This document shows positions 1 to 64,000 of a DNA stretch of 64,000 bases, piece after piece (positions within the stretch are counted from its first letter, which is position 1; every line of letters starts with the position of its first letter). The position numbers and the translations under genes were made by a program. The notes beneath the pieces were generated by a model, which saw only the letters and a program-made list of their open reading frames with translations, made no database searches and was not told where the DNA came from. Where the stretch lies: assembly GCF_021513195.1 (NCBI RefSeq), contig NZ_CP090974.1, positions 3,484,001-3,548,000 on the forward strand, written 5' to 3'. The stretch comes from Shewanella sp. OMA3-2 (GTDB taxonomy: Bacteria; Pseudomonadota; Gammaproteobacteria; Enterobacterales; Shewanellaceae).

Positions 1-133
1 CTTGTCGACGTTCGGTAATGTCTTCAATTGCGGTCTCAAATAAATCCGCATCACCGCCTTTGAGTTCTAGCAAGCTTTTAAAGCTATCTGAATTAATCAA
101 GTTTGATGGGGTTGTTTGGTTATCTTTTTTCAT
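1..133 (-). CDS. N-terminal fragment of an unrecognised protein (runs off the left edge)
   Basis: A minus-strand reading frame is open from the ATG at base 133 to the window edge, about 44 codons. It begins MKKDNQTTPSNLINSD, continues through LELKGGDADLFETAIED and reaches ITERRQ without a stop. An in-frame ATG six codons upstream (base 151) is an alternative start; neither has a clear Shine-Dalgarno sequence. The visible part is hydrophilic and acid-rich, with no signal peptide or membrane segment. I do not recognise the family. It reads more like a real protein than the overlapping plus-strand frame. Confidence 0.45.
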   Translation of the reverse strand, partial: MKKDNQTTPSNLINSDSFKSLLELKGGDADLFETAIEDITERRQ

Positions 134-682
134 GTCTATTTCTATTTTCATCCGTTGGTGCTGACGGAAACAAGTATGGCGATCCAGAGGCGATTAAACT
201 GCCGAGTCGGGAAGTTTGTCTGACACAAATAAAGAGTAATACTGATACAGCTTGGTATTTGCTGTTCGCTGTTCAATATAACATTACTTACTTGACAAGC
301 CCTATTTATATCCATGAAAAACCGCATTATTTAACACACAAAAAAACCGTAACCACCATATATAACAGTTCTTTCATACTTAGCAGAAATTGATCTGCGC
401 TATTTAATCAAACCCCTAAATGAAAACTGTTATCTAGCTGTTATTAAACAACTAAATTATTTATCTGGCTTATTTCATATGTTGGCAGGCTAGTTGCATT
501 TACTTGGATAATGCTATCGATATCTTACTCGAATGTGTGGCCCTATATTGTCAAAACATCGACATCACTCAACCAGAATAAAAACGGATTGTGACTGTCA
601 TCTCTGCTAAACAAATCGTCACCTTTATTGATGTAAGAAAACGAAAAATGAGTAATTCAGTCAAGCTAGAAGGAAGAAAAGA
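134..682. other. Intergenic region, no gene recognised
   Basis: About 550 AT-rich bases lie between the divergent partial gene and the first ice-binding lipoprotein. A plus-strand open frame from base 103 to 393 crosses its left part, but it overlaps the start of the minus-strand gene, lacks a ribosome binding site and its end is low-complexity, so I do not call it. Short protein-like stretches around bases 510-600 are interrupted by a stop. The promoter of the downstream gene must be here; I see no convincing pair of -35 and -10 boxes. Confidence 0.4.
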
Positions 683-3097
683 ATGAATAGATTTGTACAA
701 AAAGCTTATCTCGTGTTCGCTATGCTACTTGGAGTTGTCCTCCTAGCAGGGTGTCATGGAGATAACAATAATGATAATGGCGCGGCACTTACAGCCATTG
801 CAGTCACTCCAGCGAATCCAAGCATTGCTTTGGGTTTAAATAAACAATTTATTGCAACTGGTACATATTCGGACGGCACATCATCTGATATCTCTAGCAC
901 TGTCACATGGTCTTCTACTGACTCGACAAGAGCGACCATCAATACCCGCGGCCTTGCCATTGGCGTTGCTACAGGCGATGTTGATATCACTGCCACGGTA
1001 AATTCATTATCAGGTGTATTAGTCGCAACAACCACGCTGACCATCACTGATGCAACTTTAACAAGTTTAGTCATAACCCCAATTACCCCAAGTATTGCTA
1101 GAGGATTAACAAAACAATTTGTTGCCACAGGCATCTATTCAGATGGCACCTCGCCCGATGTGACACCTTTAGTTTCTTGGTCATCTACAGATCCGCTACT
1201 TGCTAGCATTAATGCCAATGGTCTTGCAAAAGGCGTTGCTGTTGGAAAGGTAATGATTACTGCTTCTTTTGGTGCAGAAGATGCTACCACTGAGCTGTCG
1301 ATCACTGATGCTATTTTAAATTCAATTGCATTAACCCCTAAGAATCTAAGTATTGCTAACGGCTTGACTCAACAGTTTACTGCTACCGGTACTTATTCTG
1401 ATGGTATTTCTGTGGATATTACAGCCACTGCAAGCTGGTCATCTGCTGATACGCTAGTTGCAACGGTTAATGCTAATGGTCTTGCCAGTAGTATTGCTGT
1501 CGGAACATCACTCATTACGGCAACGTTTGAAACCCTATCCACCTCGTCATTATTAACGGTAACCGATGCAGCTTTGGTCTCTATTGCCGTTATGCCAAAC
1601 AACCCGAGCATTGCTAAGGGATTGAGCCAACAATTGATCGCCACTGGCACCTTCTCTGATGGTACTTCGGTTAACATTACTACCTCAGTTATCTGGTCAT
1701 CTGGTGATACCTTAATTGCCACTATGAACCCCAATGCACAAGTAACCAGTGGTCTTGCTCACGGCGTTAATGCTGGTAATGCACTTATTACAGCAACTAA
1801 AGGCAGCGTATCAGCAAATACTACCCTGACAGTCACAGCAGCTACGTTAAATTCAATCCTGGTATCACCGATTAATTCCACTATTCCTAATGGGCTAAAT
1901 CAACAGTTTGCCGCAACCGGAACCTATTCAGATAACTCTGTGACTGATATTACCGCTGCCGTTACCTGGTCTTCTAATGATACTTTCGTTGCATCGGTCA
2001 AAAGCAACGGACTTGCTACAGGTATGAATCCAGGTTCAGCCAGTATTAGCGCAACGTTAGCTTCACTCTCAAATACCACCACGTTGACAGTGATCTCCGC
2101 GACATTAAATTCAATTGATGTCACTCCGACGAATCCGAGTATAGTAAAGGGATCAAGCCAGCAGTTTGTTGCCAAGGGTAATTATTCTAACGGCGAGTCA
2201 ATAGATATCTCCTCAACGGCTATTTGGTCTTCAAGTGATATACTCGTTGCCACAATGAATCCAAATGAACAACTCAATAGCGGACGTGCAAGTGCTATTG
2301 AAGTCGGTTCATCTATAATTCAAGCATCACTAGGTGGATTATCAGCAGATACCACGTTGGATGTGACTGACGCCTTGTTAAACAATCCATTAGCGCCTGA
2401 AATGGGTGAAATAAAGCGCTTTGTTATCCTCGCATCGCAAACTATTACTACCACCAGCGGCTCAAACCTTGTTAACGGTGATGTAGGTATTCTTGACCAA
2501 GCTCGCTCTTATTACGCAGGGTTTACCCCTGGCGTTAACGCTGGAGAATTTACTGAACTAACTAATGGTTTGTCTTATGCTGGCGACGACAGCACGCCCC
2601 CTTATGTGGTTCCTGTGCCGTATGCTTCGATGGTCACATTTATTAATCAGTCTAGAACCGACCTTGGAATTGCCTACAACTTCCTAGCGGCAGATCCTAA
2701 TCCAAATGCCGCAACCCAAGTTTGTCCGATTGAACTAGGTAATCTGACACTGACTCGTGGTGTATATAAAACCGCATCCGATGTCACCCTTCAAACCGGC
2801 ACCCTTACCCTTGATGGCGAAGGCGATCCAGATTCTGTGTTCATCTTCAGCATAGGCGGCAACCTAACATCTGGTGCACCAGGTGGTGATATTGTGCTTA
2901 TCAATGGCGCCCAGGCAAAAAATGTCTATTGGAGAACCGCCGGTAAGACTGTTATTGGCACAAATACCAGCTTCTATGGCAATGTTTTTGCCTGGTCAGA
3001 AGTGAATGTATTAACAGGTGCTAACGTCACTGGCCGATTATTTGCCGTTACCGACCAGGTCACCTTGGATGCTAACGCTGTGACTAAAGCTAACTAG
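683..3097 (+). CDS. Ice-binding lipoprotein: six BIg repeats plus DUF3494 domain
   Basis: This 804-residue surface protein is expected to bind ice. Residues 1-23 are a lipoprotein signal peptide with lipobox LAGC (Cys24); His at +2 gives no inner-membrane retention signal, so outer-membrane anchoring is likely. Six bacterial Ig-like (BIg2 type) repeats begin near residues 36, 126, 212, 298, 389 and 475, each with a core like ATGTYSDGTS followed by WSS. From about residue 574 a DUF3494 ice-binding beta-solenoid fills the rest. It includes a tandem-proline loop (STPPY, residues 637-641) and the family-typical stretch GAQAKNVYW near the C-terminus. DUF3494 proteins with Ig-like stalks have been proposed to act as ice adhesins. 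The start is supported by AGGA 8 bases upstream. A second DUF3494 lipoprotein follows. Function is inferred from family and architecture. Confidence 0.9.
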   Translation: MNRFVQKAYLVFAMLLGVVLLAGCHGDNNNDNGAALTAIAVTPANPSIALGLNKQFIATGTYSDGTSSDISSTVTWSSTDSTRATINTRGLAIGVATGDVDITATVNSLSGVLVATTTLTITDATLTSLVITPITPSIARGLTKQFVATGIYSDGTSPDVTPLVSWSSTDPLLASINANGLAKGVAVGKVMITASFGAEDATTELSITDAILNSIALTPKNLSIANGLTQQFTATGTYSDGISVDITATASWSSADTLVATVNANGLASSIAVGTSLITATFETLSTSSLLTVTDAALVSIAVMPNNPSIAKGLSQQLIATGTFSDGTSVNITTSVIWSSGDTLIATMNPNAQVTSGLAHGVNAGNALITATKGSVSANTTLTVTAATLNSILVSPINSTIPNGLNQQFAATGTYSDNSVTDITAAVTWSSNDTFVASVKSNGLATGMNPGSASISATLASLSNTTTLTVISATLNSIDVTPTNPSIVKGSSQQFVAKGNYSNGESIDISSTAIWSSSDILVATMNPNEQLNSGRASAIEVGSSIIQASLGGLSADTTLDVTDALLNNPLAPEMGEIKRFVILASQTITTTSGSNLVNGDVGILDQARSYYAGFTPGVNAGEFTELTNGLSYAGDDSTPPYVVPVPYASMVTFINQSRTDLGIAYNFLAADPNPNAATQVCPIELGNLTLTRGVYKTASDVTLQTGTLTLDGEGDPDSVFIFSIGGNLTSGAPGGDIVLINGAQAKNVYWRTAGKTVIGTNTSFYGNVFAWSEVNVLTGANVTGRLFAVTDQVTLDANAVTKAN
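788..2370 (+). repeat. Six tandem degenerate Ig-like coding repeats
   Basis: The coding sequence holds six diverged repeats of about 86-91 codons, starting near bases 788, 1058, 1316, 1574, 1847 and 2105. They share a protein consensus (SIA.GL..QF.ATGTYSDG, then W.SSD, GLA.G and ITA) but are well diverged in DNA. That points to old duplications under selection rather than recent slippage. Units 4 and 6 carry a short insertion of about 4 residues after the fourth strand (NPNAQ and NPNEQ). Confidence 0.85.
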
Positions 3098-3139
3098 TTT
3101 TACCATCGACTTAGCCGAGTCGAGGTCATAAAAACAAAG

Positions 3140-3166
3140 AATGAGGTGACAGTCTGTCACCTCATT
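3140..3166 (+). terminator. Hairpin terminator after first ice-binding gene
   Basis: A perfect 12-bp inverted repeat (AATGAGGTGACA / TGTCACCTCATT) with a 3-base loop lies 42 bases after the stop codon and is followed by ATTTAA. The T-run is weak, but the stem is strong. It suggests the two ice-binding genes are transcribed separately. Confidence 0.65.
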
Positions 3167-3387
3167 ATTTAATACCACTGCCAGGTGAGGCACATCTTAG
3201 GTGCTGATACAGCTGTAAAAAGTTCCGTTATGGTCAAGGTTATTACTCTAACATTTGTCTGTATGCGCGACTTCAGCTATCGAAAACTATCCACAATGCA
3301 AAACAGAATCTATCCATCGGTTAATTGCTGATGGTGATACCTGACACTCTGTCTATTGCAATGTTAATTATTAAAAGGATATACACA

Positions 3388-4836
3388 ATGCACGCAACAA
3401 ATAAATATTACAGCCAGACGATATTGGCTAGCACGATATTGATGGTAACCTTAGTCACTGGTTGTAACAGTGACAATGACGATGAAGCGACAACTGTGCC
3501 TGTCATTAACGCCAGTAACCCAATCGATTTTGCTATTGATGTCGCGATCAACCAACAAATCACAGTCACCTTTAGTGAAGCGATGAAACAGGCGACCATT
3601 AATGATGCCAGCTTTACCTTAACAGATCCGAACCAAACTGCCGTGTTAGGCGTGGTTTCTTACAATGAAACCAGCAATACCGCAGTATTTGCCCCAAGCA
3701 GTGACTTTTCACATAACACTATGTACAAGGCATCAATCACAACTGAAGTAACAAGTGTTGCAGGCATAGCGCTTGACAGTGACTTTAGCTGGGTATTTAC
3801 CACCTCTGCGCAACCAGATCTTACTGCGCCGACAGTGGTGTCAAACTCCCCTGCCAATGTAGCGCTGGATTTTGCCATAAATAGAAATCTGACCGCGAAG
3901 TTTAGTGAAGCCCTTAACCCTAATACTGTCAACGCGACAAGTTTTACCTTAAGTGATGGCACAAATAATGTCGCCGGTGTCATTAGCCTCCTAGGCACAA
4001 CGGCAAGCTTTAATCCAAATGATAATTTAGCCGCTAATACGCTTTATACTGCGACCTTGACGACGGCTATCAGTGATTTAGCAACCCCAGCTAATCAATT
4101 AGCAGCGAATTTTAGCTGGAGCTTTACCACCAGCGCAGTCGAGGCTCTTGGACCTGATCCTGTTAACTTAAAAAGTGCGAATAATTTTGTTATTTTAACT
4201 AAAACAGGTATTACCAATATTCCCGCTTCAGCAATAACTGGCAACATAGGTTCAAGCCCTATTACAGCAGCGGCAATGGATAATGTATTTTGTGATGAAA
4301 TTAGCGGCATCATTTATGGTGCGGATGCAGCTTATACCGGCAGTGGTATCATTAGTTGTTTTGCAGGCGCTGCTGTAGACAATACTTTAGTGGCAAGCGC
4401 TGTGCTTGATATGGGCACAGCCTATACCGATGCTGCGGGGAGAACCTTACCTGATTTTACTGAACTCGGTGCCGGTGATATCAGTGGTATGACATTGGAG
4501 CCTGGTCTATATAAGTGGAGTTCAGGCGTATTGATTTCTACCGACGTTACCCTGTCAGGCAGTGCTAATGATGTGTGGATTTTTCAAATAGCCGGTGACC
4601 TTACGCAGGCTAGCGCCAGTCGTATCAATTTACAAGGTGGCGCTCAGGCAAAAAATATATTCTGGCAGGTTGGTGGCAGTTCGGGTGTAGCGCTCGATAC
4701 CACTGCGCATTTTGAGGGTGTAGTCTTGGCTGAAAAAGGCATAAGTATAAACACAGATGCAACGGTTAACGGCAGATTAATGAGCCAAACCGCGGTCACT
4801 TTAGATCACAATACAGTGACTCAACCTACAGAGTAA
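3388..4836 (+). CDS. Ice-binding lipoprotein: two Big_5-type domains plus DUF3494 domain
   Basis: This 482-residue exported lipoprotein is likely a second ice-binding surface protein. The signal peptide ends in lipobox VTGC (Cys26, Asn at +2). Residues about 37-141 and 147-251 are two Ig-like domains of the Big_5 type, each carrying the motif TFSEA or KFSEA and ending in FTTSA. Residues about 254-482 form a DUF3494 domain with GGAQAKNIFW, the same motif as in the upstream protein. Two cysteines in the ice-binding domain (VFCDE and ISCFAG) could form a disulphide. An upstream in-frame start at base 3325 exists, but the ATG at 3388 has AAGGAT ahead of it and directly precedes the signal peptide. 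The stalk is unrelated in type to that of the neighbour, so the pair share the ice-binding head only. Confidence 0.88.
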   Translation: MHATNKYYSQTILASTILMVTLVTGCNSDNDDEATTVPVINASNPIDFAIDVAINQQITVTFSEAMKQATINDASFTLTDPNQTAVLGVVSYNETSNTAVFAPSSDFSHNTMYKASITTEVTSVAGIALDSDFSWVFTTSAQPDLTAPTVVSNSPANVALDFAINRNLTAKFSEALNPNTVNATSFTLSDGTNNVAGVISLLGTTASFNPNDNLAANTLYTATLTTAISDLATPANQLAANFSWSFTTSAVEALGPDPVNLKSANNFVILTKTGITNIPASAITGNIGSSPITAAAMDNVFCDEISGIIYGADAAYTGSGIISCFAGAAVDNTLVASAVLDMGTAYTDAAGRTLPDFTELGAGDISGMTLEPGLYKWSSGVLISTDVTLSGSANDVWIFQIAGDLTQASASRINLQGGAQAKNIFWQVGGSSGVALDTTAHFEGVVLAEKGISINTDATVNGRLMSQTAVTLDHNTVTQPTE

Positions 4837-4865
4837 TACGAGTAGGCTTGTTACTGTTGTACATA

Positions 4866-4896
4866 AAAATTCGCTAAATCTTATTTAGCGAATTTT
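4866..4896 (+). terminator. Rho-independent terminator after second ice-binding gene
   Basis: Stem ATTCGCTAAAT / ATTTAGCGAAT (4869-4879 and 4883-4893) with loop CTT, extended by AAA/TTT and running into a T-tract. It lies 30 bases after the stop codon. The A-run on the other side could let it also end leftward transcription from ubiT. Confidence 0.85.
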
Positions 4897-5042
4897 TTTA
4901 TGCCACAACACCATACCTATACTCAATAACTTGAATTAGAAGTGCATCGAAAATGTCGACAGCCATCAGTAATAAACCCTACAATCTCGTTACCAATCAA
5001 AGATGTAAACTACTACCAAATCGAATTTCTGGTTTAGCTTCA

Positions 5043-5569
5043 TCAAGCCACTTTCACAGTAGCGGCTTTGGCCTGTAGCATTTCTAGGCTAAATAATAAC
5101 TTGTTTATTATCAATTTTATGGGTGTCGGTAAAGTATCGAGTTCTATCGACAACAGCAGATTTTTAACCTCTAATCCCAACTCAGTGTCCCCCTCAATTA
5201 ACAGCTTTCGTTGAAAAAAAGACTATCAGGATCTTCTTTACCTGAGGCGATGAGCAATAGCTCTGGAACATTTCCGCTGAAAATCACATCTGTTTGATTT
5301 AATTCTCTTACCACCACCTTAGGCTGAATGACTTGATTTATGCTTATCGCGAAATCGAGTCCGATATCAAGCACACTTATGCCAATCCATTTGCCGGCAA
5401 TAAAGTCCATCTCACCTGTTGCAAGTTGTTTACTAAGCGCTAGATTGATCAATTTAGCCATCACTTCTAACGTTAATTGCTTGGGTAGCCGATTCAAAGA
5501 ATGACGCGCCATGCAAGGGGCCGAGGTTAATATTTTTTGGGCTAGAGTGTGCTGCCAATCAAGTAACAT
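5043..5569 (-). pseudogene. ubiT: ubiT, SCP2-domain lipid-binding protein, frameshifted
   Basis: UbiT (YhbT) carries an SCP2 sterol-binding domain and supports oxygen-independent ubiquinone synthesis with UbiU and UbiV, probably by binding prenylated intermediates. The frame from base 5569 reads MLLDWQHTLAQ to DPDSLFF and then stops after 123 residues. If one T is added to the run of seven T on the coding strand (plus-strand A-run 5214-5220), the frame continues QRKLLIEGDTELGLEVKN to a stop at 5043. That gives about 175 residues, the usual UbiT length. The downstream sequence is therefore coding in the other frame, and the gene is broken by loss of one base in a homopolymer. It faces ubiU across 149 bases. 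A sequencing error or slippage that restores some product cannot be excluded. Confidence 0.85.
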
Positions 5570-5718
5570 GATGCGCTCCTACAGGGAATGAATAATAATT
5601 CAAGCCAGTTTACTCACATTTTATTCCTAGAAACCTGTTCCAAATCAAACCTTGTCAACTCAATCGCTTTTACACTCTTTGCCCTATCGACAATAACAAC
5701 AAAACTGCGAGAAAGATC

Positions 5719-6731
5719 ATGGAACTTTTGTGTCCTGCGGGTAACCTAGCGGCCTTAAAAGCCGCTTTTAATGCTGGCGCCGATGCCGTCTATCTTGGAT
5801 TAAAAGACGACACTAATGCGCGATCTTTTGCTGGACTTAACTTTTCAGCGGAACAAATAAAGCAAGCAAGTCAATTGGCTAAACAACAAAATAGAAAACT
5901 TTTTCTGACCTTAAACACTTTTGCTAAACCTGGCCATGAAGACCGCTGGCAACAAGCCATAGATCTCGCCGCCGACTTAGCGCTAGATGCGATTATTTGC
6001 GCCGATATCTCATTACTTGAATACGCCCATTATCATTACCCGAATTTACCCTTGCATTTATCTGTGCAAGCCAGTGCAACTAATGTCGCCGCACTGTCTT
6101 TCTACAAAAAACAATTCAATATTGAACGCGCTGTTTTACCTAGGGTGCTGTCGATGAAACAAGTCAGGGACTTAGCTAAGGTCAGCCTGGTTGATTTAGA
6201 AGTGTTTGCTTTTGGTAGCCTTTGTATTATGGCTGAGGGGCGTTGCCAGTTGTCTAGCTATGTGACGGGTCAATCTCCTAATACAGGTGGCTCATGCTCT
6301 CCCGCCAACCATGTTCGCTGGCAAGACGCCGGTAGCGACAAGTTAACCCGTCTAAATGAGGTGTTGATTGACAAAGCCAGTCAGCATGAACAACTAGGCT
6401 ATCCGGTGGTGTGTAAAGGGCGTTACCAAACAGATAGCGACATGACACCCGAATATATGCTCGAGTCACCTACTAGCTTAAATACCATGAGCCTTATTCC
6501 AGAGCTTGCCCAAGCAGGTATTCGCTCGCTTAAAATTGAAGGACGCCAACGAAGCCGGCCTATGTGACCCAAGTCACTCAAGTGTGGCGCCAGGCAATAG
6601 ATACCTACCTTCAATCACCAGAACGGTTTAACGACAAACTTAACAACCAACCTCAATGGCATTCAGCACTGGATAAAGTGTCTGAAGGTCAGGTCACCAC
6701 TTTAGGTGCATATGAACGTCAATGGCAATAG
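5719..6731 (+). pseudogene. ubiU: ubiU, U32-family Fe-S hydroxylation factor, frameshifted near the C-terminus
   Basis: UbiU (YhbU) pairs with UbiV in the oxygen-independent hydroxylations of ubiquinone synthesis and carries a 4Fe-4S cluster. The frame starts MELLCPAGNLAALKAAFNAG, and the four cluster cysteines are at 169, 176, 193 and 232, the same positions as in E. coli. After LKIEGRQRS (Ser279) the frame reads RPM and stops, giving 282 residues. Adding one C near 6556 restores SPAYVTQVTQVWRQAID through to GAYERQWQ and a stop at 6731, about 337 residues, close to the family length of about 331. About 58 C-terminal residues are lost as the sequence stands. All Fe-S ligands lie before the lesion, so partial activity is conceivable. 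ubiV follows after 11 bases, so the two form one transcription unit. Confidence 0.88.
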
Positions 6732-6742
6732 GGACTAATAAT

Positions 6743-7630
6743 ATGAAACTATCTCTCGGCCCCCTTACATATTGCTGGAATAAAATCAGCCTATTTGAGT
6801 ATTACCAAGCAATTGCTGACACTAAGATAGAGACCGTTTATTTAGGCGAAGTAATTTGCAGTCGCCGCCGTGAAATGAAATATAAAGATTACCTTGAATT
6901 AGCGCATATATTGACTGCAAAAGGTAAGAAGGTAATTCTGTCTACCATGACCTTAATTGAGTCACAATCAGAAATCAGTGAGCTTAAACGTATTGTTGAT
7001 AATGGTGAGTTTGCTATTGAAGCCAATGACATGGCTGCGGTCAACCTTGCCTCAGACGCTAATATCCCTTTTGTCTGCGGCCCATCATTGAACCTCTACA
7101 ATCGCGGCAGTCTTGATATCATGCAAAAATTAGGCATGACACGATTTGTAATGCCTTATGAATTGTCTAGGGCATGGCTTGAACAAGTATTGGCGCAAAG
7201 TACCACTCAGTTCGAAACCGAAGTATTAGGTTATGGCTACATGCCATTAGCACATTCTGCCCGCTGCTTTACCGCCAAGCATCATCAGAAGCCTAAGCTC
7301 GATTGCCAGACAGTTTGTCTGCAATACCCCAAAGGATTGTTGACACAAACTCAAGAGTCACAACCGCTGCTCAGATTAAACGGTATCCAAACTCAATCGG
7401 CGGCAAAAGTTAACTTAATTAATCAAATACCTTTAATGTCTAGAATCGGCGTCGATTATTGGCGATTGTCACCAACAGGACTTGATGATATTGAATTAGT
7501 TAATCAAATAGCATCCTGTCAGCACAATGAGTTAATAGAGATAACGCCGTCACATTCAGCTATAGAGTGTAATGGGTATTGGTTTGGTGAAGCGGGCATG
7601 CAGATTCATCAAGGTGTCACGGCACTATAG
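6743..7630 (+). CDS. ubiV: Ubiquinone biosynthesis protein UbiV (U32 family, 4Fe-4S)
   Basis: UbiV (YhbV) forms a heterodimer with UbiU for oxygen-independent ubiquinone hydroxylation. This copy is intact at 295 residues, starting MKLSLGPLTYCWNK; a start 21 bases upstream is possible but would overlap the ubiU tail. Cluster cysteines are Cys39 (GEVICSRRR), Cys175 (SARCFTAK), Cys188 and Cys192 (LDCQTVC), matching the family pattern C-X12-C-X3-C at the end. It lies 11 bases after the restored ubiU stop codon. The odd point is that its obligate partner ubiU and the third gene ubiT are both frameshifted here, leaving UbiV possibly without a job. Confidence 0.92.
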   Translation: MKLSLGPLTYCWNKISLFEYYQAIADTKIETVYLGEVICSRRREMKYKDYLELAHILTAKGKKVILSTMTLIESQSEISELKRIVDNGEFAIEANDMAAVNLASDANIPFVCGPSLNLYNRGSLDIMQKLGMTRFVMPYELSRAWLEQVLAQSTTQFETEVLGYGYMPLAHSARCFTAKHHQKPKLDCQTVCLQYPKGLLTQTQESQPLLRLNGIQTQSAAKVNLINQIPLMSRIGVDYWRLSPTGLDDIELVNQIASCQHNELIEITPSHSAIECNGYWFGEAGMQIHQGVTAL

Positions 7631-8493
7631 CCGCTCAGATTTCATAGATTGATTTAGCCACGGCTGCAGTGATAACACCCAACAAACCAAGGTGATATCA
7701 CTGTACCATTTAATCAATACATCAATGCTTGCCAGCAAAGAGCCGACTTTGGGGATAGTGCTGCTGATGCTGCGATAATATCCACGAAGGTCATCTTCAT
7801 AGGGAAAAACTATGCAAATTAAGCAATCAACAAATATTAGTATCGAGAAAAAACCAACCTAAGCTGTTGAAAATAAATAAAGTAACCCATAAGCAACCTG
7901 TAAGCTCATTGTATACTACCTCAAAGAACTGGCGGTAATTAAGCCTAACAAAGCCCAAAACATCCTAATAAATTAAAACGCATTGCAACTGCTCAATACT
8001 ATCTTGATTTGTGATTACACCATTTACTGTAGAACGCATGCGCATGCAGTTTAAATGACATAGCAGCCAAAAACAGAGCCTTACAAGGTAAAAGTGCTGC
8101 TCAACAATTACGCTTTTAAATAAAAAATCTATAATAATGTGCTATTTTTTTTGGCATATTGGCGTTACAGACGCATAAATATGTGCCTTATAAGTCAATT
8201 CAAGCCAAATTATCTATATAAATCAGAGTAAAAACAACACCTCCAAAAATTACAGCAACAAATGTAACCGTCTGATTACATTTATTTTAAGTACATAAAA
8301 TCATTTTTGCGTTACAATATACTTAATCAAAAATAAGTACTAACTATTCGTTTGAGTGAACCATTTTACTTAACCATGAATTGACGGTAACCTTGCGGCA
8401 AAAATGACTATCAAAACACGTTAAGCCAAACTTTATTGGCATAACTTGATAATTTATTCACTGCCTAGAGTAGGTATATTTAAGGTATAAGAC
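7631..8493. other. 863-base region without a recognisable gene
   Basis: No frame with a start, a ribosome binding site and protein-like composition spans this AT-rich stretch. A 16-codon frame at 7812 (MQIKQSTNISIEKKPT) ends too soon to call. A short protein-like stretch around 7690-7830 lacks a start. The 12-bp palindrome GCATGCGCATGC is at 8036-8047, and a perfect spaced inverted repeat is at 8260-8283. The right 200 bases probably hold the promoter of the YjiH-type gene. It could hold a small RNA or a decayed gene; I cannot show either. Confidence 0.5.
8260..8283. promoter_or_regulatory. Perfect spaced inverted repeat, TyrR-box-like operator candidate
   Basis: AAATGTAA and TTACATTT form a perfect 8-bp inverted repeat separated by 8 bases, 210 bases before the YjiH-type gene. 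The core TGTAAC-N6-ATTACA differs by one symmetrical base pair from the TyrR consensus TGTAAA-N6-TTTACA. This is a resemblance only; another regulator with dyad recognition is equally possible. Confidence 0.35.
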
Positions 8494-9855
8494 GTGAATC
8501 AACAAAAACCAATACATAACCTCAAGACAATATTAACTTTTATTATACCGTCTCTGATCGGTTTGTTACTTTTTATTGCCCCAATTAGCACTGATAACGG
8601 CTTAACCATACCTATTGCTATCGTTTCTAAGACTTTACAGTCAACAATGGGAAACAGTATTCAACTTATTGTCACTGGTATTGTTATTTTTATGGCCTTA
8701 ATTTCTATTCTGGCCAGATTAGTTAAACCTAAGTTTGTCAGACAAAGTCATTTTTTACATGCCTTGCTTAATGTGTCACTGTTTTGGTTACTAATGCGAG
8801 TGCTTGGCGCTGTATTTATTGGTTTAACCTGCTTTGAAGTCGGCCCTGAAGCCATTATTTCAGGTAATACCGGCAGCCTAGTGTATAACGACCTGCTACC
8901 AGTGCTTTTTTCAGTCTTTGTATTTGCTGGAATGCTATTGCCACTTTTGTTGAATTTTGGGTTACTTGAGTTTTTTGGCACTTTGCTAACAAAAATTATG
9001 CGACCAATATTTAATTTACCCGGACGCAGTGCTGTAGACTGTATCGCCTCCTGGTTAGGCGACGGTAGCGTGGGTATTTTAATGACGTCTAAGCAGTATG
9101 AAACACGCTTTTATACCCAACGAGAAGCCGCGGTTATTGGTACCACGTTTTCGGCAGTATCGATTACCTTTAGCTTAGTGGTGATTTCACAGGTTAAATT
9201 AGAGCACTTATTTGTCCCCTTTTACCTGACAGTCTGCTTAGCAGGCATAGTCGCAGCAATCATAGTGCCTAAGCTCCCGCCACTATCTTGGAAGAAAGAT
9301 AACTATATTGATGAAACTCCTCGTCACCCTGATGATGAGATGCTACCACAAGGTCATGGTGTATTTTCTTGGGGTTATCATCAAGCATTAGCGCGCGCGT
9401 CGCAGGTCACTAGTGTTAAACAAGTGATATTGGATGGGGTTAAAAATGTCGTCGATATGATTTTTGGCATAATACCTGTGGTGATGGCAATTGGCACGAT
9501 GGCATTAATACTGGCTGAGTACACCCCTATATTTGATTATTTAGGCATGCCTTTCATTCCATTACTGGAACTATTACAGATCCCCGATGCTGCTCTGGCC
9601 TCTAAAACTATTGTTGTCGGTTTTGCTGATATGTTTATTCCTTCAATTTTAGCTAGCTCAATTGAGTCAGATCTGACGCGTTTTGTTATTGCAGCTTTAT
9701 CTGTAACTCAATTAATTTATATGAGTGAAGTAGGTGCTCTACTTATTGGCAGTAAAATCCCAGTTAACTTTTTAGAGCTGTTCGTCATCTTCATACTACG
9801 TACTGTAGTGACCCTACCTATTATCGCGTTAATGGGGCATCTCATTTTGTCTTAA
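8494..9855 (+). CDS. YjiH-family membrane protein (nucleoside-recognition Gate domain)
   Basis: A 453-residue polytopic inner-membrane protein of the YjiH family, which contains the nucleoside-recognition (Gate) domain; substrate unknown. About ten hydrophobic segments are visible, starting with FIIPSLIGLLLFIAPIS near residue 20. The central conserved region GRSAVDCIASWLGDGSVG and the later GFADMFIPSILASS are characteristic. The start is GTG, preceded by TAAGGTATAAGAC. The gene stands alone: a large gap precedes it and a terminator follows at once. A possible operator lies about 210 bases upstream. Transport is plausible from the family but the sequence does not name a substrate. Confidence 0.8.
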   Translation: MNQQKPIHNLKTILTFIIPSLIGLLLFIAPISTDNGLTIPIAIVSKTLQSTMGNSIQLIVTGIVIFMALISILARLVKPKFVRQSHFLHALLNVSLFWLLMRVLGAVFIGLTCFEVGPEAIISGNTGSLVYNDLLPVLFSVFVFAGMLLPLLLNFGLLEFFGTLLTKIMRPIFNLPGRSAVDCIASWLGDGSVGILMTSKQYETRFYTQREAAVIGTTFSAVSITFSLVVISQVKLEHLFVPFYLTVCLAGIVAAIIVPKLPPLSWKKDNYIDETPRHPDDEMLPQGHGVFSWGYHQALARASQVTSVKQVILDGVKNVVDMIFGIIPVVMAIGTMALILAEYTPIFDYLGMPFIPLLELLQIPDAALASKTIVVGFADMFIPSILASSIESDLTRFVIAALSVTQLIYMSEVGALLIGSKIPVNFLELFVIFILRTVVTLPIIALMGHLILS

Positions 9856-9874
9856 GGGATTGCTCACTAATAAC

Positions 9875-9898
9875 AAAAGCCGTCTAATGACGGCTTTT
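9875..9898. terminator. Bidirectional terminator between convergent genes
   Basis: Perfect 10-bp stem AAAAGCCGTC / GACGGCTTTT with loop TAAT, 19 bases after the YjiH-type gene and 37 bases from the end of the convergent Mpo1-like gene. The A/T flanks let it work in both directions. The same 24-base element occurs again at 51930-51953. Confidence 0.9.
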
Positions 9899-9935
9899 TG
9901 GTTTTATAATCAGCTAATTATATTTAACGTTCAAC

Positions 9936-10460
9936 CTAAATGGTCCGCTTAGCAGTTTCAATTGCACGGCGTTTATCTCTTGCTATAGGCGTGATTTCAG
10001 CATCTAATTGCTTTTCCCAGCCAAACATAAAATACAGTTCCGCCATTAAAAAAAATGGTCCAATAAGTAACTGATTTAAATCATCCATAAAAGCCGGTTT
10101 AGCTTTTTCATATTTATGACCAATAAATTGAATCACCCAACCCACAACGAATATGGATATGGCTAATATAAAAGGATGAGCAGTATGAACAGCCATTTCA
10201 GAGGTGATTAACACAGGGACAATAAATAACGTTAATCCAATAGCAAGCCTAACATGCAGCTTATAATAATAGCCAAGTACAACCAACATCACCACCATAG
10301 CCGCACTGAACTCGAAGTCACCGTATTGAAACCGTAATGTGCCAAACATCAAAAATGCTGACCAAATGATCATTGGCACCCCTATAAAATGGGTTTGAAT
10401 ATTCTTAGGGTTCAGGTGGACACTTTTATAGGTGGCAAGTTGTTCTACTGCAGATTTCAT
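9936..10460 (-). CDS. Mpo1-like (DUF962) membrane protein
   Basis: A 174-residue protein of the DUF962/Mpo1 family. Yeast Mpo1 is an iron-dependent 2-hydroxy fatty acid dioxygenase of fatty-acid alpha-oxidation; the bacterial homologues are largely uncharacterised. The family pattern is clear: HLNPKNIQTHFIGVP near residue 15, four hydrophobic segments, FIGHKYEKAKPAF in the middle and GPFFLMAELYF after it. The histidines in these motifs are candidate iron ligands. It is a single gene between the sigma-independent terminator at 9875 and the acpS terminator. The enzymatic role is inferred from the family only. Confidence 0.8.
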   Translation of the reverse strand: MKSAVEQLATYKSVHLNPKNIQTHFIGVPMIIWSAFLMFGTLRFQYGDFEFSAAMVVMLVVLGYYYKLHVRLAIGLTLFIVPVLITSEMAVHTAHPFILAISIFVVGWVIQFIGHKYEKAKPAFMDDLNQLLIGPFFLMAELYFMFGWEKQLDAEITPIARDKRRAIETAKRTI

Positions 10461-10527
10461 GTTGAGTCTCTAATGAATATTATTATTTTATTAATTTAAC
10501 GTATCAGCTCTAGTTTGCAAAGCCATT

Positions 10528-10549
10528 AAAAAAGGCGCCTATGCGCCTT
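10528..10549 (-). terminator. Terminator of the lepA-acpS operon
   Basis: On the minus strand the sequence forms stem AAGGCGC / GCGCCTT with loop ATAG, followed by a run of T. It lies about 40 bases after the acpS stop codon and ends the long leftward operon. Confidence 0.85.
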
Positions 10550-10590
10550 AATCAAATGGAGGGTAAGATAAATCAAAAATGGATACTCAA

Positions 10591-10971
10591 TCAACTCTCT
10601 AATACCACAGTTGCCACCGCATAATGTTGTTCATCTGCAATAGTAATAAAGCCATGACGCCCCTTTAATTGCTCCAATCGTACTTTTGCCCCCTCGCTGA
10701 AGGTGACAATAGGGGCACCATTTTGATCACTAGTGATATGAATATGCTGAAATGACACACCACGACCAATCCCTGTCCCTAAGGCTTTAGCTGCAGCTTC
10801 TTTTGCAGCAAAACGTTTTGCCAAAAATCGTTCTGGTATTTTTGATGTGGCATAGATTGCAAATTCTGCTTCTGTGAGCACACGCTTAGCTAACTTGTCG
10901 CCAAGACGTTCACGTTGCTCACGTATGCGCGCAATTTCAACAATATCTGTACCTATGCCAACAATCGCCAT
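10591..10971 (-). CDS. acpS: Holo-[acyl-carrier-protein] synthase
   Basis: AcpS transfers 4'-phosphopantetheine from CoA to the serine of acyl carrier protein, activating it for fatty acid synthesis. The protein is 126 residues, the usual length. The N-terminal motif GIGTDIVEI carries the metal-binding Asp. The second motif, FAAKEAAAKALGTG, carries the conserved Glu and Lys. Its ATG overlaps the pdxJ stop codon (TAATG), so translation is probably coupled. It is the last gene of the leftward operon. Confidence 0.97.
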   Translation of the reverse strand: MAIVGIGTDIVEIARIREQRERLGDKLAKRVLTEAEFAIYATSKIPERFLAKRFAAKEAAAKALGTGIGRGVSFQHIHITSDQNGAPIVTFSEGAKVRLEQLKGRHGFITIADEQHYAVATVVLES

Positions 10972-11708
10972 TACTCGCCTCTACGCCCTTCAAGCATTAA
11001 CTGTTTCATATCACGTACCGCTTTATCCAATCCATCAATGGCTGCGCGCGCAATGACAGCATGGCCAATATTTAACTCATACAGCTCAGGAATAGCGGCT
11101 ATCGGTTTAACATTATGATAATGCAAACCATGGCCAGCATTAACAATTAAACCTTTGCTGTGGGCATAAGTAGCCATATCTGCAATACGTTTTAATTCAT
11201 GGGCTTGCTCTGCATCAGTATGCGCGTCCGCGTAACATCCAGTATGAATTTCAATATAAGGTGCCCCAGATGCGACGGCGGCGTCTATCTGCGTTTTATC
11301 TGCATCGATAAATAATGACACTTTAATACCTTGTGCTGCTAAACGGGTTACCGCTGACGTAATTTTATCTAACTGACCAGCAACATCTAAACCGCCTTCA
11401 GTGGTTAATTCTTCACGCTTTTCTGGTACTAAACAGGCATAAGCCGGTTTAACTTCACAGGCGATAGCAATCATCTCTTCTGTAACCGCAAATTCAAAAT
11501 TCATCCGCGTTTTAAGGGTTTTTGCTAATAAGTACACATCACGGTCTTGAATGTGACGGCGGTCTTCACGTAAATGAATCGTTATTCCATCGGCACCAGC
11601 GTGCTCAGCGACTGCAGCAGCATGAACAGGATCAGGATAATGCGTGCCACGAGCCTGACGTAGTGTGGCAATATGATCGATATTTATACCTAAAAAAATG
11701 GCGCTCAC
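10971..11708 (-). CDS. pdxJ: Pyridoxine 5'-phosphate synthase
   Basis: PdxJ condenses 1-deoxyxylulose 5-phosphate with 3-amino-2-oxopropyl phosphate to make pyridoxine 5'-phosphate, the last ring-forming step of the DXP-dependent vitamin B6 pathway. At 245 residues it matches the family. It begins with [17 protein letters not shown], containing the conserved His, and has the HLREDRRHI loop and [11 protein letters not shown] near the C-terminus. It overlaps acpS by one base, but 188 noncoding bases separate it from recO upstream. Confidence 0.97.
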
Positions 11709-11896
11709 GGTCGATTCCTTATCATGATGATAATAAAATTATAGTATGGCTATTGTACTGAGAATACTGCGTAAATTCGAGATTATTATCTGCATTAGAC
11801 TCAGGAGAACCCTGTTAGTTTTTCAGGATAACTTTGGATAACACTTTTTAAAAATAAAACGCTTTACGACTTATTCGTTACCAAAGGCGTCTAAGG

Positions 11897-12613
11897 TTAA
11901 GGTTTGACGAACAATTGACGGCTTAATAGTGGTTTAGTGCCTAATAGAGGCGTGAGTAAAAAGCGCATTAAGCCTTTGGCACTATTAAGATGCTCTGCTG
12001 ATAATTGCTCATTTTGCAGTGCAATTAACATGGCCCCAGGCACGACACTTCGACTGTGACTAAACACCCCCACACTCTGTTGCAGCACAGGAATAAAACC
12101 GCAATCTGCCTCTAATCGATAAGTACTTGTCGCGTCAATCGTATTACCATCCACATCATATTGCAGTGAAGGTAATGCCCCGAGTTCAAGTAGTAATGCT
12201 TTTTCAAAAAAACGTAAATGGCTGGAGCAAAATGACTCTGCTAGGGAGATCAAACTGCGATGATAAGCTATAAATAAGAGCTCTGCTTGATGATCCACGG
12301 TTAACAGGCGCACCAACAATTCATTCAAATAAAAACCTGAATATAGGCTATTTCCACTGAGCGGAATAGCAGGTGCTGCGGCTTCAATGTGAGTCACGGT
12401 TTTTAAAGAAAGATTTTTAGCTTCTGATTGGGCACTAAATTGAATAATGAGCGGTTGAAACGGTTGTAGTATTGATTTAATTGAACGTTTACCGCTGCCT
12501 GTTCGGGCAATGGCATCAACACGCCCGACACCATCAACCAGCAGATTAACGATCACACTGGACTCGCGATAAGCCCTGTGATGTAGCACATAGCCACGTT
12601 TCATCGCGGCCAT
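11897..12613 (-). CDS. recO: DNA repair protein RecO
   Basis: RecO works with RecR and RecF to load RecA onto SSB-coated single-stranded DNA in gap repair, and it anneals complementary strands. This copy has 238 residues, close to the E. coli length. The N-terminal OB-fold region is recognisable (RGYVLHHRAYRESSVIV, then GRVDAIARTGSGKRS), followed by LYSGFYLNELLVRLL, a hallmark of the family. The usual zinc cysteines are absent, as in many gammaproteobacterial RecO proteins. It lies 33 bases after era. Confidence 0.95.
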   Translation of the reverse strand: MAAMKRGYVLHHRAYRESSVIVNLLVDGVGRVDAIARTGSGKRSIKSILQPFQPLIIQFSAQSEAKNLSLKTVTHIEAAAPAIPLSGNSLYSGFYLNELLVRLLTVDHQAELLFIAYHRSLISLAESFCSSHLRFFEKALLLELGALPSLQYDVDGNTIDATSTYRLEADCGFIPVLQQSVGVFSHSRSVVPGAMLIALQNEQLSAEHLNSAKGLMRFLLTPLLGTKPLLSRQLFVKP

Positions 12614-12646
12614 GTCAGTGTGTCTAGCATGACAGAAACAATATTG

Positions 12647-13660
12647 TTAATCGTCGCCATAACCTAAACTGCGCAGTGCACGTTCATCATCAGCCCAACC
12701 AGATTTCACTTTCACCCAGACTTCAAGAAACACTTTATTATCAAACAGAGTTTCCATGTCTAAACGGGCTTGGGTGGCAATGGTACGAATTCGTTCACCT
12801 TTATTACCAATCACCATGCGTTTTTGGCCTTCACGTTCAACTAAAATTAACGCATTTATCTGATAAACACCGTTTTCCATCATCTTAAATTGTTCAATTT
12901 CAACGGTACAATCATAGGGCAATTCATCACCTAAAAAGCGCATAAGCTTTTCACGTACAATTTCAGATGCCATAAATCGCTGTGAGCGATCCGTCACATA
13001 ATCTTCAGGAAAGTAAAATGGCGCTGTGGGTAATGACGTCTGAGCTAGCTCCAATATACGTTGTACATTAGTGCCTTTGTTGGCTGAGATTGGCAATATG
13101 TCATCAAAATTAAACTTTTTGCCTAACTCTTCTAAATAAGGAAATAACGATTCCTTATCTTTAATGTTATCCACTTTATTGATAGCCAGAACAATTCTAC
13201 GGCCGTCATTGTGGTGCTTTATTTTTTGCAGCACCATTTCATCATCCGCGGTCCATATCATGGCATCAACAACGAACACCACCATGCACACATCAGCTAA
13301 CGAACTGGCTGCTGCGCGGTTCATTAAACGGTTAATGGCACGCTTTTCTTCAATATGCAGGCCAGGCGTATCAATGAAGACGATTTGTTTTGGACCATCG
13401 CTATGAATACCCATAATTCGATGACGGGTAGTTTGTGGCTTTTTAGAGGTAATACTGACCTTTTGGCCGAGTAATTTATTCAGCAGAGTCGACTTGCCCA
13501 CATTAGGGCGACCAACAATGGCAACCATACCGCAGTAAGTCACATCATATTGAGCTGTGGCTTGTGGCGCGGCAAGGTTCATCCTTGACAATAATTCATT
13601 TAAGCTTGGCTCTTGTGTTGCCTCAGCTTGTTGACTTGGCAAGTCAGTTTTTTTGGTCAT
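12647..13660 (-). CDS. era: GTPase Era, 16S rRNA maturation factor
   Basis: Era is an essential GTPase that binds the 3' end of 16S rRNA and helps assemble the 30S subunit. The GTP motifs are G1 [10 protein letters not shown]3 DTPG and G4 NKVD. A C-terminal KH domain includes [13 protein letters not shown]. The protein is 337 residues, about 35 longer than E. coli Era. The excess is a hydrophilic, Gln/Ala-rich N-terminal extension before the G domain. Its ATG overlaps the rnc stop codon in an ATGA arrangement, so the two are translationally coupled. Confidence 0.97.
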
Positions 13661-14337
13661 TTATTCAGTAACTCCAACACCTGAGCAGCCGCTAGCTGTT
13701 CAGCTTTTCTTCTTGAACTTGCCACGCCGGTAACGACATTGGCTAAGTCCGTAATACGACATTCAACCGTAAAGGTTTGATCGTGGGCTTCACCTTCTAC
13801 TTTGACAACTTGGTAGTCAGGTAAAGGCTTCTTAAAACCTTGAAGATGTTCTTGTAGAATCGTTTTAGGATCTTTTTGGTTAATACCTGGCTTAATATTG
13901 ACTAAGCGCTGTTTATACCAGTTTAGTAATAAGCTGCGACAAGCATCTATGTTAGCGTCAAGATATACCGCGCCAATGATGGCTTCAACGGCATCGGCTA
14001 AAATTGACTCTCGACGAAAACCGCCACTTTTAAGCTCCCCTGGCCCTAGATATAAATAATCACCCAGTTTAAATTCTTGGGCGATAATGGTCAAAGTGTC
14101 GCCTTTTACCAAGGTTGCGCGCATGCGGCTTAAATCGCCTTCTGTCGCTTTAGGAAACTGATGATATAAGGCATCAGAGATAATAATCGACAAAATGGAA
14201 TCGCCTAAAAACTCTAAGCGCTCATTATGTTTGTTCGCTGCACTTCGATGGGTTAATGCCTGAATTAATAAGTTAATATCGTTAAATTCATAACCTATTG
14301 TGCGACACAGTCTAGGCAGATTTTTAATCGGTTCCAT
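13657..14337 (-). CDS. rnc: Ribonuclease III
   Basis: RNase III cleaves double-stranded RNA, including the rRNA precursor and many regulatory RNAs. The protein is 226 residues, the same as E. coli. The catalytic signature is [13 protein letters not shown] near residue 39. Further acidic residues come from the [14 protein letters not shown] region, and a C-terminal double-stranded RNA-binding domain carries the usual [12 protein letters not shown] helix. It overlaps lepB by one base (TAATG) and era by four (ATGA). Confidence 0.97.
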
Positions 14338-15251
14338 TACTTTATTCCACCAGTGCGCTCAAAACGCACACCACTTGGTACCCATGTTGGTAATAACCCA
14401 CTTGCATCACGGTCAAATTCAAAGCTGATCCAGATTGCTACAGCCTTTCCAACCAGATTTTCTTCAGGAACAAAACCCCAAAAACGACTGTCGGTACTGT
14501 TATCACGGTTATCGCCCATGGCAAAGTATTGCCCTTCTGGCACAATAAACTCACCCATTTGAGTGCCTGATTGCTGATAAAAATGTTGTCTGAAATCTGG
14601 ACGTGAAGGATTAACTAAAATGTCGTGTTCAAGGTCATCGGTAATCTCCGTATAACGGGTTAACGGAACTCCCTCAAAGGTAAATTCACCACGATTCACT
14701 TCCACATGTGCAATGCTGATAGCATCAGGGCAAACGTTATCGCTACTGCATTTAGGCTGAATAGTTAATTGTTTATTAGTGTAAGTCACTTTGTCGCCAG
14801 GTAAACCCACTACACGTTTAATATAGTCAATTTTTGTGTTTTCAGGATATTTAAACACAAATACATCACCACGCTCCGGCTCTCCGGTTTCAATCAATTT
14901 GGTGCGCCATACAGGATCGCGTAATCCATAGCTGAACTTTTCAACTAAGATAAAATCCCCCACTAGTAGTGTTGGCATCATAGAGCCAGATGGTATTTGA
15001 AAGGGTTCATAGATAAATGATCGCAGGATCATCACAAACGCGATGACAGGAAAAATTGAATGCGCGGTTTCAACCACCACAGGTTCACGAATAATTTTGT
15101 CAATCGCTTCTTCACTAAGCTGTTGTGAGCCAGACTGAGCTATGGCGAGTTTTTCTTTGCGTTTAGGCGCAAAAAATAACACATCAATAAGCCAAATCAG
15201 ACCACTGATAAGGGTGACTAGCACGAGAATGGTAGAAAAATAAGCTGCCAT
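14337..15251 (-). CDS. lepB: Signal peptidase I
   Basis: LepB cleaves signal peptides from exported proteins on the periplasmic face of the inner membrane. The protein has 304 residues from the start chosen here. Two N-terminal membrane segments come first. The nucleophile motif is [11 protein letters not shown] (Ser), the general-base motif is [13 protein letters not shown] (Lys), and the family box [14 protein letters not shown] lies near the C-terminus. A longer frame begins at 15320, but the ATG at 15251 has an excellent AGGAG about 10 bases upstream and is immediately followed by the first membrane segment. It is cotranscribed with lepA and rnc. Confidence 0.95.
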
Positions 15252-15426
15252 TACTGATAGAACTCCTAAAATAAGTCTTACACTTTGAACATTATTATCA
15301 ACACAAACAGTGTAAGCCATTTTTAACGACTCAATACTGAAATCATTTTGCAGATAAGTTAGATTTATTATAACGATAACGCCGCTTAATGCGGCGTTAT
15401 CTTTGAAGCTTCTGGGTTAATTATGA

Positions 15427-17229
15427 TTAATCATTTAACTTCAAAACTGCTAAGAATGCCTCTTGTGGCACCTCAACATTACCCACTTGCTTCATTCGTT
15501 TTTTACCTTCTTTCTGCTTGTTTAGTAGCTTCTTCTTACGCGATACGTCACCACCGTAACACTTAGCGGTTACGTCTTTACGCAATGCTTTAATCGTCGC
15601 TCGCGCAACAATTTGACTACCAATAGCCGCTTGAATCGCAATATCAAACATCTGCCTAGGAATAAGCTCTTTCATCTTCTCAACCAATGCCAGGCCGCGA
15701 TGACGAATGTTTGAACGGTGAATAATCATCGCCAAGGCATCAACACGGTCGCTATTAATTAAAATATCAAGACGTACCATGTCAGCGGGATCAAAACGAA
15801 TAAAGTTATATTCAAGTGACGCATAACCACGGCTAGTCGATTTTAAGCGGTCAAAGAAATCCATCACCACTTCAGCCATCGGCAAGTGATAAGTCACTGC
15901 AACTTGGTTGCCGTGATAAACCATATTGGTTTGCATGCCGCGCTTATCAATACATAGGGTAATAACATTACCTAAGTATTCTTTTGGCACTAGAATATTA
16001 GCTTCTACAATCGGTTCACGAATTTCGGTCACATTGTTAAGTGGCGGTAGATCCGATGGATTATCAACATAGATAACTTCACCACTGGTCATTTCAACTT
16101 CATACACCACGGTTGGTGCTGTGGTGATTAAATCAAGATTGTATTCACGCTCTAAACGCTCTTGCACGATTTCCATGTGCAACAAACCAAGGTATCCAAT
16201 GCGGAAACCAAAGCCAAGTGCACCTGAGGTTTCTGGTTCAAAAAACAATGAGGCATCGTTTAATGATAACTTATTCAACGCGTCACGAAAGTTTTCGTAT
16301 TCGTCTGTTGAAATAGGGAAAACACCGGCATAAACCTGTGGTTTTACTTTTTTAAACCCAGGTAATGGCAACTCAGCGCCATGCTTAGCATGTGTTAACG
16401 TATCCCCAACTGGCGCACCATGGATCTCTTTAATACCGGAGATAACATAACCGACTTCACCAGCTTTTAATTCTGCAGTATCTTTCTCTTTCGGGGTAAA
16501 AATACCCACGCGATCTGCGTTGTAATTTATGCCAGTAGACATAACCTTAAACTTATCGCCTTTCTTTAATACGCCGTGTTTAATGCGCACTAATGACACA
16601 ACGCCTAAGTAAGCATCGAACCAAGAGTCGATAATAAGTGCCTGTAAAGGACCATCGATATTACCTTGCGGTGGTGGAATTTTGGCAATAATCTCTTCAA
16701 GTACATCTTGAATGCCTACACCGGTTTTTGCTGAACAGCGCACAGCATCCATGGCATCGATACCCACGATATCTTCGATTTCTGCCGCCACTCTATCTGG
16801 CTCAGCTTGTGGTAAGTCAATTTTGTTCAATACGGGTACAACGTCTAGATTCATCTCTAAGGCGGTGTAACAGTTTGCTAATGTTTGCGCTTCAACACCT
16901 TGACCCGCATCAACCACTAATAGCGCGCCTTCACAAGCGGCAAGAGATCGAGAGACTTCATATGAAAAGTCAACGTGGCCAGGCGTATCAATAAAGTTTA
17001 ACTGATAGGTGTTTCCATCTTTGGCTGTATAGTCCAAGGTCACGCTTTGGGCTTTAATGGTAATGCCACGCTCACGTTCAATGTCCATTGAATCAAGAAC
17101 CTGAGCAGCCATTTCGCGGTCACTTAAGCCGCCACAAACCTGGATAAGACGATCAGATAAGGTGGATTTGCCATGGTCGATATGGGCAATAATTGAGAAA
17201 TTACGTATGTGATTCATTTTACTGGACAT
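15427..17229 (-). CDS. lepA: Elongation factor 4 (LepA)
   Basis: EF4 is a ribosome-dependent GTPase that resembles EF-G and affects initiation and elongation under stress. At 600 residues it is the standard size. The G1 motif is AHIDHGKST, the effector region [10 protein letters not shown]3 DTPGHVDF and G4 NKIDLP. The LepA-specific C-terminal domain ends [21 protein letters not shown] second ATG four codons in ([10 protein letters not shown]) matches the E. coli start better, but AAAGG is positioned for the first ATG. It heads the operon that continues through lepB. Confidence 0.97.
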
Positions 17230-17261
17230 TTTAGCCTTTCAAAAATAGCGTATCTGTTATT

Positions 17262-17283
17262 TTGTACACAAGCTTGTACACAA
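17262..17283. repeat. Tandem direct repeat TTGTACACAA in the lepA leader
   Basis: TTGTACACAA occurs twice, at 17262-17271 and 17274-17283, a 12-base period. The overlap creates a palindrome ACAAGCTTGT between two TGTACA palindromes. It lies 33 bases before the lepA start, inside the expected 5' leader. It could be an operator or an RNA element; nothing in the sequence decides. Confidence 0.5.
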
Positions 17284-17354
17284 TTAAAAAAGTAACACCT
17301 TTTCTTGTTTACCGTTTTGATCTAATGATTAGTTAACAACTAGGTTTGCGCGGC

Positions 17355-17383
17355 ATTATATATGCTTTGTTTCCCCCGCGCAA
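17355..17383 (-). promoter_or_regulatory. Sigma-70-like promoter for lepA
   Basis: On the minus strand, TTGCGC (17378-17383) and a perfect TATAAT (17355-17360) are 17 bases apart. They lie 126 bases upstream of lepA. A 9-bp inverted repeat TTTGCGCGG / CCGCGCAAA encloses the pair, so the -35 box sits in one arm. Confidence 0.55.
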
Positions 17384-17690
17384 AATATCCGAGCTTGCGG
17401 TAACTTTTATTCGTGGTTTAATTTGTATTGTGATTAGCAAATACTAATTGCTTACTGATAGGAAAGACTATCTGTATTCCGTAACTTTCATGCGATAGGT
17501 ATTAAACAAAGTGCATGGCTGAGATAGTAAACTCAAGAATTAAACTCGTGCTAGAACGGTATCTAGACTCTTATTGGTGAGAGGTTCACTCAATGAATCA
17601 TGGTAGCCCATGCGAGAATCAGATTCATCATTGATGTTTAAATGAAGCGAGAAATAACGCTAATTGAGATAGTGAAAGAAGCGTAAATCA

Positions 17691-18227
17691 TTAAACTTGG
17701 CGGAATAAACCCACTTGCTGACCTAGATTACTAATAATCACTGGTTGAGCATCGGCTTCAATTCGATGGGCAAAATACTTACCTATTCGCCAACTTAATG
17801 CCCCCCCTATTAATGCCATCAACATGGCACAGTTATTAGTATCAAGTGCTAAACCGAGTCCTAATAAATGACCCAAAGCGGCAAAGGTAAATAGCCCTAA
17901 TAAAGGAAGAAGATACACTAGTGCAGCAGCCTTAATAATGACACTTTCTGGTAAGCCAAGTTTGAGCATATCGCCTTGTTGATAGGATTTATCACTGGCA
18001 ATAGCAAAACGTTGAGTTTTTACAGAAAAGGCTTTAGCGACTGCTGATGTACCGCAACTTTCACTGCTACTACAATGGTTACATGCGCTTTTTAGTTCAA
18101 CCTCAACCATAACCCAACCAGATTGATGCTCTACTACGCGCGCGAGTTCCTCCATCAAGTCACTAGACGCTTGCGAGTCATGTTGAGGCGTTTTCGGTTG
18201 AGCCTTAGAAGTATCTGGCATAATCAT
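17691..18227 (-). CDS. rseC: RseC/MucC family regulator of sigma-E and redox
   Basis: RseC is an inner-membrane protein encoded at the end of many rpoE operons; it modulates sigma-E activity and is linked to SoxR reduction. The product shows a cysteine cluster SACNHCSSSESCG in the N-terminal part, two hydrophobic segments (AALVYLLPLLGLF and a second near residue 130) and a short C-terminal tail ending PVIISNLGQQVGLF. It is 178 residues from the first ATG. The family normally begins at MEELARVV (base 18155), so the first 24 polar residues may not be translated. Neither start has a good Shine-Dalgarno sequence. Confidence 0.88.
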   Translation of the reverse strand: MIMPDTSKAQPKTPQHDSQASSDLMEELARVVEHQSGWVMVEVELKSACNHCSSSESCGTSAVAKAFSVKTQRFAIASDKSYQQGDMLKLGLPESVIIKAAALVYLLPLLGLFTFAALGHLLGLGLALDTNNCAMLMALIGGALSWRIGKYFAHRIEADAQPVIISNLGQQVGLFRQV

Positions 18228-18254
18228 TGATATCTATTGATAAGGTTTAATCAC

Positions 18255-19184
18255 TTATTTTAACGCTAAACTTCTGGCAATGCGCTCTAAAGTTGCACTG
18301 GGCACTTTTCCAATGGCAACCACTTCAGCGTTACCTACCTTTTCTACCACCATAGATAAACCATTGCGGGTGACCAGTTCTTCGGGCATAGGCCCTTCTG
18401 TCGCACGTGCTACATAGACTGAAATATTGGTCAAACCATCTGAGAGTGCAATATATTCAACAGGCTCATGAATGCCAATTAGGCGATGGTTATCACTTAC
18501 AACCAGATTGAAACCTTCAGGTAACCAGGTAAACCGCCAGTCTTGGGCATCTTTGCGATCACCTTGATTAATGATCTCTGGCCATTTATGTTTACTCGCT
18601 TCTGCTAGAATGCTTGGAGATTCAACAAACTCGACAAGCTCAATAACCATAGTCTGCTCAAGCAACTGTTTATCAAGATTTAATGTGTCATATCGCAACG
18701 GTAAATATGTTTCCATATCGACCCAAATCTGTGCATCATAACGGTGCTCATCTTTAGCAATAAATCGGATCATCTGACCCGCTCTACCCGCTATACGGCT
18801 TCGACCACCTAAAACAAACTGATAACCTTGCTCTAATTTGGCAATATTCCCTGAAAACGAGGCTGGCCAAACCCCCTGAATAAGATTGGCTTTTACGCTA
18901 TAAGGTGGTTGATCATGCTCTAAAAAGGTCACTTTATTGCCCACTTTTACGGCATTTTTAGGCGGACCATTTAAATACTCTACATAAGAAATATGCTGTT
19001 CACCTACAAGTCCTTGAATAAATACTAAAGGACGAACGTGATCAGCTTGAATTTGAATAATAGAGGCTTTGAATTGTTTCTCGCTAAGTGCTTGACTCAT
19101 ATTAACGAGCCATTCTTTAGCAGACAATTCTTCAGCATAGCTAAGGGGAGAAAGTATCAACAGTGCTAGCAGGATAATGCGCAA
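18255..19184 (-). CDS. rseB: Sigma-E regulatory protein RseB/MucB
   Basis: RseB is periplasmic. It binds RseA and shields it from DegS until lipopolysaccharide or other signals displace it. The 309-residue protein starts with a signal peptide ending at LSYAEE, so cleavage is likely near residue 17. It then has the LolA-like N-terminal domain (SYVEYLNGPPKNA) and the smaller C-terminal domain (FTWLPEGFNLV). It lies 63 bases after rseA and 27 bases before rseC in the sigma-E operon. Confidence 0.95.
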   Translation of the reverse strand: MRIILLALLILSPLSYAEELSAKEWLVNMSQALSEKQFKASIIQIQADHVRPLVFIQGLVGEQHISYVEYLNGPPKNAVKVGNKVTFLEHDQPPYSVKANLIQGVWPASFSGNIAKLEQGYQFVLGGRSRIAGRAGQMIRFIAKDEHRYDAQIWVDMETYLPLRYDTLNLDKQLLEQTMVIELVEFVESPSILAEASKHKWPEIINQGDRKDAQDWRFTWLPEGFNLVVSDNHRLIGIHEPVEYIALSDGLTNISVYVARATEGPMPEELVTRNGLSMVVEKVGNAEVVAIGKVPSATLERIARSLALK

Positions 19185-19247
19185 GCTAACTCCTAAAAGG
19201 TAAAACAGTAATGGCCTATTAGACCATTACCGTAGGAAGAATAAAAG

Positions 19248-19841
19248 TTATTGGTTTACATCTGCAGTGTTAGCTTTTTGTGCTTCAACACTCGGATTTA
19301 AACGTTGTTGTAGCATGTGGTCTTGAATATAAGCGTTAACTCTTCGACGCTGCTCAAGTACTTGCTCATTACTGTAGCCTTGTTGGTTAACCACTGGACC
19401 TGTTTGCAAACTTACCGGTGACATAGTTCCCACTAAAGGACGGGTATTAAACACAGGTAAAGGTGATTCTGGGTCTTGATCATAAGATTGCACCCCAACA
19501 ATTGCCACAAGCGCCACACTGGCTGCTATTGCATATTGACCGAACTGTTTAAATAACGAAACCACATTTGAAGGTTTACTTGACGTTACCACGACATCTG
19601 GTTCAGACTTTTTCGCTTTAGGCGCCATTATCGTTGGCTCTAGTGCGATTGCTGCGGCAATGCTTGCAGTAATATCTAAGTCGATGGCCACGGGAAGTTC
19701 ACCGCGCATCGCATCACCAATCATGTGATAACGTTGCCATTCTTGATGAGAGTCAACATCAGATGCAAGTTGAGCCAATGCTTGCTCATCAACTTCACCA
19801 TCTACTGCAGCAGATACCCATTCTTGACTTGATTTAACCAT
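19248..19841 (-). CDS. rseA: Anti-sigma-E factor RseA
   Basis: RseA spans the inner membrane and holds sigma-E inactive until cleaved by DegS and RseP. The cytoplasmic N-terminal domain reads WVSAAVDGEVDEQALAQL and WQRYHMIGDAMRGE, the family signature. One membrane segment (YAIAASVALVAIVGV) lies near residue 105. The periplasmic tail is rich in Gln and Val and contains RVNAYIQDHMLQQRL. It is 197 residues long and follows rpoE by 25 bases. Confidence 0.95.
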   Translation of the reverse strand: MVKSSQEWVSAAVDGEVDEQALAQLASDVDSHQEWQRYHMIGDAMRGELPVAIDLDITASIAAAIALEPTIMAPKAKKSEPDVVVTSSKPSNVVSLFKQFGQYAIAASVALVAIVGVQSYDQDPESPLPVFNTRPLVGTMSPVSLQTGPVVNQQGYSNEQVLEQRRRVNAYIQDHMLQQRLNPSVEAQKANTADVNQ

Positions 19842-19866
19842 TTGTCACCTATCTTAATAAAGGCTA

Positions 19867-20445
19867 TTACTTTTCCAGTAGAGGCTGGAGCTGTTTATCG
19901 ATTGCTTCACGGGCGCGAAATATCCGCGACCTTACCGTGCCAACGGGGCAATCCATGATATTGGCAATATCTTCGTAACTCATACCATCAAGTTCACGTA
20001 AAGATATGGCTATCTTTAATTCTTCAGGCAATGTCTCGAGGGTATCAAAGATCACTTTACTCATTTGATCTTTCATTAATAACCGCTCTGGTGAAGCAAA
20101 TTCTTTTAAAGCATCACTGCCTTCATAGTATTCAGCTTCTTCAATATCAACATCACTTCCAGGGGCTTTACGACCTTGTGATGTAAGATAGTTTTTTGCC
20201 GTATTAACTGCTATTCGGTACAACCAAGTATAAAAAGCACTATCACCGCGAAAATTAGCAAGTGCACGATAAGCTTTAATAAAAGCTTCTTGTGTTACGT
20301 CCTGCACATCCGCTTGATTTCGAACATATCGTCCGATCAGACTCATTACTTTGTTCTGGTATTTCATTACCAACAGGTTAAAAGCGTTTTTATCGCCTTG
20401 CTGTACACGCTCAACTAATTGTTGATCACTATATTGTCCACTCAT
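19867..20445 (-). CDS. rpoE: RNA polymerase sigma-E factor
   Basis: RpoE directs transcription of envelope-stress genes. At 192 residues it has the E. coli length and shows region 2 (MKYQNKVMSLIGRYVRN, DVTQEAFIKAYRALANFRG, FYTWLYRIAVNTAKNYL) and region 4 (LPEELKIAISLRELDGMSYE, CPVGTVRSRIFRARE). It heads rpoE-rseA-rseB-rseC and is preceded by a sigma-E-type promoter, so it probably activates its own operon. nadB is divergent. Confidence 0.98.
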   Translation of the reverse strand: MSGQYSDQQLVERVQQGDKNAFNLLVMKYQNKVMSLIGRYVRNQADVQDVTQEAFIKAYRALANFRGDSAFYTWLYRIAVNTAKNYLTSQGRKAPGSDVDIEEAEYYEGSDALKEFASPERLLMKDQMSKVIFDTLETLPEELKIAISLRELDGMSYEDIANIMDCPVGTVRSRIFRAREAIDKQLQPLLEK

Positions 20446-20508
20446 CCGAGCCGACTACTCCTAAATCTGTATAACTGATATTCAGCCGCTCGAATCCTGT
20501 TCATATAA

Positions 20509-20535
20509 GTAGACAGAGCATTTTGATAAAAGTTC
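20509..20535 (-). promoter_or_regulatory. Sigma-E promoter of rpoE operon
   Basis: On the minus strand GAACTT (20530-20535) is followed after exactly 16 bases by TCTAC (20509-20513). The sigma-E consensus is GAACTT, 16-17 bases, TCTRA. It lies 64 bases upstream of the rpoE start. This supports autoregulation of the operon. Confidence 0.75.
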
Positions 20536-20685
20536 GATAAAATATAAAAAAATTCATTTTGCTGGCTTTATGCCACATAAATACTAAATAAACACTTCTA
20601 GCATGAACAAAATATCGGCTTAATGTACCCAAGTATGGTGTTTTGATTTACCATTACTGAACCATTTCTTGACCCATGATACCCG

Positions 20686-22293
20686 ATGATACAAGCAGTT
20701 GAATACCAATCTGACATTTTGGTTATAGGTAGCGGTGCTGCAGGGCTTACTTTAGCACTACATTTAGCAGAAAAGTCGTCAGTTATTTTACTTTCCAAAG
20801 GCCCTTTAGCCGAAGGTTCAACCCTGTATGCACAAGGGGGAATAGCGTCGGTTTTTGATGAAGATGACACCATTGAATCTCACGTCAGTGATACACTTAT
20901 TGCCAGGGCGGGATTATGTGATGAAGCGGTGGTTAAATTTACCGCCGAAAATGCTAAAGCTTCTATGCAATGGTTAATAGATTGCGGGGTTGCTTTTGAT
21001 AAAGAAGAAACGTTAGGCAACCAAAAAGATGCACCTTATCATTTAACCCGTGAAGGTGGGCACAGCCATCGCCGCATCTTGCATGCAGCTGATGCTACAG
21101 GCAAAGCGGTACAAACCACACTACAAGAACGCGCATCAAACCACCCTAACATTAAAGTATTAGAACGCTACAATGCGATCGATTTAATCACTTCTCGCAA
21201 GCTTAATCGTCCTGGTAATAGAGTTTTAGGCGCTTATGTGTGGAACCGAGATAAGGAACACGTCGAAACTATTACAGCCAAGTTTGTTGCCCTTGCCACT
21301 GGTGGTAGCTCAAAAGTTTATCAATACACTTCTAATCCCGATATTGCCAGTGGCGATGGTATTGCCATGGCATGGCGTGCAGGATGCCGCATTGCGAATA
21401 TGGAGTTTAATCAATTCCATCCAACTTGCTTATATCATGCGGAAGCTAAAAACTTTTTACTCACTGAAGCACTTCGAGGAGAAGGGGCTTACTTACTTCG
21501 CCCTGATGGAAGCCGTTTTATGCCTGAATTTGATGACAGAGCTGAATTGGCGCCTAGAGACATTGTGGCTCGCGCTATTGACTATGAAATGAAACGCTTA
21601 GGCTCAGATTGTGTTTATTTAGACATTAGCCATAAGCCAGCCGATTTTATCATCAAACATTTTCCAACTATTTATCAGCGTTGCTTAGAGTTAGGTATCG
21701 ACATTACTAAAACAGCTATTCCAGCTGTACCTGCAGCACATTATACTTGCGGTGGCGTAATGACAGACTTGCATGGCCAAACAGATTTAAACGGCTTATA
21801 TGCTGTTGGTGAAGTTGCATACACAGGGCTTCATGGTGCCAACCGTCTTGCGAGTAACTCGCTACTTGAGTGCCTTGTGTTTGCCCGCGCAGCCTCGCAA
21901 GATATTGAAAGCCAATTGCAAAAAATTAAAATGCCAGAAAAAGTGCCGGTATGGGATGAAAGTAAAGTCAGTAATTCTGATGAAGAAGTCGTTATTGCCC
22001 ATAACTGGCATGAGCTGAGACTGTTCATGTGGGATTATGTCGGGATTGTCAGAACGGATAAACGCTTAGAGCGAGCAATGCGTCGTTGTATGATGTTACA
22101 ACAAGAAATTCAAGAATATTATTCAAACTTTCGTGTCAGTAATAACTTACTTGAACTACGTAACCTTGTGCAAGTTGCGGAGCTGATTATCCGTTGCGCT
22201 ATGGAGCGTAAAGAAAGTCGAGGTCTGCATTATAACCTTGATTATCCTGAGTTACTTGATAATCCACAACCGACTATTTTACAGCCAAATTGA
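20686..22293 (+). CDS. nadB: L-aspartate oxidase
   Basis: NadB oxidises L-aspartate to iminoaspartate with FAD, the first step of de novo NAD synthesis. The protein has 535 residues. The FAD-binding motif GSGAAGL is at residues 15-21. Other conserved boxes are [29 protein letters not shown] and the active-site region [11 protein letters not shown]. The C-terminal helical domain is complete. The start is the second of two nearby ATGs; the first is out of frame. It is transcribed away from rpoE, an arrangement common in gammaproteobacteria. Confidence 0.97.
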
Positions 22294-22363
22294 TAGATTA
22301 ATTAGTCGCAACTGCGATGGAATAAACGAGGCAGTGATTGCGAGCGATGAGAATAACTTGCTA

Positions 22364-22810
22364 TCAATGCCTAGTTTGATTAGCTAGACGACATAAGGTT
22401 CTGTACTGAGTGTTGTCTAACATATCCGCCCAAACACAACATATTTGACGCGACTGATCTTCAAATTCAAGGTAGAGAAAGCAAAATAACGGACAAATAA
22501 ACGCTGCTTTACCAAAGGTAAATGATTGACCATTTACTAAGCGCCCACCCAACTTTCCCTCAATTATTATCTGGCACTGCCATTTTTTCAACAACCATAG
22601 CTGCCACGAAAACAACACAGGCACAAGCAATATAAGTATATAAAATAGACTGTTAAATAATATTGAGTCCATCTGCGGCCAGGCTATAAAACTGGTCATG
22701 ACGACAGCAAATATTATCCAGTAGCATAAGTACTGATTAAACGATGCACTCAACACAAACAAGTTTGCGTGAGTGCGGTTGGAGGCTTGCTTAAGGTGCT
22801 GGGCGTCCAC
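22364..22810 (-). CDS. YgfX/CptA-like membrane protein
   Basis: A 148-residue protein with two adjacent membrane segments near residues 30-70 and a soluble C-terminal part. It corresponds to YgfX (CptA), which in E. coli was described as a membrane toxin acting on cell shape and is encoded with SdhE. The identification rests mainly on position directly after sdhE, overlapping it by 20 bases, and on the two-helix layout plus the W.LLKKWQC region. The start is probably GTG inside the sdhE end. Sequence similarity in this family is low, so toxin function should not be assumed. Confidence 0.75.
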   Translation of the reverse strand: MDAQHLKQASNRTHANLFVLSASFNQYLCYWIIFAVVMTSFIAWPQMDSILFNSLFYILILLVPVLFSWQLWLLKKWQCQIIIEGKLGGRLVNGQSFTFGKAAFICPLFCFLYLEFEDQSRQICCVWADMLDNTQYRTLCRLANQTRH

Positions 22811-23042
22811 GAACTTTAATTACCATTGCAGCAAGCTGAGCATCGGGGCATTGTTCGTGCCCCATAAACCACGCAAATAATTCAGGGTCTTCGCACTCTA
22901 GAAGACGAATAAAAGTTTGCTTATCTTCATCAGACATATCTTGATATTGAGCCTCTATAAATGGCTGAAGCAGTACATCGAGCTCTAACATTCCGCGGCG
23001 ACAAGCCCAGCGGACTCTAGCAATATTCATTAATTCCAACAC
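22791..23042 (-). CDS. sdhE: FAD assembly factor SdhE
   Basis: SdhE (YgfY) promotes covalent attachment of FAD to the flavoprotein subunits of succinate dehydrogenase and fumarate reductase. The protein has 83 residues. The signature RGMLELD (the RGxxE motif, residues 16-20) follows ARVRWACR, and the C-terminal acidic helix includes LLECEDPELFAWFMG. It forms a two-gene unit with the YgfX-like gene, with overlapping ends. It ends close to nadB, which is convergent. Confidence 0.95.
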   Translation of the reverse strand: MLELMNIARVRWACRRGMLELDVLLQPFIEAQYQDMSDEDKQTFIRLLECEDPELFAWFMGHEQCPDAQLAAMVIKVRGRPAP

Positions 23043-23079
23043 AATACTCCTGCGAAAATTTAGGTTAACCCTATTGATA

Positions 23080-24013
23080 TTAGTCTGCTAATCCTATGCG
23101 ATTATCAAAATCTTGTACCTGCTGATCTAACCCTAAGAATAAATCAGTAAAATCGGTTTCAAGTAAACTTTTTACTGCCGGATGTTGGATCATACGTTCA
23201 GCAAACATGACATGATATTCTTCTTTAATATCGGTGGTTTCGCCTAACAAAACCATTCCTTGCGAAAGTATATCATGACGATAAATAGACGGGGCGACAA
23301 AAATACCCCGTTTAAAATATCCAAATGCTCTCATCATAGCCGCATCATCAAATTCGCCTAAAATACTGACATTGAGGTTTTTCTCTGCAAACCAGCGATG
23401 CAATTGTTGGCCTAATGATGTGCGGATCCCCGAGAATAAGTAGCTTCTCTTGCTCTAAACATTCAGGGAATTTAGCATCAATAGGATGAGCACAGAAAAA
23501 ACTGACCCCACATTCACCTAACTTTTTAGATAGAATATCAGTGTACTTTAATGCCTCACCGGCACAATCAGACAGTATCATATCAAGCTGATGTTCACGT
23601 AATCTAGCGATCAAGCTTTCGTGGGTAGACTCATAACACGCTAAATGTATCGAACCATCATGGGGAATGACGGTTAATAGCACCCTGCTTACCAATGCTT
23701 TGGACAAAGCATCAGCTATTCCGACTTCAAATAGTACAGATGAGTCTTTTTGATAGTTAAGTAAATCCAGCATTTCGTTGCTTAAATTAAACATTTTATC
23801 GGCATAACGATAAACAACTTCACCAAGTTCAGTAGCCTCTAAATTGCGCCCAACTCGCTTAAACAGCGCGCCCTTCAGCCGCCCCTCTAGCAAACGCATT
23901 TGACCAGTTATAGTTTGAGGCGCTAAACACAATGCTTCAGCAGCTTTAACTACTGAACCTTTTCGCTTAACCATCCAAAAATAATAAAGATGATTATAAT
24001 TAAGATGTTGCAT
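23080..24013 (-). pseudogene. nhaR: nhaR, LysR-type activator of nhaA, frameshifted
   Basis: NhaR senses sodium and activates nhaA. The N-terminal part starts MQHLNYNHLYYFWMVKRKGS, a typical NhaR helix-turn-helix start with AAAGG upstream; a longer upstream frame is unlikely. The frame reads to QEKLLILG and then leaves the family, ending CQYFRRI. One base earlier, in the adjacent frame, the sequence reads IRTSLGQQLHRWFAEKNL and continues to a stop at 23080. Deleting one G from the coding-strand run of four (plus-strand C-run 23428-23431) joins them into about 310 residues, the usual length. The lesion is in the effector domain, so the DNA-binding part would still be made, without its C-terminal third. 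Confidence 0.88.
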
Positions 24014-24133
24014 AGAATCAGCCTTTTTAAAAGTACATCTTTTGCAATGCAGGCATGAGTAAAACCCACACTGTACAAACTGTTTAACTTCACTTAATAC
24101 GCCCATTCACTGAGTAAGTGAAGTCTGTGAAAC

Positions 24134-24160
24134 AAAAATCGCCCACATAAGTGAGCGATT
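24134..24160 (-). terminator. Terminator after the nhaA operon
   Basis: On the minus strand AATCGCTCAC and GTGGGCGATT pair (one G-T wobble) around loop TTAT and run into TTTTT. It lies 31 bases after the small periplasmic gene and separates it from nhaR. Confidence 0.75.
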
Positions 24161-24191
24161 ATTTCTATAAAAACACAGCAAAATAAGGCCG

Positions 24192-24581
24192 TTATTGACT
24201 ACGACAATCCATCAATGAATTAATCACAGTCTCAAGATCATCACTGTTAGCAACATTGCCCATAGAAACTTGCTCAGTTAATGCATCCACAATGTCTGTG
24301 CTATCAGGAATATGGCTAACACAGTATTTAGCATTGGCTTTTTGATAACGTTTGCCTGCACGGTATTTAAGTGCACGCGACTCATAACCACCTTGAGCAT
24401 TAATCTTTTTTGCAGGTACATCTTTACGGTACATTAAAGCACCATCAACTACACCTTCAAGATAACTGTGGCAGCTTGGACTATCTGAGTCGGTTAAACA
24501 GACATCAAATGAATTAGCTACAACTGGAGTGGTAAACACTCCTAATGTCACGGTAAAAGCAATAACGGATAAAAATTTCAT
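24192..24581 (-). CDS. Small periplasmic protein coupled to nhaA, function unknown
   Basis: A 129-residue protein with a clear signal peptide ([15 protein letters not shown], cleavage probably after VVANS region near residue 23). The mature part has four cysteines in the pattern DVCLTD, SPSCHSY, KYCVSH and MDCRS, likely two disulphides. The layout, with C..YLEGVVDGA followed by YCVSHIPDS, loosely resembles the Rap1a/Tai immunity-protein fold, but I would not assign it. Its ATG overlaps the nhaA stop codon (TAATG), so it is translated with the antiporter, and a terminator follows. A periplasmic partner of sodium or pH homeostasis is possible but unproven. Confidence 0.8.
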   Translation of the reverse strand: MKFLSVIAFTVTLGVFTTPVVANSFDVCLTDSDSPSCHSYLEGVVDGALMYRKDVPAKKINAQGGYESRALKYRAGKRYQKANAKYCVSHIPDSTDIVDALTEQVSMGNVANSDDLETVINSLMDCRSQ

Positions 24582-25753
24582 TATTTTGCTCCTTTCTTAG
24601 GTAACACTTTATCCAACCAGAAATAGCCGATTAACGCTGCAAACAAAGAACCGGTTAAAATACCGAGTCTTGCAAAATCACCAAATGCTGCTGGAGAGTT
24701 TTCAAATGCAAGTGAAGCGATAAAAACTGACATAGTAAAACCAACACCACACATTGCCGCGACAGGCGCGATTTGAGTCCAGCCAATACCAGGTGGCAGT
24801 TCAGCCCATTTAAGCTTCACGGCTAAATAGCTAAACAATAACACACCAACTGGCTTACCTAATACTAGACCTAAAATAATACCTATGGTTATTGGTTCAG
24901 CAAATGAACCTAACGTCATATTAGCAAGCGATAATCCAGCATTAGAAAAGGCAAATACTGGTAAAATTAGGAAGGTACTCCAAGGGTGTAAGTTATGCTC
25001 TAAATGCTCAGAGGGTGAAGTACCATCTTTAGCCCTTAATGGAATACAGAATGCAATAATGACCCCTGCAAGCGTCGCATGAACACCCGATTTTAGTACC
25101 GCAACCCATAATATAAAACCGAGTAATCCGTAAGGCGCTAATGAAGTGACCCCTTTACGATTAAGCGCAATCATTAACACAATTGCGACGGCTGCAATGA
25201 TCAGGCTTAGCATCGACAGATCGGTACTGTAAAATAATGCAATAATAACAATAACGCCTAGGTCATCTATAATGGCCAAAGCTAATAAAAAGACTTTTAG
25301 TGCAACAGGTACACGGCTACCCAATAAAGCCATAATACCTAAAGCAAAAGCAATATCAGTTGCTGCGGGAATAGCCCAGCCGACTTGCGTAGCGGGATCT
25401 GAATAATTAAACATCAGATAAAATAATGCAGGAAAAACCATCCCCCCGATTGCCCCAAAAGTGGGTAAAGATGCTTTAGCGACTGTCGATAACGCACCTT
25501 CCAATAATTCACGCTTAACTTCTAAGCCGATTAGCAAAAAGAACAATGCCATTAAGCCATCATTAATCCATAATAATAATGGCTTATTAATATCTAACGA
25601 ACCGATACGAACCTGAACGCCTGTATTTAAGAAACCTTCATAAAAACCCGACAGTGGTGAATTTGCTAAAATCATGGCCAAGGCGACGGAGACCATCAAA
25701 ATAATGCCGCCTGCTGACTCTTGGCTCAAAAAGTTTTTAATTGCTCTTTCCAT
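24581..25753 (-). CDS. nhaA: Na+/H+ antiporter NhaA
   Basis: NhaA exports sodium or lithium in exchange for protons across the inner membrane and is strongly activated at alkaline pH. The protein has 390 residues. The paired aspartates of the transport site are Asp163-Asp164 in [12 protein letters not shown], the same numbering as in E. coli. Twelve hydrophobic segments are visible, and the N-terminal part includes [12 protein letters not shown] small periplasmic gene is coupled downstream. The usual activator nhaR next to it is frameshifted, so regulation here is uncertain. Confidence 0.97.
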
Positions 25754-25818
25754 ATGTAACTCCTAAAAATCGATGCTTCGAGTCTATACTAGATCAATAA
25801 CATAAATATAATCGGATG

Positions 25819-25839
25819 TTTCGAGTTAATACCTCGAAA
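25819..25839. promoter_or_regulatory. Inverted repeat upstream of nhaA, possible NhaR operator
   Basis: TTTCGAG and CTCGAAA are perfect 7-bp arms separated by 7 bases, 66 bases before the nhaA start. A LysR-type regulator usually binds a dyad with a T-N11-A core, and TCGA-type half-sites have been described for NhaR in E. coli. A third partial half-site (TTCGAG) lies at about 25786. Assignment to NhaR is inference. Confidence 0.45.
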
Positions 25840-26052
25840 AAACCGAGTTGGATTAATAATGCATCAGATTTTTTTATATTAACCCCTATTAACGGGCTTT
25901 AAACACTACAATAACCTGTTTATTATTGTTACCACCACTAGCTTAATGATTTACATATACAAAAAATTTACCTTACCATTAATTAATTGGGCATATTTTT
26001 ACCAACCCGAAAAGCTTCATTAAGTTATTTATGCTCAAACAACTCATAGTTG

Positions 26053-26058
26053 TATAAT
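26053..26058 (+). promoter_or_regulatory. -10 box of a likely thyA promoter
   Basis: A perfect TATAAT lies 35 bases before the thyA start. No good -35 hexamer is found at 16-18 bases upstream (best TATGCT), so the promoter may be weak or activator-dependent. Confidence 0.35.
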
Positions 26059-26092
26059 CTAAATCTATAGCACATAAAAAATCAGGGATATC

Positions 26093-26944
26093 ATGAGACA
26101 ATATTTGGATCTTTGCCAACGTATCGTAGACGAAGGCACTTGGGTTAATAATGAAAGAACCAACAAACGCTGTTTAACCATTATTAATGCCGACCTGAGT
26201 TATGATGTTGCTCACAATCAATTTCCACTGGTAACGACTCGGAAAAGTTTTTGGAAGTCGGCCATAGCTGAAATTATTGGTTATATGCGCGGTTATCAGA
26301 ATGCCGCTGATTTTCGTGCATTAGGGACAAAAACCTGGGACGCCAATGCCAACTTAAATCAAGCATGGCTTAACAACCCGAATCGTAAAGGCGAAGACGA
26401 CTTAGGATTAATTTATGGTGCTTTGGGGAGAGCATTCCCTAAACCTAATGGCGGCCATGTTGATTTATTGCAAGGCATTGTCGATGACCTTTCAAAAGGT
26501 ATTGATAATCGAGGAGAAATCTTAACTTTTTTACACCCTGGGGCATTTGATTTAGGCTGTTTACGCCCTTGTATGTACGAACATCACTTTTCATTGCTTG
26601 GGGACACCCTGTATTTAAACAGCACTCAACGCAGCTGTGATGTGCCGCTAGGCTTAAATTTTAATATGGTTCAAGTGTATGTATTATTAGCATTAATGGC
26701 ACAAATAACCGGTAAAAAACCCGGTAAGGCTTACCATAAAATTGTTAATGCCCATATTTATGAAGATCAATTAGCCCCAATGCGGGATATTCAACTAAAA
26801 CGCGAGCCCTTAGCCGTGCCAAAGTTAATTATTAATCCAGACATAAAAAGCCTAAAAGACATAGAGACCTGGGTGACTTTAGATGATTTTAAAGTTGAAG
26901 GGTACCAGCATCATGATGCAATTCAATACCCATTTGCGGTTTAA
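26093..26944 (+). CDS. thyA: Thymidylate synthase, 283-residue type
   Basis: ThyA methylates dUMP to dTMP with methylenetetrahydrofolate. The catalytic cysteine is Cys160 in [10 protein letters not shown]; the phosphate-binding motif is [15 protein letters not shown] and the C-terminal end YPFAV is complete. The length (283) and the inserted region [19 protein letters not shown] fit the Vibrio-like group rather than the 264-residue E. coli type. It is transcribed toward the tauE gene and has AGGGAT before the ATG. In Shewanella oneidensis, as I recall, thyA is of the short type and follows lgt on the same strand, so this copy may have replaced it. Confidence 0.95.
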
Positions 26945-26956
26945 TGCGACATTTAA

Positions 26957-27757
26957 TTAGCTAAAAATCAATTTCAACCCGACTACAAACAACAGGCCTG
27001 CAAAGGCCTTTTTTAATATTGGTGTAGGTAAAGTACTCGCAGCTTTGACGCCCAAAGGAGCAAAAACCATTGAACTAATAATAATACCGAGTAGTGCTGG
27101 TAGGTATATATAACCTAAGGTGCCAGAGGGTAAATCTGATGCATTAAAGCCTGCAATGACGTAGCCCGTCGTGCCAGCAATAGCGATTAAAAACCCCGTT
27201 GCCGAAGAGAAACCTACTGCTTGCTTCATTTGCAAACCGCAAAGAGTTAGAAATGGCACTAATAATACCCCACCACCAATTCCCATCATGCCAGCGACTA
27301 ATGCGATTAAAATAGACACAACAAACAATACCCATAAAGGGGGTAGCTTACCTTCGCCTTTTGACTTAAAAGGGAATGCCATTTGAATAGCCATCAAGAC
27401 GACAAACACCGCAAAAGCTTGCTGCAGTTGATCCGATGGAATCATCTCTGACACAAATCCTGCAGACAATGCACCTAAAACAATACCAGGGAATATGGGC
27501 TTAAATAACGACCAAGGAATATTACCCCGTTTATGATGAGCGATTGCTGAAGATAAAGAGGTTAAAATGATTGTGCTTAATGAGGTTGCTATGGCGACAT
27601 GGGTTAATTGAGAAGAGTGAATGCCTACCCATGGCAGAATATATAACAATGCAGGTACAATAATCAGCCCACCGCCAATGCCTAATAACCCAGCCAAAAA
27701 ACCAACTATTGCCCCTAATCCAAGGCAGATAGAAAAAACAAGTAACAAATTGTCCAA
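26957..27757 (-). CDS. TauE/SafE-family (DUF81) anion exporter-like protein
   Basis: A 266-residue integral membrane protein of the TauE/SafE family. Members export sulfite, sulfoacetate or related organosulfur anions; the substrate here is unknown. About eight membrane segments and the internal repeat GFLAGLLGIGGGLIIVPAL and VAGMMGIGGGVLLVPFL, one per half, are the family signature. It lies 29 bases after ptsP and is probably cotranscribed with rppH and ptsP. Confidence 0.88.
   Translation of the reverse strand: MDNLLLVFSICLGLGAIVGFLAGLLGIGGGLIIVPALLYILPWVGIHSSQLTHVAIATSLSTIILTSLSSAIAHHKRGNIPWSLFKPIFPGIVLGALSAGFVSEMIPSDQLQQAFAVFVVLMAIQMAFPFKSKGEGKLPPLWVLFVVSILIALVAGMMGIGGGVLLVPFLTLCGLQMKQAVGFSSATGFLIAIAGTTGYVIAGFNASDLPSGTLGYIYLPALLGIIISSMVFAPLGVKAASTLPTPILKKAFAGLLFVVGLKLIFS
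26994..27014 (+). terminator. Possible thyA terminator inside the convergent gene
   Basis: AGGCC / GGCCT with a 6-base loop is followed by six T on the plus strand, 50 bases after thyA. It lies within the 3' end of the convergent TauE-family gene. The 5-bp stem is short. Confidence 0.45.
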
Positions 27758-27786
27758 GATATTCCCTTAACATTGATAAATATAAA

Positions 27787-30021
27787 CTAATGTAAAATAT
27801 CTTCTAATTGATGCTGTTGAGTAAACTCAAACAGCACTTGCTTGACTTGGGTAGCATTAGAAACAGATAAGCAAGTTGCCAGAACTTGGCTTAACTGAGA
27901 ATGCGATACACGTCTAAGAAGATAATTAATCCGCGCTAAACTCGCTTGGTTCATACTGAGTTTGGTGTATCCCATAGCCACTAACAAGAGTGCACCATAG
28001 GGTTCCCCCGCAAGCTCACCGCAAACACTAACATCTAACTCATATTGTTGGCATTCATCCAAAGCCCGTTTTAGCGCCCTTAAAATACTGGGATGATAAC
28101 TATCAAATAATGAACTGACATTGGGATTATTACGATCAACAGCCAACAAGTATTGCGTTAAATCATTACTACCAACAGACACAAAATCAACCCGCTTAGC
28201 GACATCATCTAACTGATATAGTAGTGCAGGCACCTCAAGCATTACACCAATTTTGGGTCGAGTCAGCATATTATTTAATTCAACATTCAACTCATTATAA
28301 GCCTGATCAAGATATTCAATAGTTTGATCTATTTCATCTAAATTGCTGACCATAGGTAATAGGATTTGTAACTGTTTCCCCTCGCCTCCCGCTTGTAACA
28401 TCGCCCTTAATTGCATTAAAAACAACTCTGGATGATCAAGCGACAATCTAATGCCGCGCCAGCCTAGAAAAGGGTTATCTTCTTTAATGGGGAAATACGG
28501 TAAAGGCTTATCCCCGCCGACATCAAGAGTTCGCATAACAACAGGGCGATCCCCCACTGCATTTAATACACTTTGATAAACTTTGATTTGCTCCGCTTCA
28601 CTGGGGAAACGTTGATGCAGCATAAAGGGGATTTCGGTGCGATATAAACCAATACCATCGGCTCCGTCAGCAATATCTGACTCCACACCACTTAATAAGC
28701 CTGCATTCAAATATAAATGAATACGTTTACCATCTAGCGTTTGTGCTGGCAGGGAAAGTTCAGCTAAAAAACGTTTTTGTTTTTCTGCATCAACCCTAAT
28801 AAGTACTTGATATTCAGCAACAACAGTAGGTGATGGCGACACTAGTAATTGACCACGATTGGCATTTAATACCAATAGTTTATTATCAATATTACTCTCT
28901 AAAACCTGCTCAACACCAATCAGTGCAGGGACACCTAAAGCTCTAGCAAGAATAGCCGCATGGGCATTGACACCGCCCAGTTGAGTTACAATACCCGCTA
29001 ATTTATGCCGTGGAAATTCGGCCAACATAGTCGCATCGACTTCTTTAGCAACCAAAATCACTGGGGTTTCAGGTTCAAACTCCAATTTATCTGGCTCAAT
29101 TAATTGACGCAGTACCTTTTGACCCAGTTCGCGTATATCACTTGCTCGTTCTTTAAGATAAGGATCATCCATCGCTAAAAATTGATCAATGTAGCGCAGA
29201 GATACTCGGCTAACGGCAGATTCAGCTCGCCAACCCGCTGCGACTTCACGCACATATTCACCACCCAAACTGCTGTCATCAAGCAGCAGTTTAAAAGCGG
29301 AAAAAATAGAGGCTACATCTTCTGCCTTATCACGCTCGAATCGCTGTGAAATAGCAGCCAACATGTCTTTACTGCGATTAATAGCCAACTTAACCCGAAT
29401 GGTTTCATGTTCTATACTTTCACATGCTAAATCAGCTTGCTCTAAGGAGATCACACCTCCAAGTACCAACCCCTTAGCGATCGCAATGCCACTTGATGCA
29501 GTGATGCCACTAAAGACCACTTGATCCTGTACATTAGTCATGGCCGCTTTATTTTTTAAACTGCGGATCACCACGGCTAATTGCGCTGCTAATGTCATTA
29601 AAAATGCTTCTTCACCCTCACTAAATTGACGAGGGTTAGGCTGCTGAACCACAATGACGCCTACCACCATTTTTTGATAAATGATCGGCACAGCAAGAAA
29701 AGCGCGATATTCTTCTTCTTCGACTTCAGGGAATAATTTAAAACGTGGGTGAATTCTTGCATCAGCTAAATTGACAGCTTCTTCACGTTCAGCAGCTAAG
29801 CCGACTAACCCTTCGGTCAATGGCATTCGAACATGGCCAACTGCAGATTGATGTAGCCCCTCTGTAGCAGAAAGAACTAACTGCTGTTGCTCAAGAAGAT
29901 AAACAGAACAACACTGGGTTGCCATAGCATGCTTAGTTTGCACAACCAATAGCGATAACGCCGCTGATAACGTGTTAGCAGCGGCAACGGCCTGTGTAAT
30001 ATCCCTAAGTGTATTTAACAC
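27787..30021 (-). CDS. ptsP: PEP-protein phosphotransferase PtsP (enzyme I-Ntr)
   Basis: PtsP transfers phosphate from phosphoenolpyruvate to NPr in the nitrogen-related phosphotransferase system, which regulates rather than transports. The protein has 744 residues. A GAF domain (about 1-150) that senses nitrogen status in E. coli is followed by the enzyme I domains. The phosphorylated histidine is His354 in GGVNAHAAIL. The PEP-binding region includes GADGIGLYRTEIPF, RTLDVGGDKPLPYFP and FVSVGSNDLTQYLLAVDR. It is preceded by rppH with a 27-base gap. Confidence 0.96.
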   Translation of the reverse strand: MLNTLRDITQAVAAANTLSAALSLLVVQTKHAMATQCCSVYLLEQQQLVLSATEGLHQSAVGHVRMPLTEGLVGLAAEREEAVNLADARIHPRFKLFPEVEEEEYRAFLAVPIIYQKMVVGVIVVQQPNPRQFSEGEEAFLMTLAAQLAVVIRSLKNKAAMTNVQDQVVFSGITASSGIAIAKGLVLGGVISLEQADLACESIEHETIRVKLAINRSKDMLAAISQRFERDKAEDVASIFSAFKLLLDDSSLGGEYVREVAAGWRAESAVSRVSLRYIDQFLAMDDPYLKERASDIRELGQKVLRQLIEPDKLEFEPETPVILVAKEVDATMLAEFPRHKLAGIVTQLGGVNAHAAILARALGVPALIGVEQVLESNIDNKLLVLNANRGQLLVSPSPTVVAEYQVLIRVDAEKQKRFLAELSLPAQTLDGKRIHLYLNAGLLSGVESDIADGADGIGLYRTEIPFMLHQRFPSEAEQIKVYQSVLNAVGDRPVVMRTLDVGGDKPLPYFPIKEDNPFLGWRGIRLSLDHPELFLMQLRAMLQAGGEGKQLQILLPMVSNLDEIDQTIEYLDQAYNELNVELNNMLTRPKIGVMLEVPALLYQLDDVAKRVDFVSVGSNDLTQYLLAVDRNNPNVSSLFDSYHPSILRALKRALDECQQYELDVSVCGELAGEPYGALLLVAMGYTKLSMNQASLARINYLLRRVSHSQLSQVLATCLSVSNATQVKQVLFEFTQQHQLEDILH

Positions 30022-30048
30022 TGTCTTGTAATCCTTTAATAATAATCC

Positions 30049-30573
30049 TTAATTTCGGTTGCGGCCTCTTCGCCTATTGTGATTAATCTCTCTGGTTTGC
30101 AAAGCTAACGTGATTATTGCAAATTCCTTCATCACTTTTCGGTAAACGTCCCGTTTAAATGACACCACTTGCCTAACAGGATACCAATAACTGACCCAGC
30201 GCCAATCATCAAACTCAGGATGGCCCGATGAATTCAAGTTAATGGTGTTGTCATGACCTTTTAATTGTAGCAAAAACCATTTCTGCTTTTGTCCGATACA
30301 CACGGGTTTGCTGTCTTGTCGAATTAATCGCTTTGGTAAACGATAACGTAACCAAGAGCGAGAAGTAGTCAGAATTTGGACATGTTCAGGTAATAAACCG
30401 ACTTCTTCATATAATTCACGATACATGGCTTGTTCGGCTGTTTCGCCTTCATCAAGCCCACCCTGTGGAAATTGCCAAGAATGCTGACCAAATCGTCGCG
30501 CCCACATAACTTGACCAAACTGATTACAGATAATGATGCCCACATTTGCGCGAAAGCCGTCGCTATCAATCAC
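30049..30573 (-). CDS. rppH: RNA pyrophosphohydrolase RppH
   Basis: RppH removes pyrophosphate from the 5' end of mRNA and so triggers RNase E decay. The 174-residue protein starts [15 protein letters not shown]. The Nudix box spans residues 38-60, from GGLDEGE to RELYEEVGL, with all catalytic glutamates present. The C-terminal part [16 protein letters not shown] is typical of the enterobacterial-type enzyme. It heads a leftward group with ptsP and the TauE-family gene, a conserved arrangement. Confidence 0.96.
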
Positions 30574-30718
30574 ATGGACTCCAATTTTACAAAAATTTTC
30601 ATTAATGTGATTGTTTCACAAAGCTTGCTTATCAGCAAACCCCTATTTGGGGCATTTTATGGGATAATTATGATTTTTACTCACTCTTATCAACAATTAA
30701 TCACATCCTGCATGCTCG

Positions 30719-30741
30719 TTATCCACAAAATCTGTGGATAT
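30719..30741. promoter_or_regulatory. Inverted pair of DnaA boxes
   Basis: TTATCCACA (30719-30727), a perfect DnaA box, is followed after 5 bases by TGTGGATAT (30733-30741), which is ATATCCACA on the other strand, one mismatch from consensus. The pair can also fold as a 7-bp hairpin. Confidence 0.6.
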
Positions 30742-30948
30742 GTCTGTTTGAAACTCCCGTGAACTTAATAATTTGATTAAAAAACCACTCATTACAAAGT
30801 GTTTAAGAAATTAGCCGCAATCAATTTAACCAATAAAAAACAACATCTTAATAAACAAAAAATATCAAACCACCCTAGATCAACAAAGGTTGGCCATTTT
30901 TTAACCACCCATAAAGTTATCCCACAACATCTGAGTAGCAACTAAAAC

Positions 30949-30957
30949 TTATTCACA
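30949..30957 (+). promoter_or_regulatory. DnaA-box-like site
   Basis: TTATTCACA differs by one base from TTATCCACA and matches the degenerate consensus TTATNCACA. Confidence 0.45.
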
Positions 30958-31067
30958 AATAACAACTGAAATTTTAAAGTAAAATGCTTTTTTTGCTTAT
31001 AAAAGTGATTGACTCACGCTTTTAGTTCGGTTAAAGCCCCCTACTTTGATATGTTATGCAACAAAAC

Positions 31068-31076
31068 TGTGGATAA
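31068..31076 (-). promoter_or_regulatory. Perfect DnaA box
   Basis: TGTGGATAA on the plus strand is TTATCCACA on the minus strand. It lies 320 bases before mutH, in an AT-rich setting. Confidence 0.6.
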
Positions 31077-31396
31077 CTATGTGGGAAAGGCTAGGGATAA
31101 AAGCGTGTAACTTTTTTTAAGTCGATTTATTCTTTAAATGAAAATACGTTAAATTGCTTTATTTCATCAACTTAAATGGCTCTTTGACGAATAAATAACT
31201 TCACCAAAATTAAATGAGCATTATTTGACCACCCCATTATAACTCGCCTAAAACCTGCGATAACCTCGTTATAATCAAAAGAGTTTTATCATCAAACCGT
31301 TTAAGGATATTTTTCAATTGTTTATTACAAACGGTTGCACTAGAGACCAATATTGATAATCTACTGCTATAACTCAATATCATCAGCTTATATGTT

Positions 31397-32065
31397 ATGC
31401 CGAAACCATCACCACAAAGTTTGACAGAACTTATGCAACGAGCCCATGACATGGCTGGCGTGTCGTTAGCTGACATTGCATTTGAAAATGGTATCAATGT
31501 GCCTCAAGACTTAAAACGGGATAAAGGTTGGGTAGGACAACTGATAGAAATGGAACTTGGTGCTATAGCCGGTTCAAGACCTGAACCCGACTTCATCCAT
31601 TTAGGAATAGAATTAAAAACTATCCCGATTGATCAAAAAGGTAAACCGCTCGAAACCACCTATGTCACAGTTGCGCCGCTGACTGATATTCATGGCCTGA
31701 CTTGGGAGCAAAGTGTGGTGTTTCATAAGCTTCAATCTGTCCTTTGGGTGCCCATCGAAGGTGAACGTCATATTCCGGTTGGACAAAGGCGAGTCGGTAC
31801 TCCGCTGCTTTGGTCACCATCAACAGCAGAAATGGCTCTACTAAAACAGGATTGGGAAGAAATCATGGAAAAGATTGCTTTGGGGAAAGTCGATAACATT
31901 ACCGCTCGTCATGGTGAAGTGTTGCAATTACGACCTAAAGCCGCAAACAGTCATACATTAACCGAAAGCATTGGTCCTGATGGGACGATTCAATTATCTA
32001 ATCCACGAGGATTTTATTTGAAAATCCCCTTTACCCAGCAGATCCTTAGGAATGCATTTCTGTAA
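31397..32065 (+). CDS. mutH: DNA mismatch repair endonuclease MutH
   Basis: MutH nicks the unmethylated strand at hemimethylated GATC sites when activated by MutL. The protein has 222 residues. The catalytic triad is Asp65, Glu72 and Lys74 in [11 protein letters not shown], with [10 protein letters not shown] further on, all as in the family. Its presence implies Dam methylation in this organism. The start ATG has only a poor Shine-Dalgarno sequence. It stands alone after a long gap containing DnaA boxes. Confidence 0.97.
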
Positions 32066-32226
32066 GATGTGTTTATTAATTTAAGCAAAGATCAACAGGC
32101 CCTAAACTAAAATAACTTTTTCTGAACTTCTATTGATCTAAATCACAAATACCACTAACACAAGTAGGGTTTTTTGGTTAAACTGCCGCCTTATTTTCTA
32201 CTCATTTGCGGATCTAATTTTTACTC

Positions 32227-33306
32227 TTGAAAGCTAAAAAGCAACTCAAAAAACTCGTATTTGCCATTTTAGCTTGGTGCTTTGCCATGGCTGCATTTGT
32301 GTTTTTCCGATATGCACAAACCCCTGAATTACCACAATGGGCTGTGGGTAATGGTGATCTAGCCACTTTGGCCATCTTTATGGGCTGCGTATTTGGTTGC
32401 TTACATTGGATGTCAAATTTGATCGCTGACTTTAGTGCAATTAGTCGGTTGCCTTATATTTTTTCGGTCATGTTTAAAGGGTTGTTCTTACTATTAGGGG
32501 CAACCACTATTGCTTATTTAACCCAGTACTTAAACATGTGGGCAATTGAAAACCATATGATCACTTTAAGGCAAATGCTAACCGCTCACGTGCTTTATAG
32601 TCCCTCTTTTCAGGCTTTAGTTATTTACTTAGTTGTCGTTAGAGTCGGCTTAGCCTTTATTGAGCAAATGGCTTTATTAGTTGGCCCTAGAGTATTATTA
32701 AATATTGGCCTTGGTAAATACCATAAACCTCGCTATGAGCAACGGCTATTTTTATTTTTAGACATGGCGTCATCCACCTCTCATGCTGAGTCGCTCGGTG
32801 ATTATCGATTTTCACGTTTGATCCAAGATAGCTTTAGTTTACTGGCTGATACCGTGATAAAAAATGATGCTGAAATCTATCGTTATATGGGAGATGCGGT
32901 GCTCATTTATTGGCCACTTGAAGAAGGGATAAAAGAAGATCGTTGTTTAAACATTTACTTTGAGTTTTGTACTGAACTTCAATGGCAAAGACAATATTTT
33001 GAAAAACAATATGGCTTCGTGCCTAAATTCAAAGCTGCCGCCCATTGTGGCCAAGTCGTTGCTGCGGTTGTAGGCGTACATAAACAAGAAATTAGTTTCT
33101 TTAGCGATGTACTAAACACACTAGCTAGACTACAAGATCAATGTAACCCACTAGGCCAAAGAATGCTGTTGTCAGGCGATGTCGCCCATCGCCTTGAACA
33201 ACAGGACAGTCTTTACCAGCTTAAAGATTTAGGTTTAGTACAACTCAAAGGCAAGCAACACCCTATTGAAGTCTATGCTGTCAGCACCAAACAAAAATCT
33301 GCCTGA
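32227..33306 (+). CDS. cyaB: Membrane-bound class III adenylate cyclase
   Basis: This 359-residue protein makes cyclic AMP. About five membrane segments fill the first 165 residues. The C-terminal class III catalytic domain carries both metal-binding aspartates: Asp179 in FLFLDMASST and Asp223 in YRYMGDAVLI. It also has the FKAAAHCGQVVAAVVG strand and an Asn/Arg pair in VLNTLARLQ. The start codon is TTG; no ATG lies near. By position between mutH and oxyR it corresponds to the gene called cyaB in S. oneidensis, where cyclic AMP and CRP control anaerobic respiration. The signal it senses is unknown. Confidence 0.88.
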   Translation: MKAKKQLKKLVFAILAWCFAMAAFVFFRYAQTPELPQWAVGNGDLATLAIFMGCVFGCLHWMSNLIADFSAISRLPYIFSVMFKGLFLLLGATTIAYLTQYLNMWAIENHMITLRQMLTAHVLYSPSFQALVIYLVVVRVGLAFIEQMALLVGPRVLLNIGLGKYHKPRYEQRLFLFLDMASSTSHAESLGDYRFSRLIQDSFSLLADTVIKNDAEIYRYMGDAVLIYWPLEEGIKEDRCLNIYFEFCTELQWQRQYFEKQYGFVPKFKAAAHCGQVVAAVVGVHKQEISFFSDVLNTLARLQDQCNPLGQRMLLSGDVAHRLEQQDSLYQLKDLGLVQLKGKQHPIEVYAVSTKQKSA

Positions 33307-33382
33307 CTTTAAACAGTGCACAAGGTCCTTGTTAATATTGCATAGCGATCAGGTTTTCTCATCACAGGGTTAAATAACAATA

Positions 33383-34303
33383 TTAGGGCTTAATCATAGC
33401 TTGAGGCATTAATTTTTGCTGCATTGCCAAGCCTAAAGTCCTAAAGGTGCTAATCCGGCTAGTTGTTTGACGCCATACTAAGCCAATCTCACGGTATGGC
33501 GCCTCACCTGGCGGATCAATCACTTTAAGTTCTGTGTCGTTTAAGATCCCCGCATCAATTGCCATCTGTGGTAAAAAGGTTGTCCCTAATTTACTGTCCA
33601 CCATTTGCACTAAGGTGTGCAGACTCGTTGCTGCGAAAGGATTTATTTTTGCGCTATTACTCAGCTGACATGCGGTAATAGCATGGCCAGTAATACAGTG
33701 TTCAGCCTGTAAGAGAAAGATACTTTCATCTGGCATTGATTGGTAATCAATCGGCTGTATGACATCATGGGATAAATCTCGGTGCATTACCATTTTAAAA
33801 AGGTCAATACCCACTTTCATACTATGAAACCCACTAGTATCGACAGGTAATGCCAGAATCAATAAATCTAGCTCCCCCTTAGCTAAAGCATCGAGTAAAC
33901 GTTCCGTAGTATCTTCTTTTAATAATAACGATAACAATGGGTAGTCTTTTTGACATAGTTTGACCACTCGACTAAGCAAAAATGGCGCAATAGTAGGAAT
34001 ACAGCCTAAGCGTATTTCCCCTGTCATAGGTGCACCTTGGTTTTTCACCAATTCAACTAAGTCATCTACATCGGTCAAAATATTGCGAGCTCGCTCAACA
34101 ACTTCTTCACCGATTGCAGTGAACATGAATGATTTATGATCTCGTTCAATCAATTGATAACCAAGCTGCTCTTCTAAATTCTGAATACCACTGGACAAGG
34201 TCGATTGGCTAACAAAACACAATTTGGCTGCACGGTTAAAATTTTGCTCTTGATGTAAGTTAGTCAGGTAATACAGATTTTTTAGACTGGGAAGACTTTT
34301 CAT
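33383..34303 (-). CDS. oxyR: Hydrogen-peroxide-sensing regulator OxyR
   Basis: OxyR is a LysR-type regulator of catalase and other peroxide-defence genes. The 306-residue protein has an N-terminal helix-turn-helix (NFNRAAKLCFVSQSTLSSGI). The redox cysteines are Cys203 and Cys212 in EHCITGHAITAC, 9 residues apart as in E. coli (199 and 208). The ATG at 34303 starts at the family position (MKSLPSLKNLYYLTNL); the frame is open for 29 codons further upstream, but that part is not family-like. It lies beside hptA, as I recall for S. oneidensis, where OxyR both activates and represses. Confidence 0.92.
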   Translation of the reverse strand: MKSLPSLKNLYYLTNLHQEQNFNRAAKLCFVSQSTLSSGIQNLEEQLGYQLIERDHKSFMFTAIGEEVVERARNILTDVDDLVELVKNQGAPMTGEIRLGCIPTIAPFLLSRVVKLCQKDYPLLSLLLKEDTTERLLDALAKGELDLLILALPVDTSGFHSMKVGIDLFKMVMHRDLSHDVIQPIDYQSMPDESIFLLQAEHCITGHAITACQLSNSAKINPFAATSLHTLVQMVDSKLGTTFLPQMAIDAGILNDTELKVIDPPGEAPYREIGLVWRQTTSRISTFRTLGLAMQQKLMPQAMIKP

Positions 34304-34404
34304 ATAATCGATTATATCAAGGGATAGTAATTTGAATAATGAATTAACCGAGGTAGAAAAACAAGATGTACATGGTGAACAAACACACAAAACTAAAAAA
34401 GTAG

Positions 34405-34434
34405 AAAAAAATACCCCTATGCATAAGGGGTATT
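34405..34434 (-). terminator. Terminator after hptA
   Basis: On the minus strand AATACCCCT and AGGGGTATT pair around a 7-base loop and are followed by seven T. It lies 38 bases after hptA and separates it from oxyR. Confidence 0.88.
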
Positions 34435-34471
34435 GATATTAGAGTATCTCACTAAATAAGCTGAAATTCGC

Positions 34472-34837
34472 TTAAGCTTTAGCTTGTAAAAATAACTTAA
34501 GTTGCTGTAAATCGCTTTCAGCATGCGCAACTATTTCAGCTAACCATGTTTTATGCTCATCTGCCCACTTAGCTTCTTCGCCATGTTGTAGTAGTTGGGC
34601 AAACTGTTGAATACGCTTTAAACCAACGGAGCCTGCAGCACCTTTAAACTTATGTGCTTCAGAACATAAGGCCTCTTTATCAGCGGCATCGTTAGCTTTA
34701 ATCAAACAACCAAGATACTCAGGCATTAACTGTTCGAACAACACAACACTTTTCAATAATGTGCCTGCACCGATTGCACTGATATATTGCTCAAGCGTGT
34801 TCAAATCCAAAATAGCATCTAACGTTGTTACGGACAT
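34472..34837 (-). CDS. hptA: Histidine phosphotransfer protein HptA (Arc system)
   Basis: A 121-residue single-domain Hpt protein. The phosphorylated histidine is His62 in EAHKFKGAAGSVGL. In Shewanella the ArcB-type kinase lacks its own Hpt domain, and the separate protein HptA relays phosphate to ArcA to control aerobic and anaerobic respiration. The identification rests on the Hpt motif, the length and the position beside oxyR. No kinase or receiver gene lies in the window. It appears to be transcribed alone, with its own terminator. Confidence 0.9.
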   Translation of the reverse strand: MSVTTLDAILDLNTLEQYISAIGAGTLLKSVVLFEQLMPEYLGCLIKANDAADKEALCSEAHKFKGAAGSVGLKRIQQFAQLLQHGEEAKWADEHKTWLAEIVAHAESDLQQLKLFLQAKA

Positions 34838-35199
34838 TTAGGGCACCTCTAATTAGTTTAAAATTCTAAGTCTAAGCCTATAAAATTAGCTTTATAATAC
34901 CCCGTCCTTGTCCCTATGCAAGCTTTGCTAGATGTAAGCCCCTTAAACCATCTGCTAGCAACATTTTGATAACAAATAAATAAACAACCTTATCCCATGC
35001 TTAAAAAAACATCTTAACAATTCGCACAACAATCCTGCTTTAAGATGATAAAAATAGCACTACACAATGACGCTAGGCTGACATAATCGACTATTGAAAG
35101 AGTTTACCCCTTCCATTACGGCTACATTTTACAGTCCGCTACACTGATTAATTAAATATATTAACTCAACCTATAAATGACATCGCACTAAATGTCTAA

Positions 35200-35227
35200 T
35201 TAAGCTATTTTATAAAAAATAGCTTAA
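35200..35227. repeat. Perfect 12-bp AT-rich hairpin
   Basis: TTAAGCTATTTT and AAAATAGCTTAA flank the 4-base loop ATAA. It may be a terminator of an unrecognised short transcript. It has T-runs within both arms but no external T-tract. Confidence 0.5.
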
Positions 35228-35529
35228 GGTATTGAAGTAAATCAAACAGCCATTTTAGACTTGAATCAAAGAAATCTAACTCAACCACTGACAACATTGA
35301 GGTAAACCAGCTTTTTGGTAAATGTTTTAAACAAAACCCTACATTTAAAATTACCAAAAGTGAATATTTAGTCATAACAGCGCTAAGCACCCCTCCCAAC
35401 TGTATTTGAAATAAAATTCACTATTTTTATTTCAAAAACAATTCAAGGCCATTGTTACCAAAAAGTTACCAAACCAAAGGTAAAATTCTAAAATTCTTTT
35501 TATTCATAAGGTTATACGAATAATACTGC

Positions 35530-35547
35530 AGTTTACGTTAACGTAAA
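35530..35547. promoter_or_regulatory. 18-bp palindrome upstream of gltBD, LiuR-like operator candidate
   Basis: GTTTACGTTAACGTAAAC is a perfect palindrome, 172 bases before gltB and about 60 bases before the proposed -35 box. From memory it resembles the operator predicted for LiuR, a MerR-family repressor of branched-chain amino acid breakdown in gammaproteobacteria (core TTTACGTNNACGTAAA). Placement upstream of the promoter would fit activation, or repression of an earlier start. Confidence 0.55.
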
Positions 35548-35606
35548 CCTGATGCAATGTTACAGTTATTCAGTAATAAAATTTCACAAACATGCAATAA
35601 TTACGT

Positions 35607-35634
35607 TTGACCTTTGTACAAACTCAGTTTAATT
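35607..35634 (+). promoter_or_regulatory. Possible gltB promoter
   Basis: TTGACC (35607-35612) and TTAATT (35629-35634) are 16 bases apart, 84 bases before the gltB start. The -10 box is only moderate. Confidence 0.35.
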
Positions 35635-35718
35635 TGAGAGGTTCGGGTGCATATCTATGGAATATCTTCACATTTACCCCGAGTCGTATCTAGTTAGAGG
35701 TTTTAGGGGGTTTTTTGT

Positions 35719-41579
<5,861 letters not shown>

Positions 41580-41603
41580 ACAAAAGAGTTCGCTTGTGAA
41601 TTT

Positions 41604-41628
41604 GCACACCCTCGGGTGTGCTTTTTTT
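41604..41628 (+). terminator. Terminator of gltBD
   Basis: GCACACC / GGTGTGC with loop CTCG followed by seven T, 25 bases after gltD. A textbook rho-independent terminator. Confidence 0.95.
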
Positions 41629-41820
41629 ATCTACTGATAGTAGATAACCTTGGTAATGAGGATAATAAAATATCGACAAGTCCTGTTACAAACTCACATA
41701 CTGATTAGCGACTTATTAATAACAACCTTGTTTGAACATAGCGTATGATAAATTACCGTTTTTTGAATCTTTTATAACAACAAATTTATTCCCAATATAA
41801 CAATAAAGGAGCCACGCACG

Positions 41821-43119
41821 ATGGCCTTACTAACATTAACTTGCCTTAGATCCCCCTTGAATAACGCCCTATTAGTTGCTTTAGGGTTATCATTTTCAAG
41901 TGCTGCTTTAGCACAAGATACCCTTATCATTGCCGATGCTTATGTGGATGTAGCCAAGGGTAAAACGGTTAAAGATGTGGCGATTATTGTCACCGACAGT
42001 AAAATCAGTAAAGTTGCTAAACAAGCTGACATCAACAATAAACAGAATTACACCGTCATTGATTTAAGCGGTAAAACCCTAGTACCAGGGGTGATGGACA
42101 TGCATGTGCATTTATCCGGTGATGCTGATGATAACTTCCTTGAAGCTCAAAATGATTCAGTGCCACGCCAAACAGTAAAAGCCGTTAAAAATGCCCAAAA
42201 AACCTTGATGGCCGGTTTTACCACAGTACGTGATTTAGGTGCATCCGGTTACTCGGTGATCGCCACGCGTGACGGCATTAATGCCGGCGATATTGTTGGG
42301 CCGCGCATTTGGGCTGTTGGCCATGCCATTAGTGTTACCGGAGGACATTGTGACGATAACTTTTCAGCACCCGAAAAGCATGCAAAGGCGCAGGGTGTAG
42401 CAGACGGTCCATGGGCCGTACGCGCCAAAGTGCGTGAAAACATCAAGTATGGCGCTAATGCGATAAAGATATGTGCCACTGGCGGTGTATTTTCAAAAGG
42501 CACTCAGGTTGGTATTCAGCAGTTAAGCGATGAAGAAATTAAAGCGGCTGTTGATGAAGCGCATATGCAAGGCATGGTTATTGCGGCACACGCCCATGGC
42601 ACTAGCGGTATTAAAGCGTCAATCAAAGCAGGAATTGACAGCATTGAGCATTGCAGCTTTATGGATGCCGAAACGATTAAAATGGCCATTGATGCTGGCA
42701 CTTACTTGTCGTGCGATATTTATAACACCGAGTACACCTTAGCATTTGGTGCTGCTAATGGCGTACCAGAAGCCAATATCAATAAAGAAAAATTGGTATC
42801 ACAGGCGCAACGAGACAGCTTTAGAAAAGCAGTAAAAGCCGGTGCAAAAATGGTATTTGGCTCTGATGCGGCTATCTATCCCCACGGCGATAATGGCAAA
42901 CAGTTTTCACGCATGGTGACATTCGGAATGACTCCTGCCCAGGCCTTACAAGCAGCGACCATTAATAGTGCTGCACTATTAAAGCAACAGGACTTAGGCC
43001 AATTAAAAGTGGGCTTTTTAGCCGACATTATAGCCGTTGATGGCGATCCACTTGAAAATATCAGCTTGATGGAAAACGTCAGCTTTGTTATGAAAAACGG
43101 CATTATTTATAAGCAATAA
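41821..43119 (+). CDS. Exported metal-dependent amidohydrolase (prolidase-like)
   Basis: A 432-residue amidohydrolase-superfamily enzyme with a signal peptide ending SSAALAQDT, so it is probably periplasmic. Metal ligands are visible in MDMHVHLSG, KICATGG (bridging Lys region), AHAHGTSG, IEHCSF and FGSDAAIYPHG. The closest group is the Xaa-Pro dipeptidase / imidazolonepropionase-like amidohydrolases, some of which cleave dipeptides ending in proline or basic residues. Exact substrate cannot be read from the sequence. AAAGGAG lies 8 bases upstream of the ATG. It is a single gene with its own terminator. Confidence 0.88.
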   Translation: MALLTLTCLRSPLNNALLVALGLSFSSAALAQDTLIIADAYVDVAKGKTVKDVAIIVTDSKISKVAKQADINNKQNYTVIDLSGKTLVPGVMDMHVHLSGDADDNFLEAQNDSVPRQTVKAVKNAQKTLMAGFTTVRDLGASGYSVIATRDGINAGDIVGPRIWAVGHAISVTGGHCDDNFSAPEKHAKAQGVADGPWAVRAKVRENIKYGANAIKICATGGVFSKGTQVGIQQLSDEEIKAAVDEAHMQGMVIAAHAHGTSGIKASIKAGIDSIEHCSFMDAETIKMAIDAGTYLSCDIYNTEYTLAFGAANGVPEANINKEKLVSQAQRDSFRKAVKAGAKMVFGSDAAIYPHGDNGKQFSRMVTFGMTPAQALQAATINSAALLKQQDLGQLKVGFLADIIAVDGDPLENISLMENVSFVMKNGIIYKQ

Positions 43120-43152
43120 CCGATATAGAAATAATCTTCAGCAAGAAACAAC

Positions 43153-43181
43153 AAGGTGCGACTCATGTCGTGCCTTTTTTT
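43153..43181 (+). terminator. Terminator after the amidohydrolase
   Basis: AAGGTGCGAC pairs with GTCGTGCCTT (two G-T wobbles) around loop TCAT and is followed by a T-run, 34 bases after the stop codon. Confidence 0.85.
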
Positions 43182-43277
43182 ATCGGTTTACCTGTGATTG
43201 AGCTTTTCACAAAGCAGACCTCGACATGGTATATTATTGGCTTAATCAATTGGTATAAAACTGTTTAAGGTTACCCC

Positions 43278-43970
43278 ATGAAAATTGGTATTATCGGCGC
43301 TATGGAGCCCGAAGTCGTTCATCTTGTTCAAGCTATTCATTCTCCAGCCCATACCACCATTGCTGGAATTGAATTCATTAGCGGTAAAATTGCTGGTAAA
43401 GATGTCGTTGTCACACGTTCTGGTATTGGTAAAGTAGCGGCAAGTATTGCAACAACGCTATTAATTGAAAAGTTTTCAGTCAGTCATGTAGTTAACACCG
43501 GCTCTGCTGGTGGATTTGTTGATGACTTAGCCATTGGTGATATTGTGATTTCATCAGAAGTTCGCCATCACGATGTTGATGTGACGGCATTTGGTTATGA
43601 AATTGGTCAAATGGCACAGCAACCTGCGGCATTTATTCCTGATGCTGAATTAGTGAAAGCAGCGCAACAAGCGGTTTCATCTCTGGGCGAAGTCAAAGCG
43701 ATTGAAGGGTTAATTTGTACTGGCGATAGCTTTATTTGCGACCCTGAGCGCACGAAAGTGATGCGAGCTAACTTTCCAACAATGGCGGCATGTGAAATGG
43801 AAGGCGCTGCTATTGCACAGGTGTGTCATCAATTTAACACTCCTTTTGTGATCATCCGCTCACTGTCTGATAATGCAAATAATGACTCACCGGTTGATTT
43901 TGACTCGTACATTATTAAAGCTGGGCAACATTCGGCCATGATGGTCATTGCACTGTTACAACAATTGTAA
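43278..43970 (+). CDS. mtnN: 5'-methylthioadenosine/S-adenosylhomocysteine nucleosidase
   Basis: MtnN (Pfs) cleaves methylthioadenosine and S-adenosylhomocysteine, recycling by-products of polyamine synthesis, methylation and autoinducer synthesis. The 230-residue protein starts [13 protein letters not shown], with catalytic Glu12. The substrate glutamate is in [12 protein letters not shown] and the catalytic Asp in RSLSDNAN. A CbiB-like gene follows 73 bases later on the same strand. Confidence 0.96.
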
Positions 43971-44043
43971 TTTTACAGCTATTGTAATATTAAATATGAT
44001 TAGCTTTTAACGGCATAAGCTTGCAACGGATATCCACATTAGT

Positions 44044-45060
44044 ATGAACAATCTACTTTTGCAAAATGAGTTCATACAAGGCTGCTTAGTGCTAATAGCA
44101 TCTATTGCTGCGGCGCAACTTGCACCACTGCCTAAGCACTGGCTTCCCTGGTTATGGTTTAGGTTATTAGCAAATCAATTAGCGGCTAAGGTTAATCACC
44201 TTAACCGCTCTGTTTCACAACAGATGACTGCGGGGATCTTAGCGACGCTATTGTTAGTTATCCCCATCACCACCATCACAGCTTTTTTTCTTGAACTTGC
44301 TGCCTATGGCTGGTTTTTTGACTTTCTAATACTGTACTGCAGCATTAGCGACTACCAATTCACTCATCAAGCAAAGCGTATTCAAGCGGCGCTAGAAAAA
44401 GGCAACAATGCCTCCGCTAAAGTCATATTAGCACCTTGGGTCAGTCAAAGTACCCAGCGACTATCCAGTGTTGGCTTGTGTAAAACCACTATCGAAAAAA
44501 CACTGATTGCGCCTGTTTACGGCAGTGTTGCCACAGTCCTATTTTTTGCTTTAGGTGGCTCAACTATGGTTATTGCGGCACACTTACTTAAACAACTAGA
44601 ACAGTGCTGGCCAACCTATCATCCTAATTTTGTCAATTTTTCTAGCTTTATTGGCCAATTTAATCGCTTACTGTTTTTTATCCCTAGATTATTATGGCAG
44701 TTTTCATTAGCAATACAGTTTGGTCAACTTGGTGTTAAAAGCATAGTTGTTACAGATAAGGTCACTCAAGGACTAAATAATGACTTTAGTGTGATACATC
44801 TAGGGGCTAATTTACTCAAAACTGAACTTGGCGGGCCACAACAATTTATACTGCCATCAGCTTCACAAAAACTCAGTTATACAAATGGGGCTGCTGAAAC
44901 TGTTTTTGAAAAAGTGGCTTTAGCCAAAGTATTAGCCGGCCCACTCCCCCACTACCAGCATATTCATATTGCGATCAAGGCGGCCCAGAATGGTAAATTT
45001 TTCTTCTTAGCATTAGCTATTTTATTGCCTTTGTTATGGGCATTGCTGCAAAATATGTAA
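44044..45060 (+). CDS. CobD/CbiB-family membrane protein
   Basis: A 338-residue membrane protein of the CobD/CbiB (and AmpE) family. CbiB attaches aminopropanol phosphate to cobyric acid in cobalamin synthesis; AmpE has a signalling role. The sequence shows membrane segments near residues 12-30, 60-85, 160-180 and 318-336, and the soluble stretch HQAKRIQAALEKGNNASAK, equivalent to the CbiB region that normally carries the R.AL..GDL.AAR motif. Here that motif is degenerate and no other cobalamin gene is nearby. A true cobinamide-phosphate synthase activity is therefore doubtful. It may form a unit with mtnN. Confidence 0.75.
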   Translation: MNNLLLQNEFIQGCLVLIASIAAAQLAPLPKHWLPWLWFRLLANQLAAKVNHLNRSVSQQMTAGILATLLLVIPITTITAFFLELAAYGWFFDFLILYCSISDYQFTHQAKRIQAALEKGNNASAKVILAPWVSQSTQRLSSVGLCKTTIEKTLIAPVYGSVATVLFFALGGSTMVIAAHLLKQLEQCWPTYHPNFVNFSSFIGQFNRLLFFIPRLLWQFSLAIQFGQLGVKSIVVTDKVTQGLNNDFSVIHLGANLLKTELGGPQQFILPSASQKLSYTNGAAETVFEKVALAKVLAGPLPHYQHIHIAIKAAQNGKFFFLALAILLPLLWALLQNM

Positions 45061-45123
45061 ATCGTTAGCCAAAAGCGGTATTATCCGCGGCTGCTTGTTT
45101 TATATACCCTCGTTTATAGGAAA

Positions 45124-45519
45124 GTGACCTTGTTCGATAATTTACATGTTTCATTAACCACGCCGGCTTTGCTATTTCCGGCCATCTCATTACTTTTGCT
45201 GGCATATACCAATCGTTTTTTTGCACTAGCGGCACTTATCCGCCAGCTAAGTGAACGAGGTAAACCTGTCAATGACGAGCAAATAAAAAACCTTAAACAA
45301 CGCATTAATCTTATCCGCAAGATGCAGGAAGCGGGTGTGAGTAGTTTTGCTTTATGCGTGTTATGCATGATTTTTCTTTATACTGGATTTAATCAAGTTG
45401 GCTCAGTTATCTTTGGCCTAAGTTTGCTGTTGTTACTCTATTCTTTGATTTTATCTGTGATTGAAATTCGCATTTCGGTTGATGCACTTAATATTCACCT
45501 TAAAGAGTTAAGTAAATGA
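45124..45519 (+). CDS. DUF2721 family membrane protein
   Basis: A 131-residue protein with three membrane segments and a basic central helix ([17 protein letters not shown]), typical of DUF2721; function unknown. It starts at GTG 45124 or, with a better spaced AGGAAAG, at TTG 45130. Its last codons overlap the next start in an ATGA arrangement, so it is coupled to the TRIC-type gene. Confidence 0.8.
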
Positions 45520-46142
45520 GCCAATGGATTTACTTTTTTGACCTCTGCGGTACTGCTGTATTTGCACTATCTGGGGCCTTGGCTGCAGGAAAGCATCGTA
45601 TGGACCCTTTCGGCGTAACGGTATTAGCCTCTGTGACTGCGATTGGCGGCGGCAGTATCCGTGACACATTATTAGGCTCCACACCGGTTTTTTGGATTAC
45701 CGATCCCAATTACATCATAGTGATCCTCGCGACCGTGGTTGCTTGTTTGATCCTGGTCCGCAAGCCCCATAAGTTACCCAACATCACCCTGCCTGTGGCC
45801 GATGCTCTAGGCTTAGCCCTGTTTACGGTTATTGGTGCTCAAAAAGCATTACTACTGGGTCATTCTGGCATGATTGCTGTTGTAATGGGATTAATAACCG
45901 GCGTTGGCGGTGGTATAATTCGAGATGTATTATGTCGACAAGTTCCCATGGTATTACGGACAGAAATTTATGCTACAGCTTCTATTATTGGCGGGATCTG
46001 TTATACCTTGAGCTTACTGTCAGGAATAGATAGTATGACTTCGATGTTCTTAGCTATGGCTAGCACGCTCATCATTAGATTAAGTGCAATCCGCTGGCAT
46101 CTTTCCTTACCTGCATTCGATTTAAAAACAAAGAGACCTTGA
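45516..46142 (+). CDS. TRIC-family (YicG-type) cation channel protein
   Basis: A 208-residue membrane protein of the UPF0126/TRIC family with seven membrane segments. Each half carries the family motif: [11 protein letters not shown] and [16 protein letters not shown]. Prokaryotic TRIC proteins form homotrimeric monovalent cation channels; some YicG-type members have been proposed to transport glycine. The first gene overlap (ATGA with DUF2721) and the one-base gap to the next gene show an operon. Confidence 0.88.
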
Positions 46143-46143
46143 T

Positions 46144-46620
46144 GTGCGTTTAATTAGCCTACTATTTAGCTTACTATTGAGTTTTCAAACTCATGCGAAT
46201 ATTGGTGATATGCCAGCAGAACAACAGCTTGCAATTCAATATGTTGAGGCCTATACCAGCCATGATTTTAAAACGTTAAAAAAGTTTTATACCCGTGAGA
46301 GCATATTTTTTGATAAAACTGCTGGGGTAGAATATAAAGGTGAGCGCCAGATTATTGCTTTCCTCACCCGTGCCTATGAAGGTGTACTTGAATACCGACT
46401 GAATATAGAACATATGTTCAATAATGGCGCTATTATCGTCATAATTGGCAGCTATAGCTTACGTGGTCCAGGTGATCAATATGGTAAACCCGATAAAATT
46501 ATTGATATTGCGGTTCCAGGGGTCACCACCTTAAAATTTGATATGAAAACCCAACGCTTAATCGAACATATGGATTTGATGGACTACCAAACAATGGCTG
46601 ACCAACTAGAATCTCAGTAA
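46144..46620 (+). CDS. Exported SnoaL-like (NTF2-fold) protein
   Basis: A 158-residue protein with a signal peptide (LISLLFSLLLSFQTHA, cleavage near residue 19) and an NTF2/SnoaL-like fold: AIQYVEAYTSHDFKTLKKFY, then YKGERQIIAFL and HMDLMDYQTM. Proteins of this fold bind small ligands or act as isomerases; no function can be given. The start is GTG, one base after the TRIC gene stop, so it is coupled to it. Expected location is the periplasm. Confidence 0.78.
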   Translation: MRLISLLFSLLLSFQTHANIGDMPAEQQLAIQYVEAYTSHDFKTLKKFYTRESIFFDKTAGVEYKGERQIIAFLTRAYEGVLEYRLNIEHMFNNGAIIVIIGSYSLRGPGDQYGKPDKIIDIAVPGVTTLKFDMKTQRLIEHMDLMDYQTMADQLESQ

Positions 46621-46701
46621 TCTATTAGTCCCTCCAGTGTTTCGATGGGCTTCTTCAATATCGAACATAACTCCCCCAAAAAACGATTAAATTCAGATAA
46701 T

Positions 46702-46727
46702 AAAAAAGGCTCATAAGAGCCTTTTTT
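46702..46727. terminator. Bidirectional terminator between convergent genes
   Basis: Perfect 11-bp stem AAAAAAGGCTC / GAGCCTTTTTT with loop ATAA, 81 bases after the SnoaL-like gene and 19 bases after tyrS on the other strand. Confidence 0.95.
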
Positions 46728-46746
46728 ATTGAACACAGAATCTGAC

Positions 46747-47943
46747 TTAATTCAGCACGACTTTGGCAAACTTGCGTTTGCCAACCTGCACTACAGCTTC
46801 AAAACCTGCGTTAAACACTTGACGACTATCTTCTACTTTTTCACCATCAAACTTCACAGCACCTTGCTTTATCATGCGCATACCGTCAGAAGTAGACCCA
46901 ACTAAACCGGCATCTTTAAGTAAGTTAGCAATCGCTAACCCTTCACCAGCAGCAAGTGTTACCGTTTCAATGTCTTCCGGAATCGCGCCTTTTTGGAAAC
47001 GATTGATAAATTCCTGGTGGGCAGCTTCAGCTGCTGCTTCATTATGGAAACGGGCAATAATTTCTTTGGCTAAGGTAATTTTAATATCACGCGGATTAGT
47101 GCCATTTTCCATATCCAACTTAAAACCAGCAATCTCTTCTAGCGGACGGAAAGACAGTAACTCAAAATAACGCCACATCAAGTCATCTGATATGGACATA
47201 ATTTTGCCAAACATTTCATTTGCAGGCTCACTCACACCAATATAGTTGTGAGCTGATTTAGACATTTTTTTCACACCGTCCAAACCTTCAAGCAGCGGCA
47301 TCATAATCACAGTTTGTGGTTTTTGACCTTCTGCTTTTTGTAATTCACGTCCCATCAGTAGATTAAACTTTTGGTCAGTACCACCTAATTCGACATCGGC
47401 TTGTAACGCTACCGAATCGTAACCTTGCAGTAGTGGGTACATAAATTCATGGATCGCAATAGATTGCCCAGAAGCATAACGTTTTTTAAAGTCATCACGC
47501 TCCATCATACGCGCAACCGTTTGCTGTGAAGCTAAACGGATCATACCTGCGGCACCTAATGGCTCTAACCAGCTAGAATTAAACTCAATACGTGTTTTAG
47601 CGGGATCCAAAATCTTATAAACTTGCTCTTTATAGGTTTCAGCATTAGCAAGTACTTGCTCACGTGTTAGTGGCGGACGAGTGCTATTTTTGCCGCTAGG
47701 GTCGCCAACCATGCCAGTAAAGTCACCGATCAAGAAAATGACTTCATGACCAAGCTCTTGGAAGGTACGCATTTTATTTAAAATGACAGTATGCCCTAGA
47801 TGGATATCTGGCGCGGTAGGATCTGCGCCTAACTTAATCCTAAGAGGTCGTCCTTCTTTAAGTTTTTCAATGAGATCAGCCTCAAGTAAAATTTCATCCG
47901 TACCACGTTTGATCTCTGCCAACACTTGATCTAATTCAGCCAT
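46747..47943 (-). CDS. tyrS: Tyrosyl-tRNA synthetase
   Basis: TyrRS charges tRNA-Tyr. The 398-residue protein belongs to the shorter, TyrZ-like group. The HIGH motif is HLGHTVIL and the KMSKS motif is [11 protein letters not shown]-terminal S4 RNA-binding domain ends [19 protein letters not shown]. It is divergent from the M23 peptidase gene, an arrangement that is conserved, as I recall, in Pseudomonas too. Confidence 0.97.
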
Positions 47944-48077
47944 CTCTACTGCAACTCCTAGAGCGTAATCATTAACAAATAAAAATAAAGAGGACTATGT
48001 TACTTGTTAGCCACAGCAAATGAAAGAGTGTACACTTACCGGATAACAACAAGAGTGGGAAATTGGTAACTGAGTCA

Positions 48078-49547
48078 ATGGCAAAGCTGATTACAATATT
48101 TAAGTTGCTGCCTAAAGCACATCAAATAGCCTTAGCTACATTAGCTATATTTACTTCTTTAATTTTGGTATTTCCATCAGAAGATGCCCAAGCTTCTAAG
48201 CGGACATCAACAGATGGGTTATCATCGCTAACAACCGACTCAAATCAGTCGGTACCATTAGCCTTTAGAAGCCCTAGCGCCCCAAAAGTAGCTAAAAAAA
48301 ATACCCCATCATCGGCCCCCACTGCAGATGATGAAATTTTTGCTGCGCATTTAAATACCTTGTCGCCTGAATCAGAAACAGACCAAGTGATTAATAATAT
48401 CGCTAGCGAGTTACAAGCTCAAAAACAGGCGATTCAACAAGCCAGTGAAGCGGTTGATCCTAATGCTCTGCATGCTGAATATTATGAAGTGGCAAAAGGC
48501 GACACATTAGGGGGGTTATTTAACCGTGCAGGGCTAACGGCTAAAGATGTATACGACATCACCAGTTTACCTATCGCGAAAAAGAATTTACTTAAAATTA
48601 TTCCTGGTGAAGAAATTGCTATCAGCAAGAATGCCCAAGGCGAATTAGCCGAACTAAGTTACCGCATGGATAAAATATCGACTTTGGTTATCTCTAAAGC
48701 AAACGATAAATATCAAGAAGTCGTAAATAAAAAACAGTTAGAAACACGCCAATCTTTTATTACCGCCAAAATTAAAAGCAATTTCTGGACTGCGGCGGCT
48801 GATGCAGGTTTGTCGGCTAATCACATCATGCAACTTGCTAACATCTTAGGCTGGGACATAGATTTTGCGTTAGATATTCGTAAAAACGATCATTTTTCAC
48901 TGATTTTTGAACAAGAATATGCCGATGGTCAGTTTATTCGTACTGGTAATATACTCGCGGTAGAATTTGTTAACCAAGGTGAGCGCTATACCGCCATTCG
49001 CTACAAAGACGGCCAGTATTATTCAGAAACAGGCAACAGCATGCGTAAACCATTTTTACGCTCACCGGTAGATTTTAAATACGTTAGCTCTAACTTTAAC
49101 CCAAGACGACTGCATCCTGTAACGGGTCAAATAAAAGCTCACCGTGGGGTAGATTATGTTGCGGCTGTTGGTACGCCAATTAAAGCTGCTGGGCGAGGTA
49201 AAGTGGTTGAGGCGGGTTATAATCAATTTAATGGTAACTATGTGTTCATTAAACACAATGATACCTATACCACTAAGTATCTGCATTTAAATGCCCGTAA
49301 AGTTAAACGTGGCGATATAGTAAAACAAAGCCAAATTATTGGTACTTTAGGGCGCACAGGCCGCGTAACTGGCGCGCATTTACACTATGAGTTTATTGTC
49401 AATGGTGTACACAGAAATCCTAGAACGATTAATTTACCTAAGTCTGAACCCATTGAGCGCAGCGAAAGAGGCAAGTTTGAAAATGTGAGTAAGCTACTAA
49501 TGGCTCAGCTAAAATCAAACCAAGCGCAAATGATTGCGAGTAACTAA
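48078..49547 (+). CDS. M23 peptidoglycan endopeptidase with LysM/OapA-like domain (MepM-like)
   Basis: A peptidoglycan DD-endopeptidase of about 489 residues, likely needed to open the cell wall for growth. An N-terminal membrane anchor (IALATLAIFTSLILVF) is followed by a LysM/OapA-like domain (YYEVAKGDTLGGLFNRAG) and the C-terminal M23 domain. The zinc motifs are KAHRGVDYVA (HxxxD) and GAHLHYEFI (HxH). The ATG at 48078 puts the anchor at the family position; a TTG 15 bases upstream is the alternative. It is followed by anmK, linking wall cleavage with wall recycling. Confidence 0.92.
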   Translation: MAKLITIFKLLPKAHQIALATLAIFTSLILVFPSEDAQASKRTSTDGLSSLTTDSNQSVPLAFRSPSAPKVAKKNTPSSAPTADDEIFAAHLNTLSPESETDQVINNIASELQAQKQAIQQASEAVDPNALHAEYYEVAKGDTLGGLFNRAGLTAKDVYDITSLPIAKKNLLKIIPGEEIAISKNAQGELAELSYRMDKISTLVISKANDKYQEVVNKKQLETRQSFITAKIKSNFWTAAADAGLSANHIMQLANILGWDIDFALDIRKNDHFSLIFEQEYADGQFIRTGNILAVEFVNQGERYTAIRYKDGQYYSETGNSMRKPFLRSPVDFKYVSSNFNPRRLHPVTGQIKAHRGVDYVAAVGTPIKAAGRGKVVEAGYNQFNGNYVFIKHNDTYTTKYLHLNARKVKRGDIVKQSQIIGTLGRTGRVTGAHLHYEFIVNGVHRNPRTINLPKSEPIERSERGKFENVSKLLMAQLKSNQAQMIASN

Positions 49548-49571
49548 CTTTCCTAATATCTATCTAATTTA

Positions 49572-49612
49572 TTAACTAATATAAGCTTGGATATCTTGCT
49601 TATATTAGTTAA
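49572..49612. repeat. Perfect 15-bp inverted repeat between the M23 gene and anmK
   Basis: TTAACTAATATAAGC and GCTTATATTAGTTAA flank an 11-base loop, 25 bases after the peptidase gene and 34 bases before anmK. There is no T-tract, so it may be an mRNA-stabilising stem, a leaky terminator or a regulator site. Confidence 0.6.
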
Positions 49613-49645
49613 CCATCACTCTCATTCAAATTAAGGAAGTCTTTC

Positions 49646-50758
49646 ATGTCTGAGCCAGAATATTATATTGGTCTTATGTCCGGCACGAGCATGGATGGTG
49701 TGGATGCAGTATTAGTTGATTTTAGCCACGGTTACCCGCAACTGGTTAGCGCACATACTGAAGAGATTCCAGGGCATTTACTTAGGGGGCTACAACGCCT
49801 TTGCCAACCTTCAACCGATGAAATTAACCGTTTAGGTAGACTAGATCGCAGCGTGGGTTTGTTATTTGCAAAAGCCGTTAATCAGCTACTAACCCACGCG
49901 AGTGTGAGTCCAAGTCAGGTTATCGCTATTGGATCGCATGGTCAAACGGTCAGACACATGCCTAATTTAGAAATGGGTTTTACCTTACAAATTGGCGACC
50001 CCAATACTATCGCGGTAGAGACGGGCATTGATGTTATTGCAGACTTTCGCCGTAAAGATATCGCATTAGGTGGCCAAGGCGCGCCATTGGTACCGGCTTT
50101 TCATCAACAAATTTTTGCTAAACCTGATACCCAACGGGTCATTTTAAATATTGGCGGTATTGCAAATATCACCTATCTTCCAGGTGATTCAAATAAAGTG
50201 ATAGGTTTTGACACTGGCCCTGGTAATAATCTAATTGATGCTTTTATCCAGCAAGCCCAAGAGCTCCCTTTTGACAAAAATGGCGAATGGGCCGATTCAG
50301 GTAACTCAAACCCTGACCTATTAAAACAGCTTTTATCGCATTCTTATTTTTCGTTAGCTTACCCTAAAAGTACTGGACGAGAACTCTTCAACCAGGCGTG
50401 GCTTGAACAACAATTATCAGAATTTAGTCACTTAGATCAAGAAGACATTCAATCCACATTACTTGACTTAACTTGCCATAGCATAGCGAATGACGTTAAC
50501 AAGCTAAGTGCTACAGGCGAGCTATATGTTTGTGGTGGCGGTGCACTGAACAAGGCACTAATGCGTCGACTCGCTTTGTTAGTACCTGGCTACAAAGTGG
50601 CCACAACAACGGACATAGGTATTGACCCTAAATGGGTTGAGGGATTTGCTTTTGCCTGGCTTGCCATGCGTCACCATCGCCAATTACCGGCTAACTTGCC
50701 CGCTGTCACAGGTGCAAGCAGAGAAGCGGTATTAGGTGGACGATATTCGGCAAAGTAA
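49646..50758 (+). CDS. anmK: Anhydro-N-acetylmuramic acid kinase
   Basis: AnmK hydrolyses and phosphorylates anhydro-MurNAc to MurNAc-6-phosphate in peptidoglycan recycling. The 370-residue protein has the ATP-fold motifs [15 protein letters not shown] and [14 protein letters not shown], and the phosphate-binding motif [19 protein letters not shown] lies 6 bases before the ATG. It follows the M23 peptidase and precedes a terminator. Confidence 0.97.
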
Positions 50759-50886
50759 TCTGCCATGATGCTATTTGATGCCCTAACAGGCTTAATTTAA
50801 GTTTAATTATTTGGATCTGTATCCATTTTAACAGACCCGATTTAAGTCCATTGGATTAATCATTTTGTGTTCATCGCCCAATACAT

Positions 50887-50917
50887 AAAAGTCCGCTTAC
50901 TGTGGACTTTTCTTTTT
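50887..50917 (+). terminator. Terminator after anmK
   Basis: AAAAGTCC / GGACTTTT, extendable by a G-T and a C-G pair, runs into TTTTCTTTTTC about 130 bases after anmK. Confidence 0.8.
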
Positions 50918-51011
50918 CAAATAATCCTGTCAGTGGTATCATGCGCCAATATTTAGTTTTTAATCGGCATATGGATACCTGTATTGCTGATTGCTGCCAT
51001 ATGAGAATCGC

Positions 51012-51398
51012 ATGAGTATTAAACAAAAAAGTGTTGCCGAATTACTACAACTAACGCCTGAAGGCCGTTATGATTACATGATTGAACAAGTCAAAAGCCA
51101 CAAAATGATTTGGTCTTTGCAAGACAGTGATGGCTGCGTCATGCTAACCACTGAAGATGAAGATTGTATTCCAATGTGGCCATCAGAAGAAACGGCTGCA
51201 CTGTGGGCCGTTGATGACTGGAAAGACTGCGAGCCATTAGCCATTCCCCTTGATGAATTTCAAGAGCGTTGGGTGAGCGGCATGGAAGATGATGATTTAT
51301 TTATTGCCGTATTCCCAGTTCAAGAAGATTTAGGTGTCGTTGTGCCACCTTTTGAAGTCGATCAACGCTTAACCTCTAAAGACACTACAAAGCACTAA
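51012..51398 (+). CDS. DUF2750 family protein
   Basis: A 128-residue acidic cytoplasmic protein. The layout with SVAELLQLTPEGRYDYMI, then DSDGCVMLTTEDEDCIPMWP and EEFQERW-like end matches DUF2750; function unknown. An in-frame TTG lies 21 bases upstream; the ATG before SIKQKS is the family start. A small membrane-protein gene follows after 5 bases and is probably cotranscribed. Confidence 0.85.
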   Translation: MSIKQKSVAELLQLTPEGRYDYMIEQVKSHKMIWSLQDSDGCVMLTTEDEDCIPMWPSEETAALWAVDDWKDCEPLAIPLDEFQERWVSGMEDDDLFIAVFPVQEDLGVVVPPFEVDQRLTSKDTTKH

Positions 51399-51403
51399 TA
51401 CTA

Positions 51404-51916
51404 ATGAATAATCCCATGGATGCTAAAGCTAAAGCCATAACCAATATCGCTGAAAATATATCACCGAGTATCGATACTGAAAAAATTAAGCCTGCTGTGG
51501 TAAAGCCAATACTGCCTAAACGTTTGACGGCATTGATGTTAATTTACACAGTGGCATCTATCAGTGGTTTAATGGCTGCTAATTCTGTTTCAGAGTTAAG
51601 TACTATGCTATGCCTATTAACGTTACTAATGGTTGTGGCGGTATTTGGCCGTCAAAAAGCAGCCCTGTATATGCTCAGAGGTTACAGCGTTTTGCAATTA
51701 GCATTTTACAGCTTTTTACCGGTACTTATGTATGATCCAGACAATTTAGTTGCCGGGCCTACCACAATGGATTTTGGTTTATTTCAAGCTGTGGTATCTG
51801 ACTGGGTTATTTTTAGTGCATTGATTATTATAGGTATAATACAAGTTTGGATAAGCTTCAATGGTAAAGTTAAGGCGTGGTTTAAACCGCGACAAAATAT
51901 GAATATCATGAGCTAA
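51404..51916 (+). CDS. Small inner-membrane protein, function unknown
   Basis: A 170-residue protein with a polar N-terminal tail of about 40 residues and four hydrophobic segments (LTALMLIYTVASISGLM, LCLLTLLMVVAVFG, SVLQLAFYSFLPVLM and WVIFSALIIIGIIQVWI). I do not recognise a named family. It starts 5 bases after the DUF2750 gene, and a terminator follows directly. Confidence 0.7.
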   Translation: MNNPMDAKAKAITNIAENISPSIDTEKIKPAVVKPILPKRLTALMLIYTVASISGLMAANSVSELSTMLCLLTLLMVVAVFGRQKAALYMLRGYSVLQLAFYSFLPVLMYDPDNLVAGPTTMDFGLFQAVVSDWVIFSALIIIGIIQVWISFNGKVKAWFKPRQNMNIMS

Positions 51917-51929
51917 TTAGCAACAACAA

Positions 51930-51953
51930 AAAAGCCGTCTAATGACGGCTTTT
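51930..51953. terminator. Bidirectional terminator, second copy of the 24-base element
   Basis: Stem AAAAGCCGTC / GACGGCTTTT with loop TAAT, 13 bases after the membrane gene and 35 bases from the end of the convergent erpA. It is base-for-base the same as the terminator at 9875-9898. Confidence 0.92.
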
Positions 51954-51988
51954 AGTTTTCTTGAACAATATTAATCAATAACACTGAC

Positions 51989-52339
51989 TTATACCGAGAA
52001 ACTTGCTCCACAACCACAAGTAGTCGTGGCATTGGGATTCTTAACAAAGAAGCGTGAACCTTCTAGGCCAGATGTGTAATCAACTTCGCCACCCATAAGA
52101 TACTGTAAGCTCATTGGGTCAACCACTAACTGTACGCCTTGCTTTTCAATAGTGAAGTCACCTTCGTTCACTTTTTCATCAAAAGTAAACCCATACTGAA
52201 AACCTGAACAACCACCGCCGGTAACATAAACTCGCAGTTTTAATTCAGGGTTCTGCTCTTCTTCTAACAGCCCTTTTACCTTGGTCGCCGCAGCATCGGT
52301 AAATTGTATCGGCATTGCTGCATCAGTTTGTTCAGTCAT
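51989..52339 (-). CDS. erpA: Iron-sulfur cluster insertion protein ErpA
   Basis: ErpA is an A-type carrier that delivers Fe-S clusters to apoproteins such as IspG. The 116-residue protein has the three cluster cysteines: Cys44 in GGGCSGFQY, and Cys108 and Cys110 in TTCGCGASF. The start is supported by AGAGG. The first bases overlap the end of the short frame upstream. Convergent with the DUF2750 unit. Confidence 0.96.
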
Positions 52340-52451
52340 TATTACCTCTTACTTCAATTTTCTGCTGCGAATTATCTAATACCTGACTGTTTTGTTCAAG
52401 TATTACCCGCGCTTCTTTTTTTACAGCCTGTGACTTACGTGCCTGTAGCAA
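52332..52451 (-). pseudogene. Short open frame between DUF6776 gene and erpA, possible bactofilin remnant
   Basis: A 39-codon frame starting at TTG 52451 reads LQARKSQAVKKEARVILEQ and ends in IEVRGNND. It overlaps the DUF6776 stop by 17 bases and the erpA start by 8 (ATGACTGA), exactly as an operon gene would. In Pseudomonas and, I believe, other gammaproteobacteria, a bactofilin gene sits here between erpA and the DUF6776 gene. The peptide is charged and helical, unlike the bactofilin core. It may be the tail left by a deletion, or chance. Confidence 0.35.
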
Positions 52452-53157
52452 TGATATCTTCAATATTATACACCTGTTCAACCTCACCGCCTTTAATGCC
52501 ACGGGCAGGTTTCACCTTCACTTTTACGTTAATGCGTTGCAAGGTAAAACCATCCGGCAAGGTAACATCGACATCCATTATATGGAAATATTTAAAGTCG
52601 ATATTATATTTCTTATCGGTCAGTTTGGTTAAGTTTAACTCAGATACTTGATCGTTTTGTATTCCTATAAAATCAGCATCTACTGTCACCGTTAATTTAG
52701 CTTGACGTTTTTGTTGTTGGGTTAGAATCACTCTAAGTTGCTGCTGCCCTGGTAACATGCCGCGATTAAGCTCTACTCCGTGGATCATCACCCCTTCAAC
52801 TTCTGCGTCAGGAACCATTAAACTACGATAAAACGATAACTCTTTTTCAAGACTTTTTTGATGAATTAATTGATCGCTGAACATTTGCTGCAAGTTTTTA
52901 TTGGCTTCTTGCTCTATAGTAAGTGCAAGGTTACGACTGGCAAGGGTTTTAGCTTGTAGATCAAGCTCAAGTATTAGTTTACGTTTGCCACTTTCACTAT
53001 TAGGTGCGGCTTCTGGAGCAAATGACAGCCAGATTTGATGACATAAGGCACCAGTGATAAATGCTATTAGCACTAATGTGATGAGATAAGTACTAGATGT
53101 GCGTTTTTTACGCTCAATTACTTTTAACTTATCCAGTAAACGATGGTAATTTAGCAT
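52435..53157 (-). CDS. DUF6776 family membrane-anchored protein
   Basis: A 240-residue protein with one N-terminal membrane segment (STYLITLVLIAFITGALC), a coiled-coil-like region (LQAKTLASRNLALTIEQEA) and a C-terminal beta-rich domain (VTVDADFIGIQND, INVKVKVKPARG). This matches the DUF6776 family, function unknown. It is divergent from the CLC channel gene with 27 bases between starts. erpA follows it. Confidence 0.8.
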   Translation of the reverse strand: MLNYHRLLDKLKVIERKKRTSSTYLITLVLIAFITGALCHQIWLSFAPEAAPNSESGKRKLILELDLQAKTLASRNLALTIEQEANKNLQQMFSDQLIHQKSLEKELSFYRSLMVPDAEVEGVMIHGVELNRGMLPGQQQLRVILTQQQKRQAKLTVTVDADFIGIQNDQVSELNLTKLTDKKYNIDFKYFHIMDVDVTLPDGFTLQRINVKVKVKPARGIKGGEVEQVYNIEDIIATGT

Positions 53158-53184
53158 TAGGTAACAAGCCCTTAATAAAATACA

Positions 53185-54945
53185 ATGTCCAAGTTAACAC
53201 AGGGAAGCAAGAGCATAACAGTGCAACTTAAACTCAACAAAGCTGCCATTATTCACGCCAAGAGGGCGGCACGCAAATATCTAAACAATGAATTTCGCGA
53301 TAAAGTATCACAGGCGAAGATCAGTGTTCAATTGTGTGCGCTAGCATTACTGTTTGCGATTATAGCATCCAGTGTGATTATTCTATTCCGTTTACTGCTA
53401 GTTTGGGCAGATATTTACAGCCATACCGATGCCACCAACTTAAATAATATCCTTATAGACTGGCGGACCTACCTGCCTTTAATTGGGGCGCTATTAATTT
53501 GGCTATTATCGCTATTGGGATCTAAGCGCTATCGACGTATGGGCATAGCTTATGTATTACATCGATTCAAAATGCATTACGGAAAAGTGCCACTTCAATC
53601 TGCAGCAGGGCAATTTTTTCAAGCATTAATTGCGCTAGTGACTAATTTCTCTGTAGGACGTGAAGGTCCGGCGATTCATTTAGGTGCTGTGAGTGCCAGT
53701 GTGATGGCGGAGAAATTTAAATTACCCGACAACAGTGTGCGTATCATGTGCGCTAGTGGTATTGCTGCTGGAATAGCCGCAACCTTTAACGCCCCCTTAG
53801 CTGCAGTGCTTTTTGTGTTTGAAGTCATTGTCAGAGAATATAAAATACATTACTTTTTCCCAATTATGTTGTCAGCCATTTGTGGCGCAGTATCAAGTCA
53901 ACTTGTATTTGGTAATGTGCACGAATATGACCTCATTAACGTCATCCGCATTCCACTAGATCATTACCCTATTTTATTACTCGGCGGTCTAGGTCTAGGC
54001 TGCACCGCCGCACTATTTAATCACTCTTTGCTAAAAGTCACCGCCACGGGCCAGCATTGGCCATTAATATATCGGTTACTCCTTGCAGGAGCGATAACTA
54101 CCCTAATTGGCATATTATTGCCTCAAGCACTCGGCTCAGGTGACTTAGCCATACACGAAGCCATTAGCGAGTCACCTAACTTATGGTTTTTAATCGCTTT
54201 ATTATTAGGTAAAATGCTGGCAACAATTGCCGCTATAGGCTTAGGTGTGCCTGGAGGGTTAATTGGTCCCTTATACGGCATAGGCGCTTTAGTTGGCGCT
54301 ATTTTAGCCTTAGTTAGCAGCGCGTTATTTCCATCTATTGCGCCCTATGTAGGTCTTTATACCGTGATAGGCATGACGGCAATGATGGGGGTGTGTTTAA
54401 GTGCCCCACTTGCGGCCTTAGTCGCATTACTTGAATTAACCAATGATGCCTCCATAATTTTACCCGCTATGTTTGTCACAATCCCTGCATTTTTAGTTGC
54501 TTATCAGGGCTTTAATACAAGTTCTATTTTTATCAAACAACTTGAAATAATGGGCTTAGATTATAAAGTCGCGCCGATGAACCAAGGGTTACAGAAAAAA
54601 GGTGTGCGAGTATTGATGAATCGGCGTTTCGTGGTGGTCAATGACGATGACGAATTATTACTGGAAGTATTGAAACGTGCTGAGGGTCGGCCTGTTCTCG
54701 TTCGTAACGCAGAGGGGCAAATTGAAATGCTGCGTTTAGAGATCCAATCATTTGAGGACGAAACCACCTTGTCTCGCCATCCAATGGTTGGATTACCTGA
54801 CTCAGCTACACTCAATGAAGCTCATGAAGTGTTAGCAGCTAAACGCACTGGAGAAGTGTATATTTACCGTAATAATCCTAATAATGTCATTGGTGTAATC
54901 AGTTGGGCAAACTTACTGCAAGAAATACGCTCCGGACAAGAATAG
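53185..54945 (+). CDS. CLC-family chloride channel/antiporter with CBS-like tail
   Basis: A 586-residue CLC protein. The gating glutamate is Glu160 in GREGPAIHLGA, and the late GIPP-type loop appears as GLGVPGGLIGPLYGIGA. The usual GSGIP ion-binding motif is replaced by RMGIAYVL, as in some ClcB-like proteins, so selectivity may differ. After about 430 membrane residues a cytoplasmic tail of about 110 residues resembles paired CBS domains (VVVNDDDELLLEVLKRAE and VYIYRNNPNNVIGVIS). bax follows after 9 bases and is probably cotranscribed. Confidence 0.9.
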   Translation: MSKLTQGSKSITVQLKLNKAAIIHAKRAARKYLNNEFRDKVSQAKISVQLCALALLFAIIASSVIILFRLLLVWADIYSHTDATNLNNILIDWRTYLPLIGALLIWLLSLLGSKRYRRMGIAYVLHRFKMHYGKVPLQSAAGQFFQALIALVTNFSVGREGPAIHLGAVSASVMAEKFKLPDNSVRIMCASGIAAGIAATFNAPLAAVLFVFEVIVREYKIHYFFPIMLSAICGAVSSQLVFGNVHEYDLINVIRIPLDHYPILLLGGLGLGCTAALFNHSLLKVTATGQHWPLIYRLLLAGAITTLIGILLPQALGSGDLAIHEAISESPNLWFLIALLLGKMLATIAAIGLGVPGGLIGPLYGIGALVGAILALVSSALFPSIAPYVGLYTVIGMTAMMGVCLSAPLAALVALLELTNDASIILPAMFVTIPAFLVAYQGFNTSSIFIKQLEIMGLDYKVAPMNQGLQKKGVRVLMNRRFVVVNDDDELLLEVLKRAEGRPVLVRNAEGQIEMLRLEIQSFEDETTLSRHPMVGLPDSATLNEAHEVLAAKRTGEVYIYRNNPNNVIGVISWANLLQEIRSGQE

Positions 54946-54954
54946 AGAAAATAC

Positions 54955-56061
54955 ATGAAGATAATAAATAACAAAGTATTAGCATTAGTGTGCTTATTGA
55001 GCGTGTTTATAACGGCATATGCCACGATAATATCGACACCAGATACCAGCTCAAAAAACAATAAGCTGAACACTGAACTGTACATTGCATCAGTGGCTAC
55101 AGAAATTAAAGCTAATGACAATGATCAAACCTCCTTAGACATTCAGGTTGCACCTTTAACTGAGTTTGCAGATAACTTACCAGACCAATTGCAGAATAGT
55201 TTTGCCTTAATCTCAGATAATCGCCCCATAATAAAACCTAAAAAAGTGCTGGTGCATTCTCTAGACAGTATCAAACATTTATTTGATTCCATTCACTACA
55301 ACTCACATAGTTGGCAGCAAGGTAATCGCGAAGTTCCTCGTCTGACTTTTGAAACCGTCACTGAACAATGGCAGAAAAATGCCCATAACATTCCAGTTGA
55401 TGAAAAGAAGATGATTTTCTTCCGCTTAATGGCGCCTCTTATTTTACTCAGTAATGAAAAAATGCTGTTAGAGCGGCGATATATTGAAATAAGCGCTAAC
55501 GACAACGATAAAGTATTGCAGTTAGCACAAAAATATAAAGTTATCGATTCAACCGAATTAAAAAACACGACAACATTAACTGATGAACAAAAAACGACAC
55601 TGCTAAATAGAGTTGATATTGTGCCGCCCTCATTAGTGTTAGCACAAGCTGCGGAAGAAAGCGGTTGGGCAACATCACGCTTTACCGTTGAAGGTAACGC
55701 ATTCTTTGGCCAATGGGACTTTAGTGGTAACGGTATGATGCCTAAGCAGCAACGCACTGAATTAGGTCATTACGGTATCGCACGTTTTGACTCACCACTT
55801 GAGTCTGTTATTGGTTACTTAATCAATATCAACACCCATGATGCCTATCAAAAACTGCGTAATTTACGCGCAAATCTCAGGCTTAACAATGAGCCTATTA
55901 CTGGTCTTGAACTTGCTGGTACATTAGATAAGTATTCTGAACGTGGCCAAGCTTATATTGATAGCCTGCGCAGCATGATTCGTTACAACCAATTAGAACA
56001 AGTCGATGAAGCCTATTTATCTGATGATAATCCCATTCATTTGATAACAGGTAATCTGTAA
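54955..56061 (+). CDS. bax: Bax protein, exported glucosaminidase-domain protein
   Basis: A 368-residue protein with a membrane anchor or uncleaved signal (LALVCLLSVFITAYATII) and a C-terminal glucosaminidase domain. The catalytic Glu is in AQAAEESGWATSRF, with NAFFGQWDF and TLDKYSERGQAYI further on, all typical of Bax. Its family relatives cleave the glycan strand of peptidoglycan. Bax is shown to cleave none directly to my knowledge. It is 9 bases downstream of the CLC gene. Confidence 0.9.
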   Translation: MKIINNKVLALVCLLSVFITAYATIISTPDTSSKNNKLNTELYIASVATEIKANDNDQTSLDIQVAPLTEFADNLPDQLQNSFALISDNRPIIKPKKVLVHSLDSIKHLFDSIHYNSHSWQQGNREVPRLTFETVTEQWQKNAHNIPVDEKKMIFFRLMAPLILLSNEKMLLERRYIEISANDNDKVLQLAQKYKVIDSTELKNTTTLTDEQKTTLLNRVDIVPPSLVLAQAAEESGWATSRFTVEGNAFFGQWDFSGNGMMPKQQRTELGHYGIARFDSPLESVIGYLININTHDAYQKLRNLRANLRLNNEPITGLELAGTLDKYSERGQAYIDSLRSMIRYNQLEQVDEAYLSDDNPIHLITGNL

Positions 56062-56182
56062 GCTAGTTTATCTGTACAAAATAGTCTGCTACAATTTCGC
56101 CTCAGCCCCCCTACACAACTTGGGTAGATTAACTGCTTCTAAAAGTCAGTAATTTACCCCCTAAATATTGGAAATCAGGCTG

Positions 56183-57202
56183 ATGACTCAGTTCGAAGGT
56201 TCGCATATCCTCTCCGTAAACCAGTTAAATCTGGATTCAATTACCACTATTTTTGATGTCGCTAACAAAATGACCCCCTATGCTTTGCGCGAAAAACGCA
56301 CAAAAGTATTGGAAGGTGCGATTCTCGGTAACTTATTTTTTGAACCTAGCACACGTACCCGTGTCAGTTTTGGTTGTGCCTTTAATTTATTAGGTGGACA
56401 TGTACGAGAAACAACAGGAATGGCGTCTTCATCGTTATCTAAGGGCGAATCCTTATATGACACAGCTCGCGTGTTATCAACCTATTCTGATGTCATCGCC
56501 ATGCGCCACCCCGATGCTTACTCAGTAAAAGAATTTGCCGAAGGTAGCCGAGTGCCTGTTATTAATGGCGGTGACGGCCCAAATGAGCATCCAACTCAGG
56601 CATTACTGGATTTATTTACCATCAAAAAAGAGCTCAGCCATTCAGGTATGGGGATTGATGGTATGCATATTGCGATGGTCGGTGATTTAAAATATGGCCG
56701 TACTGTGCATTCACTGTCACGTTTATTGTGCATGTATAAAGATATCCAATTCACATTAATATCACCCACTGAATTAGCAATGCCTGATTATGTGATCGCT
56801 GACATTGAAAATGCTGGCCATAAGATCAAAATAACCGAACAACTTGAAGGAAATTTACATCAAGCAGATATTCTGTATCTAACCCGAATTCAAGAAGAGC
56901 GCTTTCCGTCACAGGAAGAGGCGAATAAGTACCAGGGTAAATTCCGTTTAAACCACAATATTTACACCCAACACTGCAAGTCCAACACAGTGATCATGCA
57001 TCCTTTGCCACGGGACTCTCGTGAACAGGCAAATGAACTCGACAATGATTTAAATAGTCATCCAAGCTTGGCAATTTTCCGTCAAGCTGATAATGGCTTA
57101 TTGATCCGTATGGCACTGTTTGCATTGACCTTAGGTGTTGAAAACCAACTCGAAAAATATGAGTGCCCAGTAAACTGGTATTCACGTAAAGCTGATCGTT
57201 AA
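56183..57202 (+). CDS. pyrB: Aspartate carbamoyltransferase
   Basis: PyrB joins carbamoyl phosphate and aspartate in pyrimidine synthesis. The carbamoyl-phosphate motif is FFEPSTRTRVSF, and HPTQALLDLFT and MHPLPRDSREQ follow. From the ATG at 56183 the protein has 339 residues, longer than the E. coli catalytic chain (about 310). A TTG-led frame starts 15 bases earlier, but CAGG precedes the ATG. No pyrI regulatory gene follows; hemL is next after 27 bases. It may belong to the unregulated class or find PyrI elsewhere. The identification as PyrB rather than ArgF rests on these motifs and length. Confidence 0.9.
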   Translation: MTQFEGSHILSVNQLNLDSITTIFDVANKMTPYALREKRTKVLEGAILGNLFFEPSTRTRVSFGCAFNLLGGHVRETTGMASSSLSKGESLYDTARVLSTYSDVIAMRHPDAYSVKEFAEGSRVPVINGGDGPNEHPTQALLDLFTIKKELSHSGMGIDGMHIAMVGDLKYGRTVHSLSRLLCMYKDIQFTLISPTELAMPDYVIADIENAGHKIKITEQLEGNLHQADILYLTRIQEERFPSQEEANKYQGKFRLNHNIYTQHCKSNTVIMHPLPRDSREQANELDNDLNSHPSLAIFRQADNGLLIRMALFALTLGVENQLEKYECPVNWYSRKADR

Positions 57203-57229
57203 TCAGCGGCATTAAATTAAGGATTACAC

Positions 57230-58516
57230 ATGACCCGTTCCGAAGCATTATTTGAACAGGCTAAAAAAACCATTCCAGGCGGCGTAAACTCGCCAGTTCG
57301 TGCATTTAACGGCGTGGGTGGTTCACCATTATTTATCGAAAAAGCCGACGGTGCTTATATTTATGATGCCGATGGTAAAAAATATATCGACTATGTAGGC
57401 TCATGGGGCCCAATGATTTTAGGACATAATCACCCTAAAATTCGTCAAGCGGTATTAGCTGCGGTTGAAAATGGTTTATCTTTTGGTGCACCAACAGAGC
57501 TTGAAGTCAAAATGGCTGAAAAAGTTATTTCTATGGTGCCATCAATGGAACAAGTGCGCATGGTGAGTTCAGGCACTGAAGCCACCATGAGCGCGATTCG
57601 TCTTGCACGTGGGTTTACTAACCGTGACAATATTTTAAAGTTTGAAGGCTGTTACCATGGTCATGCAGACTGTTTACTGGTTAAAGCGGGTTCAGGGGCA
57701 TTAACCCTAGGACAGCCAAGCTCACCTGGTATTCCTGAAGACTTTGCCAAGCACACGTTAACAGCAACTTATAACGACCTTAACTCGGTACGTGAGTTGT
57801 TTGAACAACACCCAGAAAGCATCGCCTGTATCATTCTTGAGCCTGTTGCCGGCAACATGAACTGTATTCCACCCGTTGAAGGTTTCTTACAAGGCTTACG
57901 CGCTATTTGTGATGAATTCGGCGCATTACTGATTATTGATGAAGTCATGACTGGTTTCCGTGTATCTATGAGCGGTGCACAGGGTTATTACGGCGTAACA
58001 CCAGACTTAACGACATTAGGTAAAGTGATTGGCGGCGGTATGCCTGTGGGCGCGTTTGGTGGCCGTAAAGATATCATGCAGTTTATCGCTCCTACGGGTC
58101 CTGTTTATCAAGCAGGTACTTTGTCGGGTAACCCAATTGCAATGACCGCAGGTCTTGCACAAATGGACGCGTTAAATGCTCCTGGCCTTTATGAAGAGTT
58201 AGCCGCGAAAACGAAACGCGTTGCAGAAGGATTTAAAGCCGCTGCAGATAAACATGGCGTTCCATTAAGCATTACTTATGTAGGTGGCATGTTTGGTTTC
58301 TTCTTCACCGATGACAAAGCGCCAATGACCTCATTTGCTCAAGTGACAAAATGCAACATGGAACATTTCCGCCATTTCTATCATGCCATGTTAGATGAAG
58401 GCATTTATTTAGCGCCAAGTGCCTATGAAGCAGGCTTTTTATCTATGGCACATGGTGATGCTGAAATTGAATACACTCTAGCCGCTGTCGATCGTATTTT
58501 TGCAGCAATGAAGTAA
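57230..58516 (+). CDS. hemL: Glutamate-1-semialdehyde 2,1-aminomutase
   Basis: HemL makes 5-aminolevulinate, the first haem precursor, using pyridoxal phosphate. The 428-residue protein has the cofactor lysine Lys265 in [10 protein letters not shown], at the E. coli position. The N-terminal [10 protein letters not shown] and [17 protein letters not shown] are typical. A strong demand for haem is expected in Shewanella, which carries many cytochromes. It follows pyrB closely and ends at a terminator. Confidence 0.98.
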
Positions 58517-58565
58517 ATCAACACCATCGTTTAAGCTGATTTTAGTTAGCAACATAATTGACATC

Positions 58566-58604
58566 AAAAATAGGATAAATAACTCAGTTGTTTATCCTAT
58601 TTTT
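58566..58604 (+). terminator. Terminator after hemL
   Basis: Perfect 14-bp stem AAAAATAGGATAAA / TTTATCCTATTTTT with an 11-base loop; the last five T serve as T-tract, 50 bases after hemL. Confidence 0.85.
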
Positions 58605-58654
58605 ATTTGTGATAACAAATCTGTTTTTCTTTTCACTATAAAGATTCTTTATTC

Positions 58655-58776
58655 TCGACTTTGGTCGATTATTAATAAAATAACGGTGATCTCAGTTGCG
58701 AAATCCCCTGTTGTGTGATGTGATCGCCCCGCCAAACGGGAAGCTTAATTTAACCTTAAAAATAGAGGCTAAATTA
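58655..58776 (+). promoter_or_regulatory. Structured leader upstream of nhaD, candidate RNA regulator
   Basis: Four stems can be drawn in this stretch: TCGAC / GTCGA (58655-58668), GGTGATC / GATCGCC (58685-58728, one wobble), CCCG / CGGG (58728-58740) and an 11-bp stem TAATTTAACCT / AGGCTAAATTA with one mismatch (58746-58776). The GC content is higher than in the flanks. nhaD starts 62 bases later. Leader RNAs sensing Li+ or Na+ are known before antiporter genes (the nhaA-I and DUF1646 motifs); I cannot match this one to a family. The stem pairings are by eye. Confidence 0.45.
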
Positions 58777-58838
58777 GGTTAGCAAAAATTCATGGTAATG
58801 AGGTTAATTACCTACAACACAAAGTTGGAATTGCAGTC

Positions 58839-60086
58839 ATGCTACACACTTTTCTTATATCACTTGCAGTGCTTGCGCTGTTAAGTATCGTGCTTGAAGA
58901 AGTTACTCATATTAATAAAGCCAAAACCACCTTATTTTTAGGCTGTATTTCTTGGATAACCTTATTTATTGCCGCTCAGACCCCTGAAAAAACGGCAATT
59001 ATCTCGGCAGAATTAAATGAAAACTTATTAGAAATTGCCACTTTATGGCTCTTTTTAATGTCAACAATGACCTTTGTTGCCTATCTTAATGCCAAAGGCA
59101 TGATCCAAATGATAGTGCAGAAAATCTTCCCGCAGCAGGTTTCTGTTCGAGTGTTGATGCTACAGGTGGGGTTTTTCTCGTTAATCCTTTCCACCTTTTG
59201 TGACAACGTTACCGCGACCTTAGTGTCATTAGGCTTATTGACCACTTTTAACTTAGACAGCCAAATGCGTCGTCGTATGGCGGTGTTAATTATATTTGCT
59301 GTTAACTCTGGTGGTGTGGCACTCATTACTGGCGATGTGACTACCTTGATGATCTTCCTCGCGGGTAAAGTCCATATTTCAGAGCTACTAGTACTGTTTA
59401 TCCCTGCTTCTGTCAGTGTATTGCTATTGGCAGTATTATTCTCATTAAAAGCTGAAGGCTCGGTTAGCACAACACCAGTCACGCAGACTTACCAGACAAC
59501 TGATATCGTTATTGGGTTAATCTTTTTAACCACTATCGTACTCACTATGGTGTTAAACGTATTGTTTGGTATTCCGCCGGTATTGACCTTCTTAGCAGGT
59601 TTATCTGTGATGTTTTTAGTGGGCCGCAACAGTAAATCTAAAGATGAGGAAGTACAGATTTTAGAATACATCCGTCAAGTCGAATTCGATACTTTACTAT
59701 TCTTCCTCGGTATTTTATTACTGGTTGGCATGCTTAAAGAAATCGGCACATTACATTTATTGACTGAAGTCTACTCAATGTATGACCCAAGTATCTCTAA
59801 CTTCTTTGCCGGTGTCGGTTCAGCTGTATTAGATAACGTACCGTTAACGGCTGCTTTATTAAAAGCGGACCCAATATTGACAACTGCACAGTGGCTAGGG
59901 TTAACCTATTCAGTGGGCGTAGGCGGATCGTTATTAGTGATAGGGTCAGCGGCGGGTATCATCGCGATGAGTAAAGTACAAGAACTGACTTTTGTCAGCT
60001 ATTTGAAATACGTTCCTGCATTGCTACTTTGCTACTGCGTCGGATATTCACTGACGTTATTTTTAGCTAATCATCTACATGGCTAA
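58839..60086 (+). CDS. nhaD: Na+/H+ antiporter NhaD
   Basis: A 415-residue antiporter of the NhaD/ArsB superfamily. NhaD proteins of marine bacteria export sodium or lithium at alkaline pH. The protein has about eleven membrane segments. Conserved polar motifs within membranes are STFCDNVTATLVS, NSGGVALITGDVTTLMI and VLDNVPLTAALL, with acidic residues expected to bind the cation. A long leader with possible RNA structure precedes it. It stands alone, with a terminator after it, and complements nhaA elsewhere in the window. Confidence 0.93.
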   Translation: MLHTFLISLAVLALLSIVLEEVTHINKAKTTLFLGCISWITLFIAAQTPEKTAIISAELNENLLEIATLWLFLMSTMTFVAYLNAKGMIQMIVQKIFPQQVSVRVLMLQVGFFSLILSTFCDNVTATLVSLGLLTTFNLDSQMRRRMAVLIIFAVNSGGVALITGDVTTLMIFLAGKVHISELLVLFIPASVSVLLLAVLFSLKAEGSVSTTPVTQTYQTTDIVIGLIFLTTIVLTMVLNVLFGIPPVLTFLAGLSVMFLVGRNSKSKDEEVQILEYIRQVEFDTLLFFLGILLLVGMLKEIGTLHLLTEVYSMYDPSISNFFAGVGSAVLDNVPLTAALLKADPILTTAQWLGLTYSVGVGGSLLVIGSAAGIIAMSKVQELTFVSYLKYVPALLLCYCVGYSLTLFLANHLHG

Positions 60087-60133
60087 TCATGCCCTAAACA
60101 GTTAACTGAACTTGGCTTTAATCCAGTTCAATG

Positions 60134-60170
60134 ACCATAAACAAGGCGCTTAATGCGCCTTGTTTATGGT
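60134..60170. terminator. Bidirectional hairpin between nhaD and gspB
   Basis: A perfect 16-bp stem, ACCATAAACAAGGCGC with its exact complement, around loop TTAAT. It lies 47 bases after nhaD and 12 bases from the gspB stop codon on the other strand. Confidence 0.85.
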
Positions 60171-60181
60171 GACATTACTGT

Positions 60182-61264
60182 CTATATAGCGGGCACTTTA
60201 AACTCTTGACCATTAATCTCTAAAATTATATCCCTTGGACGAATTTCAATAATGGTTAATTTTCCCTGGATCATATCGCCCTGTTGTAACTCTTTGCCAT
60301 CAACATTTAACCAACGATTATTAGGGTCGCTTGAATACACATGGGCAACAATATTAAACTCAGGCACACTAAGTTGCACGCTGGCAGGCAGATCACCGTA
60401 TTTCGGAATGCCTTGTGGTTTAGCTTGGGGAATAGGATCTAATTTTGCTGCAGTAACATCTTTGTTGGCTGATTGCTCATACTCAACATCTTTTAAGGCC
60501 GCTGCAAATGCATTTGCTAGATTACTGTCACGATTAACATCGAGATGACTCTTCGGTTGGCGAACAGATTTAAAGTCTACTTCATTGGCAGCCATATTGA
60601 CTTGTAACTTCAGCGCTTCTAATTCTTTTAATCCGCGCTGATTAGCATTAGCCCCTAGAATAATCGGCTCTATCTCTGCAATATCATTGTTTTGCATCAC
60701 ATTAGATTGCTGATAAGCCTGTTGTAATTGTTGATCATATTGCTGACTAAGTTGTTGTAATTGAGTCAACGACAACTGCCCTTCATCCATATTAGTCGCT
60801 TGCTGGGCGCTATTATTAAATGAGTTAGTCGACGCTTGATACATCAAGCTAGGTTGTGAATCATTAATTGCAATTACTGCCGATAGCGGCTTAGCCCTTG
60901 GTAATGCCACCTTGCCCGCTAAACTAAATTCTTCACGAGTATTAGTCGCGGGTGTTCCTTCGACAGCTTGTGGAATAACAACTTGCGCAGCGGATTTTTG
61001 TTGAGCGGTGACAGGCAATATGGCAACGGGTTGAATATGCTCACTAGCGTGCTGAGGCTGCTTATGTGATGCGTCTAACAAAGTATCTAATGCCCATGCG
61101 CCCATAATTGCCGCAGACACGGCAACGCCGAGCAGTGTTAACTTCATTATCATTGGTCGCTTTGGTTTAACCAAAGGTAAAACCGGACGAGGGGTCATTA
61201 TAGCGTCATGAACGCTCGTTGATTGGTGTTTCTGTTTACTTACAGCATCCAATAGTATCGACAT
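60182..61264 (-). CDS. gspB: General secretion pathway protein B (GspB/ExeB)
   Basis: GspB works with GspA to place the type II secretin GspD in the outer membrane. The 360-residue protein has one membrane segment (KLTLLGVAVSAAIMGAWAL, near residue 42), a long Gln/Ala-rich periplasmic linker and a C-terminal GspB domain (FNIVAHVYSSDPNNRWLNV, GDMIQGKLTIIEI). It overlaps gspA by one base (TAATG) and is therefore coupled to it. Confidence 0.93.
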   Translation of the reverse strand: MSILLDAVSKQKHQSTSVHDAIMTPRPVLPLVKPKRPMIMKLTLLGVAVSAAIMGAWALDTLLDASHKQPQHASEHIQPVAILPVTAQQKSAAQVVIPQAVEGTPATNTREEFSLAGKVALPRAKPLSAVIAINDSQPSLMYQASTNSFNNSAQQATNMDEGQLSLTQLQQLSQQYDQQLQQAYQQSNVMQNNDIAEIEPIILGANANQRGLKELEALKLQVNMAANEVDFKSVRQPKSHLDVNRDSNLANAFAAALKDVEYEQSANKDVTAAKLDPIPQAKPQGIPKYGDLPASVQLSVPEFNIVAHVYSSDPNNRWLNVDGKELQQGDMIQGKLTIIEIRPRDIILEINGQEFKVPAI

Positions 61265-62970
61265 TATCGGCGCTCCGCCGCTGTTAATCTTGGTCCTGTT
61301 TGACTCAGATATAAGTTAATTTGGACTAAGGTTTGATTGCCTGCTATACCATCGGCTTTTAACCCATGTAAACGCTGAAACGACATTAAGTGCTGCTCAA
61401 GCTGGCTATCAAATTGGTTGATTAACCGTGCAGGTCGCTGTTCGATCATCGCTAAGCTATTTTCTAGCCATTGCACTTGTGCTAGCGGTGAGCTTTGGCC
61501 AATTTCTCTGGGCATCGCCTGATCAAACTGCCACAGTATTTCAAACGTGCCACTAAAGTGGCGATCAAACCAATCCTTACCCACCCAAAACTGTTGCTCA
61601 CCCAGTTGCAGTAAAATTTGCTCATATTGGCGTTCAACAATAACACCATAAAAAGGGGTGATTTTTGCATCTTGCAAATAAACGACCGCGGGGTAATTAA
61701 GGCGCATAATGCTATTCCAATTACCTTGCTGCTGGTAACACGTTAATCCCTGTTGCTGCGCAGCCTGGCATGGCGATAGCTCACTGATAGGCTGCATATC
61801 CCACAAACCAAATAATGCCGCAAAGGCCACATCAATATTCTGGCTTTGCATCATCGCTTGCTGCATCACTCGTTGATCCGCATTCAACGAACCAGTATTT
61901 GCGGGCATAACAGAAACCGCTACTTGGTTAAGGTCAATCTGTGGCTGTGGTGTTTGTACCTGCGGTATCGTTGAGGGTGGTAATTGAGCCAACGACTGCT
62001 GAACCTGGTGTTGAAGGCCAGGTGTTTCAGCCGCTGAGGTTGTAACCACTAGGGCAGCATTCACATCTTGGCGACTTTGATTAAAGAGATAAAAAGAACC
62101 TGCAAAAGTCATTAATGCCGCAGCAGCAATAACGCCATACCAAAGCTTATTATTGTTTTCTTCTATATCGCCTAAAACTTCCTTAGCCGCTTGATCAATC
62201 ATTTTATGATCGATCGGGACTTTTGATTGGCCGTAACCCGCCATTAATGCTCGTTCACACAACAAGTTAGTTAAGCGTGGAATGCCACCGCTATAGTGAT
62301 GTAATCTGCGAATCGATTTAGCGGTAAACAAGGGCTCATGTCGTCCCGCCACTTGCAAACGATGTTGAATATAGAGGGCTAATTCAGACGGGTCTAAGGG
62401 TAAAAGATGGTAGCGTGCGGTGATCCGCTGCGCCAGTTGACGTAGGTCTTGGCGCTTCAGTAACTGCTGCAATTCAGGCTGACCAATCAAAATCACCTGC
62501 AATAATTTTTTGGTATCGGTTTCAAGGTTAGTCAGTAACCTCAGCTGCTCTAATACTTCCGAACGTAAATGCTGTGCTTCATCAATAATCAGTACCGTAT
62601 TGCGGCCATTTTTATGATTATTCAATAAATACTGGCTTAATAAATCGGTCAGCTTTTTAATACTCGGATTATCAGCATAGGTGATTCCCAGCTCGTCACA
62701 CAAAGTCGCTAATAACTCTTGTTCAGTTAGAGAAGGATTAAGAATAAAAGCCGTATCGGTATTTTCAGGAATTTGCTGTAATAAACACCTTGATACCGTA
62801 GTTTTACCGGTACCAACCTCACCAGTTAACAACACAAAACCACCGGTTTCGCCTAAGCCATAAGTTAAGTGAACTAAAGCCTCTCGGTGACGATCACTTA
62901 AGAACATGTAATGCGGATTAGGAGCAATGGAAAATGGATTATCGTTTAACCCATAAAAAGCTTTATACAT
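61264..62970 (-). CDS. gspA: General secretion pathway protein A (GspA/ExeA), AAA+ ATPase
   Basis: GspA is an inner-membrane ATPase that binds peptidoglycan and, with GspB, helps secretin assembly. From the ATG at 62970 the protein has 568 residues. The N-terminal cytoplasmic AAA+ domain has Walker A GEVGTGKT (residues 50-57) and Walker B TVLIIDEAQHL. One membrane segment (VIAAAALMTFAGSFYLF) follows near residue 280. The periplasmic part ends in a peptidoglycan-binding domain (SFQRLHGLKADGIAGNQTL). A GTG 12 bases upstream is an alternative start, but MYKAFYGLNDNPF is the family start. The other T2SS genes are not in the window. Confidence 0.94.
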   Translation of the reverse strand: MYKAFYGLNDNPFSIAPNPHYMFLSDRHREALVHLTYGLGETGGFVLLTGEVGTGKTTVSRCLLQQIPENTDTAFILNPSLTEQELLATLCDELGITYADNPSIKKLTDLLSQYLLNNHKNGRNTVLIIDEAQHLRSEVLEQLRLLTNLETDTKKLLQVILIGQPELQQLLKRQDLRQLAQRITARYHLLPLDPSELALYIQHRLQVAGRHEPLFTAKSIRRLHHYSGGIPRLTNLLCERALMAGYGQSKVPIDHKMIDQAAKEVLGDIEENNNKLWYGVIAAAALMTFAGSFYLFNQSRQDVNAALVVTTSAAETPGLQHQVQQSLAQLPPSTIPQVQTPQPQIDLNQVAVSVMPANTGSLNADQRVMQQAMMQSQNIDVAFAALFGLWDMQPISELSPCQAAQQQGLTCYQQQGNWNSIMRLNYPAVVYLQDAKITPFYGVIVERQYEQILLQLGEQQFWVGKDWFDRHFSGTFEILWQFDQAMPREIGQSSPLAQVQWLENSLAMIEQRPARLINQFDSQLEQHLMSFQRLHGLKADGIAGNQTLVQINLYLSQTGPRLTAAERR

Positions 62971-63098
62971 ACTACTTAACACCCTTAACTAAAACTGACG
63001 GCTCAAGTTAATGCTTGCGAGGTAGCTTGTCAAAAGTTAGCCGCAAAAATCTAACTCTGGTAAGCTTTAACCCATCAATTAGCCAAATGTGATGTCAA

Positions 63099-64000
63099 AT
63101 GAAGATCTTTTTAGTCGGTGGCGCTGTGCGCGATAAATTACTTGGCCTTGCCATCAAAGATAAAGACTTTGTGGTGGTTGGTAGTAATGTTGAGGAAATG
63201 CTGGCACAAGGTTATCAGCAAGTCGGTAAAGATTTTCCGGTTTTTTTGCATCCTAAAACCCAACAAGAATATGCCCTCGCCAGAACAGAACGCAAAACGG
63301 GTAGCGGTTATCAAGGCTTTAGTTGCTATGTGTCTAACGATGTCACATTAGAACAAGACTTACTTCGTCGAGATTTAACCATCAATGCAATTGCAGAAGA
63401 TAAATCAGGCCAATTGTTTGATCCCTACGGCGGTATCAGTGATATTGAGCGAAAAGTACTACGCCATGTATCTGATGCTTTTATTGAAGACCCGCTAAGA
63501 GTATTGCGAGTAGCCCGGTTTGCTGCTCGTTTTCATCAACTAGGTTTTACTATCGCTCCAGAAACCCAAGCCTTAATGCAACACATTTCAGAATCCGGCG
63601 AGCTAACACATTTAACACCTGAACGTGTGTGGCAAGAAATAGATAAAGTCCTTAGCGGTGATAACCCAGAAATCTTTTTCAAAACATTACGTGACTGCGG
63701 CGCCCTAAAAGTCATTATGCCTGAAATTGATATTTTGTTTGGCATTCCACAACCAGAGAAATGGCACCCAGAAATTGATACTGGCATTCACACTTTAATG
63801 GTACTGGAACAAGCCAGTTTGCTGTCAACCGACAAAGCGGTTCGCTTTGCGGCATTAACCCATGATTTAGGTAAAGCAGTTAGCCCAAAAGAAACCTTAC
63901 CCAAACATCATGGTCATGGCCAAAAAGGCGTACCCATTATCAAACGGCTCAGTAAACGGTTGCGTGTGCCAAATGAGTATTGCGATTTAGCTATGCTAGT
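63099..64000 (+). CDS. cca: Multifunctional CCA tRNA nucleotidyltransferase, 5' part
   Basis: This enzyme adds or repairs the CCA end of tRNA. The first 300 codons are in the window; the gene runs off the right edge. The start [17 protein letters not shown] holds the GGxVRD nucleotidyltransferase motif. KDKDFVVVG (catalytic acids) and [10 protein letters not shown] follow. [10 protein letters not shown] and KHHGHGQKG belong to an HD phosphohydrolase domain, which gives the phosphodiesterase and phosphatase activities of gammaproteobacterial CCA enzymes. It is divergent from gspA. Confidence 0.96.

Follow-up and report, generated by a model that had tools for sequence, protein, structure and literature searches.

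Regarding ubiT, ubiU and ubiV, the genes of oxygen-independent ubiquinone biosynthesis, the window analysed here (64,000 nucleotides, bases 3484001-3548000 of a 4.09 Mb single-contig Shewanella genome) raises the question of whether ubiT and ubiU, each interrupted by a change of frame next to an uninterrupted ubiV, are broken in the organism or only in its assembled sequence.

Organization of the ubiT-ubiU-ubiV locus

Single-base frameshifts in ubiT and ubiU beside an intact ubiV had been described in the initial annotation, and they were confirmed by alignment with G035, the nearest relative, which was used as the reference for alignments, tblastn and dN/dS. In G035 all three genes are open and in identical order, and its alignment with window positions 5042-7615 (2576 columns, 85% identity) contains two gaps only, of one base each and located exactly at the ubiT and ubiU lesions. 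The features of the locus are as follows, in window positions:

5043-5569, minus strand: ubiT, whole extent, divergent from ubiUV
5198..5569, minus strand: open frame of ubiT, running beyond the frame change, an ORF of 123 aa with family sequence to about residue 118 (by tblastn to G035 UbiT)
5214-5220, ubiT on the minus strand: A7/T7 homopolymer (A7 on the plus strand), site of the ubiT frame change; G035 has one base more in this run
5046..5219 (end about 5046), minus strand: remainder of ubiT, shifted in frame, with 84% identity to residues 118-175 of G035 UbiT
5719-6731, plus strand: ubiU, whole extent, with its stop at 6729-6731
5719..6567, plus strand: open frame of ubiU, 282 aa long and ended by a premature stop, with family sequence as far as residue 279
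6555..6558, plus strand: CCGG, site of the ubiU frame change, a motif seen at 11 of the 24 scored lesions
6555..6731, plus strand: remainder of ubiU in another frame, then stop, 90% identical to G035 UbiU residues 280-337
6743..7630, plus strand: ubiV, intact, passing its curated cut-off (NF047965, 353.2 bits against 275)

The earlier observation that good family sequence continues past each lesion in a different frame also holds, and the identity of these pieces to the G035 proteins excludes a chance match. The first pieces alone pass the curated cut-offs of their families, that of ubiT with 75.3 bits against 46.9 for NF047962 (and 29.1 bits for PF02036) and that of ubiU with 440.6 bits against 440 for NF047963.

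As in the oxygen-independent UbiT-UbiU-UbiV system of Escherichia coli, to the extent that it is described in the available sections of PMC6747719 and PMC10470549, three families score over their cut-offs and ubiT is divergent from ubiUV; the same sections agree with the initial annotation that UbiU and UbiV form a heterodimer and that UbiT is required. The cluster ligands of E. coli UbiU are given there as cysteines 169, 176, 193 and 232 (PMC6747719), and cysteines occur here at all four of these E. coli positions. All four precede the lesion, and if the lesions were real a truncated UbiU would retain the four cluster cysteines and lack about 58 residues. The locus differs from E. coli UbiTUV as portrayed in these sections solely by the two apparent frame changes, which are judged to be errors. 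Beside the ubi genes, an ice-binding protein (PF11999) with Ig-like domains is encoded at window positions 3325-4836, a neighbour that hints at a cold-adapted host.

Selection past the lesions

Relative to G035, dN/dS of the intact ubiV is 0.057. For ubiT the values are 0.182 before the lesion and 0.115 after it, and for ubiU 0.039 before and 0.118 after, the post-lesion figures being rough since they come from 55 codons of ubiT and 57 codons of ubiU only. Purifying selection continues to act on the post-lesion sequence of both genes (dN/dS 0.12), with no clear relaxation. No further in-frame stops were found past either lesion, and neither ubiT nor ubiU shows the relaxed selection or the additional lesions past the break by which a pseudogene would be recognized.

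Split genes elsewhere in the chromosome

A wider comparison was made between 464 kb of this chromosome (11%) and 520 kb of G035, with ORFs of at least 100 aa called mechanically, the totals of 306 and 314 therefore including some non-genes. Of the 306 G035 ORFs with a match in these 464 kb, 22 are spread over more than one frame here; in the reverse comparison the same applies in G035 to 4 of 314 ORFs of this genome (Fisher P 2e-4). The 22 genes correspond to 23 multi-frame ORFs, since two of the ORFs overlap in antisense orientation at a single lesion. Three of the four ORFs split in the reverse direction are of 101-115 aa, and two of those three, inside the window, are without a family match. 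Within the window alone 56 G035 ORFs were matched, 52 of them covered over at least 90%, and three are split, namely ubiT, ubiU and nhaR; conversely, splits in G035 affect 2 of 61 window ORFs. Besides the ubi genes, two split genes are located as follows:

23083..24013 of the window, minus strand: nhaR (LysR family), interrupted by a one-base change of frame close to 23433, next to a C4 run
G000:C1:3436348-3439019 of the chromosome: mutS, split by a frame change

The nhaR split, too, is most probably an artefact of the assembly. Among the genes affected are dnaG, tsaD, ispD, folB, uppP, purL, mutS, rlmN, ettA and oadA, with two lesions in purL, two gap rows in rlmN and one lesion each in uppP, folB, tsaD and dnaG, which lie within about 6 kb of one another. 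The break in tsaD falls near residue 80 of 337 and that in dnaG between residues 454 and 485 of 575, while ispD is broken close to the end of its 255 residues. All three of these genes are essential in E. coli. A search of the whole 4.09 Mb contig for second copies of dnaG, tsaD and purL found the broken copy only. That a living cell should carry all of these lesions is implausible, and most of them are therefore taken to be absent from the organism.

With like breaks in many genes, some of them presumably indispensable, the lesions in ubiT and ubiU are most likely assembly errors as well. On these sequence comparisons both frame changes are, with high probability, errors of the consensus sequence, and the strain would possess an ordinary intact ubiT-ubiU-ubiV set. 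Of the two origins that had been offered for the breaks, recent change or error, the second is favoured and a recent biological loss is not, since like lesions occur in 22 of 306 ORFs, single-copy genes of essential type included. The suggestion that the pathway is dead or dispensable in this strain finds no support either, the same types of lesion being present in dnaG, tsaD, purL and others. Reading the breaks as errors keeps a lost pathway or a genetic switch from being wrongly claimed. The genome is a single contig rated "99.97% complete", yet over the 11% of it that was sampled about 7% of matched ORFs are split, mostly in two contexts, and with so many split ORFs pseudogene calls from this genome need reads. 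Some splits may be real, such as those of a 116-aa and a 389-aa ORF (67-85% identity) and that of a TetR-like gene with a 13-base gap.

Sequence context of the lesions

The 22 genes gave 33 gap rows, of which 24 were scored as lesions; the second gap of the 116-aa ORF, two frame-restoring insertions near the end of mutS and six gaps of one divergent tail were left out. CCGG lies within the 16-base context of 11 of the 24 lesions, compared with 1.9% of 20,000 random coding positions (P about 2e-13), and a homopolymer of at least 4 lies within 14 bases of 13 of them, compared with a background of 16.5% (P 3e-5). Either CCGG or a homopolymer accompanies 20 of the 24; the other four fit neither context, and two of these contain CCTGG. 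Of the two ubi lesions, that of ubiU belongs with the CCGG sites and that of ubiT with the homopolymers. Lesions in excess well beyond one pathway, few contexts, and single-copy dnaG and tsaD among the genes hit are the marks of systematic sequencing or assembly error, here most likely consensus error of the sort known from long reads.

On this view single-base indels have entered the assembly both at homopolymers and at CCGG. At CCGG a modified base within a CCNGG-like motif may have confused the base caller; the presumed cause would be DNA modification together with sequencing on a long-read platform. In the available sections of the nanopore literature, Dcm (CCWGG) motifs are the main place of consensus errors in Klebsiella pneumoniae, followed by homopolymers (PMC6591954), and elsewhere 6.5% of differences were attributed to methylation and 25.6% to homopolymers (PMC12392509). 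The lesions described here resemble the errors of nanopore bacterial assemblies, as reported in these sections and in PMC12007338, in being small indels at homopolymers and one GC-rich motif that split conserved genes; unlike the published errors at Dcm CCWGG, they lie at CCGG or a CCNGG-like site.

Besides the difference from the published motif and the four lesions outside both contexts, two further observations count against errors as the source. In all aligned DNA, gaps of 1-2 bases at well-aligned places are nearly balanced (131 deletions and 112 insertions), and few motif sites are shortened, 3 of 96 CCSGG and 3 of 332 CCWGG sites of G035 being one base shorter here. Errors would thus affect few sites, with their signal chiefly in coding frames. 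A/T runs of at least 8 in ORFs number 10 in 374 kb here and 24 in 419 kb in G035, which is consistent with run contraction and could also be a natural difference. Whether the ubiT lesion is real or an error cannot be told from its context alone.

Alternative explanations and the distribution of UbiTUV

Regarding a real and recent loss, which would leave the strain without UbiT and UbiU and living anaerobically on menaquinone, the distribution of the three proteins across the genus bears on both sides. Among 129 genomes, one per species and this one included, UbiV is present in 124, UbiT in 124, and a UbiU match better than 1e-100 in 124. In the other 123 genomes with UbiU, residues 1-337 are covered without a stop, whereas in this genome the match extends over residues 1-282. 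Elsewhere UbiT is a single match, save for extra decayed pieces in G071, and in G032 one stop was counted inside the UbiT match. G071 has two ubiU-ubiV loci (on C70 and C2), with ubiT beside one of them in decayed pieces. The near-complete genomes G095, G096, G114 and G118 lack UbiT and UbiV and have distant UbiU matches only; these are apparent natural losses of the pathway and show that it can be lost. UbiT and UbiV are also absent from G111, which is 52% complete.

A recent loss in the present strain could draw on these four cases, on the fact that both lesions fall in one pathway, and on E. coli nitrate respiration, in which anaerobic ubiquinone and menaquinone are interchangeable according to the available sections of PMC10470549. 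The strong need for UbiUV in that respiration was shown, in the same sections, with a menA mutant. The four genomes are, however, without the whole set, and UbiU is truncated in none of the 123 other genomes. Two lesions in three adjoining genes are unremarkable at the rate of this assembly, as the uppP-folB-tsaD-dnaG stretch, purL and rlmN illustrate, and no relaxed selection is seen past the lesions. A recent loss is accordingly improbable, and there is a similarly small chance that the lesions of ubiT and ubiU are real and fixed in this strain within an otherwise error-ridden assembly. If so, no other of the 129 genomes of the genus would have UbiU shortened by a point indel next to a surviving UbiV.

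Conspecific sequences were sought in the protein collection. The best UbiU showed 94% identity among the 120 listed of 7591 matches, and UbiT gave 9 matches, 8 of them non-self, with 77% identity for the best of these; no conspecific allele of UbiU or UbiT was found among the matches listed (for UbiU, the best 120 of 7591).

The initial annotation had further proposed that the ubiT homopolymer is a reversible on/off switch, phase variation between A7 and A8, a proposal that finds some footing in a tract of seven bases here and eight in G035. The tract could be scored in 15 loci (four from Shewanella, one from Ferrimonas and ten from MAGs of other groups), and in all 15 the T run at the ubiT site is at most 6, three loci having 6 and the other twelve 2 to 5; the four Shewanella loci have runs of 6, 6, 6 and 3. 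The long tract is therefore not conserved, and a long repeat tract retained in relatives, the mark of a contingency locus, was not found in these 15 loci. A/T runs of at least 7 are moreover commonplace in ORFs of this genome (87 in 374 kb), and a switch in ubiT leaves the ubiU lesion unexplained, so that phase variation is a still more doubtful account of the locus. Least credible is a hypermutator in which mutS, itself among the 22 split genes, is truly broken and real indels accumulate genome-wide: loss of mismatch repair does lead to more homopolymer indels, but such a defect would not be expected to favour the CCGG found at 11 of 24 lesions, broken single-copy dnaG and tsaD would be intolerable for a living cell if they are as essential as in E. 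coli, and an error is also the simplest account of the mutS break.

Scarcity of CCSGG and the C5 methyltransferase

Per base, CCSGG (CCCGG/CCGGG) has about half the frequency in this chromosome that it has in G035, with 67 sites in 464 kb compared with 156 in 520 kb of G035, and CCWGG is not reduced relative to G035 (G000:C1:3284001-3748000). The observed/expected ratio of CCSGG is 0.38 here and 0.64 to 0.90 in four relatives. The 96 CCSGG sites of G035 in the alignment include 14 that are retained exactly here and only the three already mentioned that are one base shorter, and the scarcity is thus mainly due to substitution and not to base loss; it may be a real avoidance or a different kind of miscall.

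A single putative C5 methyltransferase scores above the PF00145 cut-off in the genome, and a search of the genome with PF01555 gave a single match, below the cut-off. Methylation of CCSGG by this C5 methyltransferase was considered as a candidate and is unsupported, since there is no depletion of CCSGG in G003 (58 in 180 kb), where a 68% relative of the methyltransferase occurs, and the scarcity consists mostly of substitutions. G042 has no match to the methyltransferase and contains 38 CCSGG in 180 kb; close relatives of the enzyme were sought in G035, G004 and G042 and none were found. The methyltransferase, which has an N-terminal extension, is encoded in a defence-type island (positions 1555-10630 of L110, G000:C1:174001-194000) that also contains genes for an SNF2 helicase with ZorD/DpdE-like hits, an MzaB-like protein and two proteins matching PADLOC models of type II restriction.
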